Made by a program: the position numbers and the translations under genes. Source: Occultella gossypii (GTDB lineage: Bacteria > Actinomycetota > Actinomycetes > Actinomycetales > Beutenbergiaceae). Taken from it: 40,312 bases of DNA. The notes beneath the pieces were generated by a model that was not told where the DNA came from, did no database searches, and worked only from the letters and a program-made list of their open reading frames with translations. This document shows, in pieces, positions 1 to 40,312 of this stretch; position 1 is the first letter of the stretch, and every line of letters starts with the position of its first letter. The stretch lies in assembly GCF_019947135.1 (NCBI RefSeq), contig NZ_JAGSHT010000004.1:32003-72314 (forward strand), given 5' to 3'.

Positions 1-1068
1 GTCGGCGCCCGGGAGCCCATCCGCCAGGAACGAGTACGTAGCGAGGAAGTCCGCGTAGTGCTCATCGCCCCCGGTGGCCGACTCGGCCGTGGTCGTGTGC
101 ATCACGTACGGTGTCGCGGAGAGCATCAGCACCCGCGTGGTTCTCTGGAAGTCGGTGTGTTCGAAGGAGAACAGGTGGCTCGCGATGTCGGCGGCGTAGC
201 CCGCCGCGCCCGAGGTATCGCCGTGGAGGATGTCCCGGAACCGCTGGAACTCGTCGAGCACCACCATGTCCGGGCGGAGCAGATACGCGCCGGTCATCGC
301 CAGCGCCTCCCGGAGTTGACCGATCAGGCGGTTGCGTTCGTCTCGGGTGGCTCGGTCAGGTTCGGCGTCACGGGCGTACCTCGCCGCGATCCGGTGCAGT
401 ACGGTATCGAGGTCGTCCAAACCCTCGCGTGCTCGCTCCGAGTTCACCGCATCGACCTGGTTGCCGAAGATCTCCAGCGCCTCGTCCGAGAGGTCACCGC
501 TCCACTCGGCCTGATCCCGGATGCGGGCCTCCGGTGACTCGTGCCAGCCTGGGCCGATACCGCCGGCGAAGATCCGCCAGATGCCACGGCCGCGGACGCG
601 GTGACCGCCCCATAGTTGCTGCAGGGCTCGCAACACGGCGGCCCTCTCGGTCCAGATCCCTCCAGTGCTGCCCAGGTTCAGGGAAGTGCCGGGTGTCAGA
701 GCGATCAGGTTGATCGGCCGGTGCTCGCGAGCCGAGAGTTTGAAGGCCAGAAGCGGAAGCCGTTCCGTTCGGTGCTCCACGGGAACCCCGGTGGGGGCGA
801 GCTTGCGGAGGTTCTGCGCCGCGATCGCACCGTTGGAGCAGATGTAGACGATGTCGACCCGTTGATCGCCGGTGTTCTGGAGGTGCTCGATCGTCCGGGC
901 GATCACCCCACGCGCCACCATCGTCTTGCCCAAGCCAACCTCGTCTGCCACCAGGAACCGCGACGTGGCCTGCGCACCGTCGCCGAAGAGACGCCCGAAC
1001 GCGTAGTCGGCGGTGTCACGTTGGAAGGTACGCAGGCGCGAGAGTTCCTGGTCGACGTCGATCCTCAT
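1..1068 (-). CDS. Superfamily 2 DEAD/DEAH-type helicase, C-terminus cut by window edge
   Basis: The reading frame is open for 356 codons from an ATG at 1068 to the window edge; the C-terminal part, including the second RecA lobe, lies outside. Visible helicase motifs are a Walker A region DEVGLGKT (about residues 42-49), a Walker B box VVLDEFQ (269-275) and motif III LSATP (316-320), with a long insert of about 200 residues between motifs I and II. The start is fixed by an ATGA overlap with the stop of the upstream phospholipase D-like gene (1065-1068), which implies translational coupling. By family it should be an ATP-driven nucleic-acid translocase or remodeller. Its place behind a PLD-like and a DUF6361 gene suggests a defence role, which is inference. 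A SNF2-like repair helicase is the alternative. Confidence 0.9.
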   Translation of the reverse strand, partial: MRIDVDQELSRLRTFQRDTADYAFGRLFGDGAQATSRFLVADEVGLGKTMVARGVIARTIEHLQNTGDQRVDIVYICSNGAIAAQNLRKLAPTGVPVEHRTERLPLLAFKLSAREHRPINLIALTPGTSLNLGSTGGIWTERAAVLRALQQLWGGHRVRGRGIWRIFAGGIGPGWHESPEARIRDQAEWSGDLSDEALEIFGNQVDAVNSERAREGLDDLDTVLHRIAARYARDAEPDRATRDERNRLIGQLREALAMTGAYLLRPDMVVLDEFQRFRDILHGDTSGAAGYAADIASHLFSFEHTDFQRTTRVLMLSATPYVMHTTTAESATGGDEHYADFLATYSFLADGLPGAD

Positions 1069-2831
1069 CGGGCACGCTCCGCCGGCACGAGGACCGAGAT
1101 TGCGTCCCAGAGGTCGACGAGGGATTCGTCGCTCAGTTCCGGGTGGTTTCGCACCACGTCCATCAGACGCCCCACCGCTTGGAGTCGCTCGGGATACCTG
1201 ACCGCCGCCCGCAGCATCATCTCGAGCAGGGGCAGAGTCTCTAGATCGGTGCGTTGCTGCGCTCGGGAGGCACGCTCGAGTTCCTGAGCGATGCCGTCGA
1301 ATTTGTCGTGCGCCTGGTCGGCGAGCAGCATCAGCAGGTACCGCACGAGCCTCGCTGGATTGGAGATCAGGTGCGCCAGCAGGCGGTCCTCGCGGTCGTC
1401 GGGTGCGTTCACCAGGTCGCAGGCGAGCACGAACTCGCTGACCTCGCCATCGAGCCCGATGCGGACGGCGAGGAACGACGTCAGGCCGGTCAGGCCGGTG
1501 CGGCTGGTGAGCGTGAGGTCGGTCCCGCTGATCGTGCTCCACTCGGGGACCGTCACGGGACGGACCTCGAGCGTGGCAGCACCCAACGGGGGGAACGGCT
1601 CGGTCGCTGCGTAGGTGACCGAGTACCAACCATCAGATTCCGGGTCGACCGTCGCCGTCACGCGGACCTTGGCGATCGCGTCCTGGAGGTGCCGCAGCGC
1701 TTCCTCGGCCGGTGTCTGCGCCGGTACCGGTTCGGACCAGGTGTGCGGCAGCAGCATCTGGCGCAGGGTGGGTGCCTTCTCGTCCAGCCAGGTGCGGACG
1801 CCGACCTTGTAGGTGGGACCGACCATCTCCAGAAGCACCTCGGTGTTCTGACCGAACGCGGCGCCGGTGGCGTTCGCGCTGCCCGCGAACACGTGCGTCC
1901 GACTGCCGGGGACATCGTGCACGAAGACCTTCGCGTGCAGATCCGTGAGGACCTGTTCGCCGGAGTCGTCCACGAGGTTCGGGTTGATCACGAACGCCGG
2001 CGGGCGCCGCGTCTCGTCCCTGCCGTCGAATGCCCGGTCGAGTTCGTCTGCGCGAGAGACGATGCTGAGTTCCCGAGTGCTCTTCTCGACGCGACTGACG
2101 TACCCGGGGGACAGGAAGGGTGCCATCACCAGCGCGCGGTTCGAACTCTCGGGGAACGGCCAGGCGCCCGCGTCGGTGTCCCGGAACCCGATCGGGTGCA
2201 GTCGTAGCGTGTCGAAACCGGACGGGGCCCCGAACCGCGCCGCAGCGACGGACTCGGCGAGGCCTCGGAGGTTCTCGGCACGCTCCGGCGTCAGGCGGGC
2301 TGTCGAAGGCAGGTCCATCAGGTCGTGCAGGAGCTCAGCGACCTGGGGGAGTGGTTGCCCCTCGTCGGACTGTTCCAGGCAGACCATCGTGTCCCACGAG
2401 CGGTCGAAGGTGAGGTTCCGGGAGGCGACGAGCACGCGGTGCGTACGTACGCCGTCGTCCGTGGTGAACCGGATCAACCACAGCTTGGGATGGAAGGCCC
2501 CACCACGCGGCGCCGAGACAGGGACCACCGATCCTTCGAGGAACCCGAGCACGCCGGAGACGGCGTTCCTCGGTACGGCGATGCGCGCCGCGTCGGCGAA
2601 CAGGGTGATGCTGCGGGCGTGGCGACGCAGCGCCTCCAGCAGCGCCAAGGGCGTCTGTTCCTGCGCCGTCCCGGCTTCTTCCGTAGTGGCGCTCAGGGCG
2701 AATGCGGTGGGCACCGCGAGCAGTGCCGCGAGATCGAGCGTGTAGGAGGTGCCGACCGCGACGTCGAGTCGGTACCCGGCTGGTGGTGTGAGCGACTCAA
2801 GCAGGGTCACACCGGTCTCAGGACTGAGCAT
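1065..2831 (-). CDS. Phospholipase D-like (HKD) protein of the helicase module
   Basis: A 588-residue protein with two HKD-type motifs. The first is HPK at residues 114-116, followed by ASRNLT. The second is a complete HAKVFVHD (299-306), followed by GSANAT (317-322). Two such motifs in one chain form a single active site in the PLD superfamily, which includes lipases and many nucleases. There is no signal peptide or membrane segment, so a cytoplasmic nuclease is more likely than a lipase (inference). The C-terminal 200 or so residues are helical and without a recognised domain. It overlaps DUF6361 by 14 nt at its start and the helicase by 4 nt at its end, so the three are almost certainly one transcript and coupled in translation. 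The helicase-plus-PLD pairing recalls DISARM (DrmA and DrmC), but no DrmB-like or methylase gene is seen here. Confidence 0.85.
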   Translation of the reverse strand: MLSPETGVTLLESLTPPAGYRLDVAVGTSYTLDLAALLAVPTAFALSATTEEAGTAQEQTPLALLEALRRHARSITLFADAARIAVPRNAVSGVLGFLEGSVVPVSAPRGGAFHPKLWLIRFTTDDGVRTHRVLVASRNLTFDRSWDTMVCLEQSDEGQPLPQVAELLHDLMDLPSTARLTPERAENLRGLAESVAAARFGAPSGFDTLRLHPIGFRDTDAGAWPFPESSNRALVMAPFLSPGYVSRVEKSTRELSIVSRADELDRAFDGRDETRRPPAFVINPNLVDDSGEQVLTDLHAKVFVHDVPGSRTHVFAGSANATGAAFGQNTEVLLEMVGPTYKVGVRTWLDEKAPTLRQMLLPHTWSEPVPAQTPAEEALRHLQDAIAKVRVTATVDPESDGWYSVTYAATEPFPPLGAATLEVRPVTVPEWSTISGTDLTLTSRTGLTGLTSFLAVRIGLDGEVSEFVLACDLVNAPDDREDRLLAHLISNPARLVRYLLMLLADQAHDKFDGIAQELERASRAQQRTDLETLPLLEMMLRAAVRYPERLQAVGRLMDVVRNHPELSDESLVDLWDAISVLVPAERAR

Positions 2832-4077
2832 CGGTCACCTCCAAGGCTGCCACGCAGTCTCTGATGTGTGCGGAGGCGACTCCCCAACGGAAGTCCAGCC
2901 GATCCGCACCGACGAGCTCCCCGTTCCAGGCGAGCAGCGGGGAAGGATTCGTCAACCGCGCGGACGACTTCTTCAGCGTCGCTTCCCGCATTCGGATGAC
3001 ATGGCCGAGCGTCTCGTCGGTGAGGGCTTCGACCGGGTCGCGTACCGCACGGGTGGACCACGTGGTGACGAACTCTCGCATCGCGGTTCCGATCCGCGCA
3101 CCCTGGTCTGACAGCGTCTCGAACATCACCGGGAGCCGATCGAGCCAATGTTCGACGGCGTCGCTCTCGTCGTGCATCTCGTTGGTCCAGTCGGCGAGTC
3201 GAGCCTCGAGCAGGTCGCGGTTGGCTGGCGTCTCGCCGGTTCGAGCTGCTCTCGCTTCGAACAGCAGACTCAGGTAGCGCAGACGTGCGCCCTGGATGAC
3301 GAGTGAGAAGCCCCAGGCGAGGTCGACCAGGTCGCGAAGGTAGGGCGATAGGACCACCCGATCGACCTGCCAGGGATAGTCCGCCTCGGCCTGCACGGGC
3401 TCTCGTGCGATGCGGGCGAGGAGAGTGGGTTCGGCCTCGGCGTCGAGGCCGCTGGACGGAACGCGGGTCTGGGCCATCTTCGCGAGGAGGTATTCGGCCT
3501 CGTCGGCCGTCGGGAACACGGACAATGGTTCTTCGGGAAAGCCGTCCGGCGGTGTCGGCAGGGTGTCCCAGACCAGGTACGGGGTGGCCTGCCCGTCATC
3601 GGTCCGACGAGTCTGCCGGTGTTGCAGGACGACGTCGCGAGCATCCCCGCGGGTCAGGCGATCGGCGAGCCTGATCTTCCACGCCGCGGTGCCGCTCCAG
3701 TAGATCGTGGACGGCAGTTGTTGGATGTTCGCTCCGCGGTTGCGGCCGATGATGCCGACGGTTTCCAGGCTGTTGCCGGCCTTGAGCGCGTCGATCGTGG
3801 CGACCTCGGTGTCCCTGAGCCAGCGGTCGTACTGATCGCGCGAACGGGGGCCGCGGGCCGCGACGTGCTGCATCGCCCACGGCACCAGGAGGAAGTATCG
3901 AACGCGGGTGTGCAGGGTGGAAGTGCCCGGAAAGAAGAGGTTCGCGAACCCGTCCCTGATGGTGCCGATCCCGAGCGAGTCGAGCGTGGTCGGTTCCTCC
4001 AGGGCTCGGACTAGTTCGCGGGCTCGGCGGGACTGCTCGGCGTCGAACTGCAGCCAGGTGAAGGTGGATGTGCTCAT
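2818..4077 (-). CDS. DUF6361 family protein, first gene of the PLD-helicase module
   Basis: A 419-residue protein. The N-terminal segment (FTWLQF, then LGIGTIRDGFANLFFPGTST, then RVRYFLLVPW) is what I recognise from DUF6361, a family of unknown function. No catalytic motif, signal peptide or membrane helix is apparent. The frame is open further upstream, but the start is placed at ATG 4077 because the family-typical sequence begins there and a purine-rich GAGGAAGAAG ribosome site precedes it; upstream codons read as low-complexity Arg/Ser/Pro. The 274 nt between this gene and the lyase upstream (4078-4351) hold no convincing gene, and I could not pick out a clear promoter there. Its consistent position with a PLD-like protein and a helicase suggests a sensor or structural subunit, which is inference. 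Confidence 0.75.
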   Translation of the reverse strand: MSTSTFTWLQFDAEQSRRARELVRALEEPTTLDSLGIGTIRDGFANLFFPGTSTLHTRVRYFLLVPWAMQHVAARGPRSRDQYDRWLRDTEVATIDALKAGNSLETVGIIGRNRGANIQQLPSTIYWSGTAAWKIRLADRLTRGDARDVVLQHRQTRRTDDGQATPYLVWDTLPTPPDGFPEEPLSVFPTADEAEYLLAKMAQTRVPSSGLDAEAEPTLLARIAREPVQAEADYPWQVDRVVLSPYLRDLVDLAWGFSLVIQGARLRYLSLLFEARAARTGETPANRDLLEARLADWTNEMHDESDAVEHWLDRLPVMFETLSDQGARIGTAMREFVTTWSTRAVRDPVEALTDETLGHVIRMREATLKKSSARLTNPSPLLAWNGELVGADRLDFRWGVASAHIRDCVAALEVTDAQS

Positions 4078-4351
4078 GGCTGCGGGTGACTTCTTCCTCT
4101 GTCCGGGATGGCAGTACCGATCCTGGCAGTCGGGACCGACACGCGCTCGGCTTCGGAGCAGGTCACACGCGCACCCTCCCGGCTTCGAGGAAGTACTGCG
4201 CTCGGATCGACGGAGGCTCCTAGTCGTACTGGTTCTCCACGGTTGTGGTGATGGGTGCGGGCACGGCCTGCAACCTACCCACCCTACGATCGCGTTCCTC
4301 GGGTTCGGCTCGACACGGATCGCCATCGCGGCGGGTGTCGCCGGGATCGCG

Positions 4352-7300
4352 TCACTCCAGAAGGCGCCACGGCCCGTTGGGGTTTCCCGGCTGTTCGTTC
4401 CGTGTCCACCACGTCGCCTCGTAGCGGTGCCCTTGGTGCTCCACCACGTCGCCGGCTATGAAGATCCTCGTCGACGTCCAGAGCGCGGTGCCGTCGCTCG
4501 TCGTTGCGACCTCCTGCCATGGGCCGTACGCGTCGCCCGGCTGCTGGTTCTGCGTCCACCAGGATGCCACCCACGTGCTGTCGCCGGAGGCGACCAGGTC
4601 GCCCTGTGCGTACTGCGTCCGGGCGTCCCAGGCCGGCGGCGCCGGCACGGCGTCGGATACCGCTGAGTCGCAGGACTGCTCGACGGTGAGGTTCTCGAAA
4701 GTGCTCGCCGTGGAGGCGTACAACCCGACCCCGCCGCTGCGGACCACGGTGTCCCTCGCTTCCGCGACCTCGACGCCGTTCAGGGTCGCGACGATGTGAT
4801 CGCCCTGGATCGTTGCCCCCAGTTGGACGGGACCGGTCAGAGGGTCGCTGATGGGCACCGACGCGAGCGTGACCGGACCGGACCGGTGTGCCTCGCGAAT
4901 GATGCCGAGGTACTGGCTTCCACGGCTTGTTCGGCCGAGGTGGATCCGGTACCCGTAGGAGTCCGAGGTGTCGCGCAGCGAGATGCCAGCGCTGCCGGTG
5001 TCTCCAGTGATCGTGACGGTGGCCTCCGCGACGTAGTCGCATTGCAGTGAGAAGCGCGGGGGCAGTGTCGAGCTGGCCAGCACGTGGGCCCAGCCGTCGA
5101 CGGGAGTCAGGTTCAACCGGTCCGAGGTCACGGACACCTCACCCGCGATTCCCTGCCAGTTGGCCTGATCGAGCCCCTCGCTGATCGAGATGTTGTCGAA
5201 CGTGGCCGCACGGCGATGTGTGTACGCGGCAGCCCCACCCGACGGCAGCTGGGAGTCGTCCGCGGAGATCGACGTGTCGCCGACCGTGGCGACCAATTGG
5301 CTCCCGATGGCGGACACGGTCATCGTGTACGGGTCTGCGGAACCGAGCGGCAGGGCGGACTCCGCGAGCGTTGTGGATGTCCCGTTGTAGACCTTGACGA
5401 GCTGCAGGGTCACGCCGGCCGAGGAGGTGAGGACATTGGCCCGGTAGTAGTTGCTCGAGTCGTGGTAGCGGAAGACGAGACCGGTGCGAGCGGTCCTCTG
5501 GCCACTCGTGCCAGGGGCGATCTCGGCCGTGATGATCGCGTCGTTCGGGACCTCCTGCTGCGCGGCGAACGACTGCAGGTCCGCAGTCGAGGACTGTGCC
5601 AGCGCACCGGACTCGCCGTCCGGCGCCCAGGCGCCCTCGACCGGCGTCCAGCCTTCGAGGGAGCCGTCGAAGGCATAGACGGTGCTGTCGAGACTGGCGT
5701 CGGCGAACTCCTCGGTCAGGACCGGGCTCACGGCCGAGGTCTCCTCGGTCGTGACGGTGACCTGGTCGCCGTCCCGGGTGAACGCCGCCGGGCTACCGTT
5801 CACCATCACGACGCCCGCGTCCGGAGCGTTGATGGTGATCGTTCCCGTGTACGGATCACCGATCGAGATCTGTGCCGTGGCGCCGAGCAATTCCACGCTC
5901 ACGTCGGAGACGACCCCGGAGGCGGTGAGGACGGCATCACGACCATCGAGCAACTGAGATCCCCTGGTCAGGGCGTACCTCGTGAGCTCACCGTCCTGGC
6001 TGCGCTCGAGATAGGCGGTCTCGGCGTCGGTCTCGGCTTCGCCGAACGCTCGCGTTGAGGGCACGTCTTCACGCGAGAGGTAGAAGCGCCCGACGGCGTC
6101 CGGCAGGTCGATCTGCATGGCGGTAGCCGTCGAGTGGGTTACGCCGGGCAGATCGATGCGGGTCGCCGTCGTCGCGGGCGCCGGACCGGCCGCGCCGGGG
6201 ACCACGACGGTGTCCAGCCCGGTCGCGCCGCTGGTGGACCAGTCATAGGACAGGAAGTCGACGTCCGTGAGCACCTCCTCACCCACGCTCACGGCGCCGT
6301 CGTCGTGGACGGTCGGGACGAGGTCGACGCCCTCCGGCGTCACCGGCACGAGTTGCACGCCGGCAACGGGATGGGACCCGGGCACGGTGTCGAACCCGAT
6401 CGTGGCGACGTTGGTGCTCGGGTCGACCGCGACCGGGTCACCGGGGAAGTGCCACAACTGCCGATAGTCGTGCGCCGCGGTGTCACCCGTCAGGCTGTCG
6501 GAGACCACCCAGAACCCAGGCTTGACGAAGTAGACGACCCGATCGTGGACGACCGGCTGGTAGCCGAACGCCTCACCCTGGTAGATGTCGAGGCCTTCGT
6601 TCGTCCGCCACAGCGACATGCTGCGGGTGGCGCCGGCGGCCTGCGGGACGCCGTCGACCTCGACCGTGTTGTGCGCCTCGGTCGTGTATCGCATCCATTC
6701 GTTCGTCGGCGTCGGGCTGTAGTCCCCGACTCCTGGATCGACGATCAGCGGACGACCGTACGCCGCCATCACCAGGCTGAGGTCATCCGGGTGCCGGTGC
6801 GAGCGGGTGTAACTGGAGTTCTGGTTGTTGATCAGCATGTACTGGGCGTCGGCGTCCCATCCGGAGCGCTGGACTGCGAAGCTGATCGGGAACAGCGTGG
6901 ACGGCAGCGTTGGCACGGTCCCCTCGGTCCGACCGGAGGCGACCCAGGCGAAGTCGGACCAGGAGTTGCGCTCAGCGGCCCTCCGGATCGTGCCGATACC
7001 CGCGTCGATATTCGGGGAGTCACCGATCAGGGCGGGCTCGAGATTCGGCTGCCGGGTCGCGAACAGGGAGTCCGCGATCCAGTCCGACCACCGCGGGATC
7101 GGAGCTGGAAGCGTTCGCCCGTTGGCATGCGCCACCTCGAGCAGAGTGTTGAGCAGGTCCGCGACGTACGCCTGATAGTTGAATGCCGGTTCCCGGTATA
7201 CGCCGTCGCCTTTGATGTAGGCGTGCATGAACCGCTCGACGGAGCGTACGGCGAACCACTCCCACGAATACGATGCCGAGAGTTCGGGAAGATAGATCGC

Positions 7301-8062
7301 CGTCAGGTAGATGGAGCGGGCCATCGACAGGTACCAGTTGTTTCCGACATGGCGCTGCAGTGCGTCCACGAGATGATCCGTCGTCGCGTGCACACCTATT
7401 AGGTACGCAGTGAGATCGCTCGCCTCGATGGTCGGCTCCGCCCGGAACACCGCGAATGCCGCGACGAGCTGTGACAGCCGCTTCGCGCCGGAGAGGTTGC
7501 GGTTCGTCGCCCAGGTCGGATTGTCAGCGAAGAAGTCCAGTGAGATGTCCATCCAGGCGGCCGCATAGGTCGACCGGAGCTGCGGGTCATCCTCGTTCTG
7601 GTAGGCGCGCGTCAACTTCCCCATGAACGAGAGATCGCTCATCAGGACCTGCGCGCCACCCGGGGAAGCTTCGGTCCCGCCCCAGAGGTCCTGCCAGTCG
7701 ACGTCGATCCTTTGCTCCGCGTGGTTGTAGAAGTCTCGGGTCTCGGCGCCGAACCGGAAGGTGCCCGCCGCGAGCTCATCGGCAGTAGCGTCCCCGATCC
7801 CCGACCCTGAGACCGGAAGCTCGATGCCGGTGCGGTTCGCAAAGTGCAGCTGGAGCTCATCGGCAGCCCCTGCCTCATCGCCGGCGGCGAGGTGTGCCGC
7901 TACCGGTGCGAGTTCCGGGCGGGTCAGGTCGAGCAGTTCGCCGAGATCCGACGTCTCGTCCGCGGCGGCCGGCGCCGACGGTAGGCCTGTCGCGACCATA
8001 GCCAGCGCGAGTGCCGCCGCCATTGTGTGGAACCGACGGGTCGAAGTCCTTGAGGAGATCAA
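4352..8062 (-). CDS. Secreted heparinase II/III-type polysaccharide lyase with tandem CBM5/12-like C-terminus
   Basis: A 1236-residue exported enzyme. The N-terminus has an Arg-rich region and hydrophobic core with a probable cleavage after PAAA (about residue 34). An alpha-toroid follows (about 40-380). It contains NNWYLSMAR near 241, matching the Asn charge neutraliser, and EPAFNYQAY near 291-299, matching the catalytic Tyr of heparinase-like lyases. A beta-sandwich then carries SHRHPDDLSLVMAAYGRPLIVDPG (from 421), the conserved His/Asp segment. Residues about 760-1135 look like two jelly-roll (LamG/DUF1080-like) units. The last ~95 residues hold two similar modules with GDxV, W/Y-xAxWWTxNxQPG and GPW signatures, as in CBM5/12. 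The predicted reaction is beta-elimination of a uronate-containing glycan outside the cell. The start is TTG at 8062, preceded by an AAGGA site and needed to give the basic n-region. The natural substrate cannot be read from sequence. Confidence 0.88.
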   Translation of the reverse strand: MISSRTSTRRFHTMAAALALAMVATGLPSAPAAADETSDLGELLDLTRPELAPVAAHLAAGDEAGAADELQLHFANRTGIELPVSGSGIGDATADELAAGTFRFGAETRDFYNHAEQRIDVDWQDLWGGTEASPGGAQVLMSDLSFMGKLTRAYQNEDDPQLRSTYAAAWMDISLDFFADNPTWATNRNLSGAKRLSQLVAAFAVFRAEPTIEASDLTAYLIGVHATTDHLVDALQRHVGNNWYLSMARSIYLTAIYLPELSASYSWEWFAVRSVERFMHAYIKGDGVYREPAFNYQAYVADLLNTLLEVAHANGRTLPAPIPRWSDWIADSLFATRQPNLEPALIGDSPNIDAGIGTIRRAAERNSWSDFAWVASGRTEGTVPTLPSTLFPISFAVQRSGWDADAQYMLINNQNSSYTRSHRHPDDLSLVMAAYGRPLIVDPGVGDYSPTPTNEWMRYTTEAHNTVEVDGVPQAAGATRSMSLWRTNEGLDIYQGEAFGYQPVVHDRVVYFVKPGFWVVSDSLTGDTAAHDYRQLWHFPGDPVAVDPSTNVATIGFDTVPGSHPVAGVQLVPVTPEGVDLVPTVHDDGAVSVGEEVLTDVDFLSYDWSTSGATGLDTVVVPGAAGPAPATTATRIDLPGVTHSTATAMQIDLPDAVGRFYLSREDVPSTRAFGEAETDAETAYLERSQDGELTRYALTRGSQLLDGRDAVLTASGVVSDVSVELLGATAQISIGDPYTGTITINAPDAGVVMVNGSPAAFTRDGDQVTVTTEETSAVSPVLTEEFADASLDSTVYAFDGSLEGWTPVEGAWAPDGESGALAQSSTADLQSFAAQQEVPNDAIITAEIAPGTSGQRTARTGLVFRYHDSSNYYRANVLTSSAGVTLQLVKVYNGTSTTLAESALPLGSADPYTMTVSAIGSQLVATVGDTSISADDSQLPSGGAAAYTHRRAATFDNISISEGLDQANWQGIAGEVSVTSDRLNLTPVDGWAHVLASSTLPPRFSLQCDYVAEATVTITGDTGSAGISLRDTSDSYGYRIHLGRTSRGSQYLGIIREAHRSGPVTLASVPISDPLTGPVQLGATIQGDHIVATLNGVEVAEARDTVVRSGGVGLYASTASTFENLTVEQSCDSAVSDAVPAPPAWDARTQYAQGDLVASGDSTWVASWWTQNQQPGDAYGPWQEVATTSDGTALWTSTRIFIAGDVVEHQGHRYEATWWTRNEQPGNPNGPWRLLE

Positions 8063-8110
8063 CGGTGATCCTTCCGCTATACGACGGGCGGCGTAGCCTC
8101 CGTCCCACGA

Positions 8111-8128
8111 TGACGCATCGTTGCGTCA
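8111..8128. promoter_or_regulatory. LacI-type operator upstream of the heparinase-like lyase
   Basis: TGACGCATCGTTGCGTCA is an 18-bp inverted repeat with perfect 7-bp arms around a centre containing CG, the usual layout of LacI-family sites. It lies 49 bp upstream of the lyase start and directly abuts the predicted -10 box, where a bound repressor would block initiation. The adjacent LacI-family regulator (8213-9217) is the obvious candidate partner. Confidence 0.6.
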
Positions 8129-8157
8129 CGGTAGGGGATGGCGTTGTCGCGGGTCAA
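8128..8157 (-). promoter_or_regulatory. Predicted promoter of the lyase gene
   Basis: Read leftward, TTGACC (8157-8152) is followed after 18 nt by TACCGT (8133-8128), which fits sigma-70-type -35 and -10 boxes. The start point would fall inside the palindromic operator at 8111-8128. It lies between the LacI gene's stop and the lyase start, so the lyase is probably transcribed separately from the genes upstream. Confidence 0.45.
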
Positions 8158-8212
8158 GGCCCGCGAACCGGAGGGTGCAACCTGTGCGCTGGCGTGGTCG
8201 AAGGTTCGGCGG

Positions 8213-9217
8213 TCAGCGCGAGGGCGGCGCCGTGCTTGCGCGCACAATGATCTGGGGTCGCGACTCGATGACGCCGAGGGTCGTGGGCGTGCCCTCGAGC
8301 AGCGCCGCGACCTGGTCGACCGCACGAACGCCCAGTGCCCGCATCGGCAGTCGAACCGTCGTCAGCCGCGGCCTCACGATGTCAGCGATCTCGGCGTCAT
8401 GGATGCCCACCACCGAGAGCTGGCCCGGCACCTCGACCCCGTGGTCCGCCGCAGCCGCCAGCAGACCGGCGGCGGACATCACGTTATTGACGACGACACC
8501 GGTGGGGAACGTGCCACTGGATCGGATCGCAGCGAACCCGAGACTGCCCGCCTCAACGCCGAACCCGGTGAAACTGCCCGCTCGAGGTCGCCGCCGGGCC
8601 TGCTTCATCGCCGTGACATACCCGTCGTACCGCGCTGCCGAGGTCCGGCTCTCGTCGAGGCCGCCCACGAACCGCACGTCGGTGTGACCAGCCTGAAGAA
8701 GGAACTCGGTCGCCATCCGGCCGGCCATCAGATCATCGACGGCGACCCAGTGGCTGTGCGGGTCGGACTGCTGTTCCAGCAGCACCACCGGCGTCGGCCG
8801 TGCGCGCAGGTGTGCCAGCACGTCCCCGTCGATCAGACCCTCATGGCGCAGCAGGATCGCATCGATCGATCCCTGGCCGAGCAGCCGCGCGAGGAAGGGG
8901 CTGCCGGAGCGCATCCAAGCCGTGTCACCGAGCACCACGGCCCAACCGCGGGCTTCGGCCGCCTCGTAGATGCCGAGCAGCAACTCCTTGTACACGGGGT
9001 TCTCGAGCCCTTCGACGACCACCGCGATCGTGCCTGCCTGCTGCCGCCGAAGCGCCCGCGCCGCATCATTGGGCACGTACCCGACCTCGGCGATCACCGC
9101 CTCGATACGCGCCCGAGTCTGAGCGCTCATCCGGGTGTGTGTGGTCCCGTTGACCACAGCGGACACCGCAGAGGCCGAGACCTCAGCCCGGCGTGCGATC
9201 TCCTTCAGCGTGGCCAT
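8213..9217 (-). CDS. LacI-family transcriptional regulator (1)
   Basis: A 334-residue regulator of ordinary LacI length. Residues 1-55 form the DNA-binding head: a helix-turn-helix (TLKEIARRAEVSASAVSAVVN) followed by the hinge-helix region with NDAARALRRQ. From about residue 60 (TIAVVVEGLENPVYKELLLGI) the periplasmic-binding-protein-like effector domain runs to the end, with typical VDD..AGRMATEFL and VVGIHDAEIAD segments. Such proteins repress sugar-use genes and release DNA on binding a sugar or sugar phosphate. It sits between the GH78 rhamnosidase (177 nt upstream, nothing recognisable in the gap) and the lyase, and likely acts on the 8111-8128 palindrome. The effector is unknown; an unsaturated uronate oligosaccharide or rhamnose derivative would fit the context. 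Confidence 0.92.
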   Translation of the reverse strand: MATLKEIARRAEVSASAVSAVVNGTTHTRMSAQTRARIEAVIAEVGYVPNDAARALRRQQAGTIAVVVEGLENPVYKELLLGIYEAAEARGWAVVLGDTAWMRSGSPFLARLLGQGSIDAILLRHEGLIDGDVLAHLRARPTPVVLLEQQSDPHSHWVAVDDLMAGRMATEFLLQAGHTDVRFVGGLDESRTSAARYDGYVTAMKQARRRPRAGSFTGFGVEAGSLGFAAIRSSGTFPTGVVVNNVMSAAGLLAAAADHGVEVPGQLSVVGIHDAEIADIVRPRLTTVRLPMRALGVRAVDQVAALLEGTPTTLGVIESRPQIIVRASTAPPSR

Positions 9218-9394
9218 CCGCCTGATGATAGGCCGTCACCACAGGCTCGGGCGGCTATCCGAGATCGACCGGGTGTGCCGAAGATGCGTGACGGGTCGGC
9301 CGAGGGGAGCAGGCCGAACAGAGGTGACCTCAACCGCGACGGCGAGGTGCCGCCGTCGGGCATGGGAGACGACGGAGTTTCGTGAGCCGCGAGA

Positions 9395-11602
9395 TCAGCG
9401 TGCCACGTGCTCGTGCCCCGCCAAGGTGCATCCGACGGTGTTCACAGGCCCCGCCACGACGATCGAGGTGCCGTCGGGAAGTTCGACGGTGGCACGAGTT
9501 CCTCGAGGTGTGTTGACCGTCATGGTGAACCTGGACTCTTCCAGGCTCCAGGCGGCTGAGACTTCACCGACCGGCGTGCGGTGCGACGCTCGGGCCGACG
9601 TCACCCCGCGCACCGGCTGCGGCCGGATCACAAGCTCGCGGTAGCCCACCGACCGGGCCGACTGCTGGATACCCACCAGATGGGCGAAGAACCAGTGGTC
9701 GACGACGCCGTTCATGAAGTGGTTCTGGCTGAATCCGAACGTGGGCCCGTCCCAGGTCTCGGTGAGCGACGTGGCACCGTGGCGGAGTTGGTAGCCGTAG
9801 CCCGGATGGCGATCCTGGACGGTGATGGCGTGGATCAGGTCATGCTGGTCGGCGTCGGCGAGCACGCCGAGCAGTGCCGCCATCGCTACCTCGCCGACGT
9901 CGAGGCGGAGGTCGTCGGCGAGGATGCGTTGCGCGAGTTCCTCCCGGGCGGCGGGCACGAGGTGCTTCGGAACCACGCCGTTCTGCAGCGCGACCGCCAA
10001 CTCGGCGAGGGTGCCGTCCCCGACTCGCCCTTCGGGCGTGACGAAGCGGGCGGCCAGCACGGTCCGGAGGTCGTTCGCCTGGGTGTCCCACCGGGCTCGG
10101 TCCGCGTCTTCGCCGAGGGCCGCCGCCGTCAGCGCCAACACCGTGCAGGCACGGGCGAGGGTGGCCGTGGCCACCAGCGGCACGTGTCGTGGCTCGCGGC
10201 CGTCCCAGTCGCCCAGGCCGTACTCGATCACGCCGTCGGTGCGGCGGGCGAGGACGTGCTCCACCCAGCGGACCGAGGCCGCGTAGGTGGCGCGCAGGAT
10301 CCCGTCGTCACCGTAGGCCCGGTAGAGCTGCCAGGGCACGAACACCAGCGCGGCACCGAAGTTGACGTCGCCGCGCCACGGGTCCGGGAACGGGTCCCAT
10401 TCCGGTACGTAGAGCCCGAGGTGACCTGACTCCGCCTGGGCCTCCCGGGCGATCTGCAGCGTGTTCTCGAGGAGGGCGCCGACGTCGTAGTTCCAGTGGA
10501 GCGTGTCAAATGCCAGGTGCAGCTGCTCCAGGTAGCCGAGCTTCTCGCGCTGCGGACAGTCCGTGAACATCGAGTACATGTTGGAGGTCACGGCACGCTT
10601 GATGATGCGGTGGGTGGCGTTGAGCCGCTCGTCGGAACACTGGAACTCACCAGCGGGCTCGGCCGCGGCGGCGATCACGATGCCGCGCACGGAATCGGAC
10701 GCCGGTGCTTGGTCCAGTCCTTCGATCTCCAGATAGCGCAGCCCGTTGTACATGTACTGCGGATGCCAGGTCAGCGGGGACTCGGCCGTGCTGACCCGGT
10801 GATAGACGGGCCCCCAGCCCTGGGTTCGCGGATCGATGGAGCCGTCCGGGTTCAGTAGTTCAGCGGGGCGCAGCGTGACGCTCGTGCGGGCCGGCAGGTC
10901 GAGTTCGACCCAGCCGGCGAAATTGACGCCGAAGTCGGCCACGTAGACTCCGGGCGCGGGTTCGGTGAGCGCGACGGTGGGCAGGTCCTCGACCCGCTCC
11001 AGGGGCGGAATCTGCTTGCGGGTCAGCACCAGCCCGCTCGGCATCCTGGCCCCGACGGCGTTCGGCCAGTCCTCCACTGTGGTCAGGTCGACGAGGTGGC
11101 TGGCGTCGAAGTCCTCACCGCCCACCCAGTTCGCGCGTCGCACCGGTCCGAGGGTCGCGTGCCAGGTCAGGTCGGTGGCCAGGCGATGGGTGCCGGTCGC
11201 GTCGTGCCACTCCAGGACGGCGCAGGCGCCGAGGTCGCCGAAGTCGGTGTGGATCTTCGTCCAGCGGTCCCCGGCCGGCGTCGAGCGGTAGCAACCGGGG
11301 CCGAGGTCGATGCTCAGCACGTTCCGCCCGGCGGTCAGCAGCTCGGTCACGTCATGGGCGACCCATTCGGTGCGGATGCGGTAGTCGGAGTAGCCCGGTT
11401 CGAGGAGTGCCGAAGTGACCCTCCTGCCCGCGATGCGTGCGCAGTAGACACCGAGGCCGGCGATGCTCAGTGTGGCGTCGGAGGGCCGGCCCGCCACCTG
11501 GAAGGCGCGGGCGAGCACGGGCAGCGGACCATCGGGGTCCTGTTGCCACGCTGCCGACGTGATCCAGACACCGTGCTGATCGGGAGGCTTGCAGTCGGGA
11601 AT
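9395..11602 (-). CDS. Alpha-L-rhamnosidase, GH78 family (probable ATT start)
   Basis: About 735 residues. It has an N-terminal beta-sandwich region with WITSAAW and LSIAGLGVYCARIAG, as in bacterial rhamnosidase N domains. The (alpha/alpha)6 catalytic domain carries TDCPQREKLGYLEQ, the GH78 signature with its acidic residues, and later GATSLTETWDG, where the Glu matches the proposed general base. A C-terminal beta-sandwich holds the VVAGPVNTVGC tail. It should release terminal alpha-L-rhamnose; with no signal peptide, action on imported oligosaccharides is likely. No ATG, GTG or TTG occurs in frame between a GTG at 11518 and the stop at 11801-11803, yet the family-conserved WITSAAW lies upstream of 11518. 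An ATT at 11602 sits 6 nt after AAGGAG and is the best start. If GTG 11518 were used, about 28 conserved residues would be lost. Confidence 0.9.
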   Translation of the reverse strand: MPDCKPPDQHGVWITSAAWQQDPDGPLPVLARAFQVAGRPSDATLSIAGLGVYCARIAGRRVTSALLEPGYSDYRIRTEWVAHDVTELLTAGRNVLSIDLGPGCYRSTPAGDRWTKIHTDFGDLGACAVLEWHDATGTHRLATDLTWHATLGPVRRANWVGGEDFDASHLVDLTTVEDWPNAVGARMPSGLVLTRKQIPPLERVEDLPTVALTEPAPGVYVADFGVNFAGWVELDLPARTSVTLRPAELLNPDGSIDPRTQGWGPVYHRVSTAESPLTWHPQYMYNGLRYLEIEGLDQAPASDSVRGIVIAAAAEPAGEFQCSDERLNATHRIIKRAVTSNMYSMFTDCPQREKLGYLEQLHLAFDTLHWNYDVGALLENTLQIAREAQAESGHLGLYVPEWDPFPDPWRGDVNFGAALVFVPWQLYRAYGDDGILRATYAASVRWVEHVLARRTDGVIEYGLGDWDGREPRHVPLVATATLARACTVLALTAAALGEDADRARWDTQANDLRTVLAARFVTPEGRVGDGTLAELAVALQNGVVPKHLVPAAREELAQRILADDLRLDVGEVAMAALLGVLADADQHDLIHAITVQDRHPGYGYQLRHGATSLTETWDGPTFGFSQNHFMNGVVDHWFFAHLVGIQQSARSVGYRELVIRPQPVRGVTSARASHRTPVGEVSAAWSLEESRFTMTVNTPRGTRATVELPDGTSIVVAGPVNTVGCTLAGHEHVAR

Positions 11603-11682
11603 TATCGTCTCCTTCGGTGATGCGGCGACCGTGAGCGGTCCGCGGTCGTCAGGACGGGCAGCCCTGGAACGGTGTGCGGCGG

Positions 11683-12681
11683 TTACTGGCGGGCGGTCGT
11701 GGCTCGGACTACGAGTTCCGGGGCGAACAGCACGGCCTGGTGCTCGTGCTCGGGGTCCCTCATCTCCTCGACCAGGAGGTCGAGGGCGGTGCGCGCCATG
11801 TCATGCACGGGCTGGCGCACGGTGGTGAAGGGAACGCTCAGGTAGCGCACCATGTCGATGTCGTCGTACCCGCAGATCGCCACGTCCTGGGGGACGACCG
11901 TGCCGCGTTCCTGCAGGGCGAAGGACAGTCCCATGGCGATCAGGTCGTTGCCGCAGAGCACGGCGACGGGGGAGTCCCGGTGCTGGAGCCGCTCCGCCGC
12001 CTGCCGACCACTGATGATGTCCTCGTGAGGGACCTCGATCACCTGGACGTCGAGGCGGCGACCCAACGGGCTCTCCTCGAGCGCCGCCCGGAACCCGGCC
12101 AGGCGCGCGGCGTGCTGCGTCGTGCGCGCCGGCGTGCCGACGAACGCGAAGCTCCGGTAGCCGTAGTCGAGGAAGTGCTGGCCCGCCAGCCGGCCGCCGG
12201 CCGTGTCATCCATGGCCACCGAACAGATGCCGGACTCTCCGGGTGCGTCGAGCACCACGACCTTCGTGCCGATGCGGCGCAGGCGGCCGAGGGCGTCTGC
12301 GGGCAGGGCCGAGGGGGTGATCAGGACCCCCGAGGCGCGTTGCTGGATTAGTAGTTCCACGGCCGTCGACTCGCGCACCGGGTCGGCCCCGGTGTTCGTG
12401 GTGGAGACGATGTACCGAAGGTTGAGGGCGGCGTCCTCGACGGTGCGGATGATCTCCCCGAAGAACGGGTTCGAGGCGTCGTGGACGACGACGCCGACGA
12501 AACGACCGGGTCCGCCCGCGAGGACGCGGGCGGACTCGTTCGGCACGAATCCCAGGTTCTCCATGGCATCGAGGACGCGCTGGCGCGTCGCTGGGGCGAC
12601 GATGTGCGGCCGGTTCATGACGTTGCTGACCGTCGAGCGGCCGACGGCGGCCAGCCGTGCCACGTCTTCGATGTTCACCAC
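11683..12681 (-). CDS. LacI-family transcriptional regulator (2), probable rhamnose-regulon repressor
   Basis: A 332-residue regulator starting at GTG 12681. The head domain has a helix-turn-helix (NIEDVARLAAVGRSTVSNVMN) and hinge (PNESARVLAGG). The effector domain begins near residue 60 (RFVGVVVHDASNPFFGEII) and contains VAMDDTAGGRLAGQHFLDYGYR and VAICGYDDIDMVRYLSVPFTTVRQP, standard LacI/GalR features. The gene lies 6 nt after the DUF4838 gene and 80 nt before GH78, so it is probably in their transcript. The duplicated site in the divergent region at 15107-15126 and 15278-15291 is the natural candidate for its operator, giving autoregulation plus control of rhaBID. That link is inferred from position; the other LacI protein at 8213 cannot be excluded. 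Confidence 0.92.
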   Translation of the reverse strand: MVNIEDVARLAAVGRSTVSNVMNRPHIVAPATRQRVLDAMENLGFVPNESARVLAGGPGRFVGVVVHDASNPFFGEIIRTVEDAALNLRYIVSTTNTGADPVRESTAVELLIQQRASGVLITPSALPADALGRLRRIGTKVVVLDAPGESGICSVAMDDTAGGRLAGQHFLDYGYRSFAFVGTPARTTQHAARLAGFRAALEESPLGRRLDVQVIEVPHEDIISGRQAAERLQHRDSPVAVLCGNDLIAMGLSFALQERGTVVPQDVAICGYDDIDMVRYLSVPFTTVRQPVHDMARTALDLLVEEMRDPEHEHQAVLFAPELVVRATTARQ

Positions 12682-12687
12682 GAAGTG

Positions 12688-15072
12688 CTACGCCCTGACT
12701 GCGAAGATCCGGTCGACGTACAGGTGGGAGATGGCGTCCGAGCCAGGGGGTTGGACCCAGACGACCTCCGCACTGTCGCTCCGGTAGGTCCCGGGCACCT
12801 CGATCGTGTGGAAGGCGCCGTCCGAGAAGTCTCCGACGCGCAGATCGATGTAGTTGCCGAACGGCGGGTGGACGCCGATCGACATCGCGCGAGCTGTCGG
12901 ATCCTCGGACTGGGTGTCGGCACGGACCACAACATAAACCGTCCAGTCGATGTCCGGCGGCAGCAGGCTCAGCTCGAGCTGGATCCCCCAGTCGATCGAA
13001 CCGCCGGTCATCCGGGCCGAGTATCCGCTCGAGGCGGCCGCGTCCTCGACGACGTCGGCGTTCAAGGGGTAGAGCGTGAAGTCCAACTCCTGATAGTCGA
13101 CCCAGTCGCTCGCGGGCAGGCCCGCGACCTCGGCGGGTGGGTCCGCCGGGCTGGGAGTGACGCTGACCAACCGGCGAAGCCAATCGACGTCGCCCAACGC
13201 GGCGCCGGCGAGGATCTCCCGGAAGGCGGTCATTCCCGAGGCGTCGAGTGCGTCGTTGAACCGGGCGATCCGACGATCGATCTCCAGGTCCCAACGGACG
13301 TTGCGTTCCGCCGCGGCGCTGGTGAGCTCGTTGCGGCGCAGGAGGACGACCATGTCGAGGCCCATCCGCAGGATGCGGACGTGCTTGAGCAGGGTTTCGT
13401 CACGGCGGACGTTCCGCTCCGCGCGGTCGAGGAGCAGGTCCGCCTGCCGCACCGTCTCGAAGGGCAGGTACGCGGGCGCGACCGACGAGATGTAGCAGGG
13501 CAGTTCGGCTCCGGTCGAGGTGACCGAGTTTGCCAGCAGTTCCAGGTACTCATAGACCTGAGTGCCACCGGCGCCGTAGTAGTTGTCGACGAACTCCCTG
13601 ATGAGCGCATCGGGTTCGAGCTCGGGGTCCCAGAGCAGCCGTGCGAGCACCCAGGCACGCAGTTCCGCTGTCTCGGCGCCGCCGCCGTTGTCCCAGGCCG
13701 CCTGACCGAAGTACCCCTGGACCGATCGCTCGGCCAGTTGCTTCAGTGATTCGCACATCGTCCACCAGTTCGGGAACGGCAGCAGGTAGTTCTCGAAGTT
13801 CGTGTTGTAGGTCCAGACCACGATCTGGTCGGTGAGCTGGGTCCACCCGTCCAGGTCAGCCGCGGTCTCGGGGTTGCCCTCACCGAACAGGGGATGAGCG
13901 AAGTCGGCCCAGATCGGCGCTGCGGTGATGAGCACCCGGTCGCTGACGGCCAGACCGGTCGGTGGGCGGAACGTGAACTGGTACGCAAGGGTGGCCAGCC
14001 GGGCCTCCGGGATCACCTGACCGACCTCGTCCGCGACCTCGTTCAGCATGTCGATGATCGGTGCCGACAATGCCCCGCCATGCGCCTCGGCGAACGCGGC
14101 GCTGTCCGCGTCCGGCTGCCAGGACCAGTCCATCTGGCTGAACCCGAACGACGGGTCGCGGCCCTCCTCGATCTTCGCATCGATCCGCTGGATCAGCTCG
14201 GCGCTGGCCTGATCACGGGTCGCCTGTTCCATCGCCAGGAGCTGACCGCCGTGCCAGAGGCTCTGGTCGGACACGATCTGGTGGAAGTTGTGTGCCTCGT
14301 AGGGCCAGTAGTCCGACCAGGTGTCGAGCTCGGGCGGGGAGGGCCGCTCGCGCAGGTGGTGACTGTTGCCGTTCAGCAGGTTGTGGTGCCGGTACGCGGG
14401 GTCCGCACCGTCCGCCGCGAACACCTCTCGGAAGCGGAAACCCGGCACCTTGACGGCGTTCAGGTCCGACTGCCGCAGCGTCAGCACCCGCTGGCGTGGA
14501 ACGACCGTGTACTCGTGGCCGAACCATCGCACGCCGCACAGGCGATCCAGGAACCAGTAGGCGCCGTAGAGCGTGCCCCGGTCGCCGGCGCCGGCGATGA
14601 CGATGCTGGCGCGGCCGTCAGCGTCCGCGCCGGTGTCGACCGTGCGGAGGCAGAAGCCGTCATCGGAGACGTCCGCCAAGGGCAGGTCCGCGGCAACGGC
14701 CACGGGGTTGTGGCGACCGATGACGATCAGTGGCCCGGATTTCGGCGGTTCGGGCGCCACGACGAGCGGGAACGATGCGCCGGTGATCTCACCGAGGTAG
14801 TCGACCAGTTCCTGTGCCGCGTGACGCGCGATGGGACCCTCATCGGCTCCGACGTAGACGGCGTAGGCGGTTCTCCCGCCCCTGGCGAGCGCCAGACGTC
14901 GGTGGTCACCCGCCGCGGCGTCGGCATGTGCGGACTGCGCCGTGGCCAGGACGCCGACCGTGGCACCGAGCGCGGCGCCGGCGCGAAGGGCGGTGCGCCG
15001 GGTCACCGCCGCCCCGCGAGGGACGTCGGTGGTCGACCGGGCGGTGGCCTGGGGTGTGTTGGTGTGTCGCAT
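12688..15072 (-). CDS. Tat-exported DUF4838 protein, putative glycoside-active enzyme
   Basis: A 794-residue protein. A twin-arginine signal (TRRTALRAGAALGATVGVLA then SAHA) ends near residue 50, so it is exported folded. An alpha-glucuronidase-N-like domain follows (about 60-160: ARHAAQELVDYLGEITGASFPL, then PLIVIGRHN). The central DUF4838 region (about 180-530) includes RWFGHEYTVVP, FRFREVF, HHNLLNG and WTYNTNFENYLLPFPNW. The C-terminal ~120 residues look like a beta-sandwich carbohydrate-binding module. The same N-domain occurs in GH67 and other alpha-glucuronidases, so glycoside hydrolysis or binding of a uronate-bearing glycan is plausible. I cannot identify catalytic residues. The start is ATG 15072, preceded by GGAG and giving the shortest Tat n-region; an in-frame ATG at 15123 lies inside the operator and is unlikely. 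It heads the DUF4838-lacI-GH78 group. Confidence 0.85.
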   Translation of the reverse strand: MRHTNTPQATARSTTDVPRGAAVTRRTALRAGAALGATVGVLATAQSAHADAAAGDHRRLALARGGRTAYAVYVGADEGPIARHAAQELVDYLGEITGASFPLVVAPEPPKSGPLIVIGRHNPVAVAADLPLADVSDDGFCLRTVDTGADADGRASIVIAGAGDRGTLYGAYWFLDRLCGVRWFGHEYTVVPRQRVLTLRQSDLNAVKVPGFRFREVFAADGADPAYRHHNLLNGNSHHLRERPSPPELDTWSDYWPYEAHNFHQIVSDQSLWHGGQLLAMEQATRDQASAELIQRIDAKIEEGRDPSFGFSQMDWSWQPDADSAAFAEAHGGALSAPIIDMLNEVADEVGQVIPEARLATLAYQFTFRPPTGLAVSDRVLITAAPIWADFAHPLFGEGNPETAADLDGWTQLTDQIVVWTYNTNFENYLLPFPNWWTMCESLKQLAERSVQGYFGQAAWDNGGGAETAELRAWVLARLLWDPELEPDALIREFVDNYYGAGGTQVYEYLELLANSVTSTGAELPCYISSVAPAYLPFETVRQADLLLDRAERNVRRDETLLKHVRILRMGLDMVVLLRRNELTSAAAERNVRWDLEIDRRIARFNDALDASGMTAFREILAGAALGDVDWLRRLVSVTPSPADPPAEVAGLPASDWVDYQELDFTLYPLNADVVEDAAASSGYSARMTGGSIDWGIQLELSLLPPDIDWTVYVVVRADTQSEDPTARAMSIGVHPPFGNYIDLRVGDFSDGAFHTIEVPGTYRSDSAEVVWVQPPGSDAISHLYVDRIFAVRA

Positions 15073-15106
15073 TGTCCACTCTCCGTTGTGGGGACGTTCC
15101 AAGGTT

Positions 15107-15126
15107 GGGTTGGAGCGATTCAACCC
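15107..15126. promoter_or_regulatory. LacI-type operator upstream of the DUF4838 gene
   Basis: GGGTTGGAGCGATTCAACCC is a 20-bp imperfect palindrome centred on CG, with 8 of 10 pairs symmetrical. Its 14-bp core TTGGAGCGATTCAA is repeated exactly at 15278-15291 in front of rhaB. It lies at the expected start point of the leftward DUF4838 promoter. The regulator is probably the LacI protein at 11683-12681 (inference). Confidence 0.65.
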
Positions 15127-15130
15127 ATGA

Positions 15131-15160
15131 ACCGTGGCAGGGTCACCCGAGTCCTGTCAA
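15131..15160 (-). promoter_or_regulatory. Predicted promoter of the DUF4838-lacI-GH78 group
   Basis: Read leftward, a consensus -35 TTGACA (15160-15155) and an 18-nt spacer lead to CACGGT (15136-15131), a weak -10. The operator at 15107-15126 begins just downstream. The -35 is strong; the -10 assignment is tentative. Confidence 0.45.
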
Positions 15161-15232
15161 GCCCCTTCGCTGTGAGACACAGCCGGTGAGGACAGCGCGT
15201 CGAGCCGCATAGATTCGCGGCGACTTGAGGTC

Positions 15233-15262
15233 TTGACGGCGACCGTATCGCGCACCTAGGTT
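15233..15262 (+). promoter_or_regulatory. Predicted promoter of the rhaBID operon
   Basis: TTGACG (15233-15238), an 18-nt spacer and TAGGTT (15257-15262) make a plausible -35/-10 pair. Transcription would start near 15269, just before the operator at 15278-15291. It is divergent from the DUF4838 promoter; the 229-nt region between the two genes otherwise holds only these regulatory elements. Confidence 0.45.
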
Positions 15263-15277
15263 CGCTCGGCAGGGCAA

Positions 15278-15291
15278 TTGGAGCGATTCAA
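15278..15291. promoter_or_regulatory. LacI-type operator overlapping the rhaB ribosome binding site
   Basis: TTGGAGCGATTCAA is identical to the core at 15110-15123. Its last bases overlap the AAGGAG ribosome site (15290-15295) of rhaB, whose ATG is at 15302. A repressor here would sit just downstream of the start point and act as a roadblock. The exact duplication in one divergent region is strong evidence that it is a regulatory site. Confidence 0.65.
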
Positions 15292-15301
15292 GGAGCCGTA
15301 G

Positions 15302-16708
15302 ATGCACGCCATGGCGATCGACCTGGGCGCGACGAGTGGTCGCGTCGCTCGGGTCTACGTCGACGAGTCCGAGTTGACGGTGCTGGACCTGGTCAGGTTC
15401 GCCACGCCGACCTCGGACAGTCACGGTGCACGCTGGGATTTCGAGAAACTCATGACGCTCCTGCTCGATGCTGCTCGGCAGGTCGCTGATGGCGGGCCGA
15501 TCGACAGCGTCGGTATCGACGCCTGGGGTGCCGACTACGGACTGCTGGAGCGGAACGGCTCCCTGATCGAGGCACCGTTTCGCTACCGGGACGCGCGCAC
15601 CGTGGGCGTGAGCCGACGCTACGACGAGCTGAGGACGCGAACCATTACAGGTGTGATGCCGCATGACTTCAGCACAGCGTGCCAGTTGCTCACCGAGTCG
15701 GAACGGACACTCAGCAGGACAGCCATGCTGCTGTCCATCGGCGATCTCGTCGCGTATCGCCTGACCGGCCACGCAGCGACCGACTGCTCGTGGGCGAGCA
15801 CCACTCAGTTGTTCGACGTCCACTCACTGAGCTGGTCGACCGACCTGCTGGCCGAGGTGGGATTGGGCCGGGACGCGATGCCGGAGGTGCAGCCGTGCGG
15901 CACGGTCCGTGGCGAGCTGCTGCCCCAGGTCTGCGACCAGCTCGGTGTGGCTGGCCGGACCCCGCTCGTGACGGTCGCCGGGCATGACACCGCATCGGCC
16001 ATCGTGGCGACTCCGGCCAGCAGCGACGACTTCATCTATATCTCGTGCGGAACGTGGGCCCTCATCGGGGTCGAGTCGAACGAGCGCGTACTGGCCGACC
16101 GCGCGCTCGGCACCGGATTCGTCAACGAACTCGGTGTCGACGGAGTCAGCACGATCCACCGGAACGCAGCCGGGCTGTGGCTGCTGAACGAGTGCCTGGG
16201 CCGATGGACGGACACCTCGGGGGACACGTTGCTCGCGGCCGCCGCTGCGCTTCCGGTGGGCCAGTTGGTCTTCGACAGTGAGGATCCCCGCCTGTTCGCA
16301 CCCGAGGACATGCCGACCCTCATCGCCGAGCTGACCCGGGAGGGGGCCGGCCGCGTCCCGGCGAACCGTGCCGAAATGGTGCGAGCCATCATCGACAGCC
16401 TGGTCCTGGCGTTCGTGCGAGCGATCGAGGACCTCGAGGCGATGCTCGGCCGGCGGGGTGCGGTCATCCATCTCGTGGGCGGAGGTGCTGCCCTGCCGAT
16501 CCTCGGACAGGCCCTGGCAGCTGCCGCCGGGCGGACCGTTCTCGCCGGACCGGTAGAGGCATCCCTGCTCGGAAACGCCCTGCTCCAGGCGCGTGCCCTG
16601 GGCAGCGTCCCGGACACCGCAGCCTGCCGGGCACTCGTCAGCCGCACCCAGACCGCTCACCGATACGAACCCGAACCACAGCCGAACCCACGAGAGGACA
16701 CCCCATGA
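15302..16708 (+). CDS. rhaB: Rhamnulokinase
   Basis: A 468-residue FGGY-family sugar kinase that phosphorylates L-rhamnulose at C1 using ATP. Motifs seen are the N-terminal phosphate loop IDLGATSGRV (residues 6-15), GIDAWGADYGLL (around 74-85), the hinge region VAGHDTASAIVA and YISCGTWALIGVE, and the C-terminal VHLVGGG-like adenosine loop (IHLVGGGAALPIL). This matches rhamnulokinases rather than xylulo- or glycerol kinases in the DAWGVDYGL-type segment. The start at ATG 15302 has an AAGGAG site 6 nt upstream. It is the first gene of rhaB-rhaI-rhaD; its stop overlaps the next start as ATGA at 16705-16708. Control by the LacI-type operator at 15278 is expected. Confidence 0.95.
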   Translation: MHAMAIDLGATSGRVARVYVDESELTVLDLVRFATPTSDSHGARWDFEKLMTLLLDAARQVADGGPIDSVGIDAWGADYGLLERNGSLIEAPFRYRDARTVGVSRRYDELRTRTITGVMPHDFSTACQLLTESERTLSRTAMLLSIGDLVAYRLTGHAATDCSWASTTQLFDVHSLSWSTDLLAEVGLGRDAMPEVQPCGTVRGELLPQVCDQLGVAGRTPLVTVAGHDTASAIVATPASSDDFIYISCGTWALIGVESNERVLADRALGTGFVNELGVDGVSTIHRNAAGLWLLNECLGRWTDTSGDTLLAAAAALPVGQLVFDSEDPRLFAPEDMPTLIAELTREGAGRVPANRAEMVRAIIDSLVLAFVRAIEDLEAMLGRRGAVIHLVGGGAALPILGQALAAAAGRTVLAGPVEASLLGNALLQARALGSVPDTAACRALVSRTQTAHRYEPEPQPNPREDTP

Positions 16709-17883
16709 CCCGGGACCAACAGGAAGTCGTCGACAGAATCGTCAAGCTGTCCATCGAGACGCAGTCGTGGGGGTACGTCAGCACCGGGACCCGCTTCAAG
16801 GTCTTCGACACGCCCGGAACGGCGCGAGACGTCTGGGAGAAGATCGATGACGCCGCCGAGGTCCACCAACTGACCGGTGTCACACCGACCGTCGCCCTCC
16901 ACATCCCCTGGGATGCCGTGGACGACTACGCCGCGCTCGCCACGTACGCCCAACAGCGCGGTGTGCGAATCGGCTCGATCAGTCCGAACCTGTTCCAGGA
17001 GGACAACTACCGACTCGGCTCCCTCACCCATGTTGACGCGTCCGTGCGCGCCCAGGCGATCGCCCATGTTGCCGAGTGCATCGCGGTCGCGCAGTCCACG
17101 GGATCGCGCCAGATCTCACTCTGGTTGGCCGACGGCACCAACTATCCGGGGCAAGGGGACTTCCGGCGCCGACGCCGGTGGCTCGAGCAAGGGCTGGCCG
17201 AGATCTACGGTCAGCTGCCGAGCGACATGTCCCTGCTGCTCGAGTACAAGTTCTTCGAACCGGCCTTCTACCACACCGACATCGCCGACTGGGGCCAGTC
17301 GCTCCTCCTCTGCGAATCGCTCGGCCCTCGTGCCCGCGTTCTGGTGGACATCGGGCATCATCCCCTGGGAACCAACATCGAACACATCGTCGCGACCCTG
17401 CTCGGCCGCGGGCGGCTCGGCGGCTTCGACCTGAACAGCAAGAAGTACGGTGACGATGACCTGTTCGTCGGTGCGGTCAACCCCCACGAACTCTTCCTGA
17501 TCTGCCTGGAGCTGATCAAGGCCGAGGACGACACGGACCCCATGGTCACGGGTGCGGCTCACGAGATCCTCTACAAGATCGACCAGTGCGCGATGGTCGA
17601 GGACAAGATGTCAGCCATGCTGCGCAGCATCGATGCGGTCCAGCTGGCGTTCGCGAAGGCACTCCTGGTCGATCTCGACGAGCTGGAACGCGCCCAGGAC
17701 GACGGCGATGTGGTCGGATGCAACCAGATCCTCGACGACGCCTACCAGACCGATGGCCGGCCGCTCGTCCGCCAGGCGCGTCAGCGGCTCGGCGTGCTGG
17801 ACAGCCCACTGGACGCCTACCGTGGGTCCGACTCGGCACGCACCCGGGAACGCGAGCGTGTGGGTCGTGCGGCGGGATGGTGA
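16705..17883 (+). CDS. rhaI: L-rhamnose isomerase, RhaI type
   Basis: A 392-residue TIM-barrel isomerase of the Pseudomonas stutzeri RhaI type rather than the E. coli RhaA type. It interconverts L-rhamnose and L-rhamnulose. Visible signatures include ETQSWGYVSTGTRFKVF near the N-terminus, ISLWLADGTNYPGQGDF, then the metal-binding stretch: LLEYKFFEPAFYHTD (Glu), VDIGHHPLGTN (Asp and His) and GGFDLNSKKYGDDDLFVG (Asp residues). Length is slightly under the roughly 430 of the Pseudomonas enzyme. It is translationally coupled to rhaB by an ATGA overlap and overlaps the aldolase start at its end, so the three enzymes are one operon. The sequence identifies the family firmly; sugar preference follows from the rhaB neighbour, since this family also acts on other aldoses. 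Confidence 0.93.
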   Translation: MTRDQQEVVDRIVKLSIETQSWGYVSTGTRFKVFDTPGTARDVWEKIDDAAEVHQLTGVTPTVALHIPWDAVDDYAALATYAQQRGVRIGSISPNLFQEDNYRLGSLTHVDASVRAQAIAHVAECIAVAQSTGSRQISLWLADGTNYPGQGDFRRRRRWLEQGLAEIYGQLPSDMSLLLEYKFFEPAFYHTDIADWGQSLLLCESLGPRARVLVDIGHHPLGTNIEHIVATLLGRGRLGGFDLNSKKYGDDDLFVGAVNPHELFLICLELIKAEDDTDPMVTGAAHEILYKIDQCAMVEDKMSAMLRSIDAVQLAFAKALLVDLDELERAQDDGDVVGCNQILDDAYQTDGRPLVRQARQRLGVLDSPLDAYRGSDSARTRERERVGRAAGW

Positions 17884-18638
17884 ACCGCCCCACCGTCGCC
17901 GACGCCGAGGAACTGCGGCTGGCGGCCGAGACGGCCAGGACGGCCGCCGATCCGGGCAATGAACTCGTGGTTGCGGCCGAAGGCAACATCTCGGTCCAGA
18001 CGCCGGGCGATCGGCTCCACGTCACGGCCAGTGGCACCCGGCTCGGCCGTCTCCAGCCATCCGACTTCGTCGAGATGAGCCGCAGCCGCCTGCTCGCCGG
18101 TATCGAGGAGTGCTCGAGCGACGCCGCGTGGAAGAACGTGCTGACCGGCGGAGCGGACGCCGGCGCCGCACGTCCGTCCGTGGAGGCCGGCCTGCATGCG
18201 GTCCTCGGCGAGCAACTCGGTGCCGGAGTCATCCTGCACACCCATCCGACGCCCGTGCTCGCCCTGATGGCGGCGGGGCGTGGCGCGGAGTTGGCCCGGG
18301 AGCGGATGATTCCCGATCACGTCGTGATGTGCGGGACGAGCTCCGTTCTCCTCGACTACCACGACCCTGGCCTGGAGCTCGCGAAGCAGGCCCTGGGCGT
18401 GGTGCGGGCCGGGACCGGGCGTTCGAACGTCTGGCTCCTGGCGGGGCACGGGATGGTCGCGCATGCCCGAACGGCGGAGGCCGCGCTGGACGTCACGCTG
18501 ATGGTCGTGAAGATGGCACGGCTGCTGCTGGCGGCCGGGCCCAACGCGGCGGCACTCCCGAGGTCCGAGGTCCGGCGGATCGCGACCAGGGAGGATGAGA
18601 GATACCGGCGTGCACTGCTTCGACTGGACGCGGGGTGA
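17877..18638 (+). CDS. rhaD: Class II aldolase, probable rhamnulose-1-phosphate aldolase
   Basis: A 253-residue class II aldolase/adducin-family protein. Motifs are EGNIS (substrate phosphate site), ILHTHPTPV (two zinc-binding His) and LLAGHGMVAHA (third His). It would split L-rhamnulose 1-phosphate into dihydroxyacetone phosphate and L-lactaldehyde, the last step after rhaI and rhaB. Length is close to E. coli RhaD (about 274). The start is ATG 17877 (or GTG 17880), overlapping the isomerase stop by 7 nt; longer in-frame extensions would run deep inside rhaI. Because class II aldolases differ in substrate with few residue changes, the specific call rests on operon context. No lactaldehyde dehydrogenase domain is fused and none is found nearby. 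Confidence 0.85.
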   Translation: MVNRPTVADAEELRLAAETARTAADPGNELVVAAEGNISVQTPGDRLHVTASGTRLGRLQPSDFVEMSRSRLLAGIEECSSDAAWKNVLTGGADAGAARPSVEAGLHAVLGEQLGAGVILHTHPTPVLALMAAGRGAELARERMIPDHVVMCGTSSVLLDYHDPGLELAKQALGVVRAGTGRSNVWLLAGHGMVAHARTAEAALDVTLMVVKMARLLLAAGPNAAALPRSEVRRIATREDERYRRALLRLDAG

Positions 18639-18705
18639 TCTGGGCCGCGTGGCTCGGCTAGGCGACGGCAGACTCAGCGCGTCGGTGTCAGCGCGCACCT
18701 CGTCC

Positions 18706-18732
18706 ACACCCGGCCGGTCGGCCACCGGGTGT
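18706..18732. terminator. Hairpin between the convergent rhaD and LysR genes
   Basis: ACACCCGG (18706-18713) and CCGGGTGT (18725-18732) pair perfectly around an 11-nt loop. There is no T-run, which is common in high-GC genomes. It lies in the 180-nt convergent gap and could end transcription from both sides. The rest of the gap holds nothing recognisable. Confidence 0.4.
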
Positions 18733-18818
18733 AGGCACCAGGCACCTGTCCCCGACGTGACTGGCCTCGGGGCCATCGACCCGCGAGACCCTCCGCCGGC
18801 GGATTGGCATAGCGCCAG

Positions 18819-19727
18819 TCAAGCCGGTCGCGGCGCCAGCGGGCTGTCCCGGAGCGAGCGCGCGAGCTGCACGAAGTTCATGGCGGCCGCGTTGGTTGTC
18901 GCTCGCCTCCATGCGAGCGCCAGGGGGAGCTCGAGCGTCGAGTCGGCGACGGGTCGGAAGACTACGCCCTGCATCGTGAAGTGCCTGGCCGAGTGCGGCA
19001 CCAGTGCCACGCCGAGGCCGGCCGAGACCAACGAGATCACGGAGTGTGTCTCGAACACGGTCTGCACAGTCGTCGGCACGAAGCCGGCGCGGACGCACGC
19101 GCCGAGCACAGCCACCTGAGTCACCGATCCTTGGCCCCCGTAGGTGACGAACCTCTCCGAGCGGAGCCGCTCGAGGTGTATGGGTTCCTCGGATCCTGCC
19201 AGGGCGTGGTCTCCAGGCAGCGCCAGAATGAGCGGTTCCGAGGAGATCTCCAGAGAATCCACGCCGTCGGCCTCGAACGGCGGCCGAAGCAGACCGAGAT
19301 CGAGCTGGTTGTCCAGCAATGCCTCGACCTGCTCGCCGGTGAACATCTCCGTGTGGATCTGGAGCTCCACGCCGGGGAATTCCTGGCGGTAGGCCTTCAC
19401 CAGGAACGGTAACCATGAGTAGGTCGTCGAGCCCGCGAAGCCCACTGAGACATGCCCCGAACTGCCTTCGTGGACCGAGCGGACCACTTGGGCGGCACGC
19501 GTCAGTTCATCGAAGATGACCCCCGTGCGGTCGTACAACGCTGCGCCCGCTTGCGTGAGGGCCACTCGACGGGTCGTGCGGGTGAACAACTCGGCGCCGA
19601 GTTCCTGCTCAAGGCGTTTGATCTCGCGACTGACATGGGGCTGCGCGGTACTGAGAGCCTCGGCGGCACGGCTGAAGTGCAGATGGTCGGCGACCGCGCG
19701 GAAGTACTGCAACTGCTGCAACTCCAT
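18819..19727 (-). CDS. LysR-family transcriptional regulator
   Basis: A 302-residue LysR-type regulator of standard length. The N-terminal winged helix (MELQQLQYFRAVADHLHFSRAAEALSTAQPHVSREIKRLEQELGAELFTRTTRRVALT) is textbook; the linker helix and the periplasmic-binding-like effector domain (from VSVGFAGSTTYSWLPFLV, about residue 90) follow. The start is ATG 19727, the family-typical MELQQLQYF; longer in-frame starts would run into the regulatory region. No obvious ribosome site precedes it. It is divergent from the FAD oxidoreductase-ABC operon, with a clear LysR box between them, so it most likely controls that operon and itself. The effector is unknown. Confidence 0.93.
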   Translation of the reverse strand: MELQQLQYFRAVADHLHFSRAAEALSTAQPHVSREIKRLEQELGAELFTRTTRRVALTQAGAALYDRTGVIFDELTRAAQVVRSVHEGSSGHVSVGFAGSTTYSWLPFLVKAYRQEFPGVELQIHTEMFTGEQVEALLDNQLDLGLLRPPFEADGVDSLEISSEPLILALPGDHALAGSEEPIHLERLRSERFVTYGGQGSVTQVAVLGACVRAGFVPTTVQTVFETHSVISLVSAGLGVALVPHSARHFTMQGVVFRPVADSTLELPLALAWRRATTNAAAMNFVQLARSLRDSPLAPRPA

Positions 19728-19742
19728 ACGACCAGACGATAC

Positions 19743-19757
19743 ATACCCGCTTGGTAT
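19743..19757. promoter_or_regulatory. LysR box (ATAC-N7-GTAT)
   Basis: ATACCCGCTTGGTAT fits the classic LysR recognition motif ATAC-N7-GTAT, with 5-bp perfect arms. It lies 15 nt upstream of the LysR gene and 130 nt upstream of the oxidoreductase, the usual spot for autoregulation plus divergent activation. Confidence 0.65.
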
Positions 19758-19769
19758 CAATGTGGACCA

Positions 19770-19789
19770 TATGAGTCTTGGACCTCATA
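19770..19789. promoter_or_regulatory. Second inverted repeat in the LysR divergent region
   Basis: TATGAG and CTCATA flank 8 nt. A possible -35 (TTGGAC, 19778-19783) lies partly between the arms and is followed by TAGCCT at 19803-19808, 19 nt on. It could be the activation half-site of the LysR protein next to the promoter of the rightward operon. Confidence 0.4.
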
Positions 19790-19887
19790 GATGATCGGCA
19801 CCTAGCCTGGCTGGACCGGGCCAGCGAGCGCTCGGCGACACCCGCCGAATCAGGCGACGGAGTCCGAACCCGATCGATGGAGATGGG

Positions 19888-21282
19888 ATGCTGGAGCGAG
19901 ATTTCGACATTGTGGTCCTTGGCGCGGGGGCCTCGGGTGTGCCGGCGGCGATCGCCGCAGCGGAGTTGGGACAACGGGTCGTGCTCGTGGACCGGGGCCC
20001 ATTGCCCGGCGGTGAGCTGATCGGCGGCCTGCCTATCCTCGGTGCGGCGAACAGCCGGGGCGAGGTCACGGTGGCGGGCATCTTCAGTCGACTGATCGAA
20101 CGGCTCAGAGATCTGGACGGTTACGTGGGCATGCCGTTCGACTGGCGCACCATGTGGGGAGCCTGCTTTGACCCCGAACTGATGAAGCTCGTCGTCGTCG
20201 ACGAACTGCGCCGGGCAGGTGTCGAGCTCCGGCTCGCCACACAGGCGATCGACATCTCACGCTCCGGGGATGGTCGGGTCCGAGGGTTGACTGTGCACGA
20301 TGGCAGGGACTACGTCGATCTCCGTGCTGATCAGTTCATCGACGCCAGTGGTGATGGATGGTTGGCGGAGCGTGCTGGCGCTCCGATGGAGGAACCGCCT
20401 GCCGACGCCGTACGCCAGCCGGTCAGCCTCACCTTCCGGATGTGCGCCGTCGACTACCGTGCGCTGGTGGATTACGTCGGTGCGCACCCGGCGGACGTCA
20501 TCGTCGCCGAGAATCCGATCATCGCCGAGTCCGAGGCCGAAGCGGCCGGGAAGATCGCAGAGTCCGGGCTTCCGTTCGTCGCCGTCGGATCGCACCGTGA
20601 GGGCAACAAACTCGCGACAGCGATCGCGCAGGACCGCATGTTCCCCACCACTGCCTTCTACACCTGGCCCACCTCACTGGCCAGGTCGGAGGTTGGCCTC
20701 AACGTCACACGGATCGCCGACATCGACGGAACCCGGATGGAGGAGGTCTCCCGCGTGTTGCCGACCCTGACGGATCAGGTCCGTCAGGCGAGCACGTTCC
20801 TGCAGAAGGAGATCCCGGGTTACGAGCGCGCATCAATCTCGGCTCTTGCCGCCCGCGTCGGCGTGCGTGAGACGAAGCGGATCGCGGGCGAAGGGCGATT
20901 GGAGACCGAAGACGTGCTCGGGGCTCGCAAACTCGAGGACGGGGTCGCCCGCGGCGCCCATCACGTTGACATCCACGGCGCTGGCACCTACCAGCTCCGC
21001 CGCTATATCGAGGGCGGCGGGTCCTACGACATCCCCTATGCCGCGATGGTGCCGCAGGGGGTGCCAAATGTCATTGTGGCCGGCCGCTGCCTGTCGTCCT
21101 CACGGGAGGCGAATGGATCGGCTCGCGTCATGGGGCCGTGCATCGCGATGGGCGAAGCCGCCGGGGTGGCTGCGGCCACTGCCCGCACCGAAGGAGTTGA
21201 TCGCTTCATCGACATCGACCCCGCCGCAATCCGGGCCGGCCTCGCCGCGAGAGGTGCCTTGGTCTCTCCTGACATCATCTGA
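19888..21282 (+). CDS. FAD-dependent oxidoreductase (FAD_oxidored-like)
   Basis: A 464-residue flavoprotein. Residues 7-36 form a Rossmann dinucleotide fold (DIVVLGAGASGVPAAIAAAELGQRVVLVDRG); GGELIGGLPILG follows, a motif shared with the FAD_oxidored family. FIDASGDGWLAERAGAP and a late VPNVIVAGRCLSSSREANGSARVMGPCIAMGEAAGVAAA complete the FAD-binding site. There is no signal peptide, so it is cytoplasmic. Members of this family often sit beside glycosidases and sugar importers, but their reactions are mostly unassigned. Oxidation of a sugar or sugar acid imported by the ABC system just downstream is a reasonable guess. GGAG lies 6 nt before ATG 19888. It is first in an operon under probable LysR control. 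Confidence 0.85.
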   Translation: MLERDFDIVVLGAGASGVPAAIAAAELGQRVVLVDRGPLPGGELIGGLPILGAANSRGEVTVAGIFSRLIERLRDLDGYVGMPFDWRTMWGACFDPELMKLVVVDELRRAGVELRLATQAIDISRSGDGRVRGLTVHDGRDYVDLRADQFIDASGDGWLAERAGAPMEEPPADAVRQPVSLTFRMCAVDYRALVDYVGAHPADVIVAENPIIAESEAEAAGKIAESGLPFVAVGSHREGNKLATAIAQDRMFPTTAFYTWPTSLARSEVGLNVTRIADIDGTRMEEVSRVLPTLTDQVRQASTFLQKEIPGYERASISALAARVGVRETKRIAGEGRLETEDVLGARKLEDGVARGAHHVDIHGAGTYQLRRYIEGGGSYDIPYAAMVPQGVPNVIVAGRCLSSSREANGSARVMGPCIAMGEAAGVAAATARTEGVDRFIDIDPAAIRAGLAARGALVSPDII

Positions 21283-21306
21283 CCGAAATAGGAAACGGAG
21301 TCCGAC

Positions 21307-22590
21307 ATGAGGCAACGACGCTTCATAGCCATGATGGCAGCCGCGGCACTGACCATGCTCTCGGCATGCTCGCTCGACGGTGGCAGCGACGATCCCGGGA
21401 GCGTGGAGCAGGACGCCGACGCACCGCTGACGCTGCTGACCCACCCGACGATCTACGGTGCCCTCGGTGGTGATGAGTTCATCGCCGAGTTCGAAGAGGC
21501 GACGGGGATCTCGGTGGATGTCACGACCGCCGATATCGGTCCGCACCTAGACAAGCTGATCGCCGACTACCAGGCCGGAAGCGGCACCTACGACCTGGTG
21601 GCGCTACAGAACATCGACTACATGCCCCGGGTCACGGATGGCCTGCTGCCGCTCGATGACTTCATCTCCGGTGCACCGCAGGTGTGGGACTGGGACGACT
21701 TCCTTGCCAGCACGCGTGAGTTCGCCGCGGTGGACGGTACGCAGTACGGGGTGCCGGTACGCCTCGGAACCCAAGTTCTCTACTACCGAACTGACCTCCT
21801 CAGTGCGGCCGGCATCGAACCGCCAGCGACGTTCGAGGAGTACGTCTCGGCCGCCACCGCACTCGACACCGCCGAAGTGAACGGCGCCGTCCAACGAGGC
21901 GTCCCGCGTGAGTTGGCCAACGACTGGCTTGGGTTCCTCTACTCGGCCGGAGGCACGATCTTGGACGATGAGGGCCAATGTGCATTGGACGGCGATGCGG
22001 GGCTTGCCGCAACGGACATGCTCGTCGCCCTGGTGGAGAACGAGGCACTGCCGACCGACTTCCTCGCTTGGGGACGCGACGACTACATCAGCAGCATGCA
22101 GCAGGGCAACGCCGCCATGGGCGTCTACTTCTCGCCGTACTGGGGTCTGATGGCGAACCCCGAGGAATCCACCGTTGCCGACTCCCTCGGATACGCTCTC
22201 GCCCCCGTTGTCGAAGGCGTGGCGCCGGGCACCAGCCGGGCCCAGACCTGGAACCTGTCGATCACGGAGGCCTCCACCAACCAAGAGGGGGCATGGGAGT
22301 TCATCCAAAGGGTGACGAGCGTGGAGAACAGCCTGCGCTCCGCCACCGAGTTCTCCAACGGACCGGTCCGGACTTCGACCTACACGGAACCGAGCTACGT
22401 CGAGTCGAACCCGGTTGCCGGACTGTGGCTCGAGTCAGGTGAGGTGGCGCAGGTGGACCCACCGATCGGGGAACTCCCAGAGATCATCGACATCATCGCC
22501 ACTCAGGTGACCTCGGCGCTCGACGGTTCGGCCACCTCCGTGGATGCGCTCACGGCCGCCTGCCAACAGGTCGACCGTGTCCTCGGCTGA
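21307..22590 (+). CDS. ABC sugar transporter substrate-binding lipoprotein (1)
   Basis: A 427-residue extracellular binding protein. A signal peptide ends in the lipobox LSAC with the lipidated Cys at residue 21, followed by a Gly/Ser/Asp-rich tether. The body is of the family 1 sugar-binding type (SBP_bac_1/8): LTLLTHPTIYGALGGDEFIAEFEEATGISVDV, then YDLVALQNIDYMPRV and GVPVRLGTQVLYYRTDLL. It is anchored to the outer face of the membrane and delivers solute to the two permeases that follow at 22627 and 23535. Its start has a GGAG site 8 nt upstream; the gap to the oxidoreductase is 24 nt. The ligand is not readable from sequence; the oxidoreductase partner suggests a sugar or sugar acid. Confidence 0.92.
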   Translation: MRQRRFIAMMAAAALTMLSACSLDGGSDDPGSVEQDADAPLTLLTHPTIYGALGGDEFIAEFEEATGISVDVTTADIGPHLDKLIADYQAGSGTYDLVALQNIDYMPRVTDGLLPLDDFISGAPQVWDWDDFLASTREFAAVDGTQYGVPVRLGTQVLYYRTDLLSAAGIEPPATFEEYVSAATALDTAEVNGAVQRGVPRELANDWLGFLYSAGGTILDDEGQCALDGDAGLAATDMLVALVENEALPTDFLAWGRDDYISSMQQGNAAMGVYFSPYWGLMANPEESTVADSLGYALAPVVEGVAPGTSRAQTWNLSITEASTNQEGAWEFIQRVTSVENSLRSATEFSNGPVRTSTYTEPSYVESNPVAGLWLESGEVAQVDPPIGELPEIIDIIATQVTSALDGSATSVDALTAACQQVDRVLG

Positions 22591-22626
22591 CCCCGTCGGA
22601 AACTCCACCGCCGGGGAGATGTGCTG

Positions 22627-23535
22627 ATGATGACGGTAGAGGCACCGGCACCGGACCGCCTCCACGAGCCGCCGACGCAGCGCCGGCGCATGCGCCGGAT
22701 CCCGCCCTGGTTGCTGCCGCTCCTCCCTGTCCTGCTCCTCATCGCCGGCCTGCTCATCTGGCCGATGGTGCAGGCCCTCGTGGAGTCCGTCAGTGTCGAC
22801 GGGCAATGGTCGACGTCCGCGTACGAGCAGGTCCTCGGCGACGCGGTGTTCCAGCAGGCCCTGCGGTACACGCTGGTGTTCACGGCGGCGACGATCGCGC
22901 TCGAACTCCTTCTCGGATTCGGCGCCGCGTCCCTGCTCGACGGGATGCGCGCGCGGACCCGCAAGCTCCTCACCGCGGCCCTCATGTTGCCCTACCTGAT
23001 CGCCCCCGTGGCGGCGGGGCTGATCTGGAGGCTCATGCTCGACTACTCGATCGGGACCATCAATTGGGGCCTCGGGCTTGTGGGGATCGAGGCTGTGAAC
23101 TGGCTGGGGTCGGCAAGCCCGGCGTTCTGGGCGACGGTCCTGTCGGAGGTCTGGCGTTCGACGCCGTTCGTCCTGATCATCCTCCTGGCAGGGATGGCGG
23201 CGATGCCCACCGATGTCCTCGAGGCGGCGCGCGTGGACGGCGCTTCCCGCGCCCAGGTATTCGCCTTCATCAAGTTGCCGCTGCTCCGGCCGGCCATCGC
23301 CGTGGCACTGCTGTTCCAGACGATCTTCAAGCTGCGTCTGTTCGAGCTCCCCTTCATCCTCACCGGTGGAGGACCGGGCAACAGCACCACCCCGTTGGGC
23401 CTCCTGGTTCACCAGTACTACTTCCGTTACGCGAACACGGCGACAGCGTCCGTCGTCTCCGTGGTGCTGCTCGTGCTCGGTGCCGTGATCGCGTTCGCCT
23501 ACATCCGATGGGTCTACCGGGAGGTGGATGCCTGA
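22627..23535 (+). CDS. ABC sugar transporter permease (1a)
   Basis: A 302-residue inner-membrane permease of the MalF/UgpA type, with six predicted helices beginning at WLLPLLPVLLLIAGLLIW. The cytoplasmic EAA loop (EAARVDGASRAQVFAFIKLPLLRPAIAVALL, around residues 200-230) is the contact for the ATPase. The start is placed at ATG 22627 because GGGGAG lies 8 nt upstream; a GTG at 22621 is too close to it and ATG 22630 slightly far. It sits between the binding protein and the second permease and overlaps the latter by one base (TGATG). Confidence 0.92.
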   Translation: MMTVEAPAPDRLHEPPTQRRRMRRIPPWLLPLLPVLLLIAGLLIWPMVQALVESVSVDGQWSTSAYEQVLGDAVFQQALRYTLVFTAATIALELLLGFGAASLLDGMRARTRKLLTAALMLPYLIAPVAAGLIWRLMLDYSIGTINWGLGLVGIEAVNWLGSASPAFWATVLSEVWRSTPFVLIILLAGMAAMPTDVLEAARVDGASRAQVFAFIKLPLLRPAIAVALLFQTIFKLRLFELPFILTGGGPGNSTTPLGLLVHQYYFRYANTATASVVSVVLLVLGAVIAFAYIRWVYREVDA

Positions 23536-24392
23536 TGGCCGCTCCCGTGTCCGTGCAGGGCAGAAACCTGCCGAGCTGGACCCGCGGCGCTCCGCGGGCC
23601 GCCGCGGTCGTCGCGCTCCTGGCATGGAGCCTCTTCCCGATCCTGTGGATCGTTCTGACGTCGTTGAAGACCAGGCTCGAGATATTGGCGGACGAACCCG
23701 TCTTCTGGTTCACACCGACGCTCGACGCGTACCGGCGGACGCTCTTCTCACCGGGCGCCGGCGTGCTCAGCGACCTCCTGAACAGCGTTGGGATCACGAT
23801 GGCCAGCACGGTCGCGACCATCCTGGTCGCTGGCCTGGCAGCGTACTCGCTGGCGCGATTCGCGTTCCGGGGGAAGGGGCCGGTCCTCACGTTCATCCTC
23901 GCCTCACGGCTGCTTCCGCCCATCAGTGCCGTGATTCCCCTCTTCCTGCTCTTCAGCACATTCGGGCTGATCGACACCCACGCGGCGCTGATCCTCGTGT
24001 ACACGGCGCTGAACGCACCGTTCGCGGCTTGGCTGCTCAAGTCGTTCTTCGAGGGTGTGCCCAAGGAGCTGGAGGAGGCGGCCGAACTCGACGGATGTTC
24101 AGCCCTCGGCGCCTTCTTCCGGGTCACGATGCGCCTGGCTGCCCCCGGCATCGTGGCAACCGGGATCATCACCGGGAACATGGCGTGGAACGAGTTCCTG
24201 TTCGCGTTCATGTTCACGTCCGTGGACGCGACGACCCTTCCACTCGCCCTTGCCGAGTTGAAGGGCGGCGAACAGATTGCCTGGCAGGACCTCGGTGCGC
24301 GAGCCACGCTCCTGATGCTCCCCGCTCTCACCGTCGGGCTGTGGTCACAGAAGTACCTGGTGAGCGGGCTGACGGCGGGATCGTTGAAATGA
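23535..24392 (+). CDS. ABC sugar transporter permease (1b)
   Basis: A 285-residue permease of the MalG/UgpE type that pairs with the preceding permease. The first helix is VVALLAWSLFPILWIVLTSL; the EAA loop reads EEAAELDGCSALGAFFRVTMRLAAPGIVATG. The start ATG 23535 overlaps the stop of the upstream permease, with GGGAGG upstream. No ATPase gene follows, which is usual in actinobacteria where a shared MsiK-type ATPase serves many importers. This is the last gene of the LysR-linked operon. Confidence 0.92.
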   Translation: MAAPVSVQGRNLPSWTRGAPRAAAVVALLAWSLFPILWIVLTSLKTRLEILADEPVFWFTPTLDAYRRTLFSPGAGVLSDLLNSVGITMASTVATILVAGLAAYSLARFAFRGKGPVLTFILASRLLPPISAVIPLFLLFSTFGLIDTHAALILVYTALNAPFAAWLLKSFFEGVPKELEEAAELDGCSALGAFFRVTMRLAAPGIVATGIITGNMAWNEFLFAFMFTSVDATTLPLALAELKGGEQIAWQDLGARATLLMLPALTVGLWSQKYLVSGLTAGSLK

Positions 24393-24421
24393 GGCGATGC
24401 CGGCAGGTTGCCCATGCCGCT

Positions 24422-24435
24422 CCCCGGCGACGGGG
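24422..24435 (+). terminator. Possible terminator hairpin after the first ABC operon
   Basis: CCCCG (24422-24426) and CGGGG (24431-24435) enclose a GCGA tetraloop, a stable GNRA-type loop, 29 nt after the permease stop. There is no clear T-run. It precedes the ROK promoter by about 60 nt. Confidence 0.4.
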
Positions 24436-24497
24436 CATTGCTTCGGCTGGACGCAGGTGACCCGGGACGAGCTGATCGGCCAACCTGAGAAAGATAC

Positions 24498-24526
24498 TTG
24501 ACACAGGTAATTAAGTGCGTCATGGT
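24498..24526 (+). promoter_or_regulatory. Promoter of the ROK-GH97-ABC-GH36 operon
   Basis: A consensus -35 TTGACA (24498-24503) is followed after 17 nt by CATGGT (24521-24526). The predicted start point falls at about 24533, exactly on an in-frame GTG, suggesting a leaderless transcript. The 140-nt gap before the ROK gene holds otherwise only the hairpin at 24422. Confidence 0.5.
24500..24521. promoter_or_regulatory. Putative ROK autoregulatory operator
   Basis: A 22-bp imperfect palindrome with the pattern GACnCAnnTAATTAnnTGnGTC, 8 of 11 pairs symmetrical and an AT-rich centre that stands out in this GC-rich sequence. It fills the spacer between the -35 and -10 boxes, so binding would block RNA polymerase. 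The ROK protein encoded just downstream is the likely ligand. Confidence 0.5.
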
Positions 24527-24532
24527 CTTCTC

Positions 24533-25765
24533 GTGCCTCTACAACGACGTGGTCCGATCGAGGGAACACCCGCCGAAGCCGCGGTGCTCACCACAGTCTT
24601 CGCCGAGCAGCCGATCGCCCGAACGGACATCGCCCGCCGCATCGGCCTCTCCTCGGCGGCGGTCACCCGCGCGACGCAGCCGCTCCTGGACGCCGGGTGC
24701 CTCGAGTACGCCGACGCCGGGGCGGGCGACGCTGCGCAGGACCCGACCACGAGCAGGATGGGCCGCCCGCGCAGACCGGTGCGGATCGCAGTCGACTACA
24801 CCGGCACGTTCGGCCTGAAGCTGACCCATGAGGAGGTCGTCGGGGTCCTCGTCGACTTCGGCGGGAGGATCAGAGGCGTTGAGCAGCGGCCGCTGGCCGG
24901 CACGGATGTGGACGCCGCGATCGAGACCGTGGTCGAGATCATCGGGGCCCTGGATCGCCGGGCGCGCAAGCTCGGCTTCACGCATCCCGCCGATCACGTC
25001 GGCCTCAGCGTGTCCGGCGACGTCGACCACGCCACGGGCCGGGTCCGGTACTCACCATTCCTGGACTGGCGCGAGGTGGACCTCGGTGCCCGCGTCTCGA
25101 AGGCGACCGGCAAGCACGTCGTCGTCGAGAACGACGTCAAGGCGTTGGCGACCGCGGAGCAGTGGTTCGGATACGCACGCGGCCTGGACGACTTCGCGCT
25201 GGTGACCATCGGCACCGGCATCGGTTCCGCGCTGGTGGTGGACGGCGCTCTGATCCGCGGCGCGCACTCGGTGGCGGGTGAGATCGGGCATCTGCCGGTC
25301 GGTGACCCAGCCGTTCTCTGCCGATGCGGCGGGCACGGTTGCGTCGAGGCGGAGGCGTCCACGGAGACGCTGATCCGGCGGTGCCGTGAAGCCGCGGGCG
25401 ACCCGGACCTGACGCTGGCCGAAGCCGTCGAGCGGGCTCGCTCCGGTGATACGGCGATCGAGCAGGTCTTCGTGCGGGCCGGTCACCTGATCGGGTTGGC
25501 CATCGCGTCGCTGGCCAACATCATCGGCCCGGCGCAGGTGATCGTCTCGGGTGAGGGCCTGACGTCCTACGACTTCATCGAGTCCGCGATCCGGGCGGCG
25601 TTCGTTGAGCAGACCTTCGGGGCGGCACAACAGACCCAGCTCCACCTGCAGCCACTGCCGCTGGATGAGTGGGCGCGCGGAGCCGCGGCGGTCGCCATCG
25701 AGGAACTGGCCTTTCCCAGCCGGCTGGCCGCCGGCCGTCGAGTCTTCGGAGGTTCCCATGCCTGA
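24533..25765 (+). CDS. ROK-family transcriptional regulator
   Basis: A 410-residue ROK/NagC/XylR-type repressor. The N-terminal winged helix (about 12-60: AVLTTVFAEQPIARTDIARRIGLSSAAVTRATQPLLDAGCLE) is followed by a sugar-kinase-like fold with VTIGTGIGSALVVDG and the ROK zinc site (GHLPVGDPAVLCRCGGHGCVEAE, with CxCGxxGCxE). The usual DxGGT phosphate loop is degenerate (VDYTGTFGLKL), consistent with a regulator rather than a kinase. GTG 24533 is preferred over GTG 24515, because the latter lies inside the palindrome and upstream of the predicted transcription start. Its stop overlaps the GH97 start, so it is co-transcribed with the genes it probably represses. An alpha-galactoside or its hydrolysis product is the likely inducer. 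Confidence 0.9.
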   Translation: MPLQRRGPIEGTPAEAAVLTTVFAEQPIARTDIARRIGLSSAAVTRATQPLLDAGCLEYADAGAGDAAQDPTTSRMGRPRRPVRIAVDYTGTFGLKLTHEEVVGVLVDFGGRIRGVEQRPLAGTDVDAAIETVVEIIGALDRRARKLGFTHPADHVGLSVSGDVDHATGRVRYSPFLDWREVDLGARVSKATGKHVVVENDVKALATAEQWFGYARGLDDFALVTIGTGIGSALVVDGALIRGAHSVAGEIGHLPVGDPAVLCRCGGHGCVEAEASTETLIRRCREAAGDPDLTLAEAVERARSGDTAIEQVFVRAGHLIGLAIASLANIIGPAQVIVSGEGLTSYDFIESAIRAAFVEQTFGAAQQTQLHLQPLPLDEWARGAAAVAIEELAFPSRLAAGRRVFGGSHA

Positions 25766-28199
25766 GTCCACCTGGAGCGCGAGCCTCGACGAATGCGGGA
25801 TCGAGGCGAGCCTGCGCGACGGCGGCATCCACGTCGCCCTGTGGCGCGGTGCCCTTCGGCTCGAGTCGGCGACGGCGCTGCGGCTGCCGACGGCCGGCGG
25901 CACCGACCTGCTGGCCGGGCTGCGGCCGGCGTCGGCGGTCGAACGTGAGGTGACCGAGTCCTACGAGCTCGCCGTCGGCAAGCGCACCGGGCGCCACGAC
26001 GTCCGGCACGCCGAACACCAGGTCACGTTCGCCCGCGAGGGTGGCGCGCAGGTCACGCTGGTGCTGCGAGCAGCGGCCGACGGCGTCGCGTTCCGTCTCA
26101 TCCTGGACGGTTTCGCCGGTGAGGTGGTCCAGGGGTCCGACCTCGCCCTCGGCCTCCCGGCCGACGCCCCGTTGTGGCCACTGAGGTACACCCCCTGGTA
26201 CGAGGAACCGAGGTTCGAGTCGACGACGGCGGACCTGCCCGACGGTTCTTGGGGTCTGCCGCTGCTGGCGCAGGCCGTGCCCGGTGACGACGCCGGGTAC
26301 GTGCTGATCGCGGAGTCCGACATCGACGGCGGTTACGGCGGCTCGCTCCTGACCCACGAGGCCGGCGCCTTCTCGTTCACCCTGGCGGACCCGGTGCAGC
26401 TGGGGGAGGGGAACACCGCCATCCCGTGGCGGGTCTTCCACCTAGGCAGCCTCGCCACCATCGTGGCCTCCCACCTGGTCGACGACCTGGCGCGGCCCGC
26501 CGTGGCGCCGATCCCGGCGTGGGTCCGCCCGGGCCGGGCCGCGTGGTCCTGGTGGTCCGACTTCTACTCCGGCGCCCAGCTGAGCGCGCAGCTGCGCCTG
26601 GTCGACTACGCCGCCGAGCACGGCTGGGAGCACCTCCTGGTCGACTGCGGCTGGGACCGCACCTGGATGCCCGAACTCGTCGCCGCCGCCGGTGCCCGCG
26701 GGATCGGGGTCTTCGTCTGGGTCAGCTGGGACTGGCTCGACATCCACACCGACCTCGCGGAGTGGGCGTCCTGGGGCGTCGCCGGCGTCAAGGTCGACTT
26801 CATGGAGTCGGAATCGCAGGAGCGGTACCGCTGGTACGACGAGGTGATCGCCGAAGCCGCCCGGGTCGGCCTGATGCTGAACTTCCACGGCTCCGTCATC
26901 CCGCGAGGGTGGGCCCGGACCCACCCGCACGTGGTGACCTACGAGGCCGTCCGGGGCGCCGAGTACTACGTCTTCTACGGGGACCCGCTGCCGCCGGCGC
27001 ACAACACGATCGTCCCGTTCACGCGCAACGTGATCGGCTCGGCGGACTACACGCCGGTGACCTTCTCCACGCCCGCTCGGGTGACCTCGGACGCGCACGA
27101 ACTGGCCCTGGCGATCGTGATCGAGTCCGGAATCACCCACTTCGCGGACGAGATCGGGGAGTACCTCGCCCGCCCGATCGCACAGGAGGTCCTGGATGCC
27201 GTCCCGGCCACCTGGGACGAGACCCGGCTCATCGGAGGCCGACCGGGTGACTGGGTGGCGATCGCCCGACGCACGGGCGACGACTGGTTCGTCGGCGTCA
27301 TCGGCGCCGGGCAGCCGCGCACGGTGGACCTCGACCTCACCGGACTCGGCGACCAACCGTTCCACCTGGTCACCGACGACGGCGACACCGGCCTGCGGAA
27401 GGCGCCCCAGCAACTCAAAGCCGGGCACCTACGGCTCGACCTTCGCGATAACGGAGGTGCCGTGCTCTTCCCAACGAACCTCCGCCGTCGGGCATTGAAC
27501 CTGGATACGGCCGCGACCGTGGAACGTGACCTCATCGCGGCACACCCGGGCGACGTCGTCGAGATTGCCGCCACCGGCCCCAGCGACACCGAACTCGTGC
27601 CGCCCCCGGGCTGGCCGGAACCGCGCTCGACGGGCCGTCAACGATGGGCCGTCACGGTGCCGCAGGACGTGGGCCCGGCTTACGTCGCCGTGCTGACCCT
27701 CAGGGACTCCGATCGGTCCCGCAGGCCGCTCGCGCACGTGCGCATCGTGACCCATCCCGGCCACGGCACCACCGACCTGGTGCCGTGCCGCCCGATCACG
27801 GCCGCGAACGGATACGGCCCCGTGGAGCGGGACATGTCCAACGGTCCCGGGAACCCGAACGACGGCGCCCCGATGTCCGTGGCAGGCACCACCTACGAAC
27901 GCGGCCTCGGGGTCTGCTCACCGGCCGAGGTCACGTACGCCATCGGCGGACTCGCCTCCGAGTTCACCTGCCTGGTCGGCATCGACGACGAGACGCCCGG
28001 GCAGGTGGCGACGGTAGAGGTCCGTGGCGACGACGTCGTCCTGGCGCGGCTCGAGCTGCGCTCCGGAGAGCCGGCACACGAAGTGCGCGTCGCCGTCGAG
28101 GGGCGCGTACGGCTCTCCCTGCTCGTCGATGACCCGAGCGGTGCAGCGCCGGACGCGAGGCCGCACATCGACTGGATCAGCCCCCAACTACACAGATGA
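25758..28199 (+). CDS. GH97-family glycosidase with C-terminal NPCBM-like domain
   Basis: An 813-residue protein. An N-terminal beta-sandwich (1-250) precedes a (beta/alpha)8 catalytic domain (about 255-520) and a short beta domain. A C-terminal region (about 675-813: ANGYGPVERDMSNGP, TTYERGLGVCSPAEVTYAIGG) resembles the NPCBM carbohydrate-binding domain. In GVKVDFME the Asp347 occupies the nucleophile position of retaining GH97 alpha-galactosidases; inverting SusB-type alpha-glucosidases lack it. Glu396 in TYEAVRGAEYY matches the general acid/base. The predicted activity is therefore a retaining alpha-galactosidase or similar. No signal peptide is seen, so it is intracellular. ATG 25758 has GGAGG 5 nt upstream and overlaps the ROK stop by 8 nt; earlier in-frame starts lie deep inside ROK. 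Confidence 0.9.
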   Translation: MPESTWSASLDECGIEASLRDGGIHVALWRGALRLESATALRLPTAGGTDLLAGLRPASAVEREVTESYELAVGKRTGRHDVRHAEHQVTFAREGGAQVTLVLRAAADGVAFRLILDGFAGEVVQGSDLALGLPADAPLWPLRYTPWYEEPRFESTTADLPDGSWGLPLLAQAVPGDDAGYVLIAESDIDGGYGGSLLTHEAGAFSFTLADPVQLGEGNTAIPWRVFHLGSLATIVASHLVDDLARPAVAPIPAWVRPGRAAWSWWSDFYSGAQLSAQLRLVDYAAEHGWEHLLVDCGWDRTWMPELVAAAGARGIGVFVWVSWDWLDIHTDLAEWASWGVAGVKVDFMESESQERYRWYDEVIAEAARVGLMLNFHGSVIPRGWARTHPHVVTYEAVRGAEYYVFYGDPLPPAHNTIVPFTRNVIGSADYTPVTFSTPARVTSDAHELALAIVIESGITHFADEIGEYLARPIAQEVLDAVPATWDETRLIGGRPGDWVAIARRTGDDWFVGVIGAGQPRTVDLDLTGLGDQPFHLVTDDGDTGLRKAPQQLKAGHLRLDLRDNGGAVLFPTNLRRRALNLDTAATVERDLIAAHPGDVVEIAATGPSDTELVPPPGWPEPRSTGRQRWAVTVPQDVGPAYVAVLTLRDSDRSRRPLAHVRIVTHPGHGTTDLVPCRPITAANGYGPVERDMSNGPGNPNDGAPMSVAGTTYERGLGVCSPAEVTYAIGGLASEFTCLVGIDDETPGQVATVEVRGDDVVLARLELRSGEPAHEVRVAVEGRVRLSLLVDDPSGAAPDARPHIDWISPQLHR

Positions 28200-28219
28200 A
28201 CCCAGCGGAAGGAAGCACG

Positions 28220-29503
28220 ATGAAGTGGAAGACAGTAACCCTGAGCGGGGCCCTGGCCGTCGGCCTGCTCGCGGGCTGTACGAATCCCGCCACCGAGGGC
28301 GACGACGGCGGTTCGAGTGACGGCGAACAGATCGAACTCGACTTCGCCATCTTCTCCCCGGACCAGGAACCGGCCATCCAGGCCGTGGTCGACGCGTTCG
28401 AGGACGAGAACCCGAACATCGCCGTCAACCTCCAGGTGATCCCGTGGGTCGACTACTGGAACACCCTGCTGACGACGTCGGCGGGCGGCACCGGGCCGGA
28501 CGTCGCGTGGATGCTCGGCGCCCGCCTCGGTCCCTACCTCGAGGGCGGGGCACTCCTGCCGCTCGATGACACGATCGCCGATGCCGGCATCGACGTGTCC
28601 GGCTACCCGGAGGCACTGGTCGCGCTCTACCAGCGGGACGACGTCACCTACGCGTTGCCCAAGGACTTCGACACCATCGGGCTCTGGTACAACAAGGCAC
28701 TCTTCGACGCGGCCGGGGTGGCGTACCCGAACCCCGACTGGACCTGGGACGACGTCATCACGAACGCCCAGGCCCTCACGGACCCGGCCGCCGACGTCTT
28801 CGGCATCGGGGCACCCCTGGACCCGCAGGCGACGTACTACAACACCATCTACCAGGCCGGCGGTGAGGTGATCTCCGCCGACGGCACCACCTCCGGGTAC
28901 GACGACCCGGCGTCGATCGAGGGCATCGCCTACTGGACCGACATGATCAACACCTATGGCGTGTCACCCGACCTGCAGTCCTTCGCCGACACGGAGTCGG
29001 TCGCGCAGTTCATGTCCGGGCGCCTCGCGATGCTGTACACGGGTTCCTTCTACGCGGTCCGGTTCGCGGCCGACGAGTACGCGTCCGCGAACTTCGACGT
29101 CACCGAACTGCCCGCCGGCCCGGTCTCCGACGTGACCGTCATCAACGGACTGGGCAACGTGGCGTTCGCGGGCTCGGAGCACCCGGAGGAGGCGGCCAGG
29201 CTCGCGGTCTTCCTCTCCTCACCCGAGGCGTCACAGATCCAGAGTGACAGCGGAGCGGTCATCGGCTCCTATCAGGACACGCAGCAGGCCTGGGTGGACG
29301 CGTTCCCGCAGTTCAACGTCCAGGTGTTCCTCGACATGGTCGACTCGTCCGTGGTGTTCCCGGTATCGGACAACACCGAGGCCTGGGCCAGCCGCGAGTC
29401 GGAACTCCTGACTCCGGCCTGGACCGGTGAGCAGCCCGTCGAGGAGGCCGCCGGGAACCTCGCAGACGCGATGAACGAGGCCCTCGCCGCGGAGCAGGGC
29501 TAG
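28220..29503 (+). CDS. ABC sugar transporter substrate-binding lipoprotein (2)
   Basis: A 427-residue binding protein. The signal peptide MKWKTVTLSGALAVGLLAGC has its lipobox Cys at residue 20, followed by a flexible acidic/Ser linker. The body is SBP_bac_1 type: IELDFAIFSPDQEPAIQAVVDAFEDENPNIAV, then YALPKDFDTIGLWYNKALFDAAG, a hallmark of this family. The start is ATG 28220 with GGAAGGA upstream; an earlier ATG at 28196 would add eight residues ahead of the signal peptide. It supplies the permeases at 29511 and 30424. An alpha-galactoside ligand such as melibiose or raffinose is inferred from the flanking GH97 and GH36 enzymes. Confidence 0.93.
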   Translation: MKWKTVTLSGALAVGLLAGCTNPATEGDDGGSSDGEQIELDFAIFSPDQEPAIQAVVDAFEDENPNIAVNLQVIPWVDYWNTLLTTSAGGTGPDVAWMLGARLGPYLEGGALLPLDDTIADAGIDVSGYPEALVALYQRDDVTYALPKDFDTIGLWYNKALFDAAGVAYPNPDWTWDDVITNAQALTDPAADVFGIGAPLDPQATYYNTIYQAGGEVISADGTTSGYDDPASIEGIAYWTDMINTYGVSPDLQSFADTESVAQFMSGRLAMLYTGSFYAVRFAADEYASANFDVTELPAGPVSDVTVINGLGNVAFAGSEHPEEAARLAVFLSSPEASQIQSDSGAVIGSYQDTQQAWVDAFPQFNVQVFLDMVDSSVVFPVSDNTEAWASRESELLTPAWTGEQPVEEAAGNLADAMNEALAAEQG

Positions 29504-29510
29504 CACTGGC

Positions 29511-30431
29511 ATGACCGTCGCACACACGCCCGGAGGGCCGGCGGCTCGCAGCCGCCGACCCTCCGGGGACGGCCGGTGGGCCGCGATCCTGCTCGCGGTG
29601 CCCGTGCTCGGGCTGGTGGTCTTCTACCTCTGGCCGCTCATCCGCACGGCCATCCTGTCCGTCTCCACCGGCAACCCGTTCCTCGGGTACCAGATCACGG
29701 GATTCGACAACTGGGTGCAGGTCCTGACCGGGGACGAGCTACCCCGGGCACTTCTCAACACGCTCGTCTACGCAGCGGTGGTGCTGCTCGGCGTGCCGCT
29801 GGCGATGATCGCGGCCGTCCTGTTGCACCAGCGCGGTCTGCGCTTTCGCGGGTTGTTCCGCGTCCTCTACTTCCTGCCCGTGGTCACGATGCCCGCGGCC
29901 GTGGCCATGGTCTGGCGCTACATCTACAACGGCGACTTCGGTCTCCTCAACGAAGTCCTCGCGACCATGGGCCTGCCGACGACGGCGTGGGTCGCCGACC
30001 CGAGAACCGCGCTCTACGCCGTCGCCGTGGTGGGGATCTGGATGGGCCTTGGCACCAACCTGATCATTCTCGCCGCCGGACTCGAGGCGATCCCGGACAG
30101 CGTCACCGAGGCCGCAATGCTCGACGGCGCAGGCCCAGTTCGGCGGTTCGCGTCGATCACCGCTCCGCTGCTGTCTCCGTCGGTCTTCCTCGTGAGCGTC
30201 CTGTCCGTGATCGGCTCCTTGCAGATGTTCGACCTGCTCTTCGTGATGCTCGGCCGGACGAACCCGGCGCTCGCCGACAGCAAGACGATCGTCTACCTGT
30301 TCTACGAGGAGGCCTTCGTGCGCAGCGACCGGCCGCTCGGCGCGGTGATCGCGCTGGTCACCCTGGTCGTCACGCTCATCGTGACCGCGATCCAGTTCCG
30401 GCTCCAGCGACGGTGGGTGCACTATGCCTGA
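29511..30431 (+). CDS. ABC sugar transporter permease (2a)
   Basis: A 306-residue MalF-type permease, starting 7 nt after the binding-protein stop. The first helix is WAAILLAVPVLGLVVFYLWPLI; later helices include VLYFLPVVTMPAAVAMVW. The EAA loop is TEAAMLDGAGPVRRFASITAPLLSPSVFL. It should form the membrane channel with the next gene product. No strong ribosome site is visible, so reinitiation after the upstream gene is likely. Confidence 0.93.
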   Translation: MTVAHTPGGPAARSRRPSGDGRWAAILLAVPVLGLVVFYLWPLIRTAILSVSTGNPFLGYQITGFDNWVQVLTGDELPRALLNTLVYAAVVLLGVPLAMIAAVLLHQRGLRFRGLFRVLYFLPVVTMPAAVAMVWRYIYNGDFGLLNEVLATMGLPTTAWVADPRTALYAVAVVGIWMGLGTNLIILAAGLEAIPDSVTEAAMLDGAGPVRRFASITAPLLSPSVFLVSVLSVIGSLQMFDLLFVMLGRTNPALADSKTIVYLFYEEAFVRSDRPLGAVIALVTLVVTLIVTAIQFRLQRRWVHYA

Positions 30432-31284
30432 GCGGAGCCGACCGGGCCGGGGCCAGGACGCTCGAGCGGGGCTGCGGGCCGGCCGGGTGGCCACCTACCT
30501 GGTGCTCGCAGTCGGTGCGCTACTGATGGTGGCCCCGTTCCTGTGGCAGTTCCTCACCTCGGTGAAGTCGCTCCGGGAGTCCACCGTGGCGCCGCCGGTG
30601 ATCTGGCCGAGCGCGTGGCACTGGGAGAACTACCAGCGCATCTTCGACGTGCTGCCCGTCGAGACGATGGCGGTGAACAGCCTGCTTGCGTTGATCCTGC
30701 GGGTCACCGGCCAGCTCCTCATCGCCTCGCTCGCCGCGTTCTGTTTCGCCCGGCTCCGGTTCCCGCTGCAGCGGGCCTTGTTGACGCTGTTCCTGGCCAC
30801 CCTGATGGTGCCGCCACAGCTGTTCATCATTCCGCAGTACGAGGTGATCCGGGACCTGAACTGGCTGAACACGATCCAGGCGCTCGCCCTGCCCGGGATC
30901 TTCTCCTCGTTCGGGATGTTCATCCTGTACCAGTTCATGCGGTCCCTGCCGGTCGAGCTGGACGAGGCGGCCCGGATCGACGGCGCCAACCCGTGGCAGA
31001 TCTACCGGCGGATCATCCTGCCGTTGTGCATCCCTGCCCTGGCGGCGGTCACCATCATGACGTCGCTGTTCTCCTGGAACGACCTGCTCTGGCCGCTGGT
31101 CATCAACACCGACCCCAGCCGGATGACCCTCCCGGTCGGGTTGGCCACGCTCCAAGGAGCCCAGGGCACCGACTATCCGGTCCTGATGGCCGGATCCCTA
31201 CTCGCGATCCTGCCGATGGTGCTGATCTTCGTGCTGCTGCAGAAGCAGTTCATCCAGGGCATCGCCATGTCCGGCTCCAAGTAG
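30424..31284 (+). CDS. ABC sugar transporter permease (2b)
   Basis: A 286-residue MalG-type permease overlapping the previous gene by 8 nt. The first helix is ATYLVLAVGALLMVAPFLWQFL; the EAA loop is DEAARIDGANPWQIYRRIILPLCIPALAAVT. The C-terminus IQGIAMSGSK is typical of this subfamily. It pairs with the 29511 permease. As with the other importer, no ATPase is encoded, so an MsiK-like protein elsewhere in the genome is presumed. Confidence 0.93.
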   Translation: MPERSRPGRGQDARAGLRAGRVATYLVLAVGALLMVAPFLWQFLTSVKSLRESTVAPPVIWPSAWHWENYQRIFDVLPVETMAVNSLLALILRVTGQLLIASLAAFCFARLRFPLQRALLTLFLATLMVPPQLFIIPQYEVIRDLNWLNTIQALALPGIFSSFGMFILYQFMRSLPVELDEAARIDGANPWQIYRRIILPLCIPALAAVTIMTSLFSWNDLLWPLVINTDPSRMTLPVGLATLQGAQGTDYPVLMAGSLLAILPMVLIFVLLQKQFIQGIAMSGSK

Positions 31285-31320
31285 CCACCACCGTCCGAAC
31301 AGAATGACCTGAGGAGCGCC

Positions 31321-33486
31321 GTGACAAGGAATGCAGCATCGATCGAGCACCTGCGCCGAGGCGGGACCAGTGTGGTCCTCAATCTGGACGGCGGGCGCTT
31401 GCCTCGCATCCTGCACTGGGGTGCCGATCTTGGGAACCTGGACGAAGCAGCACTGCTCAGTTACGCCGGCGCCGTGGAACCGACCATCGGTGACAGCGCG
31501 GTGACCTACCCCCAGCCCGTACCGGTGGTTCCCACACTGGCCGAAGGCTGGCTCGGTCGCCCCGGGATCGCCGGCAGCCGTGGCGGGCGGGCGTTCGCGC
31601 CACTGTTCCGTGAGGCACGCTCCACCGTGGACGACGTCGACGGCACGGTCCGCATCCGGACGACCGCGACCGATCTCGCCTCGGAGCTGCAGATCGACAT
31701 CACGACCGAGCTGGGGCTCAGCGGGCTGCTCCGGATCGCGATGGAGCTGACCAACACCGGCACGGACGACTACCGGCTCGACGCCGTCGAGGTCGCGTTG
31801 CCGCTGCCCTCCGAAGCCGGCGAGATCCTGGACCTCACGGGGCGCTGGGCCCTCGAGCGAGTCCCGCAACGGCATCCCCTCCAGGTCGGATCGTGGGTCC
31901 GGGAGAGCCGTGGCGGAAAGCCGGGACTCGACCATACGACGATGCTCACCGCCGGGGAGCCATCCTTCGGGTTCCGCAAGGGCCGGGTCTGGGGTGTCCA
32001 CCTGGGATGGAGCGGCAACCAGGTGCTGGCAGCCGAACTCATGCCCGCCGGGACCCGGTCGCTGCGCGCGGGCGAGGTGCTTCTGCCGGACGAGGTGGTG
32101 CTGGCGCCGGGGGAGACCTACCGTTCCCCGTGGGTCTACGGCTCGTGGGGCGAAGGGCTCGATGAGCTGGCATCCCGGGTGCACCGGCACCTTCGGGCGC
32201 GACCCACGCACCCGCGCTCTGCCCGTCCGGTGGTGCTCAACACCTGGGAGGCCGTGTACTTCGACCACGACCCGGAGCGGCTGACCATCCTGGCGGAGCA
32301 GAGCGCCGCGCTCGGCATCGAGCGGTTCGTGGTCGATGACGGCTGGTTCCTGGGCCGCCGCGACGACACCCGTGGCCTGGGTGACTGGCTGGTGGATCCG
32401 GCCGTCTGGCCCGACGGCCTGGAGCCGCTGGCGGCCCGGGTACACGAGCTCGGCATGGAGTTCGGGCTCTGGGTCGAGCCCGAGATGGTCAATCTCGACT
32501 CGGACCTGGCCCGCGAGCATCCGGAGTGGGTCTTCGACGCCGGGCACGGTCCCGGTCTGCCCTCGCGCTACCAGCATGTTCTGGACCTCACGCACGAGGA
32601 GGCCTACGCCCTGGTGCTGGAGCGGATCTCGGCCGTGGTGGATCGGCTCGCCATCGACTTCCTCAAGTGGGACCACAACCGCTACCTGACCGACGCCGGG
32701 CACTCCCGCGATGGCCGACCCGCCGTGCGGAGGCAGACCCAGCAGGCGTACCGGATGATGGATGAGTTGCGCTCGCGGCACCCCGGTCTGGAGATCGAGT
32801 CCTGCGCCAGCGGCGGCGGCCGGATCGACCTCGGCGTGCTCGAGCACACCGACCGGGTCTGGCCGAGCGACTGCAACGACCCCCACGACCGGGTCGACAT
32901 CCAGCGGTGGACCGGCCTCCTGGTACCTCCCGAGCTCCAAGGCACCCACATCGGCGCCATGGAGTCGCACACCACCCACCGCGTCGCACCACTGGACTTC
33001 CGCGCAGCGACAGCGTTCTGGGGCCACTTCGGGATCGAGCTCGACATCGCCTCGCTCCAGCCGGAGGAGACCGAGGCGGTCCGCAACTGGATCCACCAGC
33101 ACCGGGCCATGCGCGACCTGCTCCACAGCGGTGACGTGGTGCACGCGGACACCCAGCCCGCCGTCCGCCTCGAGGGCGTGGTCGCAACCGATCGACGTTC
33201 GGCGCTCTTCCAGTTCGTGGTCCTGGACCGACCGCCGGTCTGGCCGCCGGAGAGGTTGCGGTTCCCCGGCCTCGACCCGGACCTGACGTATCGGGTCACG
33301 GAGTTCACAGCTGGCGCGCCGGCGCCCCGGGACCAGTGCGCGCCATGGCTCGCGACCGGGGTCACTCTGCCGGGGCGCGTGCTCGCCGAGGCCGGCGTCG
33401 AGGCACCCTCGCTCGACGTCGATCGCTCCATGCTGTTGCGGCTTGAGGTGCCGTCGGGCCCTGCCCGCCGCACGCGAACCGGCTGA
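31321..33486 (+). CDS. Alpha-galactosidase, GH36 family
   Basis: A 721-residue GH36 enzyme of the usual length. The N-terminal beta-supersandwich (1-270) precedes a (beta/alpha)8 barrel that begins near FVVDDGWFLGRRDD and contains GLWVEPEMVN. The nucleophile Asp lies in FLKWDHNR; ESCASGGGRIDLG contains the substrate-binding loop, and the acid/base Asp lies in WPSDCNDP. A short C-terminal beta domain follows. It removes terminal alpha-1,6-galactose from melibiose, raffinose-family sugars or galactomannan fragments. With no signal peptide it acts in the cytoplasm after uptake. The start is GTG 31321 with GAGGAG 4 nt upstream. It is the last gene of the ROK operon; the 111 nt to the convergent FAH gene hold only a weak GGTCG/CGACC hairpin near 33524. 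Confidence 0.94.
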   Translation: MTRNAASIEHLRRGGTSVVLNLDGGRLPRILHWGADLGNLDEAALLSYAGAVEPTIGDSAVTYPQPVPVVPTLAEGWLGRPGIAGSRGGRAFAPLFREARSTVDDVDGTVRIRTTATDLASELQIDITTELGLSGLLRIAMELTNTGTDDYRLDAVEVALPLPSEAGEILDLTGRWALERVPQRHPLQVGSWVRESRGGKPGLDHTTMLTAGEPSFGFRKGRVWGVHLGWSGNQVLAAELMPAGTRSLRAGEVLLPDEVVLAPGETYRSPWVYGSWGEGLDELASRVHRHLRARPTHPRSARPVVLNTWEAVYFDHDPERLTILAEQSAALGIERFVVDDGWFLGRRDDTRGLGDWLVDPAVWPDGLEPLAARVHELGMEFGLWVEPEMVNLDSDLAREHPEWVFDAGHGPGLPSRYQHVLDLTHEEAYALVLERISAVVDRLAIDFLKWDHNRYLTDAGHSRDGRPAVRRQTQQAYRMMDELRSRHPGLEIESCASGGGRIDLGVLEHTDRVWPSDCNDPHDRVDIQRWTGLLVPPELQGTHIGAMESHTTHRVAPLDFRAATAFWGHFGIELDIASLQPEETEAVRNWIHQHRAMRDLLHSGDVVHADTQPAVRLEGVVATDRRSALFQFVVLDRPPVWPPERLRFPGLDPDLTYRVTEFTAGAPAPRDQCAPWLATGVTLPGRVLAEAGVEAPSLDVDRSMLLRLEVPSGPARRTRTG

Positions 33487-33597
33487 GGAGCGTGCCCGCC
33501 TGAACCAGCACGAGGCCCCCTGCGGTCGCGGCGACCTCGCGCCGTCGGGCATTGAGATGACGGAGCCAGCGACGAGCGCCTCTTCCCCGGTCGTTGC

Positions 33598-34464
33598 TCA
33601 TGCCTGCACCGGCTCGGTCTCCCTCCCGGGCGGGGCGTCGACGCGCTCCGCAACGGCGACGTTGACGAGTTCGCCGATGCCGTCGATTCTCGTCGTGAGG
33701 GCCTGACCGGCCTGGAGGTACCGGCCGGGCTTGCGTGCGTGTCCAACCCCGCCCGGCGTGCCGGTGGCGATGATGTCCCCTGGGTTGAGAGTGACGATGG
33801 TGGAGATGTACTGCACAAGGTCGACCGCGCCGAAGACGAGGTCGTCGAGCGGGGTGCGCTGGACCTCCTCGCCGTCCAGGAGGGTCACCAGCTGAGCGCC
33901 GTCGGGCATCTCGTCCGGGGTGGCCAGTACGGGACCGAGCGGGGTCGAGCTCTCCCAGGTCTTGCCCTGGAGCCACTGCGTGCTGCGGTACTGGAAGTCA
34001 CGCATCGTGACGTCGTTCAGGACCGAGTACCCGGCGATCGCGGCGGCCGCCTGCTCGGCGTCCGCGCGGCGCACGGTCGCGCCGATGACGACGGCGAGCT
34101 CGCCCTCCCAGTCGACCTTGTCCGACTCCGGCGGGAGCTGGATCTCATCACGGGCGCCGATGAGCGCCTCCGGGTATTTGGCGAACAGGGTCGGATGCTC
34201 GGGCAGCTCGCGCCCCATCTCCAGGATGTGGTTCCGGTAATTCAGCCCCACGCAGACGATCTTGGCCGGCGTGAGGACCACAGGGGCCAGGTCGGCCGAG
34301 TCCATGGCGTGGACGGCGCCGGTCGCACCGGCGACGCCGGCGAGGTGTCCGCGACGCAGCAGGTCGCCGACGTCGGCGTAGCCCTCCAGTTCGACGGCGG
34401 TGGCGCCGTCAACTCGGGCGGCGACGCTCTCGCCGCCGCCCAGGCGAATGGTGGTCAGTTTCAT
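33598..34464 (-). CDS. Fumarylacetoacetate hydrolase (FAH) family protein
   Basis: A 288-residue protein of the FAH/acylpyruvase fold. VCVGLNYRNHILEMG leads into the core. Metal ligands are WEGELAVVIG (Glu120 and Glu122) and NDVTMRD (Asp151); GDIIATGTPGGVGHAR is the characteristic C-terminal loop. Family members hydrolyse or isomerise beta-diketo acids such as acylpyruvates and fumarylacetoacetate, or act as decarboxylases; the substrate is not readable. The start is ATG 34464 with GGAGG 5 nt upstream; the frame is open further, but that segment runs into the acyl-CoA dehydrogenase gene and has no family similarity. It is last in the leftward carboxylase-EthD-dehydrogenase-FAH series, 67 nt after the dehydrogenase. 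Confidence 0.9.
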   Translation of the reverse strand: MKLTTIRLGGGESVAARVDGATAVELEGYADVGDLLRRGHLAGVAGATGAVHAMDSADLAPVVLTPAKIVCVGLNYRNHILEMGRELPEHPTLFAKYPEALIGARDEIQLPPESDKVDWEGELAVVIGATVRRADAEQAAAAIAGYSVLNDVTMRDFQYRSTQWLQGKTWESSTPLGPVLATPDEMPDGAQLVTLLDGEEVQRTPLDDLVFGAVDLVQYISTIVTLNPGDIIATGTPGGVGHARKPGRYLQAGQALTTRIDGIGELVNVAVAERVDAPPGRETEPVQA

Positions 34465-34531
34465 GGTTGCCTCCGTAGGCGTGCGCACGGTCGTGAAGAC
34501 GCTCCATGATCCGGAGCCGGCCCGACGAACC

Positions 34532-35755
34532 TCAGAAGGATCGGGGCAATCCCAGGAGCCGTTCGCCCAGGTTGTTGCGGAGCATGTCGTTGTTGATCGG
34601 TGCAAAGACCCAGAGACGGACGTCGCGCCACCAGCGCTGGATGGGCAGGTCGCGGCTCAGCCCCATCCCGCCGAAGATCTCCATTCCGTCCTGGGTGACC
34701 TTCACGGCCGCCTCGGATGCCGCGACCTTTGCCATCGAGGACAGGTTGTCGGCGCGCCCGCCGGCGGACTCGATCGCCGCCGCCCGCACGAGCAGGCCTC
34801 GGGCCGCCTCGATCGCTAGGGCGCCGTCCACCAGCCGGTGCTGCACCGCCTGGAAGGCGCCGAGCGTCGATCCGAACGCCTTCCGGTCCCGGGCATGCGA
34901 GACGGTCGCGTCGAGGGCACCCCGCGCCGCGCCGATGGCGCCGGCGGCCGCGTTGATGCGCTCTCGGTTGAGCGTGGACAGGACCTGACGGAACCCTGAA
35001 CCAGCCACCCCGACCACGGCCGATGCCGGGAGGTGGACGTCCTCGAACCGGATCTCGGTGGTGTCGAACCCGCGGATCGACGCCGTGGGCAGCACCGTGG
35101 GGCTCAGACCCGGCGTCTGCCCCGGCACCAGCAGCATCGTCACGCCGTCGATGGAGGACCGCTCCGGCTCTGCCGTGCGCGCGAGCACGAGAAGGAAGTC
35201 GGCGGTGTTGGTGCCCCCGATCCAGCGCTTGTGGCCGTCGAGGACCCAGCCGCCTTCGACCTGGCTGGCCGAAGTGCTCATCACCCGGGCGATGTCCGTG
35301 CCGCCGTCGGGCTCGGTGAGGGCGAAGGACAGCTTCGCCTCACCCTTCACCAGCCGGGTCAGCCACTGGCGCCGCTGCTCCTCGGTCCCGAACGAGGAGA
35401 GAATATGGACGCCCATGTAGTGGACGATCAGGTAGACCGCCATCGATGTAGGCCCGGCCGCCAACTCCTCGATCACGACCGCTTGTTCCTGGATGTCCCC
35501 GCTGCCGCCGTACGCCGCGTCCGCGCCGATGGCCAAGATGCCGTCTGCAGCGAGCGCCCGGTACAGCACCTCATCGAACTCCTCGCGCTCGTCGAGTTCG
35601 AGGACCCGCTCCGGCGGTGCCACCTCCGTGACCAGTTCCCGCACCCGTGCGCGGAGAGCGGCGCGCGCAGCGGTGTCGGCAATGGGGTCCGCCGCCAGGC
35701 CTGGCTCGTCCGTGAGGACGGCGGCCCGGGGGCTGACAGTGCTCGGCTGCGGCAT
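34532..35755 (-). CDS. Acyl-CoA dehydrogenase with displaced catalytic base
   Basis: A 407-residue flavoprotein with the three ACAD parts: N-terminal helices, a middle beta domain (FALTEPDGGTDIARV, then GHKRWIGGTNTADFLLVLAR) and C-terminal helices (RKAFGSTLGAFQAVQHRLVD, MEIFGGMGLSRDLPIQRWWRDVR). It would introduce an alpha,beta double bond into an acyl-CoA, passing electrons to ETF. The Glu in the usual YEG position is replaced: after RDVR the chain reads LWVFAPINND, with Pro386 at that site. Glu265 in LNRERINAA matches the alternative base seen in isovaleryl-CoA dehydrogenase, suggesting a branched or bulky substrate (inference). ATG 35755 has AGGAG upstream. It lies 49 nt after the EthD gene. 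Confidence 0.9.
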   Translation of the reverse strand: MPQPSTVSPRAAVLTDEPGLAADPIADTAARAALRARVRELVTEVAPPERVLELDEREEFDEVLYRALAADGILAIGADAAYGGSGDIQEQAVVIEELAAGPTSMAVYLIVHYMGVHILSSFGTEEQRRQWLTRLVKGEAKLSFALTEPDGGTDIARVMSTSASQVEGGWVLDGHKRWIGGTNTADFLLVLARTAEPERSSIDGVTMLLVPGQTPGLSPTVLPTASIRGFDTTEIRFEDVHLPASAVVGVAGSGFRQVLSTLNRERINAAAGAIGAARGALDATVSHARDRKAFGSTLGAFQAVQHRLVDGALAIEAARGLLVRAAAIESAGGRADNLSSMAKVAASEAAVKVTQDGMEIFGGMGLSRDLPIQRWWRDVRLWVFAPINNDMLRNNLGERLLGLPRSF

Positions 35756-35804
35756 GTGTCTCTCCTGTGAGCGGATGGGGTGCGGTTGGAACGAGTGTGA
35801 AGCC

Positions 35805-36155
35805 TCAGGCCAGATGGGGCGCGGGCCGGTCGGCGTCCATGGCGTCGAGGGGGACCTCGACCTCTTCGGTGATGAGCCACTTCAGGTCGCCGATGAAGTG
35901 CGCCTCATGCGCGAAGAGTTCCGCGGACCGCTCACGGTCGAAGGCGATGGCGATGTCCTTGAGCGAGTCGAACCACAGCTCGGCCACACCGTCAGCCGGC
36001 CACGGGGTGGGATGGTCGATCGCGACGTTCTGCCGATAACGCCGAACCCCGTGCAGGCGCCTGACGAAGGCTGGATGGTCCTCCTGCCAGTGCCGGAGGA
36101 ACTCCTCCCGGGTCAGGCCGTCCTTGCGCACGATGATGGCGATGATCTTGTACAC
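35805..36155 (-). CDS. EthD-domain protein
   Basis: A 116-residue protein with a ferredoxin-like alpha/beta fold of the EthD family (dimeric alpha-beta barrel). Typical pieces are YKIIAIIVRKDGLTREEFLRHWQEDHPAFVRRL and VAELWFDSLKDIAIAFD. EthD-like proteins accompany degradation pathways, some as small hydratases, decarboxylases or cyclases, others without assigned activity. The start is GTG 36155 with GAGG upstream. It begins 14 nt after the carboxylase stop, so it is in the same transcript. Its reaction is unknown. Confidence 0.85.
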   Translation of the reverse strand: MYKIIAIIVRKDGLTREEFLRHWQEDHPAFVRRLHGVRRYRQNVAIDHPTPWPADGVAELWFDSLKDIAIAFDRERSAELFAHEAHFIGDLKWLITEEVEVPLDAMDADRPAPHLA

Positions 36156-36169
36156 GGGGTGGCCTCGCC

Positions 36170-37750
36170 TCAGACCGGGGTGACGGCCTGGCGCCGCGTG
36201 ACGGGAACCGCTGGACGCCTCTTGTAGAGCTGAAGGCGTCGGGTGAGCTCGCCTCGCAGTTCGTCGGTTGGCGTCACCGCCTCGACCGCGTTGGCATCGG
36301 CGATCTTGAAGACGTCGATGCCTTCGGCGTACTCGGCCTGCTTCTGCTCGACGAACGCTCGGCGCTCCTCGGGATCCTCAATGGCGTGGATCTGGTTGTA
36401 GTAGACGCCGTTGACGGCAGCGTCCGGTCCCATCAGGGCGGGTCGCGCGGTGGGCAGGGCGATAACGGCGTCAGGGTGCATCGGCGCTCCGGACATTGCG
36501 AGATACCCGCCGCCGTACGCCTTGCGCACCAGCACCGTGATCCGAGGAACCCGGCACTCGGAGACCGCGAAGATCATCTTCGCCCCGTGCCGGATGATGC
36601 CCTGGCGTTCGACAGCCGATCCGATCATGTACCCGGCGATGTCGACGAGGAAGACGATCGGGACGTTGTAGGCGTTGCAGATCCAGATGAACCGTGCGGC
36701 CTTGTCGGAGGAGTCCGGGAAGATCGTCCCACCCATGTGCTTGGGCTGGTTGGCCACCAGGCCGACGGGCTGGCCGTTGATCCGCGCGAAGCCGGTCAGC
36801 ATCTCGGGCGCGAAGAGTTCCTTGTATGGGAAGAACGAGCCCTCGTCGACCAACGATTCGACGAACTCCTCCATGTCGAAGACCTCCGCCTCCCGTAGCG
36901 GCACGATCTCGCTGAGCAGGCGCCCGTCGCGGGGCTCGGCGGGGGCGGCGACAGGTGCAGGCTTCTCCCAGTTCGACGGCAGGAAGGACAGCCACACCCG
37001 GAGGGCAGCGATCGCCTCCTCGTCGTCGTCAACGGCCACGTCGCCGAGCCCGGAGACGGTGCAGTGCATGTCCGCGCCGCCCATCTCCTCGAGCGTCACC
37101 TTCTCGCCCGTCACCATCTCGGCCAGCCGCGGTGAACCGAGGTAGGCAGTGGCGTGGCCACGGACCATGATGGTGAGGTCGCACAGCGCCGGGACGTAGG
37201 CGGAGCCGGCCGGGGACGGGCCGAAGAGAGCGCAGACCTGCGGGACCCGACCGGAGATCTGCACCTGGTTGTAGAAGATGTTGCCCCAGGCGTGCCGCCC
37301 GGCGAAGCTCTCGAGCTGCTCGTCGATGCGTGCGCCAGCGGAGTCGAAGAGGTAGATGATCGGGATGCCCGCCGCGACCGCCGTCTCCTGCGCGAACGTG
37401 ATCTTCTCGAAAGTGCGCTTGCCCCAGGTGCCGGCCTTGACGCTGTAGTCGTTCGCGATCACGCAGACCTGGCGACCGTCGACGTTTCCGTAGGCGCAGA
37501 CGACGGCGTCACCGGGCAGGTTCTCCGAGTACCGGGCAAGGAGCCCGTCCTCGATGTAGTCCTCGTTGTCGAAGAGCAGCTTGAGTCGTTCGCGAACGAG
37601 CAGCTTGCCCGAAGCCTTGATCTTGTTCCGATTCCTCTCGGCGCCACCCAGACGCGCCAGGCGGAGTGTCTCTGTCAGGGTGTCGTGCACCGTGCGTGCC
37701 GTGGCCGACGGCGGCGTCTCTACCGCCGTCGCGCTGTCGCGGACCGTCAT
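36170..37750 (-). CDS. Acyl-CoA carboxylase beta subunit (carboxyltransferase)
   Basis: A 526-residue carboxyltransferase with two crotonase-like halves: YLFDSAGARIDEQLE and FGPSPAGSAYVPAL in the first, FLVDIAGYMIGSAVERQGIIRHGAK and AYGGGYLAMSG in the second. It moves a carboxyl group from biotin to an acyl-CoA. In Streptomyces enzymes, the residue equivalent to Leu417 (Asp in propionyl-CoA, Ile in acetyl-CoA carboxylase) governs acyl choice; Leu here hints at another substrate. No alpha subunit (biotin carboxylase/carrier) is encoded in the window, so it must use one from elsewhere. The start is ATG 37750 with GGAGGG upstream. It is first in the leftward operon and diverges from maoC-bioY. 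Confidence 0.93.
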   Translation of the reverse strand: MTVRDSATAVETPPSATARTVHDTLTETLRLARLGGAERNRNKIKASGKLLVRERLKLLFDNEDYIEDGLLARYSENLPGDAVVCAYGNVDGRQVCVIANDYSVKAGTWGKRTFEKITFAQETAVAAGIPIIYLFDSAGARIDEQLESFAGRHAWGNIFYNQVQISGRVPQVCALFGPSPAGSAYVPALCDLTIMVRGHATAYLGSPRLAEMVTGEKVTLEEMGGADMHCTVSGLGDVAVDDDEEAIAALRVWLSFLPSNWEKPAPVAAPAEPRDGRLLSEIVPLREAEVFDMEEFVESLVDEGSFFPYKELFAPEMLTGFARINGQPVGLVANQPKHMGGTIFPDSSDKAARFIWICNAYNVPIVFLVDIAGYMIGSAVERQGIIRHGAKMIFAVSECRVPRITVLVRKAYGGGYLAMSGAPMHPDAVIALPTARPALMGPDAAVNGVYYNQIHAIEDPEERRAFVEQKQAEYAEGIDVFKIADANAVEAVTPTDELRGELTRRLQLYKRRPAVPVTRRQAVTPV

Positions 37751-37788
37751 CGTTGACCCTCCAGTACATGGGACTGTTCCTACTAACG

Positions 37789-37798
37789 AGCGTACGCT
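37789..37798. promoter_or_regulatory. Palindromic operator in the divergent carboxylase/MaoC promoter region
   Basis: AGCGTACGCT is a perfect 10-bp palindrome with symmetrical outer C and G (CnAGCGTACGCTnG, 37787-37800). It lies 39 nt upstream of the carboxylase and 76 nt upstream of the MaoC-like gene. Its CG-rich form with TAAC nearby resembles TetR-family sites in actinobacteria. No TetR gene lies in this window. The remaining 123-nt region shows no unambiguous -35/-10 pair. Confidence 0.45.
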
Positions 37799-37873
37799 AG
37801 CCTGAGCGCGAAGGAAAGGTACTCCGCCGACGTCGCTCGGCAGATGGCCTTCATATCGACAAGGGAGTCTTGG

Positions 37874-38407
37874 ATGAACCAGGTGGCGGCAGGGGCGCGT
37901 GACCTAGGGACGGCAGGCGAAAAGGGCCCACCCGACCACTATTGGGACGCGCTCGAGGTGGGTGACCGGCTGCGTACCACGGGGATCACCGTCACCGAGT
38001 CGCACCTGGTGGCCTGGGCCGGCATCACCGGTGACGTCGTGCAGTTCCACCTCGACGCCGAGCACGCCGCGAGCACTCAGTTCGGCCAGCGAATCGCGCA
38101 CGGCCCGTTCACTCTCTCGGTCGCCTTGGGCCTGCTGACGCAGACCGGCTACTTCGGCAACGTCGCCGCCTGGCTTGGCCTCGACGAGGTTCGGGCCCGT
38201 CGGCCGGTCCTGATCGGGGACACGATCTCGGCCCGTGCCGTCGTCCGTACGTCCCGCCCGTCCAGAAAAGGTCATCAGGGCATCTGGACCATCGACTACA
38301 TCGTCCTCAATCAGCGGGACGAGGAAGTCATGACGTTCACGTCCAGTTTCCTCGTCCAGCGCAGGCCCACTGAGAACCTCGAGCCCACCGCATCGGAGGA
38401 ATCGTGA
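37874..38407 (+). CDS. MaoC-like hot-dog fold hydratase/dehydratase
   Basis: A 177-residue protein with the MaoC/hot-dog layout: YWDALEVGDRLRTTGITVTESHLVAWAGITGDVVQFHLDAEHA, then FGQRIAHGPFTLSVALGLL, which holds the hydratase Asp/His positions, and a final RRPVLIGDTISARAVVRTSRPSRKG. Such enzymes add or remove water on enoyl-CoA esters, so it could act on the product of the acyl-CoA dehydrogenase across the divergent promoter. The start is ATG 37874, 7 nt after GGGAG; an upstream ATG at 37844 lacks a ribosome site. Its stop overlaps the bioY start. Confidence 0.9.
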   Translation: MNQVAAGARDLGTAGEKGPPDHYWDALEVGDRLRTTGITVTESHLVAWAGITGDVVQFHLDAEHAASTQFGQRIAHGPFTLSVALGLLTQTGYFGNVAAWLGLDEVRARRPVLIGDTISARAVVRTSRPSRKGHQGIWTIDYIVLNQRDEEVMTFTSSFLVQRRPTENLEPTASEES

Positions 38408-39024
38408 CCGTTCTTTCACCCGCCGTCCGCCGGGCGCCGCTCGTCGACCACATCGTGATCTCCCGCAGTCTCGCCACCGACGTCGTTCTCGTCCTGGCCG
38501 GTGTCACGCTCGTCGCACTGCTCGCGCGGGTGGAGGTCCCGCTGTGGCCGGTGCCGATCTCGGGGCAGACTCTCGGGGTCATGCTGGTCGGTGCGTCGCT
38601 CGGCGCGCGCCGAGCGACGGCGGCGCTCACCTCCTATCTGCTCCTTGGCCTGGCGGGGCTGCCCGTGTTCGCCGGCGGGACCGGCGGGCTGTTGTCGGTG
38701 ACGAAGCCGTCGTTCGGGTTCATAATCGGCTTCATCTTCGCCGCGGCGTTCATCGGCTGGCTCGCCGAGCGCCGGTGGGACGAGCGGCCGCTGCTGTCGA
38801 TCGCCGGCTTCTTCGGCGCCAGCATCATCCCGTTCCTGGTGGGCGTGCCCTACATGGGTGCCGTGCTCGCCAGCCTCGGGCTGGCTCACGACCCTCGCAC
38901 GCTCATCGAACTCGGGGTGACCCCCTTCATCGTCGGCGGGGTCATCAAGTGGGTCATCGCTGCCGCCACGATGCCCCTCGCGTGGCGGGTCGTGCGAGCG
39001 TTCGACCGCGCCGGGAAGCCATAA
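38404..39024 (+). CDS. bioY: Biotin transporter BioY
   Basis: A 206-residue membrane protein with about six helices and BioY family features: VEVPLWPVPISGQTLGVMLVGASLGARRATAAL in the first third, and YLLLGLAGLPVFAGGTGGLLSVTKPSFGFIIGFIFAAAFIGWLAER. It is the biotin-binding S component of an energy-coupling-factor importer; the ATPase and T subunits (BioM, BioN or a shared EcfAT) are not in the window, and BioY can work alone to some degree. GTG 38404 overlaps the MaoC stop (GTGA) and has GGAGG upstream. Its company makes sense because the divergent carboxylase needs a biotinylated partner. Confidence 0.95.
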   Translation: MTVLSPAVRRAPLVDHIVISRSLATDVVLVLAGVTLVALLARVEVPLWPVPISGQTLGVMLVGASLGARRATAALTSYLLLGLAGLPVFAGGTGGLLSVTKPSFGFIIGFIFAAAFIGWLAERRWDERPLLSIAGFFGASIIPFLVGVPYMGAVLASLGLAHDPRTLIELGVTPFIVGGVIKWVIAAATMPLAWRVVRAFDRAGKP

Positions 39025-39103
39025 CGGCAACCGGCGCAGCTGACCATCCCGTGACGTTTCAACACCACGAAGGAACGCAGTTTCACCGAAAGGAGCACGC
39101 ATC

Positions 39104-39541
39104 ATGACTCAGACACCCAGCACCCTCAAGAAGTTGACGGTCCAGCGCAAGGACGAGTTGCCGGAGGCCCCGGGGCAGACGGCGAACGCCCGCCGACTGT
39201 CGGGTGTGAGCAAGGAGAACACGGAGGTCGCGGGCCTCTGGTTCGGGAAGGTCTACACCGGCCCGGGCGAGGTCTCCGACCCCCATCACCACGGCGAGGC
39301 CGAGACGGGTGGGTACGTCCTCAAGGGCAACGGCTTCATCCGGTTCGGCGAGCGCTACGAGGACATCCTCTACATGGCCGAAGGTGATTTTGTGTACGTC
39401 CCGCCCTTCGTGCCGCACATCGAGGGCAACCTCAGCCGCACCGAGGAACTCATCTGGATGACAACCCGCACACCCGACAACATCGTCGTCAACCTCACCG
39501 ACCAGGACGTCGCCGATATCGACATCAAGTACGTCGACTGA
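39104..39541 (+). CDS. Cupin-domain protein
   Basis: A 145-residue single-domain cupin. Motif 1 is GPGEVSDPHHHGEAETGGYVLKG, with His residues and a Glu that would bind a metal; motif 2 is MAEGDFVYVPPFVPHIEGN, with Pro and His. Single-domain cupins in catabolic operons act as isomerases, decarboxylases or dioxygenase-like enzymes, or bind metabolites. The start ATG 39104 has AAGGAG upstream. It lies 79 nt after bioY in the same direction and is followed by a strong terminator, so it is probably the end of the maoC-bioY-cupin operon. No substrate can be named. Confidence 0.88.
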   Translation: MTQTPSTLKKLTVQRKDELPEAPGQTANARRLSGVSKENTEVAGLWFGKVYTGPGEVSDPHHHGEAETGGYVLKGNGFIRFGERYEDILYMAEGDFVYVPPFVPHIEGNLSRTEELIWMTTRTPDNIVVNLTDQDVADIDIKYVD

Positions 39542-39561
39542 CGGCTGCCCGTCCTCACCAC

Positions 39562-39596
39562 GACGGCCCTGGTACCGCATCGGTACCGGGGCCGTC
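39562..39596. terminator. Bidirectional terminator between cupin and SnoaL-like genes
   Basis: Two 15-nt arms (39562-39576 and 39582-39596) pair with a single G-T wobble around a 5-nt loop GCATC; the inner part is GGTACC on both sides. It starts 21 nt after the cupin stop and lies 39 nt before the convergent gene's stop, ideal for ending both transcripts. Confidence 0.8.
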
Positions 39597-39634
39597 AGGC
39601 TCCGCGGGCGGTCTCGGCTCGCCCAGCGTCGAGG

Positions 39635-40138
39635 TCAGCCCACCCAGCTCACATCGGGACCGAGGACGTCGTACTCCGGTGCCGGTCCACGGTTGACCAG
39701 CGGGTCGATCCTGGTGCGCACCAGGCGGGAGAAACTGATGAGCCACCGCCCGTCAACCCGGCGATACTCCTCCTCGTAGTACCCGTAGCCCCGGATCCCG
39801 TACATGGCGGGGACGTCGACATCCTTGTAGATGCGGCTGCCCGTGTCCCAGGTGAGGTAGTCGTGCATCGACCAAACCCCGCGCGCGGTGTCGGGGCCGG
39901 TCGCCCCGAGGCGCGGCATGAACCCCTGATGGGTGCTCTGCACGTCCGCAAGGAAGGCCGACACAGTCGCGACGAAGTCGGCGGGCCCGTCCGCGCCGAA
40001 CGCGAAACCCTCGAACGACGCGTCCGAGGCGAAGAGTTCGACGAGTCTGGCCCATTGCTTGGTATCGAGATAGTAGAAGTAGCGCGCCTTGAGCGTCGAG
40101 ATCTCGTGAGCGTCGGCGGCGGGGAGGATGTCGGGCAT
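39635..40138 (-). CDS. SnoaL/NTF2-like protein
   Basis: A 167-residue protein of the cone-shaped NTF2 fold (SnoaL_4 type). The N-terminal helix EISTLKARYFYYLDTKQWARLVELFASDASFEGF is diagnostic; later strands include GVWSMHDYLTWDTGS and GYGYYEEEYRRVDGRWLISFSRLVRTRID. Relatives act as isomerases, hydratases, cyclases or dehydrases on small polar or aromatic compounds, or have no known activity. The start is ATG 40138, with GGAG 8 nt upstream; longer in-frame starts enter the region next to the artefactual end. It may join the neighbouring acyl-CoA/ring-cleavage genes in function, but this is inference from position. Confidence 0.85.
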   Translation of the reverse strand: MPDILPAADAHEISTLKARYFYYLDTKQWARLVELFASDASFEGFAFGADGPADFVATVSAFLADVQSTHQGFMPRLGATGPDTARGVWSMHDYLTWDTGSRIYKDVDVPAMYGIRGYGYYEEEYRRVDGRWLISFSRLVRTRIDPLVNRGPAPEYDVLGPDVSWVG

Positions 40139-40231
40139 GGCGTGCTCCGTCCTATGGGGCGCGACCTCGTGTCGGTGCGCAAATGTCGGGTCGGTCAGGT
40201 CTCCGCACACTCGGTACGGTGCACGAGAGGT

Positions 40232-40312
40232 GGGGGGGGGGGGGGGGCCCCCCCCCCCCCCCGGGGGGGGGGGGGGGGGGGGGGGCCGGGGGGGGGGGCG
40301 GCGCGGGACGCC
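40232..40312. other. Homopolymer contig end, probable sequencing or assembly artefact
   Basis: Runs of 16 G (40232-40247), 15 C (40248-40262), 23 G (40263-40285), CC and 11 G (40288-40298) fill the end of the window. No such tracts occur elsewhere. The alternating G/C runs look like no-signal base calls joined at a contig end. Bases from about 40232 should not be used for annotation. Confidence 0.85.

Follow-up and report, generated by a model that had tools for sequence, protein, structure and literature searches.

The three leftward genes at the left edge of the window analysed here (40,312 nt; positions 32003-72314 of contig C26, NZ_JAGSHT010000004.1, of the 5.84-Mb genome of Occultella gossypii) almost certainly constitute a complete and apparently intact Azaca defence operon, zacA-zacB-zacC, as judged from their sequences. 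The first gene, zacA (window 2818-4077, minus strand; PADLOC ZacA), encodes a DUF6361 protein of 419 aa (Pfam PF19888). The second, zacB (window 1065-2831, minus strand; PADLOC ZacB), encodes a double-HKD PLD-like protein of 588 aa, a predicted nuclease, and the third, zacC (PADLOC ZacC), a superfamily 2 helicase whose N-terminal part with the Walker A, DEFQ and SAT motifs occupies window 1-1068, also on the minus strand. zacA and zacB overlap by 14 nt (2818-2831), zacB and zacC by 4 nt (1065-1068). zacC starts with an ATG at window 1068 and ends at C26:29753; the 2,250 nt outside the left edge were read from the parent contig and bring the protein to 1,105 aa in total. The translations contain DEVGLGKT, DEFQ and SAT in ZacC, and HPK...SRN and HAK...GSANAT in ZacB. 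A preliminary description of this DNA had reported three leftward genes with overlaps of 14 and 4 nt, a helicase with Walker A, DEFQ and SAT motifs that continues beyond the left edge, and a PLD-like protein with two HKD motifs, and our coordinates, translations and the parent contig agree with it on all of these points.

Identification of the operon is based on PADLOC-DB, which we applied as protein models (not as PADLOC's system rule) to six proteins. ZacA matches its model with 325.2 bits (E 2.2e-97, model positions 2-394 of 396), ZacB with 480.2 bits (E 2.8e-144, positions 1-581 of 586) and ZacC with 928.4 bits (E 2.1e-279, positions 5-1016 of 1019). All constituents of Azaca were found, namely ZacA, ZacB with its HKD residues and ZacC with its helicase motifs, and the genes are adjacent, on one strand and in the order A-B-C. 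According to Pfam, DUF6361 (PF19888) in ZacA scores 161.5 bits against a cut-off of 25 and Helicase_C in ZacC 26.8 bits, above its cut-off of 23.5, while DEAD in ZacC stays at 18.9 bits, under the cut-off of 26. In ZacB, PLDc_2 reaches 23.0 bits and lies under the cut-off of 27, which makes Pfam weak evidence when taken alone, and the scan of this protein gave no other domain above cut-off.

Azaca is already a named and known system, and the locus is a sound but ordinary find. It is said to have been tested against phages in the 2022 study by Millman et al. In the passages of the literature that bear on it, Azaca is described as including a PLD-like domain, with citation of Millman et al. 2022 (PMC10952713), its ZacC is counted among the SF1/SF2 defence helicases (PMC12278908), the system is listed as one of those of unknown mechanism enriched in Actinobacteria (PMC10482375), and its mechanism is given as unknown, again with citation of Millman et al. 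2022 (PMC12926258). Our own literature searches found no paper on DUF6361, only unrelated entries among the matches listed for ZacA/ZacB/ZacC, and no title on the trio among the matches listed for PLD plus helicase. The preliminary description had proposed an anti-phage candidate of an unnamed or only computationally predicted type. The anti-phage reading holds, whereas the novelty does not: the proposed comparison with PADLOC returned no unnamed type, the trio being ZacA-ZacB-ZacC in PADLOC-DB and Azaca being named in papers.

In ZacB the residues His-114, Lys-116, Asn-139, His-299, Lys-301, Ser-318, Asn-320 and Glu-331 are invariant in 61/61 rows of an alignment (our protein plus 60 of 65 relatives, five loci with short ORFs having been dropped), and all are intact here; Asn-329 is invariant in 60 of the 61 rows. 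The aspartate of the K-x4-D pattern is present in the second HKD motif only (Asp-306), where 41/61 rows carry it. In the first motif its place is taken by Arg-121, with arginine or glutamate there in 57/61 rows. In the PLD superfamily, two HKD half-sites form one active site and cutting is metal-independent; the substrates of these enzymes may also be RNA or lipid. A profile built from 25 ZacB rows matched two chains in the PDB, in both cases at the second HKD motif: 7clg, a putative helicase (E 2.5e-8), and 2c1l, a restriction endonuclease that we take to be BfiI (E 1.8e-4). Weak matches were obtained to NucT (E 0.027) and R.NgoVII (chain 4rct, E 0.16). The single ZacB sequence gave no PDB match up to E 1. 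Among the 25 members, PLDc_2 is found at E ≤ 0.001 in 20 and RE_NgoFVII in two.

The Walker A, DEFQ, SAT, QEG and QREGR residues of ZacC are conserved in 56 to 57 of the 57 rows aligned (our protein plus 56 of 64 relatives, eight dropped) and are intact in our sequence. Among solved structures, RapA chains come closest to this helicase, with weak matches (E 0.017-0.022).

ZacA here shares 23-37% identity with the 63 other rows of its alignment (64 rows, from our protein and 63 of the 68 loci described below). Trp-8, Gly-36, Phe-49 to Thr-52, Thr-54, Thr-57, Tyr-61, Glu-91, Gly-108, Gly-111, Gly-263, Tyr-268 and Glu-365 are invariant in 64/64 rows; around residues 48-57 the constancy is in part a product of the scan, which used this peptide for selection. 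Pro-50, Gly-51, Thr-57, Tyr-61, Glu-91 and Glu-365 are also invariant in nine rows obtained from other searches. Lys-369 is at least nearly invariant. An AlphaFold2 model computed from the 64 rows is almost entirely helical, with a pLDDT of 88.3 and a pTM of 0.86; a model from nine rows has a pLDDT of 78.8. Foldseek comparison of both models with the PDB, and of the 64-row model with the viral structures of BFVD, returned no match at E ≤ 0.001 (best for the 64-row model, E 0.82 in the PDB and 0.25 in BFVD), and the ZacA profile found no PDB sequence up to E 5. Conserved residues in combination with a confident model that has no significant structural match make ZacA a direct target for mutation and structure work.

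How widely do the three genes occur together? We used six aligned ZacA proteins to scan contigs of public genomes and obtained 68 DUF6361 loci (by record title, 60 actinobacterial, four gammaproteobacterial and one each from Aminicenantes, Nitrospirae, Spirochaetes and ‘Planococcus’), a collection which relied on a single peptide pattern around FPGTST and therefore misses divergent relatives. A phmmer search with the proteins of the window recovered ZacB in 65/68 and ZacC in 64/68 loci, so that the co-occurrence of DUF6361 with PLD protein and helicase, a check set beforehand, was borne out; because the scan started from ZacA, pairs of ZacB and ZacC without ZacA are undetectable in it, and the constancy of ZacA, the search query, proves nothing. 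As for the misses, L054 and L073 reach a contig end, and L080 and L084 contain short ZacA matches only, with no partner. The order A-B-C on one strand is kept in 63/68 loci, and in 52 all three ORFs are above the length limits. Counted on ORFs that pass the length filter, with start codons chosen by script and with four outlying gaps of 492-1,221 nt among the loci, the overlap between genes A and B is seen in 54/60 loci and that between genes B and C in 48/56. Annotated records from Mesorhizobium and from Halomarina, an archaeon, likewise have DUF6361, PLD and helicase in this order. On this sequence evidence, near full-length matches to the family models together with an order, strand and overlaps that recur in many genomes, the arrangement of the trio is beyond chance.

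Within the phylum the distribution is patchy. DUF6361 is present in 8/396 genomes (our own included) and in none of 14 control genomes; among relatives it is found in 5/59 (our own included), and three other genomes of the same genus are without it. Two of the eight phylum genomes contain short pieces only, L105 (genome G204) of 261 aa and L115 (genome G133) of 88 aa. No ZacB or ZacC was seen in the stretch fetched around these two pieces, which are likely to be decayed copies. Of the 72,556 plasmid records searched, 45 carry a ZacA relative; in 38 the match covers at least 80% of the query, and 16 are typed as conjugative. A relative is also present in one of 50,697 phage records, where the match covers 31%.

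To the left of the window the same contig carries a BREX type 2 operon, PglW-PglX-PglY-PglZ-BrxD-BrxHI (C26:33-16192), and these six proteins, which are the set that makes up BREX type 2, all match PADLOC models. The PglW match spans positions 502-1396 of the 1403 in its model, the gene being cut by the contig start. In NCBIfam, PglX, PglZ and BrxD score above cut-off, PglY reaches 902 bits, under the cut-off of 1700, and for the helicase there is no BREX model. The BREX operon lies 13.6 kb from the end of zacC, with transporter-like genes (by eye) and three leftward genes in between, so that the Azaca operon does not directly adjoin other defence genes that are known. Downstream of zacC, and of a 415-aa gene discussed below, are genes for an OGG-like protein (PF21790; L002:10429-11190, minus strand) and a DUF7002 protein (PF22531; L002:9047-9697, minus strand), where L002 denotes a stretch of C26 with L002:11346 equal to C26:28345; like the 415-aa protein, neither has a PADLOC match. 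To the right of the operon, a 1,236-aa ORF (window 4352-8062, minus strand) looks by eye like a secreted polysaccharide-degrading protein, and behind it lies what appears, also by eye, to be a LacI-type regulator (window 8213-9217, minus strand). Across the window no Rfam model reached its gathering score, L002 contains no tRNA, and L002:12400-19501 contains no promoter-like site and three terminator-like sites, compared to 2.5 in shuffled sequence.

In the 68 loci plus our own, with each neighbour cluster typed from one scanned representative, Type I RM subunits account for three clusters (9, 9 and 8 of 69 loci) and a DrmD-like helicase for one (9/69). The clusters scanned show that defence neighbours are present in at least a minority of Azaca loci. 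No BREX set was found near any of the 68 loci, where the BREX proteins of our contig gave three BrxHI-helicase matches only (48-57 bits). The expectation that DUF6361 loci sit near other defence genes is met for some loci, including our own contig with its BREX type 2 operon. Among the neighbours no candidate for a fourth core gene emerged: none was found to recur as the three do, and the most frequent cluster after them reaches 9/69 loci.

DISARM, which is composed of DrmA, DrmB, DrmC, DrmD and a methylase, resembles the operon in having a PLD protein and helicases, and a reduced or divergent DISARM, with the PLD protein as DrmC and the helicase as DrmA or DrmD, would account for motif-length matches of ZacB and ZacC in PADLOC (best DrmC 16.7 bits, best DrmD 36.1 bits, DrmA 26.5 bits on ZacC residues 937-980) and in NCBIfam (DrmC 19.1 bits, DrmD 45.9 bits). 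Each of these matches, however, is concentrated on a single HKD motif or a single block of helicase motifs, and the NCBIfam cut-offs of 133 for DrmC and 610 for DrmD are far above the scores, while ZacB and ZacC reach 480 and 928 bits as Azaca proteins instead. For ZacA, none of the DISARM models gave a match at E ≤ 1. The six proteins scanned include no methylase and no DrmB, both in accordance with the preliminary description, so that the DrmA/DrmB core is lacking; on the scores we rejected DISARM membership, and we consider its reduced form to have a negligible probability. Scarcely more probable is that the genes form a housekeeping DNA-repair operon, even if a helicase and a nuclease are compatible with repair too. 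A repair role is at odds with the patchy spread within the phylum, among relatives and in the genus, with the conjugative type of 16 of the 45 plasmid records, and with the naming of the trio as defence in PADLOC and in the relevant passages of surveys (PMC10952713, PMC10482375, PMC12926258).

A further question is whether the working unit of Azaca is larger here and includes, as an accessory part, the 415-aa gene that lies 160 nt downstream of zacC outside the window (C26:28345-29592, L002:11346-12593, minus strand). No family of Pfam, NCBIfam or PHROG matches its product above cut-off or threshold, nor does any PADLOC model at E ≤ 1; the family occurs in 10/396 phylum genomes (our own included), three of these matches being weak. 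Relatives are encoded in three of the 68 public-genome Azaca loci (L023, L028 and L060) in addition to our own contig, and in L110 a relative precedes the zacA ORF by 12 nt. In L060, from Nesterenkonia natronophila, the relative is in frame with the C-terminus of ZacC in one ORF of 1,508 aa (L060:12989-17515), and in L023 an HNH nuclease ORF (PF01844; L023:9378-10004) lies between the 415-aa gene and zacA and overlaps both at its longest reading. Yet the join in L060 contains an in-frame ATG preceded by GGAGG, a possible internal start, and may represent two coupled genes. Moreover, 65 of the 68 Azaca loci are without a relative in the stretch covered, and 10/10 relatives outside Azaca (L085-L088 and L099-L104, six from genomes and four from plasmids, the three weak genome matches excluded) are without zac genes in the stretch fetched. 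Seven or eight of these ten have restriction-type or SNF2 genes nearby, none being recognised in L085 and L099: the neighbours include Type I RM-like genes (L088, L103), Mrr_cat (L102), NucS_C (L100), GmrSD (L104), an SNF2 protein (L101) and, in L086 and L087, DUF262 together with a methylase, and the relative in L085 is surrounded by genes for a relaxase and for type IV secretion. We rejected the 415-aa gene as a fourth core gene, and it looks like a defence-island gene of wider use and not a core part of Azaca; that it is an accessory part of the system in our genome we regard as unlikely.

Some smaller features accompany this family. L028:8829-10004 holds, by eye, an ORF similar to the HNH nuclease ORF and in the same place. 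DUF6308 proteins (PF19827) are encoded 39 nt past the zacC ORF in L110 (L110:12087-12764) and upstream of the 415-aa relative on the Gordonia plasmid L086 (L086:9155-9769). Could the 415-aa family be an accessory common to several restriction systems? It provides a testable lead in this direction.

Overall, we consider it probable that the locus is best explained as an intact Azaca operon with a mechanism in which a helicase guides a PLD nuclease. Within this explanation, the homology, the intact catalytic residues and the conserved synteny are observed, and from them we infer that the proteins act as a complex with DNA as the substrate. ZacC would be an SNF2/RapA-like superfamily 2 translocase that engages invading DNA and moves along it with ATP. 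ZacB, whose single chain carries two HKD half-sites, would be brought to the DNA, or released, by ZacC and might cut via a phosphohistidine intermediate with no metal ion; DNA cleavage by ZacB under the guidance of ZacC is, on sequence grounds, a reading we favour slightly. ZacA may be an adaptor or sensor that decides when ZacB and ZacC act, a role for which it is the likeliest candidate because it is first in the operon and belongs to no recognisable enzyme class, although the assignment is tentative and falls somewhat short of an even chance. As for the trigger, the operon is without a methylase, and self and non-self would therefore probably be distinguished through the structure of the DNA or the state of infection and not through a host mark. 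Against this explanation it must be held that the role of ZacA is guesswork, as it has no significant fold match in the PDB or BFVD, that the first HKD motif has no aspartate, that ZacB is below the PLDc_2 cut-off, that PLD enzymes can take RNA or lipid as substrate, and that the operon stands apart from other known defence genes. A bolder and rather doubtful extension would be that an all-helical ZacA without a solved relative gates the helicase-guided PLD nuclease, and that the 415-aa family is a portable accessory which joins not only Azaca, in one case in frame with ZacC, but also restriction loci of the Type I, Mrr-like, NucS-like and GmrSD kinds.

Compared to Azaca as modelled, the three proteins are near full model length and the genes adjacent, on the same strand and overlapping, and we found no difference in the core of this operon. 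With the PLD-type restriction enzymes ZacB has the HKD motif block in common, as seen in the profile matches to 2c1l and 4rct and in the RE_NgoFVII matches, whereas it differs from them in having separate helicase and DUF6361 partners. To our knowledge, HamA, the nuclease of Hachiman, is not a PLD enzyme. Hachiman is further set apart by consisting of two genes with no DUF6361 and by a helicase, HamB, that is described as Ski2-related in the passage on this system (PMC12278908). The likeness to our operon lies in the pairing of a nuclease (HamA) with an SF2 helicase (HamB), and Hachiman may serve as a model for the sensing of DNA structure (PMC12278908).
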